From positions 1 through 64,000 of the forward strand of contig NZ_QMIE01000008.1 of the NCBI RefSeq assembly GCF_007625075.1: a stretch of 64,000 nt of DNA, read 5' to 3'. The notes under the pieces were generated by a model. It was not told the origin of the DNA and ran no database searches. It saw only the letters and a program-made list of their open reading frames with translations. The DNA comes from Oceanidesulfovibrio indonesiensis (GTDB lineage: Bacteria; Desulfobacterota; Desulfovibrionia; Desulfovibrionales; Desulfovibrionaceae). Made by a program: the position numbers and the translations under genes. Below are positions 1-64,000 of this stretch, piece by piece (within the stretch, counting starts at the first letter, position 1; each line of letters opens with the position of its first letter).

Positions 1-89
1 CCCGTTCCCATTCCGAACACGGCAGTTAAGCCCTCCATCGCCAATGATACTGCGGAGGAGTCCGTGGGAAAGTAGGTCGCTGCCAGGGC
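1..89 (+). rRNA. rrf: 5S ribosomal RNA, 3' portion (partial)
   Basis: The window opens inside a 5S rRNA gene. The stretch with CCGAACACGG, GTTAAGCCC and the closing GTGGGAAAGTAGGTCGCTGCC matches the conserved 3' two thirds of bacterial 5S rRNA. The 5' part and the rest of the rRNA operon lie outside the window. The exact 3' end is judged by eye to within a few bases. Confidence 0.93.
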
Positions 90-101
90 ATCACTCTTCA
101 C

Positions 102-140
102 AAAAACCCCCGGGTCGATTCAATCGACCCGGGGGTTTTG
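102..140 (+). terminator. Rho-independent terminator of the rRNA operon
   Basis: A near-perfect GC-rich hairpin (arms CCCCCGGGTCGATT and AATCGACCCGGGGG around a minimal loop) is followed by TTTTG. It lies 13 bases after the 5S rRNA and is the expected rRNA operon terminator. Confidence 0.9.
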
Positions 141-195
141 TACGTTCTGAACTCGGCATGGCTGCTCAGAGCAAACCCGCGGCAGACAGTCAGGC

Positions 196-392
196 ATGCC
201 CTTTTCTTTCTGGCGGCAGAGGCTCCGGCTCATGCGGGGGCACGAGCTAATCGTCGAGGGAATGCAGGTGCAGGGGGCAGCATGGACCGTGGGATACGAG
301 AACGTCAGTTCGTTCATTGCCAAGTTAAAAAGGTGTTCGGTGCAACCCCAGCCGAGATGGGTAGAATACAACGTGATTTGAAGGAAGAGTGA
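196..392 (+). pseudogene. AraC-family regulator, C-terminal DNA-binding domain remnant (frameshifted)
   Basis: Read in the frame of position 196, this encodes WRQRLRLMRG, then a helix-turn-helix stretch ending AAWTVGYENVSSFIAK. The homology then moves to another frame as VKKVFGATPAEMGR, stopping at 390-392. Joined, these match the last 60-65 residues of AraC/XylS regulators (second HTH, GYxxxSxFxxxFKxxFGxTP). A single-base deletion near 326 explains the shift, because the family expects AKFKKVFG. No N-terminal effector domain is present upstream, only the rRNA terminator, so this is a decayed fragment. Recognition is by motif only. Confidence 0.72.
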
Positions 393-421
393 CATCTGCG
401 GAGAGCCATTCTTTCTGGTGC

Positions 422-463
422 AAAAAAAAATCCCCCGGCCCGCGTGAGCAGCGGACCGGGGGG
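422..463 (-). terminator. Terminator of the fdhAB operon
   Basis: On the minus strand a GC-rich stem (CCGGGGG paired with CCCCCGG plus two further pairs past one mismatch) is followed by nine T residues. It lies 33 bases after the fdhB stop codon and is a strong intrinsic terminator. Confidence 0.88.
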
Positions 464-495
464 CTGGCAAGAGCGTGTCGCTCTCAGGGTTCCTT

Positions 496-1221
496 CTAGC
501 GGAAGAGGACCTTGAAGGGGCGCGACACGTTGGCGAGCATAGTGCGTCGGCCGAGAGGACCGGGCACGTCGGCGCTCGCAACAGCGTAGTCATGGTAGAG
601 GGCGGGATCAGTCTCGAAGAGGACGAAGCACCGATGGAAATCGGGGTCCCCGATGACCGCTGCTGGTCTGGTCTTCTTGATCTCTGCGAGACGCTTCTCC
701 GCCAACTCCTTCATTTCATCGTAGTCGCCGAAGTTCATGGTGCCCGTCGGACAGGACTGCACGCAGGCGGGCTTGAGGCCGTTCTGCACGCGGTCCAGGC
801 ACATGTCGCACTTGGCAAGCCGGTTGGAGTCGGGATCCTTGCGCGGGATGTTGTACGGGCAGGCATAGATCGGCCCTTCGGGGTCGGAAAGCTCGGCAGT
901 CTTCTCAGTGAAGAGGACACAGCCGGTTTCTTCGTCCAGAAGGATGGCGCCTTCCACATCCATGTCCGCAACTTCCTTACAAGGTGGAACCACGCAATGC
1001 CGGCACTGGTCGGCAAAGAAAAGCCAGTGCAGCTTGTTGTCCACTTCCTTTTCGGAGAAGCGAACGAGCTTGTACGTGTGGTAGTTCAGATCCTGCGGGT
1101 TCTGGTGAGTGCCCACCTGCTTGGTCTCGGTCGCAGGATTGTTGTGCCATTCCTTGCACGCAACCTGGCATCCGCGGCAGGCTGTGCACTTCGATGTGTC
1201 TATGAAGAAGGCTTTCGACAT
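496..1221 (-). CDS. fdhB: Formate dehydrogenase, iron-sulfur (beta) subunit
   Basis: This is the 241-residue electron-transfer subunit of a periplasmic FdhAB formate dehydrogenase. It takes electrons from the catalytic subunit and passes them to a c-type cytochrome. Four ferredoxin-type cysteine clusters are visible: CTACRGCQVAC near residue 13, CRHCVVPPC near 73, CPYNIP with CDMC near 120-140, and CVQSCP near 154. This is the four-[4Fe-4S] pattern of the family. There is no signal peptide, as expected for a subunit exported with its Tat-carrying partner. It starts 10 bases after the fdhA stop and is followed by a strong terminator, so it ends the operon. There is no membrane gamma subunit, which fits the soluble Desulfovibrio type. 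Confidence 0.95.
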   Translation of the reverse strand: MSKAFFIDTSKCTACRGCQVACKEWHNNPATETKQVGTHQNPQDLNYHTYKLVRFSEKEVDNKLHWLFFADQCRHCVVPPCKEVADMDVEGAILLDEETGCVLFTEKTAELSDPEGPIYACPYNIPRKDPDSNRLAKCDMCLDRVQNGLKPACVQSCPTGTMNFGDYDEMKELAEKRLAEIKKTRPAAVIGDPDFHRCFVLFETDPALYHDYAVASADVPGPLGRRTMLANVSRPFKVLFR

Positions 1222-1231
1222 GGTTTACCCC

Positions 1232-4200
1232 CTAAGCCTTTTTGACGTTGACCATGAAGGCCTTGGTTTCCGGGATTCCGGTGTTGGGATCGCCGACAGA
1301 GGGCGTGAGGAGGTTTGCCGAATCGCCGCCTTCCTTGGGATGGACCCATCCATAGTGCCACGGAATGCCAACCTGGTGGATCGTCTGCCCCATGACCTGG
1401 TAGGGCTTGATCCGCTTGGTGACAATGGCGATGGCCCAGAGCTCGCCGCGCAGGCTTTCCACGATGCACTTGTCGCCGTTCGCAATGCCGCGCATCTCGG
1501 CGAGTTCCTCGCCCATCTCCACGAACATCTGCGGCTCGGTCTCCAGGAGCCACGGTGTCCAGCGGGTCATGACGCCGGACTGCCAGTGCTCCGTGACGCG
1601 ATACGTGGAGCAGACGAAGGGGTAGCGCGGGTCGCAGACGGCCTTGCGCTCCTCAGTGAACTCCAGCGCTGTGGGGTTGTGCAACTGCGGCGAGAACGGA
1701 TGCTCGTTGATGGGGCACTCGAGCGGCTCGTAGTACTCGGGGAAGGGACCGTCGTTCCGGCCGGGGCCGAAGACGTGGGCGAATCCCGAGGGTTTCATAA
1801 TGAAGGGATGCTTGGTGCCAGGGGCCCAGCCGCCGTCCGGCACGTCGCCGACCCACTTGTCGCCGGTCCATTCGATAACGGCCTTTTTCGGCGCCCAGGG
1901 CTTGCCGTTCGGGTCCACGGAGGCGCGGTTGTAGATGATCCGCCGGTTGACCGGCCAGCACCAGGACCAGTTCGGATACAGGCCGATATTGGCCTGCATG
2001 TCCGTTTGGGTCTTGTCGCGGCGGGCGGCCATGTTGCCGTTCTCGGTGTAGGAGTTGCAGTACAGCCAGTTGCCGGAGCAGGTGGAGCCGTCTGCCTGCA
2101 GGAAGGCGAAGGAGGGAACCAGCGTGCCCTTCTTGTACACCTTGCCGTCGATCTCCACGTCTTTGAGGAAGTAGCCGTTGATGAGCTTGGCCACTCCGTG
2201 AGGATCGAACTCGCCGTGGCTGTCTCCCCAGTGGGAGAGGTCCAGGTTAAGTACGGGATCCGGGAAAGCGCCGCCATCGTTCTTGTAGAGGTGTTGAATC
2301 TCCTTCATCAACTCCAGGATCATGTCGCCGTCAGCGCGGGTATCGCCCATCATGTCCGGACCGGCGTAGCGCCATTGCATCCAACGGCCGGAGTTGGTGA
2401 TGGAGCCCTCTTTCTCGATGGATACGGCGCAGGGCAGGAAGAAGACCTCAGTATCGATCTCCTTGGGATTCATACCCGGGCCTTTCCAGAAGGAGCCGGT
2501 TTCGTTGTCGAAGATGTTGACGTTCACCATCCACTTGAGCTTGGTGAAAGCATCACGGTTTTTCTGCGCATTGGCGCCACCGCAGGCCGGGTTCTGGCCC
2601 CAGGCGAAGAAGCCGGAGAAGTCGCCTTTGTTCATGGCCTCGAACAAATGCAGCCAGGTGTAGTCTTTGCCGTCATCAAGCTTGGGCAGATACGAGTAGG
2701 CGGTTTCGAGATCCTGGTTGGGCCACATGGCCTTGAGCAGGCTGGCGGAATATTTGGGGAAGTTTCCCCACCAGTTGGCGCTTTCCGGGTCGCTTGTGGT
2801 CGGGGTGTTCTTGGTGTTGTAGTCCGCGAAGGTGGCCAGGGAAGCTGCGGGCGTGCTGAGGTAGCCCGGCAGGATGTGGACCAGCAGACATTGGTCCGTG
2901 GACCCCTGCACGTTGGATTCGCCGCGCAGCGCATTGATGCCGCCGCCAGCCATGCCGGTGTTGCCCAGGAGCAACTGAACTATGGCCATGGCGCGGATGT
3001 TCTGCACGCCGACGGTGTGCTGGGTCTGGCCCATTGCGTACATGAATGTGCCGGACTTGTCTGGTTTGCCCGTGGCCGCATAGGCTTTGTAGATCTCTTC
3101 GAGCACCTTCTTGTCCGCGCCGGAGACCTGAGCGACGGTGTCGAGGTCATAGCGCGAGTAATGCTTTTTCATGTGCTGGAACACAGTGGCCGGATCCTTG
3201 AGCGAAGGATCCTGCTTGGGGACGCCGTTCTCGTCCAGCTGGAATGTCCAGGAGGACTTGTCGTATTTGCCGGTTTTGGGATCGTAGCCGGAGAAGATGC
3301 CGTCCTTGAAGGAGAAATCTTCCGAAAGCAGAAACGATGCGTTCGTATAGTTGGTGACGTAGTCCTTGAAGTACAGGTCGTTATCAAGGATGTACTTGAT
3401 CAATCCACCAAAAATCGCGATATCCGAGCCGGAGCGCATGGCGCCGTAGATGTCGCATTTCGTCGCTGTTCTCGTGAAGCGTGGGTCCATGTGGATCAGG
3501 GTTGCGCCCTGTTCCTTGGCTCTCAGCACCCACTTGAAGGAGATGGGGTGGTTTTCGGCAGGGTTGCTGCCAATCATGAAAATGCAATCACTGTTCTTGA
3601 TGTCGATCCAGTGATTGGTCATCGCGCCGCGTCCGAACGACTCTGCCAGAGCCGCAACAGTAGCGCTGTGTCAAATACGCGCCTGGTGCTCTATGTACAC
3701 CAGGCCAAGGGATCGGAGGAATGACTGGTAGACCCAGCACTCCTCGTTGTCGAGAGCAGCGGAGCCGACGGATGCGATACCGTTGGTGCGGTTGACGATC
3801 TGTCCCTTGTCATTTTTGAGGGCAAAGGATTCGTCGCGGGACTTTTTCACCCGCTTGGCGATTTCCTTGAGCATCCAGTCCCAGGACTTTTCTTCCCACT
3901 TGTCCGACTTGGGCGCGCGGTACAGGGGTTTGAGGATGCGGCTCTCGTTTTCGGCAAGCTGGTAGATGGACGCGCCCTTGGCGCACAGCGAGCCCTCGTT
4001 GACCGGGTGGTCGGGGTCGCCTTCTACGTTGATCGCGCGTTTGGTCTTCGTGTCCGTGTGGACGATAAGACCGCAGCCGACCGAGCAATAACAGCAGACT
4101 GACGTGGTTTCCTTCGCTTCGCGGGTCTTGAGCGCCAGCTTCTGCGCCCGCGCCGTAGTGGGCGTGAGGCTGAAGCCCAGCCCCCCGAATGCTCCTGCGG

Positions 4201-4249
4201 CCGCAGTGGCTGCCGAGAGCTGGAGGAACTTCCTGCGGTTGAATTCCAT
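1232..4249 (-). CDS. fdhA: Formate dehydrogenase, catalytic (alpha) subunit, selenocysteine-containing
   Basis: The 1005-residue Mo/W-bis-PGD formate dehydrogenase oxidises formate to CO2 in the periplasm. It begins with a Tat signal (NRRKFLQLSAA, residues 4-14). The first [4Fe-4S] cluster is bound by Cys52, Cys55, Cys59 and Cys89. An in-frame TGA at 3671-3673 falls in the context IEHQARI-TGA-HSATVAALAE, exactly where the family has catalytic selenocysteine or cysteine, so it is read as Sec193; the His after it is the conserved active-site His. The frame is otherwise open to the stop at 1232. I chose ATG 4249 because GGAGG lies just upstream and the Tat motif follows at once; a longer reading from 4327 has no such support. 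A plain gene caller would split this gene in two at the TGA. Confidence 0.95.
3640..3673 (-). promoter_or_regulatory. SECIS element and selenocysteine UGA codon of fdhA
   Basis: The UGA is 3671-3673. In the mRNA just after it, ACU (3661-3659) pairs with AGU (3642-3640), then a small GU/G internal loop, then UGC (3656-3654) pairs with GCA (3646-3644), closing the loop GGCUCUG. The apical loop starts 18 bases after the UGA, as in the E. coli fdhF SECIS bound by SelB, and GUUGC-GG(C/U)CU is nearly the same sequence. The pairing was drawn by hand and not energy-scored. Confidence 0.75.
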
Positions 4250-4283
4250 ATGTAGCCTCCGAAGTTGAGTGAGTGTGACGATC

Positions 4284-4490
4284 CTAGCCCGCCCGGATTT
4301 CCCGCGAGAGCGCGACCATGAGCGCATATCCCCATGACATGGACTCCTCGCCCCGAGGCTCTGGAATCCATACGGTGCTTCCCGGCGCCGCCCGAACGCA
4401 CGTCAGCGACATGGCCCTGGCAACAGCGGGGCTCATGTCGAATCCGAGTCCGAAAAACGGGGCGGAGGGTTGGTTGGTGTATGCGTTCAT
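4284..4490 (-). CDS. Possible small protein upstream of fdhA (hypothetical, 68 aa)
   Basis: An open frame starts MNAYTNQPSAPFFGLGFD and ends ALSREIRAG, 34 bases before the fdhA start and on the same strand. Most third codon positions are G or C, as in neighbouring real genes, and GTGGAG lies about 12 bases before the ATG. I recognise no domain, signal peptide or membrane segment. The remainder of 4250-4596 shows nothing else. It could be a leader ORF of the fdhAB transcript or chance; support is composition and position only. Confidence 0.3.
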   Translation of the reverse strand: MNAYTNQPSAPFFGLGFDMSPAVARAMSLTCVRAAPGSTVWIPEPRGEESMSWGYALMVALSREIRAG

Positions 4491-4596
4491 GGGTTCATGC
4501 TCCACGAATGATTCCGGCGGGCGCGAGCCCGGGAATAAGTTCGTGTAAGCATAATTCCCAAATGCGCGAAATGCCGCAAAGCAAGCGGCGGCGCAC

Positions 4597-5463
4597 TCAC
4601 CCAAGGTCAGGCACAAAGGTGCACAGCAGGCGGGATATTTCTTCGAAGATGTCGGCGTTCCGGTGGTTGTAACGGAATTCCAGTTCCTTGAGGTACAGAG
4701 GGAAGCGTTCCGGCGCAATGCCGCGATAGCGGCGCAGCCGCTCCTTGGCGAATCGCCAGAACTGCTGGGTCGTGTCCACGGCGAGCCCCTTGTCCTTGTG
4801 GGCCACCGGGTTGCCCTGCCAGTCTCTCCATATCTCCTGGGGTCCGCTCACCAGCAGGGAAAGATAGGGGGAAAAACGGTCAGTGTAGACCACGGAGCCG
4901 AGTGCGGCCGTGCGCAGCCGGAAGTTGCGTTTGAAATGGATGAGCGACTCCACGTTGAGGTCGGGCAGAATGTCCAGAAAGGCTAGGCCGCCTTGCTCCA
5001 CCAGACCGAATATTGGCGGCCAACAGGAATCGTCATGCGCCGCATCCGCGGGCGCGTGGGATTTGAGCACGTCCCGTCCAAGTCCGGCCTCGTACAGCTG
5101 GTGCGCGTCCAGCGCCTGCGCCGCGATGGCCAGGCGGATGGTGTTCAACGCCTTGGCCACGGTGTTGGGCGCCAGGCAGGTCTGCTGGGCAATGGTGGAT
5201 TGCGGGACCTCCAGCTCGAAGAGCTTGATGACCCGTAGCCAGTCCTGTGGCGAGAGGTTGCCGATGTTCAGGAAACGACGGCTGAAATCGTGGAAGGTGT
5301 ATTTACAGCGGGCGCAGCGGCGACGACCTGAAGAGAGAGGGTACAGCTTGCGGTGGCGACAGCGAGGACAAAAGCGTTGATGGTTTTTCCAGCAAAAACC
5401 CAACAGGTATTTCCTGGCGGAGTTTTCATTGCGAATCAGGTTTTCATAGGAAATGAGGTCCAT
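4597..5463 (-). CDS. IS1595/ISXO2-like transposase, orphan and possibly inactive
   Basis: A 288-residue protein starts with a zinc ribbon (CPRC near residue 32, CARC about 17 residues later), as in IS1595-family transposases. The following part resembles the ISXO2 transposase domain: IFGLVEQGG, then VVYTDRFSPY with the second Asp, and near the end TQQFWRFAKERLRRYRG, matching the family's final block. The first acidic pair, usually DExYxGG, is not evident; the region reads PADAAHDDSCWPPIFG. I see no terminal inverted repeats or target duplication at 4560-4600 or 5464-5530. It sits inside the formate dehydrogenase locus on the same strand, between moaA and fdhA. It could be a decayed insertion or a domesticated gene. 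Confidence 0.75.
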   Translation of the reverse strand: MDLISYENLIRNENSARKYLLGFCWKNHQRFCPRCRHRKLYPLSSGRRRCARCKYTFHDFSRRFLNIGNLSPQDWLRVIKLFELEVPQSTIAQQTCLAPNTVAKALNTIRLAIAAQALDAHQLYEAGLGRDVLKSHAPADAAHDDSCWPPIFGLVEQGGLAFLDILPDLNVESLIHFKRNFRLRTAALGSVVYTDRFSPYLSLLVSGPQEIWRDWQGNPVAHKDKGLAVDTTQQFWRFAKERLRRYRGIAPERFPLYLKELEFRYNHRNADIFEEISRLLCTFVPDLG

Positions 5464-5532
5464 GGCTCTGCCGCTCGGGGAGTGACAGAATAAGTATTTG
5501 AGATTTTTTGTTGTGTCAACGCTGTCATAGAC

Positions 5533-6612
5533 TCAGCCGCCAATGGACGACATGCGCTTATTGCACACGGCGTTACGTTCCCTGGTGAGTTGTTTCAAAA
5601 GTTCATAGCCCAGCGGCTTGATAGCGCCGCACTGGGTGATGATCTTCTTCACCGATTCGCGGCCGAGTTTAGGGTGCCGGAGCGCGGGCCGCAGTTTGTA
5701 CTCGCGGTCCGAGAACAGGCAGGTGCGCAACCGGCCGTCCGAAGATATTCGCAGTCGGTTGCAGGCGTCGCAGAAGTGGTTGGTGAGCGGCGAGATGACG
5801 CCGATGGCGCCGAGACCGCCCGCAATGCGGAACATGCGCGCCGGCCCGCTCGTGTAGGATGTGGCTTCCCGGCCTTCCCGCTCTCCGGCGTCCACGTCCG
5901 TGTCACCGTTTTGGGGCGGCCCGGGCATGGGGATGAGGTCGGCATGCTTGCGCGCCTCGGCGAGCACGTCGTCCGACGACCAGAAGCGCTCCCTCTCCCA
6001 GGTGGTGCCGCCACCCACGGGCATGAACTCGATGAAACGCACGTGGATGGGCCGCTTGCGCGCAAGCTCAATGAAGGCGGGCAGGTCGGTCTCGTTCACC
6101 CCGCGCATGGCCACGGCGTTGATCTTCACGGGAATGCCGGCGTTCATGCATGCCTCGATGCCGCCCCATACGGCGCAGAAGGCATCCAGGCCCGTGACTT
6201 CCGCAAACCGCTTGGGGTCGAGCGAGTCCAGGGAGATGTTCACCGCCTTGAGTCCCAGGTCCTTGAGTCGCGGCGCCACCGGGGCGAGCAATACGCCGTT
6301 GGTGGTAAGCCGGAAGTCCATGCGGGGATGCCGGGCCACGGCGGTTTCCAGAAAATCCATGAAGTCGCGGCGCACCAGGGGTTCGCCGCCGGTCAGCCTG
6401 ACCTTGCGCACGCCCAGCTCTTCCGCAATGGCGATGAGCTCAAGCAGATCCTCGTACCGCAGGATTTCCTCGTGCGGCATGAAGGGGGTGTCCTTGCCGG
6501 CGCGGCAGTAGAAGCAGCGCAGGTTACAGCGGTCGGTTACCGAAAGGCGGATATAGTTGACAGTCCGGCCGTGTAGGTCGGTGAGCGGGCGGGGTGGGGT
6601 GGATCGGGTCAT
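5533..6612 (-). CDS. moaA: GTP 3',8-cyclase, molybdenum cofactor biosynthesis
   Basis: MoaA is a radical-SAM enzyme that converts GTP to 3',8-cyclo-GTP, the first step to molybdopterin. At 359 residues it is slightly longer than typical. The SAM cluster is Cys29, Cys33 and Cys36 in CNLRCFYC; LTGGEPL follows; the C-terminal cluster is CDACNR with a third Cys in LRTCLFS; and the protein ends in the GG dipeptide needed for activity. About 20 extra residues rich in D, E and G lie before the second cluster. The ATG at 6612 overlaps the mobA stop (ATGA), which sets this start rather than the longer open frame reaching 6888. It supplies cofactor for the nearby formate dehydrogenase and the AOR downstream. 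Confidence 0.95.
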   Translation of the reverse strand: MTRSTPPRPLTDLHGRTVNYIRLSVTDRCNLRCFYCRAGKDTPFMPHEEILRYEDLLELIAIAEELGVRKVRLTGGEPLVRRDFMDFLETAVARHPRMDFRLTTNGVLLAPVAPRLKDLGLKAVNISLDSLDPKRFAEVTGLDAFCAVWGGIEACMNAGIPVKINAVAMRGVNETDLPAFIELARKRPIHVRFIEFMPVGGGTTWERERFWSSDDVLAEARKHADLIPMPGPPQNGDTDVDAGEREGREATSYTSGPARMFRIAGGLGAIGVISPLTNHFCDACNRLRISSDGRLRTCLFSDREYKLRPALRHPKLGRESVKKIITQCGAIKPLGYELLKQLTRERNAVCNKRMSSIGG

Positions 6613-7253
6613 GTCTCGTTTTCGTGGACCAGGCCGAGCTGGCGGAGCATGGCCAGGTCCGCGGGGTAGTTGACGTTGAAGAAAACCTCGGCATGGTTCT
6701 GGGAATATGGGATGTGGCAGCGCAGCTTTTCCGGGATGGCCGAGGATATCTTGCAGCGCCCAGCCTCCAGTGCCATGGCCAGCAACGGCTCGGCCGTGGG
6801 TTCGTAGATGGCCACGAGGGATTCGATAAATCCTGTCTCCTGTTGCAGATAAGTCGTCATCACATGCTCGGACGATCTGTTTCGCCACGCGGTCACGAGC
6901 GTTTCCAGAGTGGCCTGGTCAAGCAGGGGCAGGTCGCAGGCCACGGCCAGGACCGGCCCCTGGGCTTTGCGCAGGCAGGTGAGGATGCCGGCGAGCGGTC
7001 CCTTGCCCACGATTTCGTCGGGCACCCATTCCAGATGCAGCGGAGCGCCGAGCCCCACGGTTTGGGGATCGCGGCCGGATATCCAGACACGATCGCACAC
7101 AGTTTGCAGAAGGTCCACCATGCGTTCGAGCATGCAGCGGCCGGATACGGGCAGAACGACCTTGTCCCGGCCGAGGCGGCGGCTGCGGCCGCCTGCAAGC
7201 ACCAGGCCGGTGAGTCCCGGAAACGCAGCGGACATGCTCGAAGCGGTAGTCAT
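6609..7253 (-). CDS. mobA: Molybdenum cofactor guanylyltransferase
   Basis: A 214-residue nucleotidyltransferase that attaches GMP to molybdopterin to form the guanine dinucleotide cofactor used by FdhA. The N-terminal nucleotide-binding signature GLVLAGGRSRRLGRDK and the later AVACDLPLL, with its metal-binding Asp, are typical of MobA. The start (ATG 7253) overlaps the fdhD stop as ATGA and the stop overlaps moaA as ATGA, so translation is probably coupled through fdhD-mobA-moaA. The open frame reaching back to 7619 runs through fdhD and is rejected. No mobB is present in the window. Confidence 0.9.
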   Translation of the reverse strand: MTTASSMSAAFPGLTGLVLAGGRSRRLGRDKVVLPVSGRCMLERMVDLLQTVCDRVWISGRDPQTVGLGAPLHLEWVPDEIVGKGPLAGILTCLRKAQGPVLAVACDLPLLDQATLETLVTAWRNRSSEHVMTTYLQQETGFIESLVAIYEPTAEPLLAMALEAGRCKISSAIPEKLRCHIPYSQNHAEVFFNVNYPADLAMLRQLGLVHENET

Positions 7254-8014
7254 GGCATTCCTTGCTCGAAGCGATTGTTGGGATCGGTGAACACGGTCAC
7301 CCGGTTTTCGCGGGCGAAACCGGCAAGCGAGAAAGGCGCAGCGTTTGCCGTGGCGATGGCCGCCTCGGTTACGGCGGAGCGGCTCACCACGCAACCAAAA
7401 CCGGCGTTGGCGATTTTGGCGGCCAGTGAGCCGGTTACCCGGGCCGACACGAAAAGGACGAGAGCCTTGCGCGCCGCCGCGTCCACGCCGTTTTGCACGC
7501 ACCAGCCGCCCAGACGGTCGATGCAGTTGTGGCGGCCGATGTCCTCCTCGATGTCGAGGAATGTTTCGGTAGGAATATCGTACAGGCCGGCGCGATGGAA
7601 GCAGCCGGTCCAATTCCAACGCCCCTCGCCGCCCATGAACTCCTGCATTCGATTGACCATTTCGTCGCCACTAAGGTGCCGAACCGTGATGGGGTCATTT
7701 ATTGGGGAATCCGGTCCGGCAGCAGGCGCGAGCACGAATCGATGCTCGCCCTCTTCCTCGAACACGGGGAGTTCACCCGGCAAACAACGTTCCAGGAAGG
7801 CGTGACCCAGAGCCAGGCGGGAAAGGTCCCGCGGGTAGGCCCACAGCGTGCGGACCGGAGCACCGGGCCAGAGCACCTCGATCTGGACCTCGGGGCTGGT
7901 GAGGTCCTCTATGGTCCGCCAGCCGCCGGCCTTGAACTGGTTGTAGGTATTGGTCTGCAGACCGCGCGGAGCGTCCTGCGACTGCTGTTGAGCGGAGTAC
8001 GGCGTGTTCGGCAT
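7250..8014 (-). CDS. fdhD: Formate dehydrogenase accessory sulfurtransferase
   Basis: FdhD carries sulfur from the IscS cysteine desulfurase to the bis-PGD cofactor of formate dehydrogenase and is needed for its activity. The 254-residue protein shows family motifs: TGCFHRAGL near residue 136, EDIGRHNCIDRLGG near 157, VSARVTGSLAAKIANAG near 190 and a C-terminal LAGFARENRVTVF. The single Cys in TGCFHR sits where related proteins have a glycine or a cysteine pair, so the transfer Cys may differ from E. coli. Its ATG follows the fdhE stop directly (TGAATG), and it overlaps mobA downstream. Confidence 0.92.
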   Translation of the reverse strand: MPNTPYSAQQQSQDAPRGLQTNTYNQFKAGGWRTIEDLTSPEVQIEVLWPGAPVRTLWAYPRDLSRLALGHAFLERCLPGELPVFEEEGEHRFVLAPAAGPDSPINDPITVRHLSGDEMVNRMQEFMGGEGRWNWTGCFHRAGLYDIPTETFLDIEEDIGRHNCIDRLGGWCVQNGVDAAARKALVLFVSARVTGSLAAKIANAGFGCVVSRSAVTEAAIATANAAPFSLAGFARENRVTVFTDPNNRFEQGMP

Positions 8015-8896
8015 TCAGAACCCCCAGCCGGAAAAGGTTGCGCGGCGCCACTGGTCTTTGGCGGCGAGTATGTCCAGGGCCAGCGAATCCAGATCATCCA
8101 GCAGCGGCAGGGATCGCCTGTCGAGTTGCCGGAAATCGAGCGTCTTGAGGTAGGTCTTGCAGGAGTGGCAGAGGTCCAGCCGGAATCCCGGCTCCTCCTC
8201 GGCGGTGATGAAGGTCAGCTTGTCCTGGGCGGTCTCCCCGCAGAACAGACAGGCAAGCCGCGGCACGCGATAATCGGAACGGCAGAAGGAGCAGATGCAG
8301 TGTTTGTGTCCTTCACGATCGCGCAGTTCCGCAATCAGGGGCAGACTCCCGCACACAGGGCAGTGTCCGTGCATCCAGGTGCGGGTGGTGTCCAGTTCCT
8401 TGGAGAGTATCTCGCCGAGGGCCACGGCGCTGGGGGTGGCGGCTGCCTGGGCCAGAAAGGACAAGGTCCGCGGCGCTTCCCCAAGCTCCGGCTCCCACTT
8501 GGAGAAGAAGTCGATGTCCTGGGCAACATACGCTTCGATGGCGTCCAGCGGTGCGAGCCGTTCAGCTTCGATGGCTTCGCGGATGGTTTGGGCTGCGTTG
8601 CTCAGGGGGGGCTCGGCGTTGCACGCAAGTTCGAGCAGGTCGTTGAACAGCGCAGCGGCCCCTGCGGTGTCCAGCCGGAACATCTCGCGCGGAAGGATGG
8701 GGGCGCCCTGGTTGCGGCGAACCGGTTCGGCCAGCTCTTTCAGGTCTGGTTCAGGCTGATGCAGTTGTTCTCGGGCGTCCAGCTGCATGGCGGCAACCTG
8801 CTCGAGGATGTCAAGCAACTGCGCCGGAACGTGCTCTTTCTTGCGGAGCGCCTTGAATTTCTCGGTGGTGAGTCGTCGTTCCTTCTCGATATCCAT
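8015..8896 (-). CDS. fdhE: Formate dehydrogenase accessory protein FdhE
   Basis: FdhE is a cytoplasmic rubredoxin-like factor that checks or loads the formate dehydrogenase catalytic subunit before Tat export. Four CxxC pairs stand in the C-terminal half: CPVC, CSFC, CLFC and CHSC, matching the family's iron-binding sites. The helical N-terminal half has no motif I recognise. I chose ATG 8896 (MDIEKERR, 293 residues) because AGGAA lies 7 bases upstream; ATG 8923 or 8941 would add 9 or 15 residues with weaker ribosome sites. It appears to be the first gene of fdhE-fdhD-mobA-moaA. Confidence 0.92.
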   Translation of the reverse strand: MDIEKERRLTTEKFKALRKKEHVPAQLLDILEQVAAMQLDAREQLHQPEPDLKELAEPVRRNQGAPILPREMFRLDTAGAAALFNDLLELACNAEPPLSNAAQTIREAIEAERLAPLDAIEAYVAQDIDFFSKWEPELGEAPRTLSFLAQAAATPSAVALGEILSKELDTTRTWMHGHCPVCGSLPLIAELRDREGHKHCICSFCRSDYRVPRLACLFCGETAQDKLTFITAEEEPGFRLDLCHSCKTYLKTLDFRQLDRRSLPLLDDLDSLALDILAAKDQWRRATFSGWGF

Positions 8897-9003
8897 CAGG
8901 GTTCCTGTAGTTTTGGCCTCCATCCGTCGCGAGACAGCCATGTACCTGCATGTGCGAAAAGCGCTCCGGCGGAAGGGCGGTTTATTTGTTGCAATTGCAT
9001 ATA

Positions 9004-9033
9004 TAATTACGACTCCAGAGGAGTGAAGGTCAA
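9004..9033 (-). promoter_or_regulatory. Candidate sigma-70 promoter for fdhE-fdhD-mobA-moaA
   Basis: On the minus strand TTGACC (9033-9028) is followed after 18 bases by TAATTA (9009-9004) in an AT-rich patch (8990-9010) that stands out in GC-rich surroundings. It lies about 110 bases upstream of the chosen fdhE start. The -10 match is only moderate. Confidence 0.3.
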
Positions 9034-9140
9034 CGTAATGCGAGGGGGCACTGCCTCACGTTTGCGCAGCAGCGGCCGACCGGCGAGCTGACGGGCGTCA
9101 GCCAGGCTGCTGAAGGGCGGGACGAGCGGAAATGTTGGGA

Positions 9141-9545
9141 TCAGTTCGGGCGGGCGACAGCCGCCCGCGGCGGCGAAAATCCATCCAGGGATATGTCGTC
9201 CATGTCCATGGCGGAGCCTTTTGCCTCGCCCGAAACGAGAGTGTAGACGGACAGACGGCGCAGTCCCTTGTCCACCCCGACGAGGCGGCCGGTCACGTCG
9301 GCGGGGAGCAGAGCGGCCATCTCCTGGGCGATCTCGTCGATAGTTTCGGGCTCGAATCGTTCCAGGGAGAAATCGAACTGGAGGGCGTCGCCGTAGCCCC
9401 AGAAGTCGAGATGCACGGCGCCGCTGGCGAGGAGCATGTCCTGGATGTCGGCGATGAGCTCCTGCTCTACCTCGTGGAGTTCGTGGTAGGAAATCTCCAG
9501 GCTGTACTGGAGCGCGACGTAGACGCGGCAATTGTTTCGGGCCAT
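9141..9545 (-). CDS. Hypothetical protein near the fdh accessory operon
   Basis: A 134-residue acidic protein starting MARNNCRVYVALQYSLEIS; a GTG at 9584 would give 147 residues. Conserved-looking features are a helical ELHEVEQELIADIQDML segment and LLPADVTGRLVGVDKGLRRLSVYTL near residue 85. I recognise no family, signal peptide or membrane segment. It runs on the same strand as fdhE, about 245 bases upstream. After its stop another frame stays open for about 130 bases with coding-like composition (ELIPTFPLVPPFSSLADARQ to the stop at 9007), so the end may be altered by a frameshift. Confidence 0.55.
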   Translation of the reverse strand: MARNNCRVYVALQYSLEISYHELHEVEQELIADIQDMLLASGAVHLDFWGYGDALQFDFSLERFEPETIDEIAQEMAALLPADVTGRLVGVDKGLRRLSVYTLVSGEAKGSAMDMDDISLDGFSPPRAAVARPN

Positions 9546-9831
9546 GACGATACCCACGCGTGTCAGAGGGTTGCCGGATTCCACCCAATGTCTACATATT
9601 CTCTATACTGGCGCACGGGGGAAGCGTCAACGCGAGAGGCAATGGTGAAATCGGTGCATGGTCAGTCTGACGAGACGACACTTTCGCCCGAAGCGGACTC
9701 CTGATAACCATGCAGCCCATCAGACTATTGGAAAATGCCCTGTTGATGCATCGCTTCGGAATGAACAATTTTTTTCAAACTGGGAATATGCTTCTACCTT
9801 GATTATTTATCGCGCCGCGCATTCGATATTT

Positions 9832-9954
9832 ATTACTGGGAGCAGCAAATTTTTACATTTTCGCGCCCCAGTTATAAGGACGGCCACGCTCCAGGCGGGG
9901 CCAAGCGGCGAACGCCGCGGAAGCAAGAAGTTAAAATTTCTTGCTCCCGGTAAT
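9832..9954. repeat. Structured repeat element, copy A
   Basis: The arms ATTACTGGGAGCAGCAAATT (left) and, as reverse complement, ATTACCGGGAGCAAGAAATT (right) form near-perfect terminal inverted repeats of about 25 bases. Inside are a strict hairpin GCGGCGAACGCCGC (9904-9917) and a GCCCC/GGGGC pairing around GGACGGCCACGCTCCAGGC. A 30-base core is identical to copy B at 32569-32688, while the inner arms differ yet still pair. Looser similarity extends 15-20 bases to each side. It lies in a gene-poor stretch (9546-9992). It may be a miniature inverted-repeat element or a structured RNA. Confidence 0.8.
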
Positions 9955-9992
9955 ATGAACAGCCTGCAACAGTGTTTTTTCAACGGCCAGCC

Positions 9993-11387
9993 ATGGACGC
10001 GACACAGATGTTACACAACCTGAGCGACTCACGAGGCCGGAACGACCGGCGCCGGCTCGTCGTGCTGGGCCTGGACGGCCTGGGCCTGACCATGGCGAAA
10101 CGCCTCGCCGCACTGCCCGGCTTCGACAACCTGGCTCGTCTCGCAGCGTCGGCGCGATCCATGGATGCCGAACTGCCGGAACTTTCTCCGGTCAACTGGA
10201 CCTCCTTCGCCACTGCCGCTGGCCCGGGCGTGCACGGGGTGTACGGCTTCACCCGTATAGACGCCGTGAGCTACGGGATTTCCGTGGGCGATGCGAATCA
10301 GGTGCAAACCCCAACCATATTCGACCGGCTCGGCAGGCGCGGTCTCGTCTCCCGGGTCATCAATCTGCCACACGCCTGGCCGGCCAGGCCCATCCACGGC
10401 GCACTGGTCGCCGGGTTCGTGGCGCCTGATCTGGAACGGGCAGTGTACCCTGCATCGCTGGCCCCCGTTCTGGCCGAGGACGGGTACATCATCGAGGCGG
10501 ACACCACGCGGGGGAGCGACGATCCCGATTACCTGCTGGCCCAGCTTCGGCATACGCTGGCGTGCCGCTCGCGGCTTCTGGAGCGATTCTGGAACAGTCT
10601 GGACTGGGACCTCTTCGTGTTCGTACTCACGGAAACGGACAGGCTCTTTCACTTTTACCACCCAGCCGTGGAGGAGCAGGACCACCCGTTGCGCGGCGCA
10701 TGCATCGATCTTTTGCGCGAGTGGGACCGGACCATCGGTTTTGTGCTCGAACGCTACGACGCACTGCCAGAGCCCAAGCGGCTGCTCGCTCTTGCAGATC
10801 ATGGCTTTGCCACATTGGACGTGGAGTGCGACGTGAACAGCTGGCTGCGCGAGCAGGGGTGGCTCGTGACGGACCCCGCCGGCCCGAAACATGAACTGGA
10901 CGGCTCATGCATCCTTGCGAAGACCAAAGCCTTTGCCATGGACCCGGGCCGTATCTACATGCACAGGGCCAGCCGTTTCGCGCGGGGCACGCTGTCGGAT
11001 GTCGAGGCAGACCGCATGGCCGGCGACATCGCCGCGGCGCTCCAACACTTGACCTGGCGCGGCGAGCCGGTCATGGAACAGGTGCACCGCGGCGCGGACC
11101 TCTATTCGGGACCGGCGGCGGACCGCGCGCCGGACCTCGTCTGCACGCCGCGGCCGGGCGTGGACCTCAAGGCCAAGTTCGACAGGCCGCAGGTGTTCGC
11201 GCGTTATGGCCGCACCGGCATGCACACGGCGCACGATGTCTTGTTTTACGATTCTCTCGCCGCAACGCCGGAGCGGGTGCGCGATGTGGGTCGTGAAATC
11301 CTGCGTTGGTGGGGCATCGACCCCGATCAGCCCGACGACTCAAGCCACGCCACCCATGCCGTGCTCCCCCCCAATCCTTTAGCTTGA
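9993..11387 (+). CDS. Alkaline phosphatase superfamily protein (type I phosphodiesterase-like)
   Basis: A 464-residue protein of the phosphodiesterase/nucleotide pyrophosphatase branch. The N-terminal VVLGLDGLGLT supplies the first metal-binding Asp, and SPVNWTSFATA supplies the Ser/Thr nucleophile region. Further on FVLTETDRLFHFYH and LALADHGF carry the D-H metal ligands, and GMHTAHDVLF near the end matches the family's final His motif. No signal peptide is seen, suggesting a cytoplasmic enzyme. The substrate cannot be told from sequence; related proteins are often annotated as AP3158-like phosphohydrolases. ATG 9993 was chosen; an upstream ATG at 9972 would add seven residues. It lies 11 bases before the helicase gene. 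Confidence 0.8.
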   Translation: MDATQMLHNLSDSRGRNDRRRLVVLGLDGLGLTMAKRLAALPGFDNLARLAASARSMDAELPELSPVNWTSFATAAGPGVHGVYGFTRIDAVSYGISVGDANQVQTPTIFDRLGRRGLVSRVINLPHAWPARPIHGALVAGFVAPDLERAVYPASLAPVLAEDGYIIEADTTRGSDDPDYLLAQLRHTLACRSRLLERFWNSLDWDLFVFVLTETDRLFHFYHPAVEEQDHPLRGACIDLLREWDRTIGFVLERYDALPEPKRLLALADHGFATLDVECDVNSWLREQGWLVTDPAGPKHELDGSCILAKTKAFAMDPGRIYMHRASRFARGTLSDVEADRMAGDIAAALQHLTWRGEPVMEQVHRGADLYSGPAADRAPDLVCTPRPGVDLKAKFDRPQVFARYGRTGMHTAHDVLFYDSLAATPERVRDVGREILRWWGIDPDQPDDSSHATHAVLPPNPLA

Positions 11388-11397
11388 ACCATTTCCA

Positions 11398-13593
11398 ATG
11401 ACACGAGACTTCAGTTCCTCGCTCAATCCCAGCCAGCTCGAGGCCGTGTACGCCACCGAAGGGCCCGTGCTGGTCATAGCCGGCGCCGGCTCCGGCAAGA
11501 CGCGGACCATTGTCTATCGTCTGGCCCACCTCGTGGAGCAGGGCGTGAGCCCGTCCTCCATCCTTCTGCTCACCTTCACCCGCAAGGCCAGCCAGGAGAT
11601 GCTCCAGCGCGCCGCGGACCTCCTGGGCGAAGGCCGCGGCCTGGCCCGCGTGCAGGGCGGCACGTTCCACGCTTTTGCCTACGGCATGCTGCGGCGCCAC
11701 ACCCCGCCGGGCTGGCCGGACCGCCTCACAGTCATCGACCGCTCGGACGCCGAATCCCTCATCAGGGAAGCCAAGGCCGAACTCGGCTTCGGCAAAGGGG
11801 ACCGCTCCTTTCCCAAGGCGTCCACGATTCTGGACAACGTGAGCAAGTCGCGTAACAAGGAGTTTGCGCTGCGGGACATCCTCTCCAACGAGTCGTTCCA
11901 CCTGCTGCCATACGCCGACGAGATCGAGACCCTGGGCGACACCTACGATCGCAAAAAGCGCGCCTGCGGAATGCTGGATTACGACGACCTGCTCTTCGCC
12001 CTGGAGACGCTGCTGCGTTCGGACGAGGAACTGCTGACCAATGTGCGCAGACGGTTCGAGCATGTGATGGTGGACGAGTACCAGGACACGAACCTGGTGC
12101 AGGCCCGGCTCGTAGAGCTCATTGCCGGCAAGGGCGGCAACGTGATGGCCGTGGGCGACGACGCCCAGTCCATCTACTCCTTCCGCGGGGCCAACGTACA
12201 GAATATATTGAGCTTTCCTCAGGTTTTCCCGGGAGCCAGGACCATCCGGCTGGAGCGCAACTACCGTTCTACCCAGCCCATTCTCGGCTTCACCAACCAG
12301 ATTCTTGCGCAGTCCCGGCTGCTTTTCGAGAAAAAGCTCTGGACCGAGGACGAGGGCGGGCCAACCCCGCAGATCATCCGGCCCCTTTCCGATCTGTCCC
12401 AGGCCCGGTTAGTGGCCGGCAAGATCGTGGAGCTGCGCAAGGAGCACCCCCCGGGCGAGATTGCTGTGCTCTTCCGCGCCGGATACCAGTCCTACCACCT
12501 GGAGGTGGAGCTGAACAAACTGGGCATCCGCTTCGCCAAGTTCGGCGGGCTCAAATACACTGAAGCAGCGCACATCAAAGACGTGCTCAGCTTTGTACGC
12601 ATTCTGCGCAACCCGTCGGATACGCCCTCGTGGCACCGCGTGCTCGCCCCTATCAAAGGCGTGGGACCCAAGACTTCGGCCAGACTTGTGACCTCCCTGC
12701 TGTCCGGCGATCGGGAGTATGTTGATTCCTGGCGCAAGAAGCGGCCCGAGCTCGACGCTTTGCTAGGCTTCCTCGATGAGTTGCGCTCCAGGGAATACTC
12801 GCCCGGAACGCTGCTCGAACAGATCGTGAAATTCTATACGCCTCAGCTGGAGGAGCGCTATCCGGACGACTACCCCCGCCGGGAGGCCGGTCTTGAAGAG
12901 CTCCTGCAGATCGCGGCCGGCTACAAGGAGCTCGATCTCTTTCTGGCTGACCTCAGCCTGGAAAACCCGGAGCCGCGAGGCGGAGAGCGCGAGGAGGTTG
13001 TAACCCTCTCCACCATCCACTCGTCCAAAGGACTGGAGTGGAATGCGGTCTGCATCATCGACCTCATCGAGGACCGGTTCCCCTCCCGCCACGCCATGAA
13101 CCGCGTGGAGGAGTTCGAGGAGGAGCGCCGACTGCTCTACGTGGCCTGCACGCGGGCCAGGAAATACCTCGCCCTGTTCGTGCCCAAGGCGGTTTATCGC
13201 CGCGGCAAGGAGACTACCGAGCCGGCCACGGCCTCGCCATTCGTGCGGGAGATACCCGGCGAATACTACGAGGAGTGGCAGGAGAACTACACGGGCGGTC
13301 TTTCCCAGACCAAGGGCGCGCCGGAGTATCGCAGGCCGCCTTCCGCGCTGAACCCGCCGCAGCAGAGGACGAAGCCCTCCGGCACCCCCGGCGCGGCTGC
13401 AAGCGCGCCGCCTCCCCCGGCCCCGGACCCGAGCACCATGGGGTTCTGCAACCACAAGGTATTCGGCCGCGGCAAGATCGTGGCAGTGATCCCGCCGGAC
13501 AAGTACCGGGTGAACTTCCCGGGCTTTGGACTCAAAGTAATCCTCGCACAGTACCTGGAGATGGAAGGCGAGCAGGGGCGGCAATCCGGGTGA
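11398..13593 (+). CDS. UvrD/PcrA-type superfamily 1 DNA helicase
   Basis: A 731-residue ATP-dependent 3'-5' helicase of the UvrD/Rep/PcrA group, acting in repair and replication-fork clearing. Motif I is AGAGSGKT near residue 30, Ia is LLTFTRKAS, II is MVDEYQDTN near 223, III is VGDDAQSIYSFRGA, IV contains LERNYRST, V is TIHSSKGLEW near 540 and VI is LLYVACTRAR. The tail (GFCNHKVFGRGKIV) resembles the Tudor-like C-terminal domain by which PcrA contacts RNA polymerase. It is a little longer than Rep and similar to PcrA. A proline-rich linker of about 50 residues precedes the tail. Confidence 0.93.
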   Translation: MTRDFSSSLNPSQLEAVYATEGPVLVIAGAGSGKTRTIVYRLAHLVEQGVSPSSILLLTFTRKASQEMLQRAADLLGEGRGLARVQGGTFHAFAYGMLRRHTPPGWPDRLTVIDRSDAESLIREAKAELGFGKGDRSFPKASTILDNVSKSRNKEFALRDILSNESFHLLPYADEIETLGDTYDRKKRACGMLDYDDLLFALETLLRSDEELLTNVRRRFEHVMVDEYQDTNLVQARLVELIAGKGGNVMAVGDDAQSIYSFRGANVQNILSFPQVFPGARTIRLERNYRSTQPILGFTNQILAQSRLLFEKKLWTEDEGGPTPQIIRPLSDLSQARLVAGKIVELRKEHPPGEIAVLFRAGYQSYHLEVELNKLGIRFAKFGGLKYTEAAHIKDVLSFVRILRNPSDTPSWHRVLAPIKGVGPKTSARLVTSLLSGDREYVDSWRKKRPELDALLGFLDELRSREYSPGTLLEQIVKFYTPQLEERYPDDYPRREAGLEELLQIAAGYKELDLFLADLSLENPEPRGGEREEVVTLSTIHSSKGLEWNAVCIIDLIEDRFPSRHAMNRVEEFEEERRLLYVACTRARKYLALFVPKAVYRRGKETTEPATASPFVREIPGEYYEEWQENYTGGLSQTKGAPEYRRPPSALNPPQQRTKPSGTPGAAASAPPPPAPDPSTMGFCNHKVFGRGKIVAVIPPDKYRVNFPGFGLKVILAQYLEMEGEQGRQSG

Positions 13594-13678
13594 CGCCAGG
13601 CGCGCTTGCCAAGCACGGAGCCGTGGGCTAGATTTCGAGCGCTCCCGCAAAGCCACCAAAAGCACAAAGGGTTATGGA

Positions 13679-14077
13679 ATGTCGACCATCATCACTATCA
13701 TGTATGTCGGCCTGGGCTTCATTTACGCCGCCGTGTACTACAGCCTGTTCGTCGTCGTCATCCGCTATTTCGACACGGCCCAGCCCGTGGACGTCGGCAA
13801 CTGGGTCACCTGGGGCCTGTACATCGCCATTCCAGCCCTGCTCGCCTCGGTGGCCGAAAAGCTGCTGACCATCTTCGACCTGCGCGAGCACGAGAGCCTT
13901 CTGGATACCGATCCGATTACAGGAATCATCGAGATTCTCTCCCAGGCCATCCCATCCTTCTTCCGCGGGACCATCTGGGCCGTGGGGCTGCTCATCGTCA
14001 ACGGCATAGCCATGTATCTGCTCGGCGACTTCAACATGATCCGCGACCTCGCCGTGGGGCTGGGCCTGCCTCTCTAG
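13679..14077 (+). CDS. Integral membrane protein of unknown function (132 aa)
   Basis: Four hydrophobic segments are visible: roughly residues 5-27, 45-65, 95-115 and a short one at the end. An acidic loop FDLREHESLLDTDPITG separates segments two and three. I recognise no family. It lies 86 bases after the helicase gene and 25 bases before thiL on the same strand, so it may share a transcript. The composition is that of an ordinary resident gene. Confidence 0.75.
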   Translation: MSTIITIMYVGLGFIYAAVYYSLFVVVIRYFDTAQPVDVGNWVTWGLYIAIPALLASVAEKLLTIFDLREHESLLDTDPITGIIEILSQAIPSFFRGTIWAVGLLIVNGIAMYLLGDFNMIRDLAVGLGLPL

Positions 14078-14101
14078 GCCGGTATCGCGGCGCGGTGACC
14101 C

Positions 14102-15133
14102 ATGACCCCGAGTCGAGAAAAGCCTATCCGCCGAGGCCAGGGCGGCGCCCCCGGAGCGTGCGAGACCGAGGACGATTTCTTCCTCTATCTCGATACATTC
14201 TTCGTTCGCGACCACCCCAGCGTGGAGCTTGGCCGTGGCGACGACTGCGCCGTGCTCAACCTGCCAGGCAGGAGCTGTTTCACCACGGATCTCTTCCTCG
14301 AGGACATCCATTTCCGCACTCGCTATTTCACCGCCCGAGAGCTGGGGCACAAGTCACTTGCCGTCAACCTGAGTGATCTTGCCGGCATGGGTGTGCGCCC
14401 CTCCGGCTTCCTGCTGGACCTCATCGCGCCCAAGAACCGCACTCTGGACGCCGCGTTCTGGGATGATTTTTTCCAGGCCATGGCAAACCTTGCCGAGAGC
14501 GCGGGCGCCGTGCTCGCCGGAGGGGACCTGAGCGCGGGGCCGTGCCTGGGAATGGCCATAACCGCCTGGGGCATGCCGGATGAGAACAGCGCTATTCTCA
14601 CCCGAGGGCCGGCTTCTCCTGGCGACATGCTCTTCGCCGTGGGGGAATTCGGTCTGGCCCGCACCGGCCTGGCGCGGTTGGAGTCCGAGGGCCGGGAGGC
14701 CCAAGCGAGATACCCCTCCGCCGTGGCGGCCCATTGCATGCCCACGCCGCAGATCGAGGCCGGCCTCGTCCTGGCGCGAATCGCCGGTAAGCACGGCGGC
14801 GTGACCGGGCTCATGGACCTGTCCGACGGCATTGCCCGCGACCTGCCGCGGCTGCTGCGGTTCGAGCATGGCGCCGCGCTGGACATCCCGGCCGATACCC
14901 TCCATGCGGAGATACGCGCCCATTCCGCCGAAACAGGCGAGGACCCGGTGGAACTCGCCGTGCTGGGCGGCGAGGACTATGCGCTGCTCGGCGCTGCGCA
15001 TCCCTCGGTCATCGGCCGTCTGGAGCAGGAGGTGGAGGGCCTGCGCGTTATCGGCGAGGTTGTTGAAGGCGAAGGCCTGACCGTGAACGGCAGGCCCTTC
15101 AGGCAATCCGGATTCGATCATTTCGGCGGCTGA
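14102..15133 (+). CDS. thiL: Thiamine-monophosphate kinase
   Basis: ThiL phosphorylates thiamine monophosphate to the active cofactor thiamine diphosphate, using ATP. The 343-residue protein shows the AIRS/ThiL fold motifs: ELGRGDDCAVL near residue 40, TTDLFLEDIHF near 61, the paired SLAVNLSDLAGMG near 87, GGDLSAGP near 141, and GLMDLSDGIARDLP near 238 with the catalytic metal ligands. It ends 7 bases before bioB, which groups cofactor genes together. The N-terminal 20 residues are basic and low in complexity; a later start is possible. Confidence 0.93.
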   Translation: MTPSREKPIRRGQGGAPGACETEDDFFLYLDTFFVRDHPSVELGRGDDCAVLNLPGRSCFTTDLFLEDIHFRTRYFTARELGHKSLAVNLSDLAGMGVRPSGFLLDLIAPKNRTLDAAFWDDFFQAMANLAESAGAVLAGGDLSAGPCLGMAITAWGMPDENSAILTRGPASPGDMLFAVGEFGLARTGLARLESEGREAQARYPSAVAAHCMPTPQIEAGLVLARIAGKHGGVTGLMDLSDGIARDLPRLLRFEHGAALDIPADTLHAEIRAHSAETGEDPVELAVLGGEDYALLGAAHPSVIGRLEQEVEGLRVIGEVVEGEGLTVNGRPFRQSGFDHFGG

Positions 15134-15140
15134 GAATTTT

Positions 15141-16160
15141 TTGTGCCGCCATAAACTTTCATCTATTCCATTGATATACGAACAAATATTCAGGAATGCC
15201 GTCGCGTCCGAATATTTCACGGACAGCGAGTACCGCGCCTTGCTCGATCCCGAGCCGTCGTTGCTTCACGAATTTTTGGGATACGCCAGGCGATTGCGTG
15301 AGCGCGCTTTTGGCCGTCGCATCGGCCTGTGTTCCATCGTCTCCGCCAAGAGCGGCAAGTGCAGCGAGGATTGCGCGTTTTGCGCCCAGTCAATGTTTTA
15401 TAAGACCGGCGCGCCCGAGCATGACGTGGTGGAGCCGGGCCGGGTGGCGGAGGCTGCCCGGCAGGCAGTGGCGGACGGGTCCTCGCGATTCGGCATCGTG
15501 GCCAGCGGATTCGCTCCGGGCGCCGGGGAGTTCGACGCGCTCAAGGCCGCGGTCCGCGCAGCCAGGGGCGAGGGACTCACTGTGGACGTCTCCGTGGGCT
15601 GCCTGGATGCACGTGAGATTCGCGCCCTCAAGGAAGCCGGCGCATCCGGCGTGCACCACAACCTGGAGACCGGGCCGGCGTTCTTTCCGTCCGTCTGCAC
15701 CACCCACGATTACGAGGACGACGTGGAGGCCGTGCGCACAGCCAAGCAGGCAGGCGCCTACGTGTGCAGCGGCGGCGTCTTCGGGCTGGGCGAAAGCTGG
15801 GAGGACCGGCTGGAACTCGCGTTGACTCTACGCGCCCTCGGTGTGGACTCGGTGCCCATCAACTTCCTCATGCCCGTGCCCGGCACGCCGATGGAGAATC
15901 GACCGCTGCTTTCGCAGGAAGAGGCGTTGCGCATCGTGGCGCTGTTCCGATTCATCATCCCGCAGGCGCATATCCGGGTTGCGGGCGGCCGGCACGCCAT
16001 CTTCCCGGGGCATGATCGCCGCAGGCTCTACGCAGCCGGGGCGAGCGGCGTGATGGTGGGCGACTACCTGACCCGCGCCGGCGCGCCCCCGGCAGAGGAT
16101 GCCGAAGACCTCGTAAGACTCGGGCTGGAGCCCGAACGCATAGCGGAGAACGTCACATGA
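15141..16160 (+). CDS. bioB: Biotin synthase
   Basis: A 339-residue radical-SAM enzyme that inserts sulfur into dethiobiotin to give biotin. The SAM cluster is Cys74, Cys78 and Cys81 (CSEDCAFCAQS). YKTG, VSVGCLDAREI, HHNLETG and the final AGGRHAIFPG are standard BioB motifs carrying the ligands of the auxiliary [2Fe-2S] cluster. No ATG lies upstream of the conserved region; the first usable codon is a TTG at 15141, with another TTG at 15171, so the start is uncertain. The gene follows thiL by 7 bases and overlaps bioY by ATGA. No bioA, bioD or bioF is in the window. Confidence 0.94.
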   Translation: MCRHKLSSIPLIYEQIFRNAVASEYFTDSEYRALLDPEPSLLHEFLGYARRLRERAFGRRIGLCSIVSAKSGKCSEDCAFCAQSMFYKTGAPEHDVVEPGRVAEAARQAVADGSSRFGIVASGFAPGAGEFDALKAAVRAARGEGLTVDVSVGCLDAREIRALKEAGASGVHHNLETGPAFFPSVCTTHDYEDDVEAVRTAKQAGAYVCSGGVFGLGESWEDRLELALTLRALGVDSVPINFLMPVPGTPMENRPLLSQEEALRIVALFRFIIPQAHIRVAGGRHAIFPGHDRRRLYAAGASGVMVGDYLTRAGAPPAEDAEDLVRLGLEPERIAENVT

Positions 16161-16717
16161 GCTCGATACCTTCCCTGGAGCGCCAGGTCTGGGTGGCTCT
16201 GATGGCCGCCACTGTGGCCCTGGGCGCCTACCTCCATTTCCCTCTGGGGCCGGTGCCGTTTTCCATGCAGCCCTTCTTCATCATGCTCGCGGGTCTGGTG
16301 CTGGGTCCGGCCGGCGGTGCGGCCAGCATGCTGCTGTACCTCGCGGCAGGGTGTCTCGGCCTGCCGGTGTTTGCCGGCGGCGCATCCGGTTTCGCCCGGC
16401 TGCTCGGCCCCACAGGCGGCTATCTCATCGGCTTCATCGCGCAGGCCGCCATAGCCGGTCTGGCCACCCGCGGCCGGGGCGAGGATCTGCCCTGGGTGCG
16501 GGGCATCGGATTCCTTTTGCTTTCGATGATTCCCGCCTATGTTTTCGGCGTGGTCGTGCTGAAGCTCGTCATGGAGATAGGCTGGGCCAAGGCCGTGACC
16601 GCAGGGGCCCTGCCGTTCCTGCCTGGCGACGTCGTCAAGACCGCGCTTGCCGTAGCGGTATACAAGATGCTGCGCCGACGCGGCGCCCTGCCCGTCCCCC
16701 CGCAACCCAGGAGGTGA
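16157..16717 (+). CDS. bioY: Biotin transporter substrate-binding subunit BioY
   Basis: A 186-residue membrane protein with about six hydrophobic segments, the S component of an ECF-type biotin importer. Typical BioY motifs are GPVPFSMQPFFIMLAG near residue 31, LYLAAGCLGLPVFAGG near 62 and LLGPTGGYLIGF near 86. The start overlaps the bioB stop (ATGA), so import and last-step synthesis of biotin are translated together. No ECF ATPase or T subunit is adjacent; BioY may work alone or with shared modules elsewhere. The C-terminal tail is basic and proline-rich. Confidence 0.93.
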   Translation: MSSIPSLERQVWVALMAATVALGAYLHFPLGPVPFSMQPFFIMLAGLVLGPAGGAASMLLYLAAGCLGLPVFAGGASGFARLLGPTGGYLIGFIAQAAIAGLATRGRGEDLPWVRGIGFLLLSMIPAYVFGVVVLKLVMEIGWAKAVTAGALPFLPGDVVKTALAVAVYKMLRRRGALPVPPQPRR

Positions 16718-16722
16718 CCGCA

Positions 16723-17148
16723 ATGGACAAGGAACTGTGCATCATCGGGTATGTGGAATCCTCGCTCACGTCCAAGGACGAAGCCCCCAAGATGGAGGAC
16801 GAGAACGCGCCGCAGGCCATGGTGCGAATCGATCCCGTCTATCGAGCGGCCATGCAGAACCTGGCGCCGGGGGACGACGTCATCCTGCTCACCTGGCTGC
16901 ACGAGGCCAACCGCTCGTATCTGCAGGTCCATCCCCGCGGCGACGTGCACCGAGAAAAGCGCGGCGTATTCTCTACGCGTTCGCCGGATCGGCCCAACCC
17001 CATCGGCATTCACCGCGTCACGCTTCTGGCCGTGGACAACGGCGAAGAACCGTCCATACTTGTGGACGGGATTGAGGCCTTGAATGGTACGCCGGTCCTC
17101 GACATCAAACCTGTGGCGCGGACGTATCGATCTGACGAGGAACTCTGA
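16723..17148 (+). CDS. trmO: tRNA (N6-threonylcarbamoyladenosine37-N6)-methyltransferase, TrmO/TsaA family
   Basis: A 141-residue single-domain protein of the TsaA/TrmO (UPF0066) family, which methylates t6A37 in tRNA using SAM. The family block FSTRSPDRPNPIG is at about residue 84, preceded by DDVILLTWLHEANR and followed by LNGTPVLDIKP near 125. A strong AGGAGG lies 7 bases before the ATG, fixing the start. It is shorter than E. coli TrmO, which carries an extra C-terminal domain; some short homologues have other roles near metal or cofactor enzymes. It overlaps the AOR start (TGATG). Confidence 0.85.
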   Translation: MDKELCIIGYVESSLTSKDEAPKMEDENAPQAMVRIDPVYRAAMQNLAPGDDVILLTWLHEANRSYLQVHPRGDVHREKRGVFSTRSPDRPNPIGIHRVTLLAVDNGEEPSILVDGIEALNGTPVLDIKPVARTYRSDEEL

Positions 17149-18971
17149 TGCGCGGCGGCGCGTATGGTCGTCTGTTGCACGTGGATCTCAGTTCGCGCAC
17201 AGCGCGGGTCGAGGAGCCGGACGCGTCGCTTTTCTGCAGGTTTCTCGGAGGCCGCGGCCTTGCCGGCGCGTTGCTGAGGCCGCATGTGTCCCGCTCATGG
17301 GATGATCCCGAACTCCCCCTGGCGATTCTTACCGGCGCGTTGTCCGGCACCGCTGCGCCCGGAAGCAATCGCGCCTGCATTGCGTCCAGGTCGCCGCTCA
17401 CGTCTACTTTTTTGGACAGCGCCGTCGGAGGTGGGCTCGCCTCGGCAATCAAGCATGCCGGATTGGATGGAATCGTCATTCGTGGAGCGTCGGAGAATCT
17501 TGTCGGCCTGCGCATTGTTGGCGGCGCCGTGGAATTTCTTGACGCGGCGCATCTGGCGGGCCGCTCTACCGCCGATGTTTATACGGACGTTTTGGGTGAT
17601 GCACCGGCCGATCCGCCGGCTTTCACCGCCATCGGTCCGGCCGGGGAGGCAGGTGTCGCCGTCGCGAACATTATTGTTGATCGCCATTTCCCGACTGGCC
17701 GCGGCCTGGGCGCGGTGATGGGTGCGAAGAAGCTCAAGTGGCTCGCTGTTCGCGGTACGGGAGCGGTTCCGGTGGTGGATGCCGCCGGCCTCGAAGCTGC
17801 GCGGGCAAAGATATTGCGGCTCACTGCGGCCTCGCCGTTTCTGCAAGGGCAGTTCGGCATTTCCAATTATGGCACGGCTGCGCTTTTCGACCTCGCCCAC
17901 AGCCGCCGGATGCTGCCCACGGACAATTTCCGGCGCACGTGGTTCGACCATCAGGGGGCATTGTCCGCTCCGGTACTGGTTCAGCGATACAAAGCGCAGA
18001 ACTCTGGATGCGCGGGCTGCCATATCCATTGCGCACGAATCGCCCAATCGGAGCTGGGCGGCGAGGTCGGCTGGCCATTGCCGGAGTTCGACGCGCTGTC
18101 ACACCTTAGCGCCTTGATCGGCAATGCTGATCCGGATCTTGCCGTACGTCTCAACCTGCGCTGTATCGCTTTGGGGCTGGACCCCCTATCCACCGGCGGG
18201 GTGCTTGCCACGCGGCGGGAAATCATGTCCGGCAATGACGCACCCGCCGAGTTGCTGAATTTGCTCGACGACATCGCGCACGGCAGGGGGGAGGGAGAGA
18301 TCCTGGGGCAGGGTGCGTACCGCTACGCCGACGCAATGGGCCGGCCAGAAGCCGCCATGACCGTGAAAGGCATGGAGTTGCCGGCGTTAGACCCGCGCGG
18401 GGCGTACGGTCTGGCGCTTGGCTATGCCGTGGCCACTCGCGGCGGCTGCTATCTGCGCGCGTTTCCCATAAGCCATGAAATACTGCGCAAGCCGGTAGCT
18501 ACGGACCGCTTCAGCTTTGCGGCCAAGGCGCGCATGATCAAGATTGCCGAGGACGTCATCGCGGCCGCGGATTCGCTGGGCGTGTGCACCTTCATGCTGC
18601 TGGCCGCCGGGCTGGAGGAATATGGAGCCGCAATGGCTGCCGTGACCGGCGAGCCTTGGGAGCAGGGCGACCTCATGCGCATCGGCGAACGCATCGTCTA
18701 TCAGGAGCGCTGCATGCTGCGCGAGGCTGGCTGCGGCCCGGAGTCGGACGACCTGCCGGCGCGGTTCTTCCACGAGGCGGGAAGTGAGACCGAGACGCAG
18801 ACGATACCTGCCCTCGACCGCGACGCCTTTTTAAAAGCGCGTGGCGCGTACTATTCGGTGCGCGGATTGGACGAAGCAGGCAACCCGTTGCCGGAAAAGG
18901 CTGAAGCGCTCGGTCTGGAGTGCCCGAAGGTCGGGCCTGTGTCTGAAAGATTGGACGACGCGAGACGGTGA
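17148..18971 (+). CDS. aor: Aldehyde ferredoxin oxidoreductase
   Basis: A 607-residue tungsten/molybdenum bis-pterin enzyme that oxidises aldehydes to acids with ferredoxin as acceptor. It has the AOR N-terminal domain (LHVDLSSRTARVEE, then FLGGRGLAG), the pterin-binding PTGRGLGAVMGAKKLKW near residue 183, and the [4Fe-4S] ligands CAGCHIHC near 288 with a distal Cys in DSLGVCTF near 483. No signal peptide is present, so it is cytoplasmic. It overlaps trmO upstream and the class II aldolase downstream (TGATG each), implying a shared substrate pathway. The aldehyde cannot be read from sequence. The pterin route (moaA, mobA) is encoded 10 kb away. Confidence 0.93.
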   Translation: MRGGAYGRLLHVDLSSRTARVEEPDASLFCRFLGGRGLAGALLRPHVSRSWDDPELPLAILTGALSGTAAPGSNRACIASRSPLTSTFLDSAVGGGLASAIKHAGLDGIVIRGASENLVGLRIVGGAVEFLDAAHLAGRSTADVYTDVLGDAPADPPAFTAIGPAGEAGVAVANIIVDRHFPTGRGLGAVMGAKKLKWLAVRGTGAVPVVDAAGLEAARAKILRLTAASPFLQGQFGISNYGTAALFDLAHSRRMLPTDNFRRTWFDHQGALSAPVLVQRYKAQNSGCAGCHIHCARIAQSELGGEVGWPLPEFDALSHLSALIGNADPDLAVRLNLRCIALGLDPLSTGGVLATRREIMSGNDAPAELLNLLDDIAHGRGEGEILGQGAYRYADAMGRPEAAMTVKGMELPALDPRGAYGLALGYAVATRGGCYLRAFPISHEILRKPVATDRFSFAAKARMIKIAEDVIAAADSLGVCTFMLLAAGLEEYGAAMAAVTGEPWEQGDLMRIGERIVYQERCMLREAGCGPESDDLPARFFHEAGSETETQTIPALDRDAFLKARGAYYSVRGLDEAGNPLPEKAEALGLECPKVGPVSERLDDARR

Positions 18972-20176
18972 TGAAGGCGCTCGTGGACAAGTTCGCCGGC
19001 AAGATCGCCGCGTCCGGCCTGGCGCCTGCGACGGGGGAGGGAGCACCTCTCGTTGCCGGTCTGGATGCCGGCGTGGTCTGGAGCCGTGATTCCGACCAGA
19101 TTCACGGTGTTGCGCCATTGTTCGAGGCGTTGCCCATCAACTCCCTGGCCTGGTGTCGTCCATCCGGCAGTTACGGACACGCCGTGAGACATCTCGCCGC
19201 CATGGCAGTGCGCAAGGGGGTAGGCAGCATCGCCCCGCAGGACAGCGAGACCCGGACTTTTCTCCATGACATACCGGTGGTCATGGCAGGCGATTCGGAG
19301 GCGCTCGCTTTGGCCTTGGGCCGGCGCAAGGGGGTCATCCTCCATGATCCACGGCGCGGGCCGGCGCTCGTTGCTACGGGTTCGGTGAGCCCGGAGCAAT
19401 GCTTCGTCACAGTCAGCTCCATGGCTTTCGCCTGTTTCGTGGCCTTTTTTGGACAGGCTCTTGAGCAGGTGCGGGCCGGGGGCATGGGAGCAGCTTTCCG
19501 CGCGGCATTCGACGCAGCTGTTGCTGCGTTGGCGCCCATGGAGCAAGCGTCCCCCGAACTCATGGCAGGGCCCTTCCATGACGAGCAAACCGTACGCCGC
19601 GCCATGGACCAGGCCGGCACAGCCCTGGTCCGCCGCGGCCTCGTGGACTCCTTCTTCGGCAACATCTCCTGCCGGCTCGGCAATACGTTGTTCATCAGCC
19701 AGACCGGTGCGCCTCTGGACGAACTGCCAGGACTCATCGACCCGGTGCCGCTGGACGGCTCCACCTGCGCCGGGCTTACAGCCTCCAGCGAGTGTTCGGC
19801 GCATACCGCGGCAATACTGGCCAGCGGCGCCCGGACTTTGCTGCATGGACACCCGCGATTCTCGGTGATCCTGTCTTTGTATTGCGAAGAGCGCGAAACA
19901 TGTTCCGAGGCTGGCCGCTGCCATGTCGCCTGCCGCGCACGGCGGGACGTCGGCGGCGCGCCCGTGGTGCCGGGCGAGGTAGGCACCGGCCCTACAGGGC
20001 TTTCCCGCACGCTGCCGCCGGCGCTTGCCGAATCCGGCGTGGCCGTTGCGCTGGGGCACGGCGTCTTCGCTCTGGGAGAACTGGATTTCCGCCAGGCCTT
20101 CGCCCGGCTCGAACATGTGGAGCGCACCGCACGGCAGGCGTATTTTGTGCAGATAGGGATGCAGGACGCAATCTAG
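18971..20176 (+). CDS. Class II aldolase/adducin-family protein with extra N-terminal domain
   Basis: In this 401-residue protein the C-terminal half (about 200-400) is a class II aldolase domain: ALVRRGLVDSFFGNIS, then SSECSAHTAAI with the catalytic Glu, LLHGHPRF with two zinc-binding His, and ALGHGVFALG with the third. The N-terminal 190 residues form a separate alpha/beta-looking region (GLDAGVVWSRDSDQ, IPVVMAGDSEALALALG) that I do not recognise. Family members cleave sugar phosphates such as fuculose-1-phosphate to DHAP and an aldehyde. Coupling to AOR by overlapping codons suggests the aldehyde product is oxidised in the next step; that is inference. Confidence 0.82.
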   Translation: MKALVDKFAGKIAASGLAPATGEGAPLVAGLDAGVVWSRDSDQIHGVAPLFEALPINSLAWCRPSGSYGHAVRHLAAMAVRKGVGSIAPQDSETRTFLHDIPVVMAGDSEALALALGRRKGVILHDPRRGPALVATGSVSPEQCFVTVSSMAFACFVAFFGQALEQVRAGGMGAAFRAAFDAAVAALAPMEQASPELMAGPFHDEQTVRRAMDQAGTALVRRGLVDSFFGNISCRLGNTLFISQTGAPLDELPGLIDPVPLDGSTCAGLTASSECSAHTAAILASGARTLLHGHPRFSVILSLYCEERETCSEAGRCHVACRARRDVGGAPVVPGEVGTGPTGLSRTLPPALAESGVAVALGHGVFALGELDFRQAFARLEHVERTARQAYFVQIGMQDAI

Positions 20177-20243
20177 CAGTTGCCCCCCATAACGTTTTCA
20201 ATGGCCTGCAAGCGGCCCTGCGGCCATGGCTGGAGGGTGTGTT

Positions 20244-21500
20244 CTATAATTTCGTCGTGGGGCACTCCCGGTTGTCCACCAGTGCGTTGCGTTGGTAAAC
20301 CCGCAGACCGAAATAGGGCAGGGCCGAGAGCAGGTGGTCGAAAATATCTGACTGGATTGCCTCGTATTCGGCCCAGGCCGTGGTTCTGGTGAAGCAATAT
20401 ATCTCCAGCGGCAGGCCGTGGTCGCCCTCGGGTTCCATCTGGCGGACCAGCAGCAGCATGCCGTCCGTGTGTACATTTGGATGGTTCTCAAGGTAGCTGC
20501 GCACGTAAGCGCGGAACACGCCGAGGTTGGTCTGACGGCGGCCGTTGAGCGGGTGCCCGTCTTCCGGGATGTGGGCGCGGCGGTTGGATTCCTCGATCTC
20601 AAGTTCCTTGTCCATGAGGTAGCGTGTCAGAAGGAAGATGTCCTGCCAGCGCAGGAGTTCCTCGGCCGTGGCGAAACGGACGCTCGTCATGTCAATGAGC
20701 AGGGAGCGCTTGATGCGCCGGCCTCCGGCCTCCTGCATCCCCCGCCAGTTGATGAAGGTGTTGTCCAGGAACTTGTGTGTGGGGATGGCGGTGATGGTCT
20801 TGTCGAAGTTCTGAACCTTGACCGTATGCAGGGCCATGTCCACTACGTCGCCGTTGGCGCCAAAGGAGTCCATCTGAATCCAGTCCCCTTTGCGCAACAG
20901 GTCGTTGGAGGCGATGGAGACGCTGGCGACCAGGGAGAGGAGGGTGTCCCGGAAGATGAGCAAGAGGATGGCGGAGAGCGCGCCAAGACCCGAGATGAGC
21001 GCCCAGGGCGAAGTCTCCACAAGAATGGAGAATATGATGACGGCGGCGAGGATGTAGATGAACATCTTCGCGAGCTGGGCGTAACCCTTGAGAGGTCGCC
21101 TGCGGGAGAGAGGTGATTCCTCGTATATCTGGATGGAGGTGTCGATGAACTTGGTGACCAGCGCCGCAATCTCGGCGAGCATCCAGATGTAGACGAGCTT
21201 GCGAAAGCCCATCTGGCCGTGGGGCAGCAGGGCCGATCCATACAGCAGCACAATGGCCGGCAGCAGTGCCGCCATGTTGCGCACGGCGCCGCGTTGGACG
21301 AAGTAGTTGTCCCAGCGGTTGCGCGTCTTGCCGGAAAAAGATCGGAGAATCCGTTCCAGGACGGGCTTGCCGATGTAATAGACGGCGACGGCCAGCAGAA
21401 TGATGCCCACGTACAGTGCGATTTCCTGGTACAACTCTCCTGTGGGGATGGCGTCTTTAATGTCCTGAAGCCAGGTTGGGATTTGGGCTGCTGTTTCCAT
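20244..21500 (-). CDS. MscS-family mechanosensitive channel, YbdG type
   Basis: A 418-residue membrane protein with about five hydrophobic segments in the first 200 residues, then the MscS pore helix and beta domain (GLGALSAILLLIFRDTLLSLVASVSIASNDLLRKGDWI). The cytoplasmic part carries HKFLDNTFINWRGMQEAGGRRIKRSL, typical of the miniconductance YbdG group, and length matches E. coli YbdG (415). It would release solutes under osmotic downshock. It is on the minus strand and ends 67 bases from the convergent aldolase gene; I see no clear terminator between them. Confidence 0.9.
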   Translation of the reverse strand: METAAQIPTWLQDIKDAIPTGELYQEIALYVGIILLAVAVYYIGKPVLERILRSFSGKTRNRWDNYFVQRGAVRNMAALLPAIVLLYGSALLPHGQMGFRKLVYIWMLAEIAALVTKFIDTSIQIYEESPLSRRRPLKGYAQLAKMFIYILAAVIIFSILVETSPWALISGLGALSAILLLIFRDTLLSLVASVSIASNDLLRKGDWIQMDSFGANGDVVDMALHTVKVQNFDKTITAIPTHKFLDNTFINWRGMQEAGGRRIKRSLLIDMTSVRFATAEELLRWQDIFLLTRYLMDKELEIEESNRRAHIPEDGHPLNGRRQTNLGVFRAYVRSYLENHPNVHTDGMLLLVRQMEPEGDHGLPLEIYCFTRTTAWAEYEAIQSDIFDHLLSALPYFGLRVYQRNALVDNRECPTTKL

Positions 21501-21581
21501 GAGTAAATGACGGGATGCAAATGCAGAAAAGATGCGGCGCAGGGGCTCGCTCGAAACCCCCGCGCCGGTTGTCAGCTATCG

Positions 21582-24500
21582 TCAGGTAATGTTCGAGGCG
21601 TCGGGCTGTTTTGCCGGAGATGCATCCGGCGAGTGATCTATGGACCCCTGGTCTTTATTTAACCTCGCATCCGGACGGTTTCCGCGCAACCGCTCGATGA
21701 CGGTGTAGAGGGTGGGGATGAAGAACGTGCCCAGCACGGTGGCGAAGAGCATGCCGGCGAACACCGAGGTGCCCAGCGAATGGCGGCTGGCGGCGCCGGC
21801 GCCGCTGGCCAGCACCAGGGGCAGCACGCCCAGGATGAAGGCGAAGGACGTCATGAGGATGGGCCGGAAACGCAGGTGAGCAGCCTCCACAGCTGCTTCG
21901 CGAACGGTGAGCCCCTGCTCGCGCCGCATCAGGGCGAATTCCACGATGAGGATGGCGTTTTTGGCCGCCAGGCCGATGAGCATGACCAGTCCGATCTGGG
22001 CGTAGACGTTGTTGTCCAGTCCGCGCAGCAGCTGGCCGAACATGGCGCCGAAAATGGCCACGGGCACGCAAAGGATGACGGCCCACGGCACGAGCCAGGA
22101 TTCGTAGAGCGCGCAGAGGAAGAGCACCACCATGAGCACGGCCAGGCCGAATGCGACCACTGCCTGACCGCCCTGTTCGATTTCCTGGAAGCTCATGCCG
22201 GACCATGAGTATCCGTATCCCTGGGGCAGGCTCTGCGCGGCGACCTCCTCAAGCGCGTCCAGGGCCTGGCCTGAACTGTAGCCAGGCGCAGGACCGCCGC
22301 TGATCTCCACGGTCTGGTAGAGGTTGAAGTGCTGCACGTACTCGGGCCCGGTGATGGATGCTGTTTTGGTGAGCGTGGACAGCGGAACCATCTGCCCGTC
22401 TTTGGCGCGCACGTAGAAGCTGCCGATCTGGTCCACGCGGCGGCGATATTCGGGCTCTGCCTGGAGCATGACGCGGTATGTCCGGCCGAACTTGTTGAAG
22501 TCGTTGACGTAGTACCCACCGAGGAAAGACTGCAAGGCAACGAAGACGTCCTGGACCGGCACGCCCAGGGTCTTGGCCTTTTCGCGGTCAACCTCCACCC
22601 TGATCTGGGGCACGTCCGCGTTGAACGTGCTGAAGACTGCGCCGATCTCCGGCCGCTTGCGCGCTTCGGCCATGAACTTCTGCGCCGTGCCGGCAAGTTC
22701 TTTAGTGGTAATACCGGTGCGGTCCTGGAGTTCGAAGGTGAATCCGCCGGCGTTGCCCATGCCGCGGATGGGCGGCGGATTGAAGATCGAGACCATGGCC
22801 TCGTTGTAGTTGCTGAAAGCACGGTGCGCGGCCAGCATGATGCTGTCGATGGACAGGGACCTGGCTTGCCGCTGGTCCCAGGGGTCCAGGACTACAATAA
22901 TGCTGGCGGCGTATGAGCTGAGCGAGCCGTTGAGCAGGTTCATGCCGCCCAGGGCGATGATGTCGGCGACGCCGTCGAGCTGTTCGATCGTCTCCTCCAC
23001 GTGGTGCATGACTTCATCGGTCCGTTGCAGGGAGGCTGCCGGCGGCAACATGATGGTGCCCATGAATGCGCCCTGGTCTTCATCCGGTACGAAGCCGGTG
23101 GGCAGATGTTCGATGAGTCCCAGGGAGCCGACAATGAGCGCGGCGAGTACGCCCATGGTGAGCAGGGCGTAGCGCAGAGCGCCGCGCACGCCAGCGAGGT
23201 AGCCGCGGGTCACGAAATCGAATGCGCGGTTGAACTTGCCGAAAAACCAGCCGAGCGGGCCGCCGGCCTTGTAGTGGGGCTTGAGCAGCAGCGCGCACAG
23301 GGCGGGCGAGAGGGTAAGGGCGTTAATCGTGGAGATTGCCACGGAAACGGCCAGTGTCAGGGCGAACTGCTGATAGAGCCGACCCGAGATGCCGCCCATG
23401 AAGGCCACAGGCACGAACACTGCGATAAGCACAAGGCTGGTGCCCACGATGGCTCCGGACACCTCGTCCATGGCCTTGATCGTTGCGTCCTTGGGGGAGA
23501 GCCCTTCTTCGTCCATTATTCGCTGCACTGCTTCCACGACCACGATGGCGTCGTCCACCACGATGCCGATGGCGAGCACAATGCCGAACAGCGACAGGGT
23601 GTTGATGGAAAAGTCCAACAGGGAGAAAAAGGCGAATGTGCCCACAAGAGAGACAGGTATCGTGAGCATGGGGATGAGTGTGGCGCGCCAGTTCTGCAGA
23701 AAGACGAAGACCACCAGCAAAACGAGCAGCAGCGCCTCGAACAGGGTCTCCATGACCTCGTTGATGGAGGCGTCGACGAAGAGCGTTGTGTCGTACGGAA
23801 TGGTGTACGCAATGCCGGCGGGGAACTGCCCGGCGAGCGTGTCCATGGTGGAGCGCACCTGTGCGATGGTCTCCAGGGCGTTCGCCCCTGGCAGCTGGTA
23901 GATGAGGATGGAACTCGTATCCGTGCCGTTGAGCCGGCTGAAGTTGTTGTACGCCAGGGAGCCCAGCTCGGCAGAGCCCACATCCTTGATGCGAACCATG
24001 GAACCGTCCGGATTGGCTCGCAGCACGATGTTCAGGAATTCCTCGGCGTCGGTGAGCCGGCCCTTGACCTGCACGGAGTACTGGAATTCCTGGCCTTTCG
24101 GTACAGGCGGCAGACCGATCTGGCCAGCGGGCGCCTGCACGTTCTGCTCGTTGATGGCCGCGGCGACGTCATTCACCGTCAGGCCAAGCTCGGCCATCTT
24201 GCCGGGGTCCAGCCAGATACGCATGGAGTAGTCAGCAGCGCCAAAAACCTGCACGCTGCCAACACCCTTGATGCGAGCGAGGGCGTCGGCGATGTTGATG
24301 CTGGCGTAATTGGTCAGGAACAGGCCGTCGTACTCGCCCCCCGGCGAGGTGAGCGAGACCACGGCGAGCATGTCGGGCGACTGCTTTTTGACCGTGACGC
24401 CGGATCTGGTGACGTCCTCGGGCAACTGCGGCGTGGCTAGAGAGAGTCGGTTCTGCACGTCCACCGTGGCCAGGTCCAGGTCCCGGCCGATGTCGAAGGT

Positions 24501-24776
24501 CACGGTCAGACTCATGGAGCCGTCGTTGGCGCTGATGGAGGACATGTACAGCATGTCCTCGGCTCCGTTGATCTGCTGTTCGATGGGCGTGGCCACAGTG
24601 TCCGCCACGACCTCGGCGTTGGCGCCCGTGTACGTGGCCGAGACGGAGACGGTGGGCGGGCTGATCTCCGGGTACTGGGCAATGGGCAGCGTGAAGATGG
24701 AAATGGCGCCGACAAGGGTGAAGACAATGGCCACCACGGCCGCGAATATGGGGCGGTGGATGAAGAAGCGGATCAT
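21582..24776 (-). CDS. RND efflux transporter, inner-membrane pump (HAE1/AcrB type)
   Basis: A 1064-residue proton-driven multidrug pump in the inner membrane. It begins IRFFIHRPIFAAVVAIV, has the usual twelve membrane segments in two sets around two large periplasmic loops, the proton-relay Asp pair in GIVVDDAIVVVEAVQRIMDEEG near residue 407, and GLAAKNAILIVEFA near 945. Length and motifs match AcrB/MexB. The adaptor gene starts upstream and ends 24 bases before it, so the two form an operon. No TolC-type channel gene or local repressor gene is present; the outer-membrane partner must be elsewhere. Confidence 0.95.
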   Translation of the reverse strand: MIRFFIHRPIFAAVVAIVFTLVGAISIFTLPIAQYPEISPPTVSVSATYTGANAEVVADTVATPIEQQINGAEDMLYMSSISANDGSMSLTVTFDIGRDLDLATVDVQNRLSLATPQLPEDVTRSGVTVKKQSPDMLAVVSLTSPGGEYDGLFLTNYASINIADALARIKGVGSVQVFGAADYSMRIWLDPGKMAELGLTVNDVAAAINEQNVQAPAGQIGLPPVPKGQEFQYSVQVKGRLTDAEEFLNIVLRANPDGSMVRIKDVGSAELGSLAYNNFSRLNGTDTSSILIYQLPGANALETIAQVRSTMDTLAGQFPAGIAYTIPYDTTLFVDASINEVMETLFEALLLVLLVVFVFLQNWRATLIPMLTIPVSLVGTFAFFSLLDFSINTLSLFGIVLAIGIVVDDAIVVVEAVQRIMDEEGLSPKDATIKAMDEVSGAIVGTSLVLIAVFVPVAFMGGISGRLYQQFALTLAVSVAISTINALTLSPALCALLLKPHYKAGGPLGWFFGKFNRAFDFVTRGYLAGVRGALRYALLTMGVLAALIVGSLGLIEHLPTGFVPDEDQGAFMGTIMLPPAASLQRTDEVMHHVEETIEQLDGVADIIALGGMNLLNGSLSSYAASIIVVLDPWDQRQARSLSIDSIMLAAHRAFSNYNEAMVSIFNPPPIRGMGNAGGFTFELQDRTGITTKELAGTAQKFMAEARKRPEIGAVFSTFNADVPQIRVEVDREKAKTLGVPVQDVFVALQSFLGGYYVNDFNKFGRTYRVMLQAEPEYRRRVDQIGSFYVRAKDGQMVPLSTLTKTASITGPEYVQHFNLYQTVEISGGPAPGYSSGQALDALEEVAAQSLPQGYGYSWSGMSFQEIEQGGQAVVAFGLAVLMVVLFLCALYESWLVPWAVILCVPVAIFGAMFGQLLRGLDNNVYAQIGLVMLIGLAAKNAILIVEFALMRREQGLTVREAAVEAAHLRFRPILMTSFAFILGVLPLVLASGAGAASRHSLGTSVFAGMLFATVLGTFFIPTLYTVIERLRGNRPDARLNKDQGSIDHSPDASPAKQPDASNIT

Positions 24777-24800
24777 GCGTTCCCCTCCCGGGAAGGCGCG

Positions 24801-26054
24801 TTAGTTCGTCGCATTGGACTCGACGTCTGTCCCGGTGGCATTGCCCTGGGCCGGAGCGGAAGCGTCATTCTCCGTCGGGTCAGCTGCCTCGTGTTGTTCT
24901 TCCTGGAACGAGACGATCTGAGGATCGACGGTCATGCCCGGCCGGAACTTCTGCAGTCCCTCCACGAGGACGACGTCGCCCGAGTCGAGCCCGCTTTCCA
25001 CACGGAAGAACTGATCCACCTGGCTGCCCAGTCGGACCGTTCTGGAGGCAAGGGTTCCGTTGTCCTGAGCCACGAGCACCTGTTTGATGCCCTGGACGTC
25101 GTACACGGCGCGTTGCGGTACGAGCAGAGAGTCGCCGCCTCCGCGGACTGTAACGCGCACCCGGCCGAACAGCCCCGGGCGTAGGACGCCATCCGGATTG
25201 GGGAACACCGTGCGCACCCCGAGAGTGCCGGTCTGCTGATTGATGGACGGGTCCACGTAATCCACGGTGCCGTTGTGGGGATAGACGTCCCCGGTGCCAA
25301 GTACGAGCTGATACGAGGGGGGAACCATGTCGTCAGAAAATTTTGCTTTGGTGAGATGGAGATACTCCTGTTCGCTGATGGAGAAGTTCACGTACATGGG
25401 GTCGATGGAGGTCATCTCGGCCAGCAGGGTATTCTCGCCCTGGCCCACCAGGCTGCCCACCTCCACCTTGGCGCGGCTGATACGGCCGGTAATAGGCGCG
25501 GTGACCTTGGTGTATCCCAGGTTCAATTCAGCCTGCATCACTGCGGCCCTGTTGCTCGTCACAGTGGCTTCGAGTTCTTTGGCATGGGTCTCGCGCGTAT
25601 CGTACTCGGACTGACTCACGGCGCCCTGGTCCACGAGTTCCTTGAACCGCTCCTGATCTTTGCGGGCTTTTTCGAGGGAAGCGAGATTCCGTTCCAGCTC
25701 AGCCCTGGCTTCGTTGAGCGTCTGTTCGTACTGGCTGGGATCAATGGTGAAGAGCAGATCGTCCTTCTGCACGGTGGAGCCTTCTACATAGTGACGTTCC
25801 TGCAGAAATCCGGCGACGCGCGCCCTGACATCCACCTGTTCCTTGGCCTGGGTCTCGGCCACGTACTCGGCGGTCATGGGGACATCGGCAGCCTGGACCT
25901 TCACCGCTTTCACCTGGGGCGGCGGCGCGGCCGGCTGGGTGGCGCTTTGTTCCCTGGAATCAGTGTCGTCGCCCCCGCAGGACACGCAGGCGAACAACAG
26001 GCAGGCACAGACGAAAAACACAAGGCGGTGCGGCGAGGATGCGGTGGAGGGCAT
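24801..26054 (-). CDS. RND efflux periplasmic adaptor, lipoprotein (AcrA type)
   Basis: A 417-residue membrane-fusion protein. The N-terminus is a lipoprotein signal (hydrophobic LVFFVCACLLFAC followed by VSCGGDD), so it should be anchored by a lipidated Cys. A first lipoyl half precedes a coiled-coil hairpin (about residues 100-170) and the second lipoyl half (LGYTKVTAPITGRISRAKVEVGSLVG), followed by beta-barrel and membrane-proximal domains. It bridges the pump encoded just downstream to an outer-membrane channel. The stretch 26055-26172 before it has no regulator gene. Confidence 0.93.
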   Translation of the reverse strand: MPSTASSPHRLVFFVCACLLFACVSCGGDDTDSREQSATQPAAPPPQVKAVKVQAADVPMTAEYVAETQAKEQVDVRARVAGFLQERHYVEGSTVQKDDLLFTIDPSQYEQTLNEARAELERNLASLEKARKDQERFKELVDQGAVSQSEYDTRETHAKELEATVTSNRAAVMQAELNLGYTKVTAPITGRISRAKVEVGSLVGQGENTLLAEMTSIDPMYVNFSISEQEYLHLTKAKFSDDMVPPSYQLVLGTGDVYPHNGTVDYVDPSINQQTGTLGVRTVFPNPDGVLRPGLFGRVRVTVRGGGDSLLVPQRAVYDVQGIKQVLVAQDNGTLASRTVRLGSQVDQFFRVESGLDSGDVVLVEGLQKFRPGMTVDPQIVSFQEEQHEAADPTENDASAPAQGNATGTDVESNATN

Positions 26055-26172
26055 CGTCTACTCCGGGTTTGCTGTTCACGGACAAGACGAACGTATTTTG
26101 TGTTGGCGAACTATTCCCTAGCCGGCCCAAAAAGACAAGGCGGGTTTCGGTTATGAGAGAAAAGCCAACCCC

Positions 26173-27234
26173 CTAAAGCGAGGGGAGGTCGGCCACACCG
26201 CGATCCTTCGCCATGGCCCGGAGGGTGGCGACCACTCCGGGATCGACAGGCACGCCGTGCTCGCGGTTCCGTGCGGCGGTGCGCGCGGCGCGCTCGCCGG
26301 GAATGAGGATTTCGGCCACGCCGTCGCGGCGCGCGCCGCTTTTGATGCGTTCGATGAGCGAATCGATGCGGCTGGTAAACTCGGCCGGTTCCATGAACGC
26401 GGCGATATCCATGGCGTGGAAGAAGTGGCCCACGTCCTGAGGTCGTTCAGGGCCGGCGTACATGGACGCGATGTCCGCGGAGACGGAAGCGCCGGACAGC
26501 ACGCCGGAGAACAGCTCCACCATGAGCGCCAGGGCGTAGCCCTTGTGGCCGGCCATGGTCAGCACCGTGCCCAGCAGGGCGGCGCCGGCGTCCGTGGTGG
26601 GCCGGCCATCGGCGTCAAGAGCCCAGCCCTCCGGAATAGGTTCGCCCCTGCGGTTGGCGGCGATGATGTTGCCGCGGGCCACGACGGACGTGGCGAGATC
26701 GATGGCCACGGGCCAGCCCAGGCCGGTGGGGAAGGACGCGGCGATGGGATTGGTGCCGAACATGGGCTCTGCCCCGCCCGTGGGGGCCATGGAAGGCTCG
26801 CAGTTCGTGGTCGCAAAGAGGATCATCCCCCGGGCCGCGGCGCGGTTGCAGTACCAGGCCAGGGAGCCGCAATGCTGGGAGCCGCGCACCACTGCGGCGG
26901 CCGTGCCGTTTTCGCGCGCCATGTCCAGCAGCGCATCGAGAGTCTTGCCCGCCTGCACCTGGCCGATGCCCCCGGCTGCGTCCGCCAGAAGCACGCCGGC
27001 ACGGGTTCGTTCAAGGAGGAGCTCGGCCTGCGGGTCTACAAGGCCTTTGTCGATGCGTGCCAGATACACCGGCAAGCGGGATACGCCGTGGGTGGAGCGG
27101 CCATGGAGGTCCGCGTCCACGAGAACCTCGGCCAGCAGGGCGGCGTCGGCCTGTGGGACCGAATATGCATGGGTCAGATCGGCGCACAGCCTCTGCAAAG
27201 CGGCAACGTCGTATCGCGGTGTCTGTTCGTGCAT
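26173..27234 (-). CDS. Malate/L-lactate dehydrogenase family oxidoreductase (Ldh2)
   Basis: A 353-residue NAD(P)-dependent dehydrogenase of the Ldh2/MDH2/YlbC family, distinct from the classical Rossmann enzymes. Family motifs: LVDADLHGRSTHGVSRLPVYL near residue 37, VRGSQHCGSLAWY near 120 with the catalytic His, GTNPIAASFPTG near 165, and GHKGYALALMVELFSGVLSG near 231. Substrates in the family include malate, lactate, ureidoglycolate, sulfolactate and piperideine-2-carboxylate, so the true one is unknown. It precedes the rhodanese gene boundary by 21 bases on the same strand. Confidence 0.88.
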   Translation of the reverse strand: MHEQTPRYDVAALQRLCADLTHAYSVPQADAALLAEVLVDADLHGRSTHGVSRLPVYLARIDKGLVDPQAELLLERTRAGVLLADAAGGIGQVQAGKTLDALLDMARENGTAAAVVRGSQHCGSLAWYCNRAAARGMILFATTNCEPSMAPTGGAEPMFGTNPIAASFPTGLGWPVAIDLATSVVARGNIIAANRRGEPIPEGWALDADGRPTTDAGAALLGTVLTMAGHKGYALALMVELFSGVLSGASVSADIASMYAGPERPQDVGHFFHAMDIAAFMEPAEFTSRIDSLIERIKSGARRDGVAEILIPGERAARTAARNREHGVPVDPGVVATLRAMAKDRGVADLPSL

Positions 27235-27255
27235 GGTTTTCCGCCGTGTCGGGGG

Positions 27256-27720
27256 TCAGCGTTCCACGGGCAACCCGGCGTTGCGCCAGGCGTAGATGCC
27301 GCCCTGGAGCAGCCAGACCCTGGTGAAGCCTTGCCCGGCCATGCGTTCCATGGTCTGGGCGCTGCGGCCGTGTGTGGCGCAATACAGCAGGTACGGGATG
27401 TCGCGGTCCAGGGAGTCGAGACGTTCCCAGAAGTCCGCGTCGTGGTAGTCCATAAGACGGGAATCCGGAATTCTGCTCCGGGCATGTTCGGCAGGCGTGC
27501 GCAGGTCGAGGATCACCATGTCCGGTGTGGAATAGATGAGGCCGGCCGCTTCGGAGGGGCTCACGATCTTCATGACCTGGCCTGGGCCGGCATCGGGAAC
27601 GGACGGCGCAAACGGCTGGACGTAGGAGAGCACGAGAGCCGCGGCAAGCGCGAGCACGAGCAAAGGGGCGGCAGCCACGATCTTGTTCCGCCCCTCGTTC
27701 GTCGAATCGTATCGCGTCAT
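27256..27720 (-). CDS. Membrane-anchored rhodanese-like protein
   Basis: A 154-residue protein with one N-terminal membrane segment (about 13-34) and a periplasm-facing rhodanese domain. The domain runs from VMKIVSPSEAAGLIY to AWRNAGLPV; the active-site loop is LLYCATHGRSA with Cys114. It should handle sulfane sulfur or act as a redox carrier outside the membrane, fitting a sulfur-metabolising organism. I chose ATG 27720 (MTRYDSTNEG); a start at 27816 would add 32 residues unlike the family. It lies between the Ldh2 gene and an AhpD-like gene on the same strand. Confidence 0.85.
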   Translation of the reverse strand: MTRYDSTNEGRNKIVAAAPLLVLALAAALVLSYVQPFAPSVPDAGPGQVMKIVSPSEAAGLIYSTPDMVILDLRTPAEHARSRIPDSRLMDYHDADFWERLDSLDRDIPYLLYCATHGRSAQTMERMAGQGFTRVWLLQGGIYAWRNAGLPVER

Positions 27721-27779
27721 GGGTGAGGCTCCGAGCCGCGTTTCAGCGTGGAAGACCAGCACGTCATGGGACAGCTTGG

Positions 27780-28310
27780 TTATTTGCAGTCCTTGCCGTC
27801 GGCAAACGCCTTCCACAGCACCGAGGCGGAGAGGAAGGACGCTGCGTGGAAAGACATGTCGAAGATGTCCGCATCGGTCCAGCCGAGGTCGCGCAGCACG
27901 TCGATGTCCTGGGACGCGACAGCCGTGGGCTCCTCGACCACCTTGAGCGCGAACAGGAAGAGCGCCTTGCGCGCCTCGTCCATCTCGAAAACCTCGGGAT
28001 GGTCGCGCAGTGTGGCGAGGTCCTCGTCGCTCATCATGGAAGCGGCCTGGAGGATCATCCCGTTGAAATCGTAGCAGAACTGGTACTTGAAGCGGTGGGC
28101 CAGCACATATCGCGTCATGGCCAGCAGTTCCATGTCCAGGCGCGGATGCGCCATGAAGTACCTGAGGAACTCCATCTGCCGGACCAATATCTCCGGACTG
28201 GCCGAATGCAGAACCAGGGGGTCGGGCACGGGCACGCCGGGGGGCAGCACGGCGTACGCGTCGGCGATCTTGCCTTCTGCCTCGTCCGGGGGGGTATGGT
28301 TCAACAGCAT
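27780..28310 (-). CDS. AhpD-like / carboxymuconolactone decarboxylase-family protein
   Basis: A 176-residue all-helical protein of the AhpD-like superfamily (peroxidase-related group). The signature region is MTRYVLAHRFKYQFCYDFNGMIL near residue 65, where AhpD has E...CxxC...H; here only one Cys remains and the final His is replaced, so the classic disulfide reductase activity is doubtful. DDEDLATLRDH-like and LGWTDADIFDMSFHAASF segments match the family's second half. It lies 59 bases upstream of the rhodanese gene on the same strand. Confidence 0.75.
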   Translation of the reverse strand: MLLNHTPPDEAEGKIADAYAVLPPGVPVPDPLVLHSASPEILVRQMEFLRYFMAHPRLDMELLAMTRYVLAHRFKYQFCYDFNGMILQAASMMSDEDLATLRDHPEVFEMDEARKALFLFALKVVEEPTAVASQDIDVLRDLGWTDADIFDMSFHAASFLSASVLWKAFADGKDCK

Positions 28311-28398
28311 GACGTCTCCTGTAATGGTTGATGGTGGCGTGGATTGATTTCCTACGCTCTAGCCGCCGGAAAGCCTGTTGGCAAGGCGGGGTCCGGTC

Positions 28399-28734
28399 TT
28401 ACCCAAGAAATCGCCAGATCCACAGGGCGACCAGGCCGGCGGCGATGGTCAGGAACATGTGGCGGGTGCGCCAGGCCACGAGCGCAGCCACAAGGCCGGC
28501 CACGAGTTTGCCGTTCTCCCAGGCCAGACCGATGTTCTGCAGCTCGCCGCCGGGCACGAGTATGGCAGGCGCCACGAGCGCGGCGAGCACCGCCGCAGGA
28601 ATGGGCCGGAGCATGGCCATGAAGCGCTCCGAGACCGAGCCCCGGAACAGCGCAAAGAACGAAAAACGCATGAGAAACGTGCCCAGGGCGAGGATGAAGA
28701 CCACGCCCCAGAACGCGCCGTCGCTGACGATCAC
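28399..28734 (-). CDS. azlD: AzlD-family branched-chain amino acid transport subunit
   Basis: A 111-residue membrane protein with four hydrophobic segments (TFLMRFSFFALF, then VLAALVAPAILV, and a final FLTIAAGLVALWIWRFLG). It is the small partner of AzlC; together they export branched-chain amino acids. I chose the GTG at 28734 because it overlaps the azlC stop codon (GTGA), the standard arrangement for this pair; no ATG fits. It is the last gene of the pair on the minus strand. Confidence 0.85.
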   Translation of the reverse strand: MIVSDGAFWGVVFILALGTFLMRFSFFALFRGSVSERFMAMLRPIPAAVLAALVAPAILVPGGELQNIGLAWENGKLVAGLVAALVAWRTRHMFLTIAAGLVALWIWRFLG

Positions 28735-29465
28735 CCCTGCGCCCCCCCGCGTTTGTCCGATTGCGTTTCCAGGCAGGTGTCGCGCGGCCTTGCGAAGTAT
28801 CCCGCGGCAATGCCGAACAGCGCGGCAACGAGAAAGCCGGTGTTGGCGGGCATCCAGGAGAGCGCCACGGAGAGCGACCCGCCCACCAGCGCGGCGACAA
28901 CGAGGCCGCGGTCCGCAAGCACCTGGAACAGGAGCGCCAGGAACGTCAGCGGCACCGCGAACTCCAGTCCCAGCTCCGGCGGCACGGCCTTGCCCAGCAG
29001 CGCGCCGGCTATGGTGCCCAGCTGCCACATGGCCCAGACGCCGAAGGCGGCGCCGGCGTAAAAGCCCAGCTTGGCGCGTCGAGGCATGTGCGGATCGTTC
29101 CGGTAGCGCGAGATGGAGAGGGCGTAGGACTGATCCGAAAGGATGTAGGCGATGGCCGCCTTGAGGGGCAGAGGTCTGCCCGTAAAGTGCGGGGCCAGGG
29201 ATGCCGAGTACATGAGATAGCGCATGTTGATGATGAGGCCGGTGAGAGCGGCCACCAGCATGGGCGTCCCTTCCTTGAGCAGCTCCAGGCTGGCGAGCTG
29301 CGACGCCCCGGCATAGGTGAGCAGGGAGAACAAAGCCGCATCCAGGGGATCGTGCCCGGCCTCGATGACCGAGATGCCGGCGATGAGGCCGAAGGGCGCC
29401 ACGCCGAGCAGAATGGGCGAAACGGCGCGCAGGCCGAGGAAGAAATGTGTGGAGGCGCGTGACAT
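28731..29465 (-). CDS. azlC: AzlC-family branched-chain amino acid transporter, large subunit
   Basis: A 244-residue membrane protein with the family's N-terminal block AVSPILLGVAPFGLIAG near residue 15, LTYAGASQLASLELL near 50, and INMRYLMYSASLAPHF near 80, followed by further membrane segments. It works with AzlD as a branched-chain amino acid exporter. ATG 29465 is preceded by AGGAT at 8 bases; longer open frames upstream lack family similarity. The stop overlaps the azlD GTG start. The stretch 29466-29623 shows nothing else. Confidence 0.88.
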   Translation of the reverse strand: MSRASTHFFLGLRAVSPILLGVAPFGLIAGISVIEAGHDPLDAALFSLLTYAGASQLASLELLKEGTPMLVAALTGLIINMRYLMYSASLAPHFTGRPLPLKAAIAYILSDQSYALSISRYRNDPHMPRRAKLGFYAGAAFGVWAMWQLGTIAGALLGKAVPPELGLEFAVPLTFLALLFQVLADRGLVVAALVGGSLSVALSWMPANTGFLVAALFGIAAGYFARPRDTCLETQSDKRGGAQG

Positions 29466-29623
29466 TGGCGGTATCCTGAAGAAGAGTACGTCGTACGGCC
29501 AGAGCGGCGCCGGGTCAATCCTCCTGTGCGGTTGCATGTTATCCTGCTGCCCTGAGCATGAAAAAAATCATGCGCTCCAGGCAATGCAAGACGTATTCTG
29601 CTATCTGGACGTCGAAAAAGTCA

Positions 29624-30112
29624 TTATGCGTCGTCGCCGTTGCAGGATACTCCCAGCTTGTCCAGCAGTTCTTCCACCAGGGCCCACTGGGCCGGATTGA
29701 TCTTGCCGCGCGCCTCGTTCGGAGCAAGCCAAGCTGCGCGGTCCACCTCCGGCACCTCGATGGTGCGGCCGGATTTGGGCGGCCATTCCATGGCGAATTG
29801 GTTGGAGACGATGTGTTCTGCGTCGGCGTCGCCCTCCACGGCCCAGGCGCGCACGCGCTTGCGGTTCTTCTGGACAACGGGTTCGAGCTCGATGTAGCCC
29901 TCTGCCGGCGGCTTCTGGCCGGTCTCTTCCTCGAACTCCCGGCGGGCGGTATCGAAGGGATGCTCGTCTTCGTCGTATTCGCCCTTTGGTATGGACCACG
30001 CGCCGGCGTCCTTGTTTCTGAAATACGGACCGCCAGGGTGGACGAGGAAAACCTGAACGCCGGCGCCGACGCGGCGGTACAGAAGAAGACCGGCTGACTG
30101 CTTGCCGCTCAT
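29624..30112 (-). CDS. Nudix hydrolase
   Basis: A 162-residue Nudix-domain protein cleaving a nucleoside-diphosphate-linked substrate. The Nudix box begins at the Gly of PKGEYDEDE near residue 43 and ends REFEEETG near 58-65, with the Glu ligands for magnesium all present. It starts SAGLLLYRRVG and later has WLAPNEARGKI, typical of small bacterial Nudix (NTP pyrophosphohydrolase) enzymes. The substrate is not predictable. It lies 16 bases downstream of the RsbU-type phosphatase on the same strand. Confidence 0.88.
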   Translation of the reverse strand: MSGKQSAGLLLYRRVGAGVQVFLVHPGGPYFRNKDAGAWSIPKGEYDEDEHPFDTARREFEEETGQKPPAEGYIELEPVVQKNRKRVRAWAVEGDADAEHIVSNQFAMEWPPKSGRTIEVPEVDRAAWLAPNEARGKINPAQWALVEELLDKLGVSCNGDDA

Positions 30113-30128
30113 GGTTCATCCTGCATGA

Positions 30129-32396
30129 TCATGCATCGCCGTTGGCGGTCGCAGGCTTGCGTACGTTTGTATCCTCGCGGGTTTCGCTCCGGAACTCGTT
30201 TTTGATAACGAGCAGCGTGATGTCGTCTTCCCGAGGCTCGTCTCCGAGGAATGCATACAGTTCCTCGAAAATCGCATCCACCATGTTTTGCGCATCCTTG
30301 TGAACATGGCGGGTTATGGCCTCCCGAAATCGGCTCTTGCCGTACATCTCGCCGGAAGCAGAGCGCATTTCCCAGATGCCGTCCGTGCCCACGATGAGGA
30401 CCTGCCCGACCGTCAGGACCACATGGCGCGACTCATACTCCAGGTCTTCGGCCACGCCGAGGCTCACGCCCGGCCCCACGAGCTCGGTCATCTCGCCTGT
30501 CTCCGAATCGAAGAGCAATGCAGGGTCGTGACCTGCGCGGACCCAGTGCACCTCCCGGCTTTCGGCGTTGAGCTCCAGCAGCAGCATGGTCACGAACTGG
30601 CCGGTGCCGTGGGAGTCCCTGGAAAGCTGGGCGTTGACGTGCTCCACGAGTTCGTGGACGGGCCCCGGCTGGGCGGCGCGGCTGCGCAGGTACGCCCGCG
30701 TCGAGGACATGAGCAAAGCAGCCGGGATACCATGGCCCGAGACATCGCCCACCAGGGCAAGCAGCCTGTCCGGCCCGAACCCCTTGCGCTCCACGAAGTC
30801 ATAGAAATCGCCGCCTGTTTCGTCGCAGTAGTCGCTGCGCGCGGCGATGTCGAACCCGGCGAACGCCGGCGGTTCATCCGGCAGGAGCGACTGCTGCACC
30901 TGCATGGCCACGTCCAGGGCTTCCTTGATGCGCATGCGCTCGGAGAGAGCCGGCCCGGTATCGTCGAGCACGCGGCCGAGTTCTCCGATTTCGTCGCTGC
31001 CGCCCACGCCGGAACGCGCCTCGAAGTCGCCTTTGGACAACCGTCTGGCCTGATCGGCAAGAATCTTCAGCCGCCGCGTCATGGAGCTGGACAGCAGGAA
31101 GGAGATGGCGAAAATCACGCCGAGGGCGATGAGCAGGATGACGCCCGTGGCTCGCATCTGCTTGTCGATTCTGAAGCCCACGTACTCTCCCAGGGCTTCG
31201 GCTTCGGCGATGACGTCTTTTTCCGGCGCAACCAGCACGAGGTGCAGCCCGGAAAGGCCCACCGGCGCATACGCCCATATGGATTGGCGCCTTTCCAGCG
31301 GGTGGACCGAAATGCCCGAGCTGCCGGCGGCCAGGTCCCGGGCAATGGAGGCTGTCCCAGCACTGTCCTCGGAGCCGAGGTACATGGCCTGTTCGCCTGC
31401 AAGCTGCCAGGCCCCGTGCCCGTTTCCGGTGTGGGATTGCGTGGCTGCGTCATGCGCCGTGCTCGCCTCGATGCGCAGACGGTCGCCGTCCACGCTCACC
31501 ATGTAAGCCTGCATGTGCTCGGATACGTCGGGCAGGTGGACGCCGGCATGGAACAATGCGCTCACGGGGACGACGAAGGCTGCGCGGCCTTCTGGCTCGC
31601 CCCCGGCCGAAAGCAACGGCCGCACGATAACGAAGACGGCACGGCCGGTCATGGGGTCGGCCATGGGGCCATGCCATATTGTCGCGTCTTCCCCCTCGCC
31701 GGGCGGCGGCAACAGCCTTTCGATGCCGCTCCACATCCGGTGCATGCCCTGCATGTGTCGCCCCATGCCCCGGCGCATCATTCCCATGCCCCCGGAGAGG
31801 TCGCCCTCTGAGTCGCCTGTCTCGAATACATCGGGCGGCGGCGCCGGATACAGCAGCAAGCCGCGCTCCTGCTGGGCGTGGAGTGTCCACATGAGCATTT
31901 CGCCGTATTCCACGAATGTCTCGCGGAAAACCGGCACGAGTGAATGGTCGAGCTTTTTCGGGCTGCCGGCCCACCAGCGGCCCCAGCCGCCGGGAAACTC
32001 CACGAGCGCATTGTCATCCACGCCGAAAGCCACGCACTCGCCGTTTTCTGCAGGGGCGCAGTAATGGCTCACTTCGTGGGTCGGGCGTCGCTCCGAATCG
32101 CCTTGATCCGTCGGAACGAGTTGCAGTCCCTGTCCGCTCTCAAAAAATTGAATGCGCGCTGCCTGAAGCTCCAGCGCCGCCTCGAGCAACTGCCGTTCAC
32201 GCCGGAGAAGGCGCGCATGGTCCTCCACCAGCCGCAGCAGGCTCTCAGCCACGTTGTCCACCAGGGCGGTCCGTGTCTGCAGGGCGAGGTCTTCGCCCAC
32301 TTCCCGCATGGACTGCTGTGCGTTCATGCGCAGCAGAAGGATGGGGCCGAGGCTCAGGACGAGAAGGAGCAGAAAGAGTTTCCAGCGTATGCGCAT
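30129..32396 (-). CDS. Membrane sensor with HAMP and PP2C/SpoIIE (RsbU-type) serine phosphatase domain
   Basis: A 755-residue protein with an N-terminal membrane segment (IRWKLFLLLLVLSLGPILLL), a large extracytoplasmic sensor region (about 30-410) rich in M, G and H around residue 210, a second membrane segment (TGVILLIALGVIFAISFLL) and a HAMP domain (RRLKILADQARRLSKGDFEARSG). A PP2C/SpoIIE domain follows: ARSDYCDETGGDFYDF and LVGDVSGHGIPAALLMSSTRAY hold the metal-binding Asp residues. It probably dephosphorylates an anti-sigma antagonist (STAS) protein in response to an outside signal. No STAS or RsbW gene lies nearby. Confidence 0.9.
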   Translation of the reverse strand: MRIRWKLFLLLLVLSLGPILLLRMNAQQSMREVGEDLALQTRTALVDNVAESLLRLVEDHARLLRRERQLLEAALELQAARIQFFESGQGLQLVPTDQGDSERRPTHEVSHYCAPAENGECVAFGVDDNALVEFPGGWGRWWAGSPKKLDHSLVPVFRETFVEYGEMLMWTLHAQQERGLLLYPAPPPDVFETGDSEGDLSGGMGMMRRGMGRHMQGMHRMWSGIERLLPPPGEGEDATIWHGPMADPMTGRAVFVIVRPLLSAGGEPEGRAAFVVPVSALFHAGVHLPDVSEHMQAYMVSVDGDRLRIEASTAHDAATQSHTGNGHGAWQLAGEQAMYLGSEDSAGTASIARDLAAGSSGISVHPLERRQSIWAYAPVGLSGLHLVLVAPEKDVIAEAEALGEYVGFRIDKQMRATGVILLIALGVIFAISFLLSSSMTRRLKILADQARRLSKGDFEARSGVGGSDEIGELGRVLDDTGPALSERMRIKEALDVAMQVQQSLLPDEPPAFAGFDIAARSDYCDETGGDFYDFVERKGFGPDRLLALVGDVSGHGIPAALLMSSTRAYLRSRAAQPGPVHELVEHVNAQLSRDSHGTGQFVTMLLLELNAESREVHWVRAGHDPALLFDSETGEMTELVGPGVSLGVAEDLEYESRHVVLTVGQVLIVGTDGIWEMRSASGEMYGKSRFREAITRHVHKDAQNMVDAIFEELYAFLGDEPREDDITLLVIKNEFRSETREDTNVRKPATANGDA

Positions 32397-32568
32397 TTGG
32401 TGTTCCGTTTGTTATGGGCTCAGCCTATCATAAGGGGTGCCGGTTTCCCAATCCTCGGGCAGGCTGTTGACAAACATTCACGTGCTGGGGTTGTCAATAA
32501 AAGTCAGCCCTGCGAGCACAGGAAGTGCTTTTCAGACTTGATCGTTTTCGCCCCACACGATTGAATAC

Positions 32569-32688
32569 ATTACAGGGAGCAGAAAATCCTTTCATTTTCG
32601 CGCTCCAGTAATAAGGACGGCCACGCTCCAGGCGGGGCCACGCGGCGAACGCCGCGGGAACAATAGGATTAATCTTGCTCACAGTAAT
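32569..32688. repeat. Structured repeat element, copy B
   Basis: Second copy of the element at 9832-9954. The core is identical over 30 bases (from ATAAGGACGG through GGCGGGGCCA), and the GCGGCGAACGCCGC hairpin is kept (32642-32655). The terminal arms read ATTACAGGGAGCAGAAAATC and, as reverse complement, ATTACTGTGAGCAAGATTAA. The inner arm is ATCCT/AGGAT here but AAATTTT/AAAATTT in copy A, so pairing is kept while sequence changes. It lies in the stretch 32397-32691, where I see no gene, and ends beside a dehydrogenase fragment. Confidence 0.8.
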
Positions 32689-32691
32689 ATA

Positions 32692-32841
32692 ATGACAGCG
32701 GAACAGAGAGCCAGGATCAGCAGCATGCCGCCGCTGGAACAACGCATCGCCACGCCCGAGGAAATAGCCGGGGTGGTCTCGTTCCTGGACGGGTCGGACG
32801 GTGCGTGGATCAACGCCCAGGCCCTGTGCGTGAACGGCTGT
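32692..32841 (+). pseudogene. Short-chain dehydrogenase (SDR), C-terminal fragment
   Basis: The reading frame encodes QRARISSMPPLEQRIATP, EEIAGVVSFLDGSDGAWIN and AQALCVNGCF, matching the last 45-50 residues of classical SDR enzymes, where the family reads PLGRxGxPEEIAxxVxFLxSxxxxxxxGxxxxVNGG. The Rossmann fold and catalytic Tyr-Lys region are missing. The similarity starts within four bases of repeat copy B, and the frame then runs on past the normal end to 32898. This is a truncated remnant, not a working gene. Confidence 0.7.
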
Positions 32842-32925
32842 TTTGCCAAATGTAACCTTTGTGGGAGGGCAACCGAATTGAAAGCTGGGATCGTATGAAC
32901 CCGATATCTGCATGCGCTTTGCCGA

Positions 32926-33909
32926 TTACATTCCACTGAACACACTTCCATAAAGCGAGCGGAGCATCATTGGCGGCAGGTTGGAGTCCCAGTGTCCCGT
33001 CAGCTTGGCCGCAGCCCAGACCGCAATGAAAAGTCCGAGCGTGGCCAGGCCCACCATGGACCAGTGCACGGGCCGCCCCAGCATGGTGACGCTGAGGGCC
33101 TTCTGTCCGGAGCATGCGCCCACGCAGTTGGCGCAGCCGATACATTCCGGCGTGCGTACGGTCGTCTTGTTCTGCACAGGGATTTGCGTGGGGCAGGCGC
33201 GCTGGCACCGGCCGCAGCTTGTGCACGCCTCCGTGTCCCGTTTCACCTGCGTGACGCCGCCCCATGAAAGCAGGCCGAGCAATGCCCCGTACGGACACAG
33301 CCAGCGGCACCAGGCGTTGCGGAAGAGCAGGGTGACGCCTGCCAGCACGCCGAGCACGACAAGCGCGGTCTGTGAAGGGTTGAGGAAGAACTGCATCAGA
33401 TGCGCATCCGCCGTGAGGTTGTAGCGGCTCATCAAAAACGACTGCAGGGCCGGGCCGCTCATCGTGAAGCCGACCGTGACAATGAAGAAGCCGAGCAGCG
33501 GGTATTTCAGCCCTTTGGCCATGGTGTCGGCGATGCGCGGCACACGGCGTTCCAGGCCGAGCTTGCAGCCGGCGGCGGAAAGCAGGTTCGAGACCAGCCC
33601 CACCGGGCAGACGAATCCGCAGAACCCTTTGCGCAACAGCGCCGCGGCGCCGATGGCGAAGAGCAGGATCGTCAACCCTGCCGGATGCGCAGGGCCGTAC
33701 GTGCCCGTGAGAGCAAGGTTCTTCAATCCCATCAGGGCGCTGATGGGCAGGAATCCCTCCACGCCGGCCGGTTTGGACACGGGGGGCGCCGCGCCGGACT
33801 GCGTCCAGAGGCAGAACTGGTAGAAACGCCACCCGATATAGACGCACAAGGCGGCGAAGACGGCCTGGATGAAGCGCTGGAGACGTAATGGAGTCAATTT
33901 TAAAGGCAT
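32926..33909 (-). CDS. Membrane 4Fe-4S ferredoxin-type protein (NapH/NosR-like)
   Basis: A 327-residue membrane protein with about five hydrophobic segments. Two CGFVCP-type motifs (GFCGFVCPVG near residue 95 and WCRWLCPYG near 210) mark the NapH/CcoG/NosR polyferredoxin family. Two [4Fe-4S] ferredoxin motifs follow: CTSCGRCQRACP near 236 and CIGCANCVGAC near 260. It would carry electrons between the membrane quinone pool and a soluble or periplasmic partner. I chose ATG 33909 (MPLKLTPL); a start at 33960 would add 17 unlikely residues. The partner enzyme is not encoded next to it. Confidence 0.85.
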   Translation of the reverse strand: MPLKLTPLRLQRFIQAVFAALCVYIGWRFYQFCLWTQSGAAPPVSKPAGVEGFLPISALMGLKNLALTGTYGPAHPAGLTILLFAIGAAALLRKGFCGFVCPVGLVSNLLSAAGCKLGLERRVPRIADTMAKGLKYPLLGFFIVTVGFTMSGPALQSFLMSRYNLTADAHLMQFFLNPSQTALVVLGVLAGVTLLFRNAWCRWLCPYGALLGLLSWGGVTQVKRDTEACTSCGRCQRACPTQIPVQNKTTVRTPECIGCANCVGACSGQKALSVTMLGRPVHWSMVGLATLGLFIAVWAAAKLTGHWDSNLPPMMLRSLYGSVFSGM

Positions 33910-34005
33910 AGCGGCAGCAGTACTCCAGATCAAACCGTGTGAATGTCGGCCAGCCGACATTCGAAAAAAAATGGAACGGATGGGCAGCGGTCTTTTTTCC
34001 CATTT

Positions 34006-35184
34006 TCACAACTTCCGGCGGAAAAGCAGCGTGGCGCAGAATCCCAATAGTGTGCAGACAGCGCCTGCAAGAAAGACCGAGGCGAAATCGAAGTGCGCGG
34101 CCAGAGCTCCGGTCACCGGGCCGGTTACGGCGTAGGCGATATCCTGGAAGGCGGCGAATCCGCCAATGGCTGTGCCGCGTACCTGCGCCGGCACGATGCG
34201 CACCACCTCCACGCCTAGGGCCGGGAAAACCAGCGAACAGCCTGCGCCCGTCAATGCCGCACCGGCCCAGGCCGCGGCTGGATGCGGAGCGCTCCACAGC
34301 AGGACCAGCCCGAGGCACTCGAAAATAAGGGACGCCAGGGTGACTCGGCTGCCGCCCATTCTGTCGGGAAGGTTGCCGAAAAAGATGCGCACCAGCACAA
34401 AGGCTCCGCCGAAGCAGGTCAGTGCGAGACCGGCGTTGTTCCAGTCGTTCGCGTCGAAGTACAGGGCCGAGAACGTGCCGATGGTCGCAAACCCGACGCC
34501 CTGGAGCGCCAGAGCCAACCCCGGCAGCCAGATCAGGCCCACGACCTTGCGCAGCGGAATGCGGTTGCCCGGCTGCGGCGTTGTGGCGCGAATCCGGAAA
34601 TTCAACACTAGCGCCGTGAGAGGCAGCAGCATGGTGGTAACGCCGAGGGCCGCGAATCCCCATCGGTCGTACAGCACCAACCCCACGGGAGCGCCGGCGG
34701 CCAGAGCGCCGAAGATCGCCATGCCGGTCCAGGACATCACTTTGCCGGAACGCTCCTGCCCCATGAGCCCGAACCCCCAGGTGAGGATGCCGGTGAGCAG
34801 CTGGCTTTCGCCGTATCCGAGCAGCAGCCGCCCTGCCAAGAGGATGCCGAACCGCATCCAGACGGAGAAGGGCAGCAGCGCCGCCGCGATGTAGAACAGC
34901 CCGGCTCCGCTGCAGGACAGCATTCCCAGAAGAGTGGTCCGCTTGGCGCCTTTGGTGTCGGCCGCGTTGCCGGCGTAGCCGCGGGTGGAGACCGTGGCCA
35001 GAAACTGGATGCCCACGGCCAGCCCGACCAGCGTGCTGCCCAGCCCCAGATCGTGGTGCACGAACAATGAGATGACGGGGAGTGGGAGCCCGACAGTCAG
35101 GTAGCACAGGAAAACCGAGAACGGCAGTAGCAGAAAGTAGCGCTCGTTGAATGGTTGCGTCGTATTTTCCAGAGCTTGAGACAT
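34006..35184 (-). CDS. Major facilitator superfamily transporter
   Basis: A 392-residue transporter with twelve hydrophobic segments. The loop after segment 2 has [14 protein letters not shown], where MFS proteins have the GxxxD(R/K)xGRR motif, and the second half repeats it as [11 protein letters not shown]. Overall it resembles the YhhS/YfcJ group of sugar or drug exporters, but the substrate is unknown. AAAGGA lies 9 bases before the ATG. Its leader holds a sigma-70 promoter, a 5' hairpin and a strong intrinsic terminator, pointing to control by early termination. It runs toward the Fe-S gene on the same strand, 96 bases apart. Confidence 0.87.
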
Positions 35185-35205
35185 ACAGAAATCCTTTGTT
35201 GCAGG

Positions 35206-35299
35206 TCATAAAAAAACGCCTGCGCCGCCAGTCCGGAGAAGGGACTGGAGGCACAGGCGTTGATTGACGTGAACGCTTACGGCTCGCATCTCGGCGAGC
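35206..35299 (-). promoter_or_regulatory. Attenuator-like leader of the MFS transporter gene
   Basis: Downstream of the promoter the leader begins with a hairpin (GCTCGC/GCGAGC, 35299-35282). Then comes a strong terminator: 19-base arms ACGCCTGTGCCTCCAGTCC / GGACTGGCGGCGCAGGCGT (35260-35216) followed by seven T residues (35216-35210). It ends 26 bases before the MFS ATG with no other gene between. A GCGTT (35276-35272) can pair with AACGC at the base of the terminator's first arm, a possible antiterminator. An ATG at 35289 opens a 27-residue leader peptide (MRAVSVHVNQRLCL...) that runs through the terminator and stops at 35206; no clear ribosome site precedes it. Confidence 0.65.
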
Positions 35300-35305
35300 G
35301 ATGCA

Positions 35306-35333
35306 ATAATAGCCGGTGGGGGGAAGAAGTCAA
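35306..35333 (-). promoter_or_regulatory. Sigma-70 promoter of the MFS transporter gene
   Basis: TTGACT (35333-35328), a 16-base spacer and TATTAT (35311-35306) make a near-consensus promoter reading toward the MFS gene. Transcription should start near 35299, at the first leader hairpin. The rest of 35334-35608 shows no other feature. Confidence 0.7.
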
Positions 35334-35608
35334 TCCTGCACGATGCATGCGGTGGAAAGCTCGCGCTTCGCAGACGCTTGGCCGGAGCCCGAAAATTCCG
35401 GACAGGCGGCAGCGCCTTGGACATCGGCAATGAATTTTGCTCTAGTGTACGAATCGCTGGAGTCCCCGTTCATCGAGCGGGAGACCCGGCTCCTTTCAGA
35501 ATGTGACTGCAGGCGATGACGGGCATATGCGTATACCTGAAGCGATGCCGCAAGAGCGACTTGCCCTTGACGTAATGGGCCTTTCGTTCATGTGCACAGG
35601 AGGATGCT

Positions 35609-37060
35609 GTGGAACTTTCCGTGAACACCAAGATCGGCGAACTTATTGAAGCGTATCCGTTTCTTTTGCAGTTTCTGGTGGAAAAATCCCCCAGGTTCGA
35701 GAAGCTGAAAAATCCACTGATGCGAAAAACCGTAGCCAAGATGGCCTCCGTTTCCAGGGCTGCGGCTCTGGGCGGGTTCAAGCCCGACGTTCTGCTGGCG
35801 GAAATCGCCTCCCAGATATTTCTGCATGGCTACGACGTCACAGTGATGCACCCCGGCGGCGGCAAGGTGGCGGAACAGCCCATGACCCGCGAGGAACGGG
35901 TCCGGGCGTTCAGGGATATTGTCATGCGGATTCATGGAGGGGAGAGCGTGGACGCCGTGCGGGAGGAGTTCCATGACCTGTTGCGGGATGTCTCGCCCGC
36001 AGAAATCGGGGCCATGGAGCAGGAATTGGTCAAGGAAGGAGTCGACGAGTCCGAGATCAAGAAGCTCTGCAATCTCCATGTGGAGTTGTTCGAGCAGTCG
36101 CTCCAGTCTGACCTGCCGGAGATGGAGCCGGGTCATCCCATTCACACCATGCAGGCCGAAAACCGCATTGCCGACGAGAAAGCGGAGCAGCTGCAACAAA
36201 GCGCCTGCCAGATTACCGATGACCTCACCTTTGCAGCGGCCCGGGCCGGCATGCAGGCTGCAGTCGAGAGCCTTTCGGAGATCATTCGTCACTATGAACG
36301 CAAGGAAAATCAGTTGTTTCCGCTGATGGAGTCCCATGGCCTGACGGCGCCGCCACAGGTGATGTGGGCGATTCATGACGACATCCGGGCCGCGTTCAAA
36401 CAGACCAGGGCAGCCCTGGAGGCGGGGGACCGGGAAAAGGCCGTGTCGCAGGCCACGGAACTGGCTGTCGCCATTCGGGACTTGATCCACAAGGAAGAGC
36501 AGATCCTGTTCCCCATGGTCTACGAGACGTTTTCAGACGAGGACTGGGCCAGAGTCCGGACAGGCGAGGAGGAGATTGGCTTCGCCTGGGTGGAGCCGGG
36601 AGATGTCTGGAAAGCGCCGGCCATCGCGGCGGAAAAATCGGCGCAGCAGCCTGGACTGGTGTCCCTCGACGCCGGACAGTTGCGGCCCGAGGTGATCAAC
36701 GCCATCCTGAAGACGCTCCCTGTCGATCTCTCCTTTGTCGACGCCAACGACCGCGTGGCCTACTTCACTCAGACCGCGCACCGCGTCTTTCCACGGAGCG
36801 AAGGGATACTCGGCCGTGAAGTCAAGCACTGCCATCCCAAGAAAAGTGTGCATATGGTGGAAGAAATTCTGGAGAAATTCAAATCCGGGGAGCGGGACGA
36901 GGCTGAATTCTGGATCCAGGCCGGCGACTCGTTCATCCACATCCGCTTTTACGCCGTGCGCCAGGAGGACGGAACCTATGAAGGCTGCCTGGAAGTGGCG
37001 CAGGACGCCACGCACATCCGCGCCCTGGCCGGCCAGCAGCGCTTGTTGGACTGGGATTGA
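35609..37060 (+). CDS. DUF438 / hemerythrin / PAS multidomain protein
   Basis: A 483-residue soluble protein with the domain chain typical of anaerobes: an N-terminal DUF1858-like region (about 3-70), DUF438 (about 95-165), a hemerythrin HHE four-helix domain (about 180-315) with iron-ligand candidates in HPIHTMQAEN, IIRHYERKENQLF, IHDDIRAAF and IHKEEQILFP, and a C-terminal PAS domain (about 360-475) with GREVKHCHPKKSVHMVEEIL. Probably an oxygen, NO or redox sensor; its output partner is unknown. It starts with GTG at 35609, with AGGAGGA about 5 bases upstream. It is divergent from the MFS gene. Confidence 0.87.
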   Translation: MELSVNTKIGELIEAYPFLLQFLVEKSPRFEKLKNPLMRKTVAKMASVSRAAALGGFKPDVLLAEIASQIFLHGYDVTVMHPGGGKVAEQPMTREERVRAFRDIVMRIHGGESVDAVREEFHDLLRDVSPAEIGAMEQELVKEGVDESEIKKLCNLHVELFEQSLQSDLPEMEPGHPIHTMQAENRIADEKAEQLQQSACQITDDLTFAAARAGMQAAVESLSEIIRHYERKENQLFPLMESHGLTAPPQVMWAIHDDIRAAFKQTRAALEAGDREKAVSQATELAVAIRDLIHKEEQILFPMVYETFSDEDWARVRTGEEEIGFAWVEPGDVWKAPAIAAEKSAQQPGLVSLDAGQLRPEVINAILKTLPVDLSFVDANDRVAYFTQTAHRVFPRSEGILGREVKHCHPKKSVHMVEEILEKFKSGERDEAEFWIQAGDSFIHIRFYAVRQEDGTYEGCLEVAQDATHIRALAGQQRLLDWD

Positions 37061-37359
37061 TCAAAGACGGATGCCGGCAGCGATGCGTGCTAGTGGGCAA
37101 GTGCGGGGGAGGGCGGCAAAAATGCCTTTGCAGTTATTGCTCAGAGCAGAATGGTTAAGTGGTTAATGGGTATTGCAGAATGCCCAGGGCGCTTAATGCA
37201 TCAATGTTTTGTATCGCCACCACCTGCAAGCTATCCACATGTCGAAATGTAGTAATGCAATATCACTCCATGATGCCTTCTATTCATATTACGTCCTTTT
37301 TGAAACAGGGGCACTCATCTGACAGAGAACGAGTGCCCCTCCTCATGTCGTAATGCCAA
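37061..37359. other. Intergenic stretch with convergent ends
   Basis: Between the DUF438 gene (plus) and clpB (minus) I find no gene. It is more AT-rich than its surroundings and contains one strong hairpin at 37308-37341 (AGGGGCACTC/GAGTGCCCCT). Confidence 0.5.
37308..37341 (-). terminator. Probable terminator of the cbpA-cbpM-clpB operon
   Basis: A perfect 10-bp stem AGGGGCACTC/GAGTGCCCCT lies 19 bases after the clpB stop. The minus-strand tail (GTTTCAAAAAGG) has only a weak T run, so termination strength is uncertain. Confidence 0.55.
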
Positions 37360-40023
<2,664 letters not shown>

Positions 40024-40065
40024 ATGCCTACTCCTTGGAGGAGGTGAGTTACCGAAAAATCTGTC

Positions 40066-40407
40066 TTATGGTCTGCCGCTCGTGCCTTCCGAGGCGTCCC
40101 AAAGCAGACGTTCCATCTGGCGGATGCGGCGTTCCATTTCCTGAACGCGATCGAGAAGGTCCATGATGATAGTGCCGGCAATGCTCGAAATCTCGAAGTC
40201 GCGGCAGATGCGGTCCAGCTTTCTGGCGCGGACGATGTCCAACACGCGGAAGAGGTAGTCGCCCTGCTCCGTGGTGCGCGGTTCTATCCAGCCGAGCTCG
40301 ATGAGCTCGCCGATGCGTGCGGTGGGCACGCCGCTGCGCTCCACGAACTCGGTCCAGACGATGAATTCCGTTCGTTCGGGCAAGTGCTGCGAATCATGAT
40401 TGCTCAT
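40066..40407 (-). CDS. cbpM: Chaperone modulator CbpM (MerR-like)
   Basis: A 113-residue protein with a MerR-type winged helix (FVERSGVPTARIGELIELGWIEPR) and a C-terminal helix rich in charged residues (LLDRVQEMERRIRQMERLLW), the pattern of CbpM, which binds the J-domain of CbpA and restrains its action. Position between cbpA and clpB supports this. ATG 40407 is chosen; ATG 40413 two codons earlier is equally possible. It lies 29 bases after the cbpA stop. Confidence 0.82.
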   Translation of the reverse strand: MSNHDSQHLPERTEFIVWTEFVERSGVPTARIGELIELGWIEPRTTEQGDYLFRVLDIVRARKLDRICRDFEISSIAGTIIMDLLDRVQEMERRIRQMERLLWDASEGTSGRP

Positions 40408-40436
40408 ACGCATTCGTCCTCATCGGGTCTGTCGGG

Positions 40437-41417
40437 TCATCCCCGCGGCGCAAAGGAGGAGGCCTCGGCCAGTTTCTCCCACAGCTCGCGCTCTTGTTCG
40501 GAAAGTTCCTTGGGCGACTTGATCATGATGCGCACGAGCTCGTCGCCTTTGTTCGCGCCCTGGCCCAGCCCGCGGCCGCGGATGCGCATCTTGCGGCCGG
40601 AATCCACGCCGGCCGGGATCTTCATTTCCACCTCGCCGTCCAGAGTGGGCACGCGCACATTGGCTCCCAGTGCGGCTTCCCACGGCGTGATGGGAAGGTC
40701 CGTGACGATGTTGGAGCCGTCCAGGTAGTAGCGGGTGTGCGGCTGGACACGGACCTTGAGGAACAGATCGCCCGCAGGTCCGCCGGACATGCCGGGATTG
40801 CCCTGGCCGGCCAGCCGGATGCGCGCGCCGTCCTTGACGCCGGCCGGTATGTTCACGTTCAGCGTCTTGGTGCGGGGCGGTCCGCCCGGCTCCTGCTCCG
40901 TGAGGGTGATGGCCTTGGACCCGCCGTGGTAGGCTTCCTCCAGGGACAGATCGAGGGTGGCCTCGGCGTCCGAACCCCGGCGCGGCCTGCTGGAAAAACC
41001 GCCGCGGCCGAAGGGGTCGCCCCCCAGTCCACCGGAACGGAAGGAGGCTCCTCCCATGCCGCTCGCTCCGCCGAAGATGGTCTCGAAGAAGTCGGAGAAA
41101 CCCGAGGCGTCGAAGCTGGACGCGCCGCCCCCGCCGCCGAATCCGCCGAAGTGCATGTTCTCGTATCCGGGCGGCGGCCGGAAATCCTGTCCGTGCTTCC
41201 AGTTGGGGCCGAGCTGGTCGTAGAGTTTGCGCTTCTCTTCGTCCTTGAGGACCTCGTACGCCTCTGTGACTTCCTTGAACTTGTCCTCGGCGGCCTTGTC
41301 GTCCGGGTTGAGATCGGGGTGGTACTTGCGGGCGAGCTTCTTGTATGCCCGCGAGACCTCATCTTTGGACGCCTTTTTGTCCACGCCGAGGACCTTGTAG
41401 TAGTCCTTGTATTCCAT
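40437..41417 (-). CDS. cbpA: Curved-DNA-binding-type DnaJ co-chaperone CbpA
   Basis: A 326-residue type II J-protein stimulating DnaK. The J-domain (1-70) has KYHPDLNP with the essential HPD; a glycine-rich stretch follows (about 85-150) with several GG and FGG repeats; then two C-terminal peptide-binding domains (about 160-310) with DLSLEEAYHGG and VNIPAGVKDGARIRLAGQG. There is no zinc-finger domain, separating it from DnaJ proper. ATG 41417 (MEYKDYYKVLGV) matches the family start; longer readings do not. It is first in cbpA-cbpM-clpB. A TTGACA at about 41548-41543 could belong to its promoter, but no good -10 fits. Confidence 0.92.
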   Translation of the reverse strand: MEYKDYYKVLGVDKKASKDEVSRAYKKLARKYHPDLNPDDKAAEDKFKEVTEAYEVLKDEEKRKLYDQLGPNWKHGQDFRPPPGYENMHFGGFGGGGGASSFDASGFSDFFETIFGGASGMGGASFRSGGLGGDPFGRGGFSSRPRRGSDAEATLDLSLEEAYHGGSKAITLTEQEPGGPPRTKTLNVNIPAGVKDGARIRLAGQGNPGMSGGPAGDLFLKVRVQPHTRYYLDGSNIVTDLPITPWEAALGANVRVPTLDGEVEMKIPAGVDSGRKMRIRGRGLGQGANKGDELVRIMIKSPKELSEQERELWEKLAEASSFAPRG

Positions 41418-41732
41418 CGTGATCGCGTTCTCCTGAGCGGAACTTCTCGCCCGATGTGGCACATGGCCGGCCAATCGGACGCTTTCGTGTCATTGCCGAA
41501 TCCGGATCGATCCAGACTCCACAGCTAAAGCGTCGGAACGAACTGTCAAGTATCTGACAGCAAAAAAACGCGCAATTTCATCATGTTCAGCGCGCATGGC
41601 CCGGGACCCTGGCTGCCGGGAAGGCGGACTTGATCGAATGTATCACGATGAGAAAGGAAGGGGGAGGGGGAAGGGGGAGAAAGGAACGACAGAATTCTTC
41701 GCCAGCTTACGGAAAACTGCATCGGCAGGAAT

Positions 41733-41954
41733 GCTCCCCGGCACGCCAGCGCTTCCGTCATGGAAACAGACAATGTGCCGATCGGCTCGATCCAGAGGAT
41801 TCTTGGTCATGAAAACAGGACGACCACTGAAATCTATCTGCACAGCCTGGGCGAATCTGATCGCCAGGCGATAGAGGTGCTCGAGCGGGTGACGGTGTTA
41901 AAAGTCCCACACCGGCACAAAAAAGGGCTACGAGGCAACCTCGTAACCCTTTGA
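41733..41954 (+). pseudogene. Tyrosine recombinase (phage integrase) C-terminal remnant
   Basis: The frame encodes PRHASASVMETDNVP and then IQRILGHENRTTTEIYLHSLGES, matching the catalytic HxxRH...LGH...Tyr segment of tyrosine recombinases. The upstream part of the domain is missing; a related-looking stretch (EFFASLRKTA) sits in another frame just before, so there has been at least one frameshift. It lies next to tRNA-Lys, a usual integration site, and is probably the last trace of an older element. The rest of 41418-41732 shows no gene. Confidence 0.7.
41921..41952 (-). terminator. Terminator of tRNA-Lys
   Basis: On the minus strand, just after the tRNA 3' end, AAAGGGTTACGAGG pairs with CCTCGTAGCCCTTT (one mismatch) and is followed by a T run (TTTTTTGTG). 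Confidence 0.8.
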
Positions 41955-41959
41955 AATTC

Positions 41960-42035
41960 TGGTGGGTCGTGCTGGGCTCGAACCAGCGACTCTCTGCTTA
42001 AAAGGCAGATACTCTACCAACTGAGTTAACGACCC
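41960..42035 (-). tRNA. tRNA-Lys (anticodon TTT)
   Basis: A minus-strand cloverleaf of 76 bases: acceptor GGGTCGT pairs with ACGACCC, discriminator A, encoded CCA. The anticodon loop is CTTTTAA between TCTGC and GCAGA, giving anticodon TTT. The T-loop reads GGTTCGAGCC. Confidence 0.97.
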
Positions 42036-42368
42036 GCTGTAGAAACACTTTTAATATGCCACTTGACGGCCATTCGTCAAGGGTGTTTCTCAAAAAATAA
42101 CGGGCTGTATGTCAGCCCCTTGGGTAATTGCACCGCCGCTCACTACTGTAACTCCGTTCACTCCCTGGTGGCGGGGCGTCCACAGATGCTGTGAGTGTGC
42201 GGAATGAAGAGCTTTTTGCCCCTCCACAGCGCCGTCGTCCTGCAAGCAGTTCCACCCGCAATGAGGCAACCTACATTGGAACGCCCCAGCGCCTGGAGAA
42301 AATCGGGCCGCCCCCCTCATTTTCCCCTTGCCAACCACTGCCGACTATGATTAATGGTTCTGTTTCGC
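42036..42368. other. Intergenic stretch between tRNA-Lys and tRNA-Ser
   Basis: The two tRNA genes are divergent, so both tRNA promoters should lie here. I see no protein-coding gene and no strong hairpin; short open frames lack coding features. Confidence 0.5.
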
Positions 42369-42460
42369 GGAGAGGTGACCGAGCTGGCCGAAGGTGTACG
42401 ATTGGAAATCGTATGTACCCTAACCGGGTACCGGGAGTTCGAATCTCCCCCTCTCCGCCA
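42369..42460 (+). tRNA. tRNA-Ser (anticodon GGA)
   Basis: A 92-base class II tRNA with a long variable arm: acceptor GGAGAGG pairs with CCTCTCC, discriminator G, encoded CCA. The anticodon loop TTGGAAA within ACGAT/ATCGT gives anticodon GGA. The T-loop reads GAGTTCGAATCTC. Its last 17 bases recur at 56137-56153, bounding an integrated element. Confidence 0.97.
42444..42460 (+). repeat. attL, left attachment site of the integrated element
   Basis: The tRNA-Ser 3' end TCTCCCCCTCTCCGCCA is repeated exactly at 56137-56153. The integrase gene starts about 100 bases further in, the standard layout for a tRNA-targeting element. Confidence 0.9.
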
Positions 42461-42558
42461 GATGACTATAAGCCCTCGAAGGTACTGTTTTTATAATCCT
42501 CTCGGCTGCTTGGCAGCTGCCTGGGTACAAGACCCGGGTACACGTGGAGGATACAACA

Positions 42559-44253
42559 GTGGCTCCGAGGGCTTCTTCATATCTGCTGCTCCACCGTTCC
42601 ACCTACCATTTTCGCATCGCCGTCCCACCGGACCTTCAGAGTCGACTCGGCAAGCGTGAGCTTCGCCGATCTTTACGCACTGGCTACTTGAATGAAGCCA
42701 GACCTCGCGCTATCAGACTGGCCGCTACTTCGACGAGTATCTTCCAGGCTTTGAGGAGTAACAGGACAATGCAGCAACTGACAGACGAAAAGATCAGAGA
42801 ACTTGTGGACGAATGGATCAAGGATGCTCTGGATGCGGAGTATGAAGCCCTGCTTCGGAGCGGACCATGGAACGAGGAGAAGCTCGGAACGTACAAGGGC
42901 ACCCTGCAACTGGTCGGCTCAGAAATCTATGATGCCTGGCTGCGAAAAGACTTCCGCCAGGTCAAAGGCCGCGTGGATGCCTTACTGGCCCACAAGGGAG
43001 TAGAGGCAGACAGGGACTCCATGGTTTACAGGAAGCTTTGCGATGCTCTGCTGAAGGCAGAAGCAGATGTCCTTCGTGAAGTCTCTGACTACACCTGGGA
43101 GGGCCCTTCTTCCTTTCCTCCAACGACCAATGAAATTCCTGATGCTCAGCCGCAACCTATTCAGCAGGATGAGGTCAAGACTGGACCTACCTTGCATGAG
43201 GCGGTGGAGAAATACATCGAGGACAAGAATCCAGGCTGGTCTCCAAAAAGCCGGATCGACATGCCCCCCAAGCTGCGCCAGTTCGTGAAGATCGTGGGCT
43301 ATGACCTGCCTTTCACCCAACTAGACCGTGATGCCATGCGCAAGTACCGCGACATGATGGAAAACCTGCCGGCCCGCTACGAGCAGAAAAAGATCTATCG
43401 CGACAAGAGCTTCGAAGAGATTCTTGCCATGGATATCCCTGACGAGGAAAAGCTCGCGGCCAAGTCGCTGGAGAATCGGTTCATCATAATCCGCAGCTTT
43501 CTCAACTGGTGCGAGGACGAGGGCTATATCGAGAAAGTCCGAGGCCTGAACAAGGTGCTGAAAGTCTCAAAGGCCACGCAGGGGCGTTCGACTGGCAAGA
43601 GAGCGCCGTTTACCGAAGACGACCTGCGCAACCTGTTCGCCCCAGAAGCGTATGCAGAGGAGACCAGAAAAAGCCCTGCCCGGTTCTGGATGCCCCTGCT
43701 CGCCCTGTACACCGGTGCGAGGATCGAGGAATTGGCGCAGCTCCACCTTTCTGACATCAAGTCCATCGACGGTGTCCTGGTCATCGATATCAACGCGCTC
43801 GACGGCAAACAGCTCAAGACCGCAGCAGCCGTGAGGCGTGTCCCAATCCACCCATTTCTGGGAAAGCTCGGCTTTCTCGACTACGTCGCGACCATGAACA
43901 AGCGTGGTGAACAACGCCTGTTCCCGGACCTCTCCCTGGTCGAGAAGACTGGCAAGTACTCCGCTGCCATATCCCAGTGGTTCACCCGTTACCGGCGCGA
44001 ACAAGGCGTCCAAGACCAGGACGAGGAAGGTCGCAGCAGGACTTTCCACTCGTTCCGGCACACCTTCATCACACGCAGCAAGCATCTCGGGCTGAACCGA
44101 AACATGCTCAAGGAGATCGTGGGGCACGAGCAGGGCGAGACCGACGATGTGACCGCAATTTACGAAGGGTCATATCCGCCTAGGATGCTCCGTGACGAGT
44201 TCATCAAGAAAATTGATTTTCACGAGCGTGTGGAGGAGTTGAATCTCCTATAG
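42559..44253 (+). CDS. int: Tyrosine recombinase / integrase of the island
   Basis: A 564-residue site-specific recombinase. The N-terminus (SYLLLHRSTYHFRIAVPPDLQSRLGKR) is the DUF6538-type arm domain of large integrases; a core-binding SAM-like domain follows (about 220-340, TLHEAVEKYIEDKNPGW). The catalytic domain shows Arg in LYTGARIEELAQL, HSFRHTFITR, the His in IVGHEQGETDD and Tyr in AIYEGSY. I chose GTG 42559 because GGAGG stands 8 bases before it; GTG 42544 would add five residues. It starts 99 bases from attL and would catalyse insertion at and excision from tRNA-Ser. Confidence 0.93.
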   Translation: MAPRASSYLLLHRSTYHFRIAVPPDLQSRLGKRELRRSLRTGYLNEARPRAIRLAATSTSIFQALRSNRTMQQLTDEKIRELVDEWIKDALDAEYEALLRSGPWNEEKLGTYKGTLQLVGSEIYDAWLRKDFRQVKGRVDALLAHKGVEADRDSMVYRKLCDALLKAEADVLREVSDYTWEGPSSFPPTTNEIPDAQPQPIQQDEVKTGPTLHEAVEKYIEDKNPGWSPKSRIDMPPKLRQFVKIVGYDLPFTQLDRDAMRKYRDMMENLPARYEQKKIYRDKSFEEILAMDIPDEEKLAAKSLENRFIIIRSFLNWCEDEGYIEKVRGLNKVLKVSKATQGRSTGKRAPFTEDDLRNLFAPEAYAEETRKSPARFWMPLLALYTGARIEELAQLHLSDIKSIDGVLVIDINALDGKQLKTAAAVRRVPIHPFLGKLGFLDYVATMNKRGEQRLFPDLSLVEKTGKYSAAISQWFTRYRREQGVQDQDEEGRSRTFHSFRHTFITRSKHLGLNRNMLKEIVGHEQGETDDVTAIYEGSYPPRMLRDEFIKKIDFHERVEELNLL

Positions 44254-44291
44254 TTACAGGATGTTTCGACAGACCTCCAATAAGCTAGAAC

Positions 44292-44325
44292 AGAGAAAGG
44301 CCCCTGAAGTCGGGGCCTCTCTCTT
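44292..44325. terminator. Bidirectional terminator between int and hsp20
   Basis: A GGCCCC/GGGGCC hairpin with A-rich sequence on one side and TCTCTCTT on the other lies between two convergent genes. Confidence 0.65.
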
Positions 44326-44347
44326 CACATTTCTTAACCCAGTGGCT

Positions 44348-44908
44348 CTAACTCTGGATCGGTATCCTTTTCGATGACTTACCCGCGCCTTCTTTTCGAG
44401 GAAGCGAAATGGTCAAAACACCGTTTTTGTGTTTCGCTTTGATGCCTTCAGGGTCAGCATCCTCTGGCATGGTCAACACGCGCTTATACGCGCCATAGTG
44501 CCGTTCAACCCGATAATAGCCTTTGTCCTCGGTCTTCTCTTCCTGCCGTTTTTCTGCCTTGATGATGAGGGAATCTCCCTGCAACTCGATGTCGATCTCG
44601 GACTCTTCTATTCCAGGCAGTTCAGCAGAAATGGTGTATTCCTTTTCTGAACCAGCGATGTCGACCTTCGGCTTGAAGACGTCAGGTTGCGGCAATCCCG
44701 TGAACGACGAACTGGCCAACGGGGATTCAATTCCGAAGTTGCGGAAAAAATCCTCGAAAAGGTGGTCTATTTCAGAATGAATACCACCCAACCGCGCCGC
44801 AGGCATGTACGATTGGGATTCGACTTGTTCACGCTTCACAGGAATGGCTTTTTCCTGCTCATTTTCCTTTTTGAACCAATTCCAGGGATTAAGCCTTGCA
44901 AAGTCCAT
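44348..44908 (-). CDS. Small heat-shock protein Hsp20/IbpA family
   Basis: A 186-residue holding chaperone. The alpha-crystallin domain spans about 75-175, from PKVDIAGSEKEYTISAELPGIEESEIDIELQ to the closing KNGVLTISLPRKE. The N-terminal arm has WNWFKK and FEDFFRNFG. A perfect AGGAGG lies 7 bases before the ATG. It runs opposite to the integrase and sits inside the island, so it is acquired cargo; such genes are thought to protect hosts from heat or protein stress. A good sigma-70 promoter lies upstream. Confidence 0.93.
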   Translation of the reverse strand: MDFARLNPWNWFKKENEQEKAIPVKREQVESQSYMPAARLGGIHSEIDHLFEDFFRNFGIESPLASSSFTGLPQPDVFKPKVDIAGSEKEYTISAELPGIEESEIDIELQGDSLIIKAEKRQEEKTEDKGYYRVERHYGAYKRVLTMPEDADPEGIKAKHKNGVLTISLPRKEGAGKSSKRIPIQS

Positions 44909-44941
44909 AACTTAACCTCCTTTTGAAAAGGTTTTCTTTTT

Positions 44942-44969
44942 TGAATAATCCGAATGCGTTGCCTGTCAA
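44942..44969 (-). promoter_or_regulatory. Sigma-70-like promoter of the island hsp20 gene
   Basis: TTGACA (44969-44964), a 16-base spacer and TATTCA (44947-44942) read toward hsp20, ending about 34 bases before its ATG. The -35 is perfect and the -10 moderate. I see no sigma-32 or CIRCE motif. Confidence 0.6.
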
Positions 44970-45202
44970 GATGTCATGAGCGCCTTGTAAGACTCGGTGA
45001 TCCTCCCAAAATTTTTGGCATAAAAATGTGAGCACTTTTTCTATAGACGCTGTTCGCCCATTTCCCCCGTGGGGGGGATCTAACATGACACACGCAACAC
45101 CATGTAATTCCTGCCGATGCTGAACAACTCCAAGATTTCCCGATGGACGCTGCGTTTCGCTCTGCTTCCCTGCCGCCAATGTCCAACTAGGGTGTACTCC
45201 AA

Positions 45203-45236
45203 CTGAACACCCTGAACACGCCCCAAAAGTGTTCAG
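45203..45236. promoter_or_regulatory. CTGAACAC repeat cluster upstream of the resolvase (operator or res-like site)
   Basis: CTGAACAC occurs at 45203-45210 and 45212-45219, and its reverse complement GTGTTCAG at 45229-45236. The cluster ends 22 bases before the -35 of the resolvase promoter. A related GAACAC box is at 45295. Confidence 0.5.
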
Positions 45237-45258
45237 CTAGACTCAAAAACATAATTTC

Positions 45259-45287
45259 TTGACATAGTGTCCATGGTCGTTTATGAT
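45259..45287 (+). promoter_or_regulatory. Sigma-70 promoter of the resolvase gene
   Basis: TTGACA (45259-45264), a 17-base spacer and TATGAT (45282-45287) form a near-perfect promoter about 44 bases before the resolvase ATG. Confidence 0.8.
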
Positions 45288-45330
45288 TCTACCCGAACAC
45301 TGCGACACCCACGCAGGAAGGAGAGAGATC

Positions 45331-45906
45331 ATGACGACCATGGACCATCCTCACAACGGTAACGGCCAGCACGTCGGCTACGTTCGAGTCAGCACCCTCA
45401 CACAGCACACAGACCGTCAACTCGACGGCGTCCACCTCGACCACCTCTTCGAGGACAAAGCCAGCGCCAAGGACACCAAGCGCCCAGAGCTTGAAGCCTG
45501 CCTTGAATACCTTCGCCACGGTGACACCCTCCACGTCCATTCCATCGACAGACTTGCCCGGAACCTGTCAGACCTCCAGGAGATCGTGGATGACCTGACA
45601 AGCCGGGGAATATCTGTCCAGTTCCACAAGGAGAACCTGACCTTCACCGGCCAGGATAGCTCCATGCAGAAGCTCATGTTCCAGATGATGGGAGCCTTTG
45701 CCGAGTTCGAACGGTCCTTGATCCGGGAGAGGCAGCGTGAAGGGATCGCCATAGCCAAGGCCAAGGGCAAGTACAAAGGCCGCAAGAAGGCGCTCACGAA
45801 GGAGCAGGTGGAGGAGATCAAGGCCAGGAAGGACCAGGGGGAACCCATGGCAAAGCTGGCGAGGGAATATGGCGTGAGCCGGACCACGTTGTATGCATCA
45901 CTTTGA
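45331..45906 (+). CDS. Serine recombinase, resolvase/invertase family
   Basis: A 191-residue small serine recombinase. The catalytic domain begins VGYVRVSTLTQHTDRQ, where the Ser in RVS attacks DNA; HSIDRLARN and FQMMGAFAEFERSLIRERQREGI are family blocks with the catalytic arginines. A linker with AKGKYKGRKKAL leads to a Hin-type helix-turn-helix ending REYGVSRTTLYASL. GGAAGGAG lies 9 bases before the ATG. It has a strong promoter and may resolve dimers of the element or regulate itself through the nearby CTGAACAC boxes. Confidence 0.93.
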   Translation: MTTMDHPHNGNGQHVGYVRVSTLTQHTDRQLDGVHLDHLFEDKASAKDTKRPELEACLEYLRHGDTLHVHSIDRLARNLSDLQEIVDDLTSRGISVQFHKENLTFTGQDSSMQKLMFQMMGAFAEFERSLIRERQREGIAIAKAKGKYKGRKKALTKEQVEEIKARKDQGEPMAKLAREYGVSRTTLYASL

Positions 45907-46246
45907 GCACATAAAACACATCATTTCAATATATTAAAACCCACACGAACTCCGCAGAAGAAGCACTTGGTCGAACTTTCTAAATCACTTACAAATTCAA
46001 GAGGTTAGAATTTGGGACCACCATAGGGATCCCTAAGCCCTCTCCCGCGGTGCATTCAGATCGAAAATCACTCCCCTTCAAGGCGGGTAGCTCATGTTGG
46101 ATTCAATGCCAGCATCGGGCTGCCCGCCTTTTTGCGTGGTCTGGTTTACGACCCGCCGGGAGAAATGAGTCTGTCTGTTTGATTGGGAGTATCAGTCGTA
46201 AAGGCAAGCGGTATCGCTGAAATCACAAAAACAAGGAGGATCTTGA
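45907..46246. other. Intergenic stretch with one terminator
   Basis: No gene is seen. It holds a strong terminator at 46081-46134 and the ribosome-binding site (AAGGAGG, 46233-46239) of the next gene. The part after the terminator should contain the promoter of the RepA-like operon, but no good match stands out. Confidence 0.5.
46081..46134 (+). terminator. Intrinsic terminator downstream of the resolvase
   Basis: AAGGCGGGTAGC pairs over 12 bp (one G-T pair) with GCTGCCCGCCTT across a 26-base loop and is followed by a T run. Confidence 0.8.
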
Positions 46247-46459
46247 ATGAAACGAATTTGGCAAAATGGACACGACCTCACGTCAACGACCATCCGGCTG
46301 ACCAGCCGCGACCGCCAACGCATCAGCCGTATTCAGGACTGCTACCAGGATGGAGCCGGCACCAATGTTTCCATGGCGCGCATCATCTCCATGGGTCTTC
46401 GCGCTCTGGAACGTGAAATCGTGAGCGGACGAGGCTTTCTCGCCCTGGAGGAGATGTAG
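46247..46459 (+). CDS. Small protein upstream of the RepA-like gene (70 aa)
   Basis: A 70-residue protein starting MKRIWQNGHDLTSTTIRLT and ending RGFLALEEM, with a perfect AAGGAGG 7 bases before its ATG. The short strand followed by helices (SRDRQRISRIQDCYQ, MARIISMGLRALEREI) resembles a ribbon-helix-helix DNA-binding protein, but I cannot confirm the family. It ends 2 bases before the ATPase gene, so the two are co-translated. In plasmids such a pair often means a copy-control regulator followed by RepA. Confidence 0.65.
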   Translation: MKRIWQNGHDLTSTTIRLTSRDRQRISRIQDCYQDGAGTNVSMARIISMGLRALEREIVSGRGFLALEEM

Positions 46460-46461
46460 CC

Positions 46462-47529
46462 ATGGGGAAGAAGAAACGCAGAAACCGCAAGACCGTCCAC
46501 AAGGCCACGAAACCCAGCGTGAAGAAGACCTCTCCCCTGGAGATACAGACCTTCGGAGAGCTTTTGGAACTCGACATCCCGGTCCGGGAAGACCTCATCA
46601 CACCATGGCTGCGCGAAGGCGAAAGCGCCATGATCTACGCCGCAGCAGGCGTGGGCAAGTCCATGTACTCGCTGTCCCTGGCGCTCACCATCGCAGGCGG
46701 GGGCAGCTACCTTGCCTGGACCGCTCCCAAACCCCGTAAGGTGCTTCTGGTGGATGGCGAAATGCACATGGACGACATCAAAAGCCGCTCCACCATGCTG
46801 TTGGAAAAAATGGAGGACCTCGACCATGATCTGGTCCGCCAAAACCTCCACATCATCTCCCGCCAGGGCCAGAAGGCCGAGGTTCAATTCCCGGATATTG
46901 CCAAGGCCGGTGGACGCAGAGAAATCGAGGAATTGGCGACGAATTACGACCTCATCATCCTCGACAACCTCTCCACCTTGGCGACCATCAAGAACGAGAA
47001 CGACGCCGCAGCCTTCACTGACATCGTCAAGCTCCTGATGCGCCTCAAACAGTGTGGTATTGCCTGCATCCTCGTTCACCACTCGGGCAAGGGCAATAAC
47101 AGGAGCACCTACCGTGGATCATCCATGCTGGCGACCACCTTCGAGGTCATCCAAGGCCTGACCCAACTGCCTGATGCCCGCGCGGCCAATGGAACGGCCT
47201 TCAAGCTCACCTGGGACAAGTTCCGGGGCAAGAAGGACTCCTCGGTCATGGACTCCGAGATATGGCTCGACGAACAGGGCTGGCATCACGAGGTCGCCTC
47301 CAACGAGGAGTTGGACCTGCTTGTAGAGACTGCCCAGTCCGGCATGTACTCGACCCAGGCCCAGATCGCCAAAGCCCTGAACTGGGACACCTCCAAGGTC
47401 TCCCGCATGAAAACGAAGGCCATCGCGGAGGAACTGATCACCGAGCAAGAATGGAAAGACTGCCTCGCCCAGGCGCGTCAGACCGCCCAACCCACCGCTG
47501 AAACTCTCGGCTTCACCGCCACCCAGTAG
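46462..47529 (+). CDS. RepA-like AAA ATPase (RecA-fold helicase type)
   Basis: A 355-residue ATPase of the AAA_25/RSF1010-RepA group. The Walker A motif is [15 protein letters not shown] near residue 61; Walker B-like [13 protein letters not shown] near 163; [21 protein letters not shown] near 200 is the family's sensor region. A basic N-terminus ([12 protein letters not shown]) and a C-terminal winged helix ([20 protein letters not shown]) suggest DNA binding. Related proteins are plasmid replicative helicases, so the island may come from a plasmid-like replicon; no origin or primase gene is evident. Confidence 0.82.
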
Positions 47530-47876
47530 CCCCAGCACCATGGCAGCCACCAGCGCTGCCCCTGGCTGCCCGCAGGGTAGCCTCCTCTCCAATCAATTCG
47601 ATGTTGCAGATTGTTCGTCCTACTAGGGCGTGCAACATGCAACAACACTCCAGGCACGATGCTCACACCGAGCAACGGCCTTCTACCGTTGCGACCGCTT
47701 GCCTTGCCTCAACTCATGGCCCCGTCCGTCCTATTTGGGCGGGGTCCTGGGTTGGTGGTCGCCCCCGAATCTCTCTCCGCCCCATCCCCCTTACCCTTGA
47801 TGCATACCCAATATCGGCCTACAACTACCCGCAGCCAAATCACGCAACCCCAACAACTCCGAGCAAAGACACCCAC
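47530..47876. promoter_or_regulatory. Leader region of the hsd locus with an inverted repeat
   Basis: No gene is supported here, although an open frame continues upstream of hsdM. ATGTTGCA (47601-47608) and TGCAACAT (47631-47638) form an 8-bp inverted repeat 22 bases apart, a possible regulator site. I see no strong promoter match. Confidence 0.4.
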
Positions 47877-49841
47877 ATGGTCATCAACTTCTCCGACGCC
47901 GCCGCCAAAATCTGGGCCGTGGCCGATCTGTTGCGCGGCGAGTTCAAGCAGTCCCAATACGGCCGCATCATCCTGCCCTTCACCCTGCTGCGCCGCCTCG
48001 AATGCGTGCTGGAGCCCACCAAGGCCCAGGTGCTCCAGGCCGCCAAGAAGTATGAAGCCCAGGACATGGGAGACGCCGCAGACAAGCTCCTCAAGCGGGA
48101 GTCGGGCCGCCAGTTCTACAACACCTCGCCCATGACCCTCGCCACCCTCGGCGAGACGCAGATATTCGACAACCTGGACGCCTACATCAAGGCCTTCAGC
48201 CCGGACGCCCGCGAGATATTCGAGCACTTCCACTTCACGGACTACCTCGACCAGCTCGACGCAGCCAACCTCCTCTTCCTCGTGGTCCAGCGCTTCGCCA
48301 ACTGGGACCTCAGCCCGGAGGCCATCAGCAACTACGAGATGGGCCTCATCTTCGAGGAACTCATCCGTCGCTTCGCTGAATCATCCAACGAGACCGCCGG
48401 TGAGCACTTCACCCCGCGGGACATCGTCCACCTCGCCACAAACCTCGCCTTCATGGATGACGACGATACCCTGTCCCAGTCCGGCGTGGTCCGCTCATTG
48501 TACGACCCCACGGCCGGCACGGGCGGCTTCCTCTCCGAAGGCACGCACCTCATGGGCGAGATGAACCCGGACGCCGTCATCCGCGTCTTCGGCCAGGAGC
48601 TGAACCCGGAGAGCTACGCCATCTGCAAGGGCGACATGCTCATCAAGGCGCAGGATATCGCCAACATCAAGCTCGGCAACACCCTCTCGGACGACCAGCT
48701 CCCCCGCCAGGAGTTCGACTACATGCTCTCCAACCCGCCCTTCGGCGTGGACTGGAAAAAGATCGAGAAGACGGTGAAGGACGAGCACAAGCTCAAAGGG
48801 TACGAGGGTCGCTTCGGCCCCGGCCTGCCCCGCGTGTCGGACGGCTCCCTGCTCTTCCTCCTCCACCTCGTCAGCAAGATGCGCGACCCAAAAGACGGCG
48901 GCTCCCGCATCGCCATCATCCTCAACGGCTCGCCCCTCTTCACCGGCGGTGCAGGCTCAGGCGAGAGCGAGATACGCCGCTACCTCCTGGAGCGCGACCT
49001 GCTCGAAGCCATCGTGGCCCTGCCCACGGACCTCTTCTTCAACACGGGCATCGCCACCTACATCTGGGTGCTCTCCAACCGCAAAGCGCCCGAGCGCAAG
49101 GGCAAGGTCCAGCTCATCAACGCCACGGGTCTCTTCGCGCCCATGCGCCGTTCTCTCGGTTCCAAGCGCCGCTACATAGACCGCGACCAGATCGCCACCA
49201 TCGTGGACCAGTACGGCCAGTTCGAGGAGACGGACATCTGCAAGGTCTTCGACGTGGAGGACTTCGGCTACCGCCGTATCACGGTGGAGCGTCCCCTCCA
49301 GCTCGCCTTCCACCCGCAGGACGAAACCCGCCGCGCCGCCCTCACGGCGGACAAGGCATGGGCCAAATGGCCTGACGCACTCCAGACAGACACCCTCGCC
49401 GCCCTGGACAGCCTCGCGGAGAAATACCTCTCCCGCTCCGCGTTCAAAAAGGCGCTCAAGAAGGCCGGCGTGTCCCTCAGCGCGGTGCAGTTCAAGCTGC
49501 TGCAAAAGCACCTGGGCGAGCACGACCCCGAGGCCGAGGTCTGCACGGTAAAGGGCAAGCCCGAACCGGACCCGAGCCTGCGCGACTACGAGAACGTGCC
49601 CCTCAAGGAGGATGTACAGACGTACTTTGAGCGGGAGGTCCTGCCCCACGTGCCGGACGCCTGGATAGACGCGGACAAGCGGGACGCCAAGGACGGCCGG
49701 GTGGGCATTGTGGGCTACGAGATCCCCTTCAACCGCCATTTCTACGAGTACACGCCCCCGCGCCCTCTGGAGGAGATCGACGCGGACCTGGACCGCGTAA
49801 GCAAGGAAATCATGGACCTGCTGGGCGAGGTGCACGTCTGA
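47877..49841 (+). CDS. hsdM: Type I restriction-modification system, DNA methyltransferase subunit
   Basis: A 654-residue N6-adenine methyltransferase subunit. The N-terminal HsdM helical domain (about 1-140) is followed by the SAM-binding motif [13 protein letters not shown] near residue 206 and the catalytic SNPPFG near 283. It forms M2S with HsdS to methylate host DNA and M2R2S to restrict foreign DNA. I chose ATG 47877 ([13 protein letters not shown]), where similarity begins; an ATG at 47601 would add 92 residues of low-complexity translation. The stop overlaps hsdS (TGATG). Confidence 0.94.
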
Positions 49842-51187
49842 TGGGCAAATACACGGCGTACCCGGAATACAAGGACTCCGGCGTGGAATGGCTGGGGAAA
49901 GTGCCGACGCATTGGGAACTTGTCCGCAACATTGGACTCTTTGAGGAGCGCAATGAGAAAGGCTCTCCGGATGCTGAGCTACTAGCCGTGACAATACTTT
50001 ACGGCGTTCTGAAGCAAAGTGATTTAGCCGAGATTACCGACAGGAAAAACACTGCGAGCGACGACAAAAGTAACTACAAACTCGTTCGCGAAGGCGACCT
50101 CGTCTACAACAAGATGCGTATGTGGCAAGGAGCCATCGGCATTTCCCCTCAAGATGGCATAGTCAGCCCCGCGTACATAGTACTCAAGCCAAGTACAGAA
50201 ATTAACAATCGGTTTTTCTTCTACCAATTCAAGACCCCGGGCTTTATCAGCGAATCAGGTCGTTTCTCCTATGGTCTCTGTGACGACATGAACAGCTTGA
50301 GATACAAAGACTTCAGAAGCATCTACTCGATCGTCCCTCCTCAAGAAGAACAAACCCAAATCGCCGCGTTCCTCGACCACGAGACGGCGAAGATCGACCG
50401 GCTCATTGCCAAGCAGGAAGAACTCATCGCCCTGCTCCAGGAAAAGCGCCAGGCCGTGATCTCCCACGCCGTGACCAAGGGCCTCGACCCCAACGCGCCC
50501 ATGAAGGACTCGGGCGTGGAGTGGCTGGGCGAGGTGCCGGCGCATTGGGAGGTGAAGAAGATCAAGCATATTACCAAGAGCATCGAACAAGGGTGGAGCC
50601 CACAGTGTGAATCCGAGCCGGCCAACGGTGATGCCTGGGGGGTCTTGAAAGTTGGGTGTGTGAATGGAGGCGTATTTAATAGCGCAGAAAACAAAAAGCT
50701 TCCTGAAACAATGGCACCACGACCAGATTATGCATTGAAGGCAGGCGACTTGCTTATCTCACGTGCAAACACAAAGGATCTTGTCGGAAGCGCAGCTGTC
50801 GTTCAACATGATCATCCTAATCTCATGCTTTGCGATAAATTGTATCGCCTTCGCTTAATTGATTCAGTAATACCCCACTGGGTTGCATTCTACCTTGGCA
50901 CATCAAACGCCAGAGAAAGGATCGAGCTTGAAGCAACTGGTGCAAGCCATTCAATGCAGAACATTGGGCAGGACACGATTAAAGATATCCATTGCCCAGT
51001 TCCTCCTAAAGGTGAAGCGGATAGCATACTCAACTGCTTGTCGAGCAAATTATCCTCCTTGCGAAATGTAGAAAAGAAAGCCAGTACGGCTATTGCCCTT
51101 CTCCAAGAACGCCACACCGCGCTCATCTCCGCCGCCGTAACCGGCAAGATCGATGTTCGGGAGTGGGGCAGGGAGGTCCAGGCATGA
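49841..51187 (+). CDS. hsdS: Type I restriction-modification system, specificity subunit
   Basis: A 448-residue specificity subunit with two target-recognition domains. The conserved repeats are clear: KDSGVEWLGKVPTHWE near residue 10 and again KDSGVEWLGEVPAHWE near 222, and each half ends in a helical spacer with LIALLQEKRQAVISHAVTKG or ALLQERHTALISAAVTGK. The two recognition halves are much richer in A+T than the flanking genes, as usual for exchangeable specificity domains. It overlaps hsdM and the next gene by a few bases each. Confidence 0.93.
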   Translation: MGKYTAYPEYKDSGVEWLGKVPTHWELVRNIGLFEERNEKGSPDAELLAVTILYGVLKQSDLAEITDRKNTASDDKSNYKLVREGDLVYNKMRMWQGAIGISPQDGIVSPAYIVLKPSTEINNRFFFYQFKTPGFISESGRFSYGLCDDMNSLRYKDFRSIYSIVPPQEEQTQIAAFLDHETAKIDRLIAKQEELIALLQEKRQAVISHAVTKGLDPNAPMKDSGVEWLGEVPAHWEVKKIKHITKSIEQGWSPQCESEPANGDAWGVLKVGCVNGGVFNSAENKKLPETMAPRPDYALKAGDLLISRANTKDLVGSAAVVQHDHPNLMLCDKLYRLRLIDSVIPHWVAFYLGTSNARERIELEATGASHSMQNIGQDTIKDIHCPVPPKGEADSILNCLSSKLSSLRNVEKKASTAIALLQERHTALISAAVTGKIDVREWGREVQA

Positions 51188-52641
51188 CCACGTCGACCTT
51201 CAGCAAGATGATCACCGAGTTGACCCGACTCCAGCAGGAGACCGAATGGGTCGAGTTCAAAGAGAACCGGGCGGAGCCCGAGGAAATCGGGGAGTACATC
51301 TCCGCGCTGTCCAATTCCGCAGCCCTGGTGGGCGAACGCGCTGGCTTTCTGGTCTGGGGCGTGGAAAACGGCACGCACCGCATCGTCGGCACGACGTTTG
51401 ACCCCGCCAGCGCACGCGTCGGCAGCCAGGAGTTGGAAAGCTGGCTGGTCAACCATCTCTCGCCCAGGCTCCATTTCCGCTGGCATTCAGGCACGGTGGA
51501 AGGCGCGCACGTGGTTGCGCTCGAAGTGCCGGCTGCCCGCGGCTATCCTGTTCGGTTCAAGGATTTCGAGTTCATCCGAGTGGGGAGTTACAAGAAAAAG
51601 CTCAAAGACTACCCCGACAAAGCCAAGGCGCTCTGGAAGATATTCGAACGGACCTCGTTCGAGCGCGACATTGCCGCCGAGGGGATTGACGCTTCCGAGG
51701 TCCTCGCCCTCCTGGACTATCCCGCATACTTCGACGCCGTGGGCGTGCCGCTTCCGGAGAACAGGGAGGGCATACTCGACAAGCTCAAACAGGAACGCTT
51801 TGTCCTCACCCGGCAAGACGGCGGATATGACATCACGAATCTCGGGGCGATCCTGTTCGCCAAGGACCTCGGCAAGTTCGACCGCCTTGGCCGAAAGGCC
51901 TTGCGCGTCATCTTTTACAACGGTCCCAACCGCATCGAGACCATCCGGGAACAGACAGGCGTCAAAGGCTATATCGTGGGGTATGAGGGGGCGGTGTCCT
52001 ACATCAACGACCGTCTTCCCGCGAATGAAATCATCGGTCAGGCCCTGCGCACGGAAATGCGGATGTATCCGGAAATCGCCATCCGCGAGTTAGTGGCCAA
52101 CGCCCTGATTCACCAGGATTTCAGTATTCCCGGCGCAGGCCCCATGGTGGAGATTTTCTCCGACAGGATGGAGTTCACCAATCCGGGGCAATCGCTCATC
52201 GATCCTTTGCGTTTGATCGATCACCGTCCCCGGTCGCGCAACGAAGATCTGGCCGCGTTCATGCGCCGGGTCAACATTTGCGAGGAGCGGGGCAGCGGCA
52301 TAGACAAGGTCATCACGGCGGTGGAGCAACACCAGTTGCCGCCTCCGGATTTCAGAATCGTTGGGGACAACACCGTGGCCGTGTTGTTCGCCCCGAAGAA
52401 GCTTGCGGAAATGGACCCTGCCGAGAAGATTCGAGCGTGTTACCAGCATGCCTGCCTCTGCCACGAGAGCAACACCCGCATGACCAACGCCTCCCTGCGC
52501 AAGCGCTTCGGCATCAAGGACAAAAACTATGCGACGGCATCCCGAATCATTGGCGATACCATCAAGGCAGAGCTTGTCCGGCCTTTTGACCCCGAGGGTG
52601 GGTCGAAACGGTTGGCTTCATACGTGCCATTCTGGGCATGA
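51184..52641 (+). CDS. Schlafen/AlbA_2-domain ATP-binding protein inside the hsd locus
   Basis: A 485-residue protein. The N-terminal AlbA_2 (Schlafen-like) domain, about 15-130, has ETEWVEFKENRAEPEEIGEYISALSNSAAL and GFLVWGVENGTHRIVG. A helical middle follows, then a GHKL-type ATPase-like C-terminal module with IRELVANALIHQDFS near residue 303, EIFSDRMEFTNPG near 325 and EERGSGIDKV near 368. Such proteins are often annotated as putative transcriptional regulators. It overlaps the hsdS stop by ATGA, so it is made with the restriction enzyme and may regulate or add to defence. The actual activity is unknown. Confidence 0.85.
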   Translation: MTTSTFSKMITELTRLQQETEWVEFKENRAEPEEIGEYISALSNSAALVGERAGFLVWGVENGTHRIVGTTFDPASARVGSQELESWLVNHLSPRLHFRWHSGTVEGAHVVALEVPAARGYPVRFKDFEFIRVGSYKKKLKDYPDKAKALWKIFERTSFERDIAAEGIDASEVLALLDYPAYFDAVGVPLPENREGILDKLKQERFVLTRQDGGYDITNLGAILFAKDLGKFDRLGRKALRVIFYNGPNRIETIREQTGVKGYIVGYEGAVSYINDRLPANEIIGQALRTEMRMYPEIAIRELVANALIHQDFSIPGAGPMVEIFSDRMEFTNPGQSLIDPLRLIDHRPRSRNEDLAAFMRRVNICEERGSGIDKVITAVEQHQLPPPDFRIVGDNTVAVLFAPKKLAEMDPAEKIRACYQHACLCHESNTRMTNASLRKRFGIKDKNYATASRIIGDTIKAELVRPFDPEGGSKRLASYVPFWA

Positions 52642-52690
52642 CGGCTTTATGTGATGGGTATGTGATCGGTGGCGCTTTCTGAGCCGGCAA

Positions 52691-52737
52691 GTTGAAACCT
52701 CGTCGATGTATCAATCTGATATTTCAACATTTTTTTT
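52691..52737 (+). terminator. Weak terminator-like hairpin before hsdR
   Basis: GTTGAAA and TTTCAAC are separated by 24 bases and followed by eight T residues. With such a short stem it may only reduce read-through into hsdR. Confidence 0.35.
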
Positions 52738-52863
52738 GAAATTGTTTCGTGCGGAGTATGTGATTGCTCTCACCCCGGAGCACAGCCTTCGCGAAATATG
52801 GACGATCGAGCGGGCCAAGACGCTCCTCCAAATGAGCTGCGAAATTAGCTGAAGGTGAACCTC

Positions 52864-55800
52864 ATGGCCGACCCACGCGAAATACAATTCCAGCTGGACA
52901 TCATCGAGGCTCTGACCGCCCGCGGCTGGGTGGCCGGCACTGCCGAGGGGTATGACCGAGAACTCGCCCTCTACCCCGAAGACCTGGTTGCCTTCGTGCG
53001 TGAGGCAACGCCGGACGAGTGGGACAAGTTCTGCCGCATGTACCCGCAGGACCCGGAACGCAAGCTCGTGCTGAGCGTGTCCCGTCAGCTGGAGAAGAAC
53101 GGCGCGCTCACCGTGCTGCGCAAAGGCTACAAGGATCGCGGTGCGAAGATCCAGCCCTGTCGCTTCATGCCGGACCATGGCCTCAATGAGGAGACGGTGC
53201 GCCAGTACCGCTGCAACCGCCTGCGTGTCGTGCCGGAGGTGACCTACTCGCCCCACGGCGCGCCGGGCCGGCTGGACCTCGTACTCTTCGTCAACGGCAT
53301 CCCGGTGGCGACCATGGAGCTGAAGAGCGAATTCAAGCAACACGTCGAAAACGCCATCCGCCAGTACAAAAAGGATCGCCCGCCCAAAGACCCGAAGACG
53401 CGCATGCCCGAGCCCCTGCTTACGTTCAAACGCGGGGCGCTCGTCCACTTCGCCGTGAGCCAGCACGAGGTCTTCATGTGTACCCGGCTTGCGGGCGAGA
53501 AGTCGTTCTTCCTGCCATTCAACAAGGGCACGGAGGACGGCGGCAAGGGCAACCCATCCATCCCTGGCAAGTATGACACGGCCTACCTCTGGGAGGAGGT
53601 CCTTGCCCCGGACAACATGCTGCGCATCCTGGGCCGCTTCCTCCACCTCCAGAAGGAGGAGAAGGAGGACATCCAGGGCAGGAAGTACATCAAGGAAACC
53701 CTCATCTTCCCCCGCTTCCACCAGTGGGACGCGGTGAACAAGCTCATCGACGCCGCGCGCGAAGAAGGACCGGGCCACCGTTACCTCATCCAGCACAGCG
53801 CCGGCTCGGGAAAGTCGAACTCCATCGCCTGGACCGCGCACCAGCTCGCCTCGCTGTACGACGCCAGGGACGAGAAGGTCTTCGACTCGGTCATCGTGAT
53901 CACGGACCGCACAATCTTGAATGACCAGCTCCAGGAGACCATCTACCAGTTCGAGCACGCCGAGGGCATGATCGCGCGGATCAGCCGGGAGATCGGCGAC
54001 GGCACCAAGTCCGAGCAGTTGGCCAAGGCGCTGGAGACCACGGCGCGCATTATCATCGTGACCATCCAGACCTTCCCCTTTGTCCTGGACATGCTCCGGG
54101 AACGGACCTCGCTCCAGGGCCGGCACTTCGCAGTCATCGCGGACGAGGCGCACTCGTCACAGACTGGCCTCACTGCGCGGAAGCTGCGCGAGGTGCTCAA
54201 CGTGGAGCAGGTCGACGAGGACGAGGAACTCACGGCCGAAGACATGCTCGACCTCGCCCTGGAGGCGCGCAAGCCATCCCCGAACATCAGCTACTTCGCC
54301 TTCACAGCCACGCCCAAGCCGAAGACGCTGGAGTTGTTCGGCAGGCTCCCGGAGCCGGAACTGCCGCCGTCAGACACGAACATCCCGGAAGCCTTCCACG
54401 TCTACTCCATGCGTCAGGCCATCGAGGAAGGCTTCATCCTCGACGTGCTCAAGAACTACACGACGTACAAGATGGCCTGCCGACTGGCCCTGATGGACGG
54501 CGCAGAGGACCAGGAGGTGGAGAAGCGCAAAGGCGCGGCGTCCATCGCCAAATGGGTGCGCCTGCACGACTACAACATCAGCCAGAAGGTCGCGGTCATC
54601 GTGGAGCACTTCCGCACCAGAGTGGCTCCCCTGCTGGGCGGGCACGCCAAGGCCATGGCGGTGACCGACTCCCGCAAGGCGGCAGTGCGCTACAAGCTCG
54701 CCTTCGACAAGTACATCCGCGAGCATCCGGAGTGCGAGGGCATCCAGGCCATGGTCGCTTTCTCAGGCGACGTGAACGACCCGGACAGCGGACCGGAACC
54801 TTTCAACGAGACGAACATGAACCCCGGCCTCAATGGGCGAGACCTGCGCACTGCCTTCGATACGGACGAGTATCAGGTCATGATCGTGGCGAACAAGTTC
54901 CAGACCGGATTTGATCAGCCCAAGCTCTGCGCCATGTACGTGGACAAGCGACTCAAAGGCGTGGACGCCGTGCAGACACTCTCGCGTCTCAACCGCACCC
55001 ATCCCGGCAAGGACAAGACCTTCGTCCTCGACTTCGTGAACGATCCCGACGAAATTCTCGAAGCGTTCCGGCCCTTCTACAAGACGGCTGCGTTGGAGGA
55101 CGTCTCGGACCCAAACCTCGCCTACGACCTCAAGGACGCCCTGGACGAGCAGCGCATTTACGACGTGGCCGAGGTCGAGGCCTTTGTGCGGGTGTTCTTT
55201 GACAAGACAGCGTCGCAAGCCGCCCTGCTGGAGCAATGCCGCCCTGCCGTGGAGCGCTACAAGGCGCGGCGCAAAGAGGTCATGGATGTGCTCCACGATG
55301 CTGAGGAGGCAGCGCGGATCGCCAAAGCGAACAACGACCCCATTGCTCAGAAGAACGCAGAGCGGAGTGTGAAGGAGGCGCGGGAGGCAAAGGACGCCCT
55401 GGAGCATTTCAAGAAGGACCTGCGCAGCTTCATCCGCTTCTACGAGTTCTCGTCCCAGATCATCGAATATGGCGACCGGGAGATGGAATCCCTCGCCATC
55501 TACGGCCGGCACCTTCTCCCCCTGCTGCGCGACGAACAGCTTGATGAGGAGATCGACCTCTCCGATGTGGAGATGACCCACTACCGGCTGTCCAAGCAGC
55601 AGGAGATCAGCATCCGACTGGGCGAGGGCGACGAGGACGACAAGCTCAAGCCGACCGGCGCTCTGGGGTCTCGCTTTGCGAAGGAACGGCAAACAGAGTC
55701 GCTGTCGGAGATCGTCGAGCGTATGAACGAGTTGTTCAACGGCGAGTTCACCGAGGACGACGCCTTGAACTACGCCCGAACCATCGCGGACAAGCTGCGC

Positions 55801-56028
55801 GAGAATACGCGCGTCATGGAGCAACTCCAGCGGAACACGCCGGAACAAGCCATGCTGGGAGACTTTCCGAACGCCGTGGACAACGCGGTGATCGAGAGCA
55901 TGGAGACCCACTCGTCCCTGGCCAAGCAGTACCTGAGCGACGAACGGGTGAAGAACGGCTTTGCCCGCCTGCTGATGGACCTGCTGCTCAAAAGCGGGCT
56001 TGAGAGCCAGCCTACGCAATCCCCTTAG
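52864..56028 (+). CDS. hsdR: Type I restriction enzyme, motor/endonuclease subunit
   Basis: A 1054-residue restriction subunit. The N-terminal nuclease domain has the PD-ExK residues in GRLDLVLFVNGIPVATMELK near residue 140-155. The SF2 motor shows HSAGSGKSNSIAW near 312, VITDRTILNDQL, IADEAHSSQTG near 428 (DEAH box), FTATPKPKT near 482 and NKFQTGFDQP near 680. A helical C-terminal region for complex assembly follows. ATG 52864 with AAGGTG upstream is chosen; a GTG at 52855 is possible. It lies 222 bases after the Schlafen-like gene. Confidence 0.94.
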   Translation: MADPREIQFQLDIIEALTARGWVAGTAEGYDRELALYPEDLVAFVREATPDEWDKFCRMYPQDPERKLVLSVSRQLEKNGALTVLRKGYKDRGAKIQPCRFMPDHGLNEETVRQYRCNRLRVVPEVTYSPHGAPGRLDLVLFVNGIPVATMELKSEFKQHVENAIRQYKKDRPPKDPKTRMPEPLLTFKRGALVHFAVSQHEVFMCTRLAGEKSFFLPFNKGTEDGGKGNPSIPGKYDTAYLWEEVLAPDNMLRILGRFLHLQKEEKEDIQGRKYIKETLIFPRFHQWDAVNKLIDAAREEGPGHRYLIQHSAGSGKSNSIAWTAHQLASLYDARDEKVFDSVIVITDRTILNDQLQETIYQFEHAEGMIARISREIGDGTKSEQLAKALETTARIIIVTIQTFPFVLDMLRERTSLQGRHFAVIADEAHSSQTGLTARKLREVLNVEQVDEDEELTAEDMLDLALEARKPSPNISYFAFTATPKPKTLELFGRLPEPELPPSDTNIPEAFHVYSMRQAIEEGFILDVLKNYTTYKMACRLALMDGAEDQEVEKRKGAASIAKWVRLHDYNISQKVAVIVEHFRTRVAPLLGGHAKAMAVTDSRKAAVRYKLAFDKYIREHPECEGIQAMVAFSGDVNDPDSGPEPFNETNMNPGLNGRDLRTAFDTDEYQVMIVANKFQTGFDQPKLCAMYVDKRLKGVDAVQTLSRLNRTHPGKDKTFVLDFVNDPDEILEAFRPFYKTAALEDVSDPNLAYDLKDALDEQRIYDVAEVEAFVRVFFDKTASQAALLEQCRPAVERYKARRKEVMDVLHDAEEAARIAKANNDPIAQKNAERSVKEAREAKDALEHFKKDLRSFIRFYEFSSQIIEYGDREMESLAIYGRHLLPLLRDEQLDEEIDLSDVEMTHYRLSKQQEISIRLGEGDEDDKLKPTGALGSRFAKERQTESLSEIVERMNELFNGEFTEDDALNYARTIADKLRENTRVMEQLQRNTPEQAMLGDFPNAVDNAVIESMETHSSLAKQYLSDERVKNGFARLLMDLLLKSGLESQPTQSP

Positions 56029-56136
56029 CGGGTCTTGCGGCGAATACAACAAGTGGGTACAAATACACGAACACATCAAACCACAAGCAGCCGAAATCCA
56101 AGAGGGCTGCGGCTTCCGGCGAGTGGGGTCCACGTG

Positions 56137-56153
56137 TCTCCCCCTCTCCGCCA
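56137..56153 (+). repeat. attR, right attachment site of the integrated element
   Basis: An exact copy of the last 17 bases of tRNA-Ser (TCTCCCCCTCTCCGCCA) closes the island about 110 bases after hsdR. Confidence 0.9.
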
Positions 56154-56166
56154 TAGAGTATTCTTT

Positions 56167-56210
56167 GCCCCTATTTCCGGCAACTTACCGGATTGAGGGG
56201 CTTTCTTCTT
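56167..56210 (+). terminator. Original tRNA-Ser terminator, displaced by the island
   Basis: GCCCCT and AGGGGC, with TCCGG/CCGGA inside, form a hairpin followed by TTTCTTCTTT, starting 13 bases after attR. No gene precedes it other than the tRNA end copy, so it was most likely the tRNA terminator before insertion. Confidence 0.7.
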
Positions 56211-56493
56211 TCCACTGGTACACAGTAAGGTATGAAGATGGCTGCTCGGCACACTCGTTAAGCTCGGTGTGAATCGCTACAACGTCTACGCGCCAAAGGC
56301 TTTCAGCATCGATGCCAGCCGCTTATTACACCTGCCTCCTTCGCCTGGAATCGTCATGGCGCAATCTTAGTCTGAGCTGAGAATCTGCGCATTGCTTCAA
56401 AACCAACCTGCGACCGCATTGTAGCCGGTAATCCGACCTGGAGCAGCCGTCTTATAGCGCTCGTCTGGCCTGTTCGGCCTCGTTTCGAGTCTA
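56211..56493. other. Intergenic stretch, nothing recognised
   Basis: Between the displaced terminator and the transposase remnants I find no gene, repeat or strong hairpin. Confidence 0.45.
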
Positions 56494-56690
56494 TCATTCG
56501 GGTTTGGGACGCATTTCGATCGTCTTCAGCGCGTCAAGGGTGCGGCCTATGGCGTTGGTGACCATGGCGAGCAGTGGAGCTGCCTCGCAACCTTGTCCAG
56601 TTCAACGTATTTCTCCTCGCGAATCCATGATAGCTTCGCTTCAACGCCCCAAAGGCGTGGTCCACGAGTTGACGCACGCTGCTGATCAGG
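56494..56690 (-). pseudogene. IS5/IS4-type DDE transposase, C-terminal remnant with frameshifts
   Basis: Read on the minus strand, three frames hold consecutive pieces of one transposase end: VRQLVDHAFGALKRSYHGF, then REEKYVELDKVARQLH, then LLAMVTNAIGRTLDALKTIE closing at 56494. The first piece is the (V)(E/D)HxFGxxKR block that carries the last acidic residue of the DDE triad. Two frameshifts separate the pieces, so it is not functional. No inverted terminal repeats were found. Confidence 0.65.
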
Positions 56691-56865
56691 CGACTTCACG
56701 TGTGCTCGACCCCCGTCAGCGGTCCACTTGCGTGGCCTTGTCTATGCCCTCCTTGAGGTTTCGCTGACAAAGCGTTTCCTGGTTTGTGAAACTCGCATGA
56801 CAGTGGCCCGGAAATCTGGACCACTCGTTAAGGTGGACGTAGACTGCCCCAGCAAGGAGTCCCTG

Positions 56866-57159
56866 TCCGGGAAGAGAAGGAAATGCGCCGCCGAGCTCAA
56901 AGCCCGCGCAGACCTTGATGCCTCAACCGGTGAGCAGGCGCTTGCCGAATTGGCCAGCGAGTACGGCGTCTACCCCCGGCAGGTTTCGCAACGGAAGAAG
57001 CAAAGGCTAGAAGGGCATGGTCGCGTTGTTCTCCGGAAAGGCGCAAAAGCGATCAACACGCCAACGAGGAGCAGGTCAAAGAGCTGCGCGAAAAGCGGCC
57101 ACCAGTTCATCGTGGAAAAGTACTTTTCAAGGGCAGGCAGCAGGGACAACTCTCTATGA
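56866..57159 (+). pseudogene. IS3-family OrfA transposase remnant
   Basis: The translation has KRRKCAAELKARADLDASTGEQ, then ALAELASEYGVYPRQVSQRKKQRLEG, the helix-turn-helix block of IS3-family OrfA. The usual NEEQVKELxxK piece appears in another frame near 57075, and the KxGxxxVEKxFxSRA end returns to the first frame, so at least two frameshifts are present. No OrfB follows; the glycosyltransferase gene begins on its last codons. Confidence 0.7.
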
Positions 57160-58682
57160 AGCACAAAAACACATCGCATCAGCACCATGAAGACTCGGGC
57201 AATGGTACGGGTCAATATCCACAAGAGGATGAGTTCTTGAGTGTGCTAAGAGCGGAACTCCAGGAGCAAAAGGTGTTGAATGATGCGCTGGTCCAAGCGA
57301 ATCGCTCACTGTCGAAGAAGCTCAAAGCGCGTGAGTCCTGCTTGAGCCAGATGTCATGGCGCCTCGGTATGATGGACAACGCAGATATGGCTTTGGGGCA
57401 ACTCATCAGGAGAGTGTTACGACCGGGCAAGCCCGTTTCAGGCACTGTCGGCTGGATAGACGGCAGCCCCCCAGATGTTGGATCGCCTCACGTCGTGGTG
57501 GATGCGATCCATATCCGTTTCGGCGTCTCCGGCGGCGTGGAAGTCTACATGAAAACGCTGGTGCAGGCCTTGTTGCAGCACGAGGGGAGAGCCAGAGTGA
57601 CTTTGGCGTGCTGCGAAGACCAGGTAAAGCCGTTGAAAGAACTTTTCGCCGACAGGGTCGGCTACCGTGTCTTTTCGATGGGCTGGGCAATGCGCAACGC
57701 CCTTCGGCTCAGAAACGCCGTTCTTCCCGGCACGATGCCCATCGCCGCGCAGACCGCTCTCATCAGTTTTGCCCGACTTGAGCAGGAGATCGGTGCGGAT
57801 ATAATCCACAGTCCTGTGCAGTTGTTCTCCAGCGGCGATTTCCTCATCCCGGGAGTTGTCAATGTACACGATCTGCAACACCTGCATTTCCCGGATTTTT
57901 TTCATGAATCCGAAATTGAAAAGCGCAACAGGCAATACGGAGAAGCTGTCGCCCTGGCTGATGCTGTCATTGCGAGTTCAGAGTATGTCCGCGGGGATAT
58001 AATAGCGCATATGGATGTGCCGCCGCACAAAGTGCACACCATTCCCGTAACGTGGAATCCCGAGGTCACCGAGGGGCTGGAGCGCTTCTCCGTGGAGCAG
58101 GCCAGAAAACATTATGCGCTGCCGGATACCTACGCGATCTTCCCTGCCCAGTTCTGGCTGCACAAGAACCACGCACGACTGGTAGAGGCTCTGGCGATCG
58201 TGCGTGACAAGGCTCCCGGGTACGACCTCAACCTTGTCTTCACGGGCAACCGCAAACACCACAACGGCTGGCCCCAAGTGGAGAAAGCTCTGCGCGAGCA
58301 TAAAATGCACGAGCACGTCCGATGTCTCGACTATGTGCCCAACGAACACCTGGCCGCGCTATACAAGGGATCTTTGTTCTGCGTGATGCCCTCACTCTTC
58401 GAGGCTTCCAGCTATCCGGTCATTGAAGCGCAAGTCCTCGGAGTGCCGGCGATGTGCTCGGATGTCACTTCTTTACCCGAACTTATGCTTTACAATGCCG
58501 GACTTTTATTCAACCCTCTCGATCCTGAAGATATCGCTGAAAAGATGCTCCGTTGGCTGAGGGATGACGAGGACCGTCTCGCCCATGCCCGGCGCGGTCG
58601 GGAACGGGCTGTGCAGGAACACTCCATGGACGCATATACCTCGCGGTTGCTTGCACTTTATCAGGATATCGTAAGTTCATGA
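57156..58682 (+). CDS. GT4-family glycosyltransferase (group 1)
   Basis: A 508-residue protein with an N-terminal coiled-coil stretch (about 28-65, LRAELQEQKVLNDALVQANRSL), then a GT-B glycosyltransferase. GVSGGVEVYMKTLVQALL near residue 123 is the N-terminal glycine-rich loop; VHDLQHLHFP and the E(x7)E donor motif in LFEASSYPVIEAQVLG near 415 mark family GT4. It transfers a sugar from an NDP-sugar in surface glycan synthesis. The ATG at 57156 overlaps the stop of the IS3 remnant, so the true start may be further downstream (TTG 57238 is possible). The stop overlaps the next gene (ATGA). Confidence 0.88.
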   Translation: MKHKNTSHQHHEDSGNGTGQYPQEDEFLSVLRAELQEQKVLNDALVQANRSLSKKLKARESCLSQMSWRLGMMDNADMALGQLIRRVLRPGKPVSGTVGWIDGSPPDVGSPHVVVDAIHIRFGVSGGVEVYMKTLVQALLQHEGRARVTLACCEDQVKPLKELFADRVGYRVFSMGWAMRNALRLRNAVLPGTMPIAAQTALISFARLEQEIGADIIHSPVQLFSSGDFLIPGVVNVHDLQHLHFPDFFHESEIEKRNRQYGEAVALADAVIASSEYVRGDIIAHMDVPPHKVHTIPVTWNPEVTEGLERFSVEQARKHYALPDTYAIFPAQFWLHKNHARLVEALAIVRDKAPGYDLNLVFTGNRKHHNGWPQVEKALREHKMHEHVRCLDYVPNEHLAALYKGSLFCVMPSLFEASSYPVIEAQVLGVPAMCSDVTSLPELMLYNAGLLFNPLDPEDIAEKMLRWLRDDEDRLAHARRGRERAVQEHSMDAYTSRLLALYQDIVSS

Positions 58683-59821
58683 GCTCATTTCAGGTCTCAA
58701 AACCGGTGCTTGCCGGGAAAGAACTCGAATACGTTACCCAGGCCATCGAATCCGGCTGGATATCCAGCAATGGGGAATTCATCCGGCGATTCGAAGCTAT
58801 CGTTTCTGAATACTTGGGAATCGATGGGGGGATGGCCGTCTGCAACGGCACCGCTGCCTTGCACCTGGCCTGCATGGGTATGAATCTTGAGCCCTGCCAA
58901 GAAGTTATCGTCCCAGCCTTAACATACGTGGCGTCGGCCAATGCGGTGACGTATTGTGGGGCCACTCCTGTCTTTGCCGACGTTGACTCCCGCACATGGA
59001 ATATCTCGGCCCGGACCATCGAAGATGCCTGGACGGACAAGACTGTCGGGGTGATGGCGGTACACCTGTATGGCCTCCCCGCGCCAATGCCGGAAATCGT
59101 CGATCTCTGTCGCGACCGGGGAGCCTGGGTTATCGAAGATTGCGCTGAAAGCTTTGGGGCGGCAATTGACGGGCGCTTGACCGGCACGTTCGGCCACGCT
59201 GCCAGCTTCAGCTTCTATGGCAACAAGATCATTTCGACGGGCGAAGGCGGCATGGTGTTCGTCCGCGATGCAGAGGCCAGGAGCCATGTCCTCAAACTCC
59301 GCGGCCAAGGCATGGCTGACCGCCGCTACTGGCATGATGTCGTGGGGTACAATTACCGCATGACCAATGTCGCGGCGGCCATCGGTTTGGGACAAATGGA
59401 GCAAGCCGCGATGCACCTTGCTGAACGACAACGCATCGCTACCGTATATCGTGAAGCACTCAGGGAGGCGGAATCGCAGCAACTTGTCTCGCTGCCGGCG
59501 ACCCCGCGGGGCTTCGACAATTGCCATTGGCTTTTCAGCCTCGTGCTCGAATGCGCACCGGACAGCAGCGACGATGCCTATGCATTTCGCCAGGAGCTGA
59601 TGGACCGGCTGGAATGCAACCATGGGATAGAGACACGGCCTTTTTTTGTCGCCATGCACAAATTGCCAATGTATGCCGGCCTGCAGCCACACCCGCTGCC
59701 CAAAGCAGAAAAGCTGTCCTCCCGGGGCCTCAATCTCCCTACATACACCGGCCTTGCCGAGGAAGACATCCATGCGATCGCCGGTGCGTTGTTGACGGAA
59801 CTGAACAAGCTGATCGGTTAA
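58679..59821 (+). CDS. DegT/DnrJ/EryC1-family sugar aminotransferase
   Basis: A 380-residue PLP enzyme converting a keto-sugar nucleotide into an amino sugar. Motifs: SGWISSNGEFIRRFE near residue 27, VCNGTAALHLA near 58, VIEDCAESFGAA near 150, and FYGNKIISTGEGGM near 180 with the PLP-binding Lys. Its product could be acetylated by the GNAT enzyme encoded three genes on and used by the glycosyltransferases around it. It overlaps the upstream gene by ATGA and lies 9 bases before the next. Confidence 0.92.
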   Translation: MSSFQVSKPVLAGKELEYVTQAIESGWISSNGEFIRRFEAIVSEYLGIDGGMAVCNGTAALHLACMGMNLEPCQEVIVPALTYVASANAVTYCGATPVFADVDSRTWNISARTIEDAWTDKTVGVMAVHLYGLPAPMPEIVDLCRDRGAWVIEDCAESFGAAIDGRLTGTFGHAASFSFYGNKIISTGEGGMVFVRDAEARSHVLKLRGQGMADRRYWHDVVGYNYRMTNVAAAIGLGQMEQAAMHLAERQRIATVYREALREAESQQLVSLPATPRGFDNCHWLFSLVLECAPDSSDDAYAFRQELMDRLECNHGIETRPFFVAMHKLPMYAGLQPHPLPKAEKLSSRGLNLPTYTGLAEEDIHAIAGALLTELNKLIG

Positions 59822-59830
59822 GCTGTCGCC

Positions 59831-60811
59831 ATGAACGAACTCGAGAAAAGCCTCGCATTCAAAGCGACTCCTGAAGAAATCGCAGAAGTGCGCGCTCTGC
59901 CCGTAAAAAGCCTCCCGACCTTTTCCGTGGTCGTGCCCTCTTTCAATCAGGCGGAATTTCTACCGTCCACGCTCGACTCCATTCTCAACCAGAACTATCC
60001 TCGCATGGAGATATTCGTGGCTGACGGGGGATCCGAGGACGAGTCCCCCCGCATTCTCGAAGAGTACAAAAAACGGGTCGGCGATTCGTTTCGCTACTAC
60101 AGCCACCCTGATGGGGGGCATATGCACGGCGTCAATAACGCCATCGCCGCGACCAGTGGCGAGATCGTTGCATGGATCAACTCAGACGACATCTATACAC
60201 CGGACACGTTCTGGAAAATCGCCACATTCTTTCATTTCAACCGAACGGCAATGATCGTTTATGGAGGATCCAAGTACGTCGATGAGCATTTGCAGGAAAT
60301 CGTGAACTATCCCGTGGACTGGTCGCCGCTTATTCGTGAACAGATACGCCGCATGAAACACTCATGTCTTCCGCCGCAGCCGTCGCTGTTCTTCAAACGC
60401 ACGGCTGTGAAGTTATGCGGCGAACTGGCCTCTGACATGGTCGATTACGAACTGTGGCTGCGCTGGCAGAAAGACCTTCCCTTCTTTTATTATGATGATC
60501 TTTTCAGCCTGGCGCGTGTTCACCCGAAAGCGATTTCTGCACAGGCCGACCGCGCGTTACTGAGACGCATCTGTGAGGTCGTGCACGAACATCATGGCGT
60601 CGTTCCCCACAGCTGGACACTGAAAATGGCCCACAATGAAGCATATGGCGCTGCCTGGGCGCGTGGTGAATCTCCACCAATAACACGCTCAATCCACCTT
60701 CGAGCTCTCATGCTTTTTTTCATTTTGAATCTCAGGCTTTCTCCAAAAGCATTGGTCATGGCTCTGAAGTCCGTGAGATCGTGGTTTTGGGATGCAATCA
60801 GAATACAATGA
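59831..60811 (+). CDS. GT2-family glycosyltransferase
   Basis: A 326-residue GT-A glycosyltransferase. TFSVVVPSFNQAEFLPSTLDSIL near residue 30, the nucleotide-binding VADGGSEDES near 57 and the metal-binding WINSDDIYTP near 116 are standard. There is one hydrophobic stretch near the C-terminus (LHLRALMLFFILNL), which may associate with the membrane. The stop overlaps the next GT2 gene (ATGA). Acceptor and donor are unknown. Confidence 0.9.
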   Translation: MNELEKSLAFKATPEEIAEVRALPVKSLPTFSVVVPSFNQAEFLPSTLDSILNQNYPRMEIFVADGGSEDESPRILEEYKKRVGDSFRYYSHPDGGHMHGVNNAIAATSGEIVAWINSDDIYTPDTFWKIATFFHFNRTAMIVYGGSKYVDEHLQEIVNYPVDWSPLIREQIRRMKHSCLPPQPSLFFKRTAVKLCGELASDMVDYELWLRWQKDLPFFYYDDLFSLARVHPKAISAQADRALLRRICEVVHEHHGVVPHSWTLKMAHNEAYGAAWARGESPPITRSIHLRALMLFFILNLRLSPKALVMALKSVRSWFWDAIRIQ

Positions 60812-61779
60812 GCGACATTAAGCCTTTCATATCGGTTGTCATTCCATCGTACAACCAAGGCTCTTACATTGATGATGCTATTTTCAGCATACTCTGCCAG
60901 TCATACAAAAATGTTGAAATTATCGTCATCGATGGAGGGTCAGCCGATGATACTGTAATAAAACTCCAGGCATGGGGCGACCGCATCACCTGGATCAGTG
61001 AGAGTGATGACGGGCAAACCGATGCACTCATAAAAGGTTTCTCCAGAGCCTCTGGAGAATGGCTGACTTGGTTGAATTCGGATGACTTCCAAGCAGACCA
61101 TGCGCTCCACAGAGTCGCAGCTGCCATAAACAAAAATCCACACGCTGAAGTAGTATTGGGAAATGGTCACTATGCACGACAGGACGGCACGTTCCTGCGT
61201 CCTTACCCTCGTGTTGATGTCGGCCCGGATGTGGATATGCGACAGGAGTTTTTTCTCAAAGGGTTTGTGGCTCAGCCCTCCGTGTATTTCAAGCGTTCAG
61301 CATACATGGACGTAGGCGGGGTCAACCCGGAACGGCACTTCTGCATGGATTACGATTTATGGGTGCGCCTGGCAGACCGCGGGAGCGTGTTCGTTGGCCT
61401 GGACCATGATATTTCGGGAAACCGCTGGTACCACGACACCAAAACAGCCACACAGACACTCCAGCTTTATGCTGAAGCTGTCGCAACCCAAGTCGAAATG
61501 TATGGCAAGGTCTCTCCTTATTTTGTCCAGGCAATCAGCAACCATCTATTTGCAATATTCCACGGCCATTTCCAGACCACTCGCAATCATCTCTTTCTCC
61601 GATGGCTTTGGTTCAAGGCTGTCTGGACTGTGCTGAACCATCGGACTCCCGGATACTGCCTCAAGGGACTTGTCAAAGAGACCATTTCGAAATCAGACCC
61701 GGTCATAGGCGACACCTTGCGCTACAGGGACCTCGTCGCGGGGGTTTGCAAAAGGCTTGGTAAAAAAATTGGTCGATGA
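60808..61779 (+). CDS. GT2-family glycosyltransferase
   Basis: A 323-residue GT-A glycosyltransferase similar in layout to its upstream neighbour: FISVVIPSYNQGSYIDDAIFSIL near residue 7, IVIDGGSADDT near 39 and WLNSDDFQAD near 90. The two may be diverged paralogues adding successive sugars. The coding sequence is noticeably more A+T rich than genes before 59000. ATG 60808 overlaps the previous stop; the earlier GTG at 60781 is less likely. It overlaps the GNAT gene by ATGA. Confidence 0.9.
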   Translation: MSDIKPFISVVIPSYNQGSYIDDAIFSILCQSYKNVEIIVIDGGSADDTVIKLQAWGDRITWISESDDGQTDALIKGFSRASGEWLTWLNSDDFQADHALHRVAAAINKNPHAEVVLGNGHYARQDGTFLRPYPRVDVGPDVDMRQEFFLKGFVAQPSVYFKRSAYMDVGGVNPERHFCMDYDLWVRLADRGSVFVGLDHDISGNRWYHDTKTATQTLQLYAEAVATQVEMYGKVSPYFVQAISNHLFAIFHGHFQTTRNHLFLRWLWFKAVWTVLNHRTPGYCLKGLVKETISKSDPVIGDTLRYRDLVAGVCKRLGKKIGR

Positions 61780-62243
61780 ACGAACAGCAATTTGAGATAG
61801 TGCGTCTTGATTCGGAGCACCTTGCGGCGGCGCGCGGCTTGTTTGCACAAATCACAGCGGATCCGACTGCCGAGTTTTTCCATCCGCATCCGTTTTCACC
61901 GGTTGTTGCGGAGGATATCGCGAACCGGATGGGTGCGGATGAATACATCCTTTTGCTTGTGGACGGAAAACCTGAAGGATATGGCATTCTTCGAGGGTGG
62001 GATGAGGGGTATGACATCCCGAGTCTGGGTATTTATGTCACGCCTGCCATGCGTGGGACATCTGCTGCTCGTTTCCTCATGAACTCTCTTCACGATCTGG
62101 CTGCCAGCCACGGGGCTGAGAAAATACGTCTCACGGTACATCCGAACAACCAGGCTGCTTTCCATTTATACAGCAAGTTTGGCTATGTCTTCGACCGTGA
62201 TGAAAACGGACAACTCATCGGGTTCCTGGATTTGAACAGATAG
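61776..62243 (+). CDS. GNAT-family N-acetyltransferase
   Basis: A 155-residue acetyl-CoA-dependent acetyltransferase. The GNAT motif A region is PSLGIYVTPAMRGTSAARFLMNSLHDLA near residue 78-105, with the acetyl-CoA loop somewhat unusual (RGTSAA rather than QGxGxA/G). The end has VHPNNQAAFHLYSKFGYVF near 130, a typical GNAT motif B. Context (DegT aminotransferase and glycosyltransferases in the same overlapping run) suggests it acetylates an amino sugar. It is the last gene of the overlapping run. Confidence 0.87.
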   Translation: MNEQQFEIVRLDSEHLAAARGLFAQITADPTAEFFHPHPFSPVVAEDIANRMGADEYILLLVDGKPEGYGILRGWDEGYDIPSLGIYVTPAMRGTSAARFLMNSLHDLAASHGAEKIRLTVHPNNQAAFHLYSKFGYVFDRDENGQLIGFLDLNR

Positions 62244-62412
62244 GGTAGGGGACAGCCCAAGCGGGCTACATTCCTTTCTGGGTTGTCATCTAACATCTTC
62301 GGCTGTACGGTATGCACTTGTCGGGAATAATGTTAGATATAGGCTTCAATTCGTTCAGCAATTTTGTATGGGAACTTCATTTTTCCGGCAAAGTAGCCTC
62401 CAGGGTGAATGC

Positions 62413-63348
62413 ATGCGTGTTTCTGTATATGTTTTATTAATCTGGGCAATTGTCTTGTCTGCCATTTGCGCGGATTGTTTAGCTCAGGACACTTCGGCAA
62501 CTCCTCAAGTCACTGATATTGCAGATGAAAATTCCGTTGTTACTTTTCAGGGCAAACTTTTCTCTGCCCAAAAGTGGGATGTGCAGAACCATGATAAGGG
62601 AATCATCAGGACTTTGAACATCCCTGTCGGCAAACGTGTGGAGAAGCGCGAGACCGTGGCGACGATCGATCTCGATCGAAGTGATTATCTGCAATACATG
62701 CAGGACGTTTCGACAGATTCGCTTTACGACATCGAAACACAAATTATGTCGAACGACGCGGATATTCGTGAGGTTCAATCTCGTATTGAGGAAGTACGCA
62801 GCCTTATCGACAACGACTTGGCGACTACGAATGACTTGATAAACCTGCATAGTGAATTGTCGCTTCTACAGAATGAACGAGAGGCTCTCTTACGCAAAAA
62901 GATGAATGAGGAAGAGGACCTGGATGATAATGTGAAGCGTTTACGCAGGCTACTCGGAAATGAGGTTGACCGTAACACAATCCCTTCTTCATTTGATGTT
63001 AAAGCGCCAATTTCCGGTGTCATTATCGACGTCAATCGAGATTTACGTCCCGGAATGAAGATACCCAAAGGCACAAACATCGTTACAATAGGCGTTCTTG
63101 ATACTCTGAAAATCAAGGCCAACATTTTCGAATCGGATGCCAGGCGTATTCGAGTTGGCGCGGATGCGTTGTTTACAGTAAGTGCTATACCAGACAGACA
63201 GTTTGAGGCGAAGGTGACGTATTTATCTCAAACGCCAATAGCTGCGGACATCAATCAGCCATCCTACTACGAAGTGGAACTCGAAACCTCAAATCCGGAT
63301 CTGATGTTATTGGAGGGTTATGTAGCCCAAGTCCTCGTGCCTGATTAG
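62413..63348 (+). CDS. HlyD-like periplasmic adaptor / lipoyl-domain protein
   Basis: A 311-residue exported protein with a cleavable signal (VSVYVLLIWAIVLSAICADCLAQD). It has split biotinyl-lipoyl halves, GKRVEKRETVATIDL near residue 77 and FDVKAPISGVIIDVNRDLRPGMKI near 197, around a coiled-coil hairpin (about 95-190), and a final beta-barrel domain. This is the HlyD/AcrA adaptor fold. No ABC exporter or RND pump lies beside it; being in a glycan cluster, it may serve polysaccharide export or polymerase function as in Alg44-like proteins. ATG 62413 is chosen for the signal peptide. Confidence 0.82.
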   Translation: MRVSVYVLLIWAIVLSAICADCLAQDTSATPQVTDIADENSVVTFQGKLFSAQKWDVQNHDKGIIRTLNIPVGKRVEKRETVATIDLDRSDYLQYMQDVSTDSLYDIETQIMSNDADIREVQSRIEEVRSLIDNDLATTNDLINLHSELSLLQNEREALLRKKMNEEEDLDDNVKRLRRLLGNEVDRNTIPSSFDVKAPISGVIIDVNRDLRPGMKIPKGTNIVTIGVLDTLKIKANIFESDARRIRVGADALFTVSAIPDRQFEAKVTYLSQTPIAADINQPSYYEVELETSNPDLMLLEGYVAQVLVPD

Positions 63349-63697
63349 ATCAGACATTGCGCGCACCGTTTAATATGCAAACATGGATCATTCGCTGAGT
63401 TCGACCTTGAAACAACTTCCTTGAAAACAAGATAACTGCCCCATAATATACGGGCTATATTTCTTGCTCCCAGGTCTCTCCGGCTCAGGAAAGACGGCTC
63501 ATTCAAGAACTTCATTGCGCAGTCCCCGTCTAGAGTTTCTTTGGACACCGCTCTGTAATATTCATCAGAGCCAGGGTGGTGACGAGATGGCAAATGAGGA
63601 TCGCAAGGATGCAGAGCCGCCGAATGATGAGCGCAGGGTGATTGTTTTGTGCCTCTTGGCAGAACAAAGTCTCCACGTGAAATGACATGGACAGATA
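63349..63697. other. Intergenic stretch with only doubtful small ORFs
   Basis: No gene is well supported. A minus-strand frame (63593-63345) encodes KFLNEPSFLSRRDLGARNIA and more, with no family recognised. A plus-strand frame contains GLSGSGKT by chance. A 32-codon frame from 63587 also lacks support. Confidence 0.4.
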
Positions 63698-64000
63698 ATG
63701 GCGAATAAGCGGGTAGTGCTGCATGACTATTTCGCCGTTCCGGATGGGGGCGGACGGCTGGCGCTGACCCTTGCCCGCAACTTGGATGCGGACCTGGTCC
63801 ATGGATTCCGCAAACCTGAGCACCCCTATTTCACTGGAGACACGCCCGGACCTCGAGAAAAGACACTCGCTTCGGGCAATCTCCCTTTTCCGTTGCTGCA
63901 ACTGGGGCTCATCCAGGCGTTCTCGCGAAAGACAGCCTTTCTTTCCCGCTATGAGGTCTGCGTTTTCAGCGGCAACTACTCGGTGCTGGGCGCACATCAA
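63698..64000 (+). CDS. Glycosyltransferase, N-terminal part (cut by window end)
   Basis: An open frame from ATG 63698 to the edge encodes MANKRVVLHDYFAVPDGGGR, then LALTLARNLDADLVHGF, with no stop in 101 codons. The DYFAVPDGGGRLALTLA segment matches the glycine-rich N-terminal loop of GT4 glycosyltransferases. GGA lies 9 bases upstream. It continues the glycan cluster on the same strand. Confidence 0.75.
   Translation, partial: MANKRVVLHDYFAVPDGGGRLALTLARNLDADLVHGFRKPEHPYFTGDTPGPREKTLASGNLPFPLLQLGLIQAFSRKTAFLSRYEVCVFSGNYSVLGAHQ

Follow-up and report, generated by a model that had tools for sequence, protein, structure and literature searches.

The repeat unit of pneumococcus (RUP) is a 107-bp sequence without an open reading frame (ORF) that occurs in about 108 intergenic copies, targets TA, and has TA ends (PMC2229807). 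The Correia/NEMIS elements of Neisseria (~107 to 155 bp) and the ERIC sequences of enterobacteria (127 bp) combine TA termini with a target duplication and a stable fold (PMC2229807; 127 bp from PMC2759123), while CIR, whose mobility is unsettled, has TA termini and inverted-repeat arms that are separate from each other and connected through a linker (PMC2229807). In published drawings of BOX and RUP, the terminal repeats pair with each other (PMC3049150). The Desulfovibrionales element described here shares with RUP its small size, intergenic copies, lack of an ORF, TA target, and TA ends; however, the ends of RUP are common to the resident IS630-Spn1, whereas no such partner was found for our element, and in place of the paired terminal repeats of BOX/RUP, its covariation lies in four local hairpins. 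It resembles Correia/NEMIS and ERIC in size, TA termini, target duplication, and a stable folded form; those elements fold end to end and were described in other bacteria. Like CIR, it has TA termini and separate arms instead of one end-to-end stem, but CIR comprises two arms and a GANTC site, in contrast to four hairpins, a consensus without GANTC, and TA duplication at empty sites. Paired extragenic palindromes and solo units recall REPIN/REP-BIME with RAYT, from which the element differs by TA duplication and by the absence of RAYT in its own genus. In size, TA termini, and duplication, it operates like RUP, Correia/NEMIS, and ERIC, and we consider it highly probable that it is a nonautonomous transposon of the MITE type, ~124 bp plus TA, mobilized in trans, inserting at TA, and belonging to a multigenus family in the Desulfovibrionales.

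The window (the whole 64,000-nt stretch of the Oceanidesulfovibrio indonesiensis contig that was analyzed) holds two copies of the element (Table 1). In pairwise comparison they are 87% identical over 104 nt, with an identical 30-base core ATAAGGACGGCCACGCTCCAGGCGGGGCCA and an identical GCGGCGAACGCCGC hairpin, and both fold much more stably than dinucleotide shuffles (z of −6.0 and −4.3). The two strands alike fall well below shuffles. The two related elements of the original prediction are real. Measured from TA to TA, their left ends lie one base outside the positions first given (9832 and 32569). Copy 2 has decayed: its left TA has become CA, and its 3′ hairpin has a 4-nt deletion and has lost pairing.

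Table 1. Features of the two element copies in the window.
Feature	Position	Strand	Evidence
Complete element copy 1, TA to TA	9831..9955	+	Covariance model match 1-126/126, E 4e-33 in window
Copy 1, left TA of target-site duplication	9831..9832	+	Duplication seen at empty/nested sites of sibling copies
Copy 1, right TA of target-site duplication	9954..9955	+	Duplication seen at empty/nested sites of sibling copies
Copy 1, hairpin 1 (46-nt hairpin of the 5′ end)	9831..9876	+	Consensus fold and covariation; also solo TA-bounded 46-bp unit (L081)
Copy 1, hairpin 2 (GGCC.CGC....GCG.GGCC)	9882..9902	+	Covariation in G006: GGCCCCGC/GCGGGGCC to AACCGCGC/GCGCGGTT
Copy 1, hairpin 3 (GCGGCGAACGCCGC)	9905..9918	+	Pairing in 96% of cells (3 genomes)
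Copy 1, hairpin 4 (3′ end hairpin)	9919..9948	+	Double changes in six pairs; also solo 45-bp unit (L080, L088)
Element copy 2, somewhat decayed	32568..32689	+	Covariance model match E 1e-27; alignment
Copy 2, hairpin 1	32568..32613	+	Alignment
Copy 2, hairpin 2 (same sequence as in copy 1)	32619..32639	+	
Copy 2, hairpin 3 (same sequence as in copy 1)	32642..32655	+	

The description as a two-copy repeat holds within the window only. A pattern derived from the core matched 47 places in the 4.29-Mb genome at up to 3 mismatches (0 for a reversed control pattern), one of which (L075) has the core alone in otherwise unrelated sequence. A covariance model recovered at least 90 copies, mostly intergenic; as 90 counts the copies scored, it is a minimum, the weakest matches being to old or partial copies. 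The motif TATTACTGGGAGCA, found at both element ends as terminal inverted repeats, occurs 65 times exactly and 109 times with up to one mismatch. In the consensus, TATTACTGGGAGCAGAAAATTCTTACATTTTCGCGCCCCAGTTATAAGGACGGCCACGCTCCAGGCGGGGCCACGCGGCGAACGCCGCGGGAGCAAGAAGTTTAAAATTTCTTGCTCCCAGTAATA, two short GC hairpins lie between self-complementary end hairpins of 45 to 46 bp, each carrying GGGAGC, the end motif, in either orientation; the element (~124 bp plus TA, ~125 bp) contains no transposase ORF and is too short to encode one. Hairpins 1 and 4 each also stand alone as TA-bounded units of 45 to 46 bp, and there are hybrids too (L080, L081, L084, L088, L092). Solo TA-bounded hairpins of 44 to 46 bp, located at L080:1983-2027, L081:2073-2118, L088:2060-2104, and L086:2001-2044, may represent the minimal mobile unit of the family. 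The same genome contains at least one more subfamily, with both end hairpins rewritten around a similar GC core (e.g., L187 and L190 to L192). Separately, three copies (L062, L072, and L052) are broken off within the 3′ hairpin and fused to unrelated sequence.

Insertion was examined by removing the element from the sequence down to a single TA and comparing the joined flanks with intact sites. Flanks joined in this way matched without gaps where the element is nested in an older copy (L229; 78 nt, 83%, one TA), in an old copy from its own genome (L073; 37 nt, 81%), and inside an unrelated repeat of the MAG Desulfovibrionaceae bacterium nDJH2bin10 (G006) (L175; 67 nt, 91%), as well as against an empty paralogue (L186 versus L218; 76 nt, 80%, GATAAAA kept). 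The element therefore inserts at TA and duplicates it, at nested and empty sites alike; an inspection for target-site duplications had been among the checks first proposed. An unrelated nDJH2bin10 repeat (ACTTGCAAAAATAGTGGTTTTTTAACGCCTCCGGCGGCCAAAGGGCTG...CCCTTTGGAATCC) served as the empty-site control; this second dispersed repeat is found at L216:1388-1454, L148:1640-1717, L226:5310-5391, and L213. A/T is enriched at the first and third positions to either side of the TA (91 copies, orientations mixed), and among oriented copies of the own genome the outer base is W in 39 of 43 on the left versus 25 of 39 on the right. Pairs of copies ~98% identical sit at different loci, which argues for recent movement. 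In the sister species (G001), the orthologous genes flanking the copy 1 site match, with no element match reported between them, and that genome has its own set of copies, 76% identical to those of O. indonesiensis. The element is thus short and lacks a transposase ORF, has terminal inverted repeats and a target-site duplication, and is present in many dispersed copies whose insertions differ between species. Of the properties tested for a MITE, only an autonomous partner with matching ends was not found, in searches with small contigs masked. Of the identities first suggested, the miniature mobile element is the one upheld, through high copy number, insertions specific to a species, and TA duplication at both nested and empty sites.

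Conservation of the fold was assessed in three genomes that together supplied 46 distinct copies, with the structure drawn from one of the sequences. In the four local hairpins, 91.3% of cells are paired, against 86.4 in shuffled and at most 51 in slid controls; double-change cells number 105 against 43.6, and the covariation score is 0.182 against 0.106, and in each case 0 of 500 shuffles reached the observed value. A weaker signal comes from counting the pairs in which a double change occurs at all (15 against 11.7, reached by 44 of 500 shuffles). Kinship among the copies inflates all these figures, yet the slid controls keep that kinship and score far lower. Even within one genome, the ends of hairpin 4 change from GGGAGC..GCTCCC to TTTGAGC..GCTCAAA. 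An end-to-end cruciform was rejected as the conserved structure: pairing of the terminal repeats (14 pairs, one on a gap column) scored 0.077 against 0.080 when shuffled. The structure first proposed is thus borne out on other, local helices. The compensating inner arm (AAATTTT/AAAATTT in one copy and ATCCT/AGGAT in the other) on which that proposal rested is not conserved and is at chance level for an AT-rich loop; in 43 copies of the own genome the longest complementary run in these segments is 3 to 8 nt, usually 5, and random AT-rich sequence yields such a run ~42% of the time. The view that a folded DNA or RNA is under selection, deduced from those arms, loses that support and gains another in the cross-genus covariation of the four hairpins, which we infer to be under selection. 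The fold, and not the terminal repeat, appears to be what is recognized or tolerated. Searching with the core and a covariance model, as had been proposed, thus brought up more copies and significant covariation, and the finding outlived the attempt to refute it.

The covariance model counted at least 90 copies in O. indonesiensis (G000), 12 in the complete, single-contig genome of its sister species, at least 80 in nDJH2bin10, and 14 in a genome from another family of the Desulfovibrionales (G024). Across the order, matches with E up to 0.001 occurred in 16 of 348 genomes and 12 of 59 genera, counts that are lower bounds under strict filters; on inspection ~10 of the 16 were convincing (~8 beyond the sister species and nDJH2bin10). 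The four-hairpin layout recurs with other sequences in further genera (G083, G095, G211, and G338), while matches in G172, G205, and G292 were rejected as resembling terminators or chance. Two genomes of genus g19 (G197 and G206; L254, L255, and L263) have the same four-hairpin order at several places in unrelated sequence (GCTAGTACGCTGTAAC...; GCGGCGGCGAAGCCGCCG; GCAAAGCAAAAACC...), which may represent a remote branch or a family that arose by convergence. G024 carries a relative of 149 to 150 bp that ends in TA and differs in its inner hairpins (L141, L149, L152, L156, and L160), which was probably active recently, since its copies are closely alike. The exact core was absent from other genomes of the genome contig collection, viral contigs contained no exact match to core or end motif, and plasmids and phages gave no match; no Rfam family scored above the gathering threshold, and the literature searched contained no description of the element in Desulfovibrio.

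The searches turned up no transposase that shares the element ends, contigs of <3 kb being read as N. Under the same masking, DDE_3 (Tc1/mariner-IS630) had 0 matches in G000, G001, G006, and G024, and an IS630 DDE_3 was rejected as partner because it is absent from all four main carriers. IS5-type DDE_Tnp_1_2 was likewise rejected (absent from G000, G006, and G024, with one weak subthreshold match in G001), no transposase bounded by terminal inverted repeats was present in the nDJH2bin10 stretches, and in the search for ISAzo13 the control itself matched nowhere. With contigs of <3 kb masked, a mobilizer could be hidden as a collapsed multicopy IS in the small contigs of draft genomes; counting against this, no contig of known length terminates in any of the 65 exact end motifs, and the G001 assembly consists of one contig. 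The element has the TA target with duplication of the IS630/Tc1-mariner group and lacks its resident DDE_3 sharing the ends, at least outside the masked contigs, and it has neither the Y1 gene in the genome (G000 and G001) nor the missing target-site duplication expected of REPIN/RAYT. As a defining feature of each was thus looked for and not found, we file it under neither.

A REP/REPIN-type element, moved by RAYT or another Y1 HUH transposase acting on single-stranded hairpins, would account for extragenic palindromes with two end hairpins around a spacer, for solo hairpins, and for covariation that lies in the structure and not in the terminal repeat. However, Y1_Tnp (RAYT) is absent from both the own genome and the complete sister genome, the Y1 genes of relatives are not flanked by element ends, and RAYT/IS200 was rejected as mobilizer on these grounds; the units are 45 bp long and not short GTAG-tagged palindromes, and TA is duplicated. 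Y1 transposition is not known to make a target duplication. We regard this origin as very improbable. Scarcely more probable is a dispersed family of regulatory or structured noncoding RNA genes kept for a cellular function. Strong cross-genus covariation is what such a family would show, as are stems that vary less than loops (4.7% versus 8.4% in the own genome), and G-U departures are slightly more numerous than A-C ones (87 versus 58 cells), which leans slightly toward RNA or one strand without deciding the matter; the surplus is small when changes common to a subfamily are discounted. Against it stand the lack of an Rfam match, the patchy distribution over the order, the nested insertions, and the absence of any preference for position or orientation. 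In a simple gene call, 45 copies of the own genome fell into 23 tandem, 10 divergent, and 7 convergent gaps, with 2 inside an ORF and 3 at an edge, so that 40 of 42 placeable copies lie between genes; background gaps in the window are 15 tandem, 5 divergent, and 3 convergent, and in tandem gaps 14 copies have the same orientation and 9 the opposite. Gap types and orientation thus look like background, which speaks against a cis-regulatory niche, and a regulatory role in cis has no positional support.

A different question is whether, in the same mobile element, the compensatory changes arose by quasi-palindrome correction (template switching) and not by selection on structure. Near-perfect palindromes are good substrates for template switching, and the hairpins of the element are near-perfect palindromes of 30 to 46 bp; two copies (L148 and L151) even carry an end hairpin with its usual mismatch repaired. 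Yet the T4-T mismatch of hairpin 1 persists in G000, G001, G006, and G095, as does the A14 bulge. Correction alone should erase such imperfections, which speaks against it as the sole cause; we think this account, a serious rival where the covariation is concerned, rather unlikely.

For the MITE-type transposon mobilized in trans, we propose the following course. The element enters a TA in an A/T-rich surround and duplicates it. A transposase recognizing the element ends would act in trans, most likely a TA-specific DDE enzyme in the style of Tc1/mariner-IS630 that may have been lost, may be collapsed in the masked small contigs, or may be too diverged for detection. The fold would probably be kept because the folded end is what the transposase or the replication machinery acts on, either extruded or as single-stranded DNA, or, alternatively, because a folded transcript makes insertions tolerable. 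We raise only tentatively, as a somewhat doubtful extension, that this is a lineage of TA transposons whose transposition depends on folded hairpin ends, recognized by structure plus sequence. If true, recognition of the folded end would account both for end hairpins whose sequence changes from lineage to lineage without loss of pairing and for the behavior of lone 45-bp hairpins as complete units.

The usual explanation of small TA-flanked repeats is that they are MITEs, read through their terminal repeats, whereas here the pairing of the terminal repeats drifts and four local hairpins are retained from genus to genus. In sulfate reducers, the family provides a repeat of recent mobility that is absent from Rfam and can confuse both assembly and the annotation of noncoding RNAs. 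As a large and divergent family with nested insertions and solo hairpins, it allows a direct test of whether structure drives transposition.
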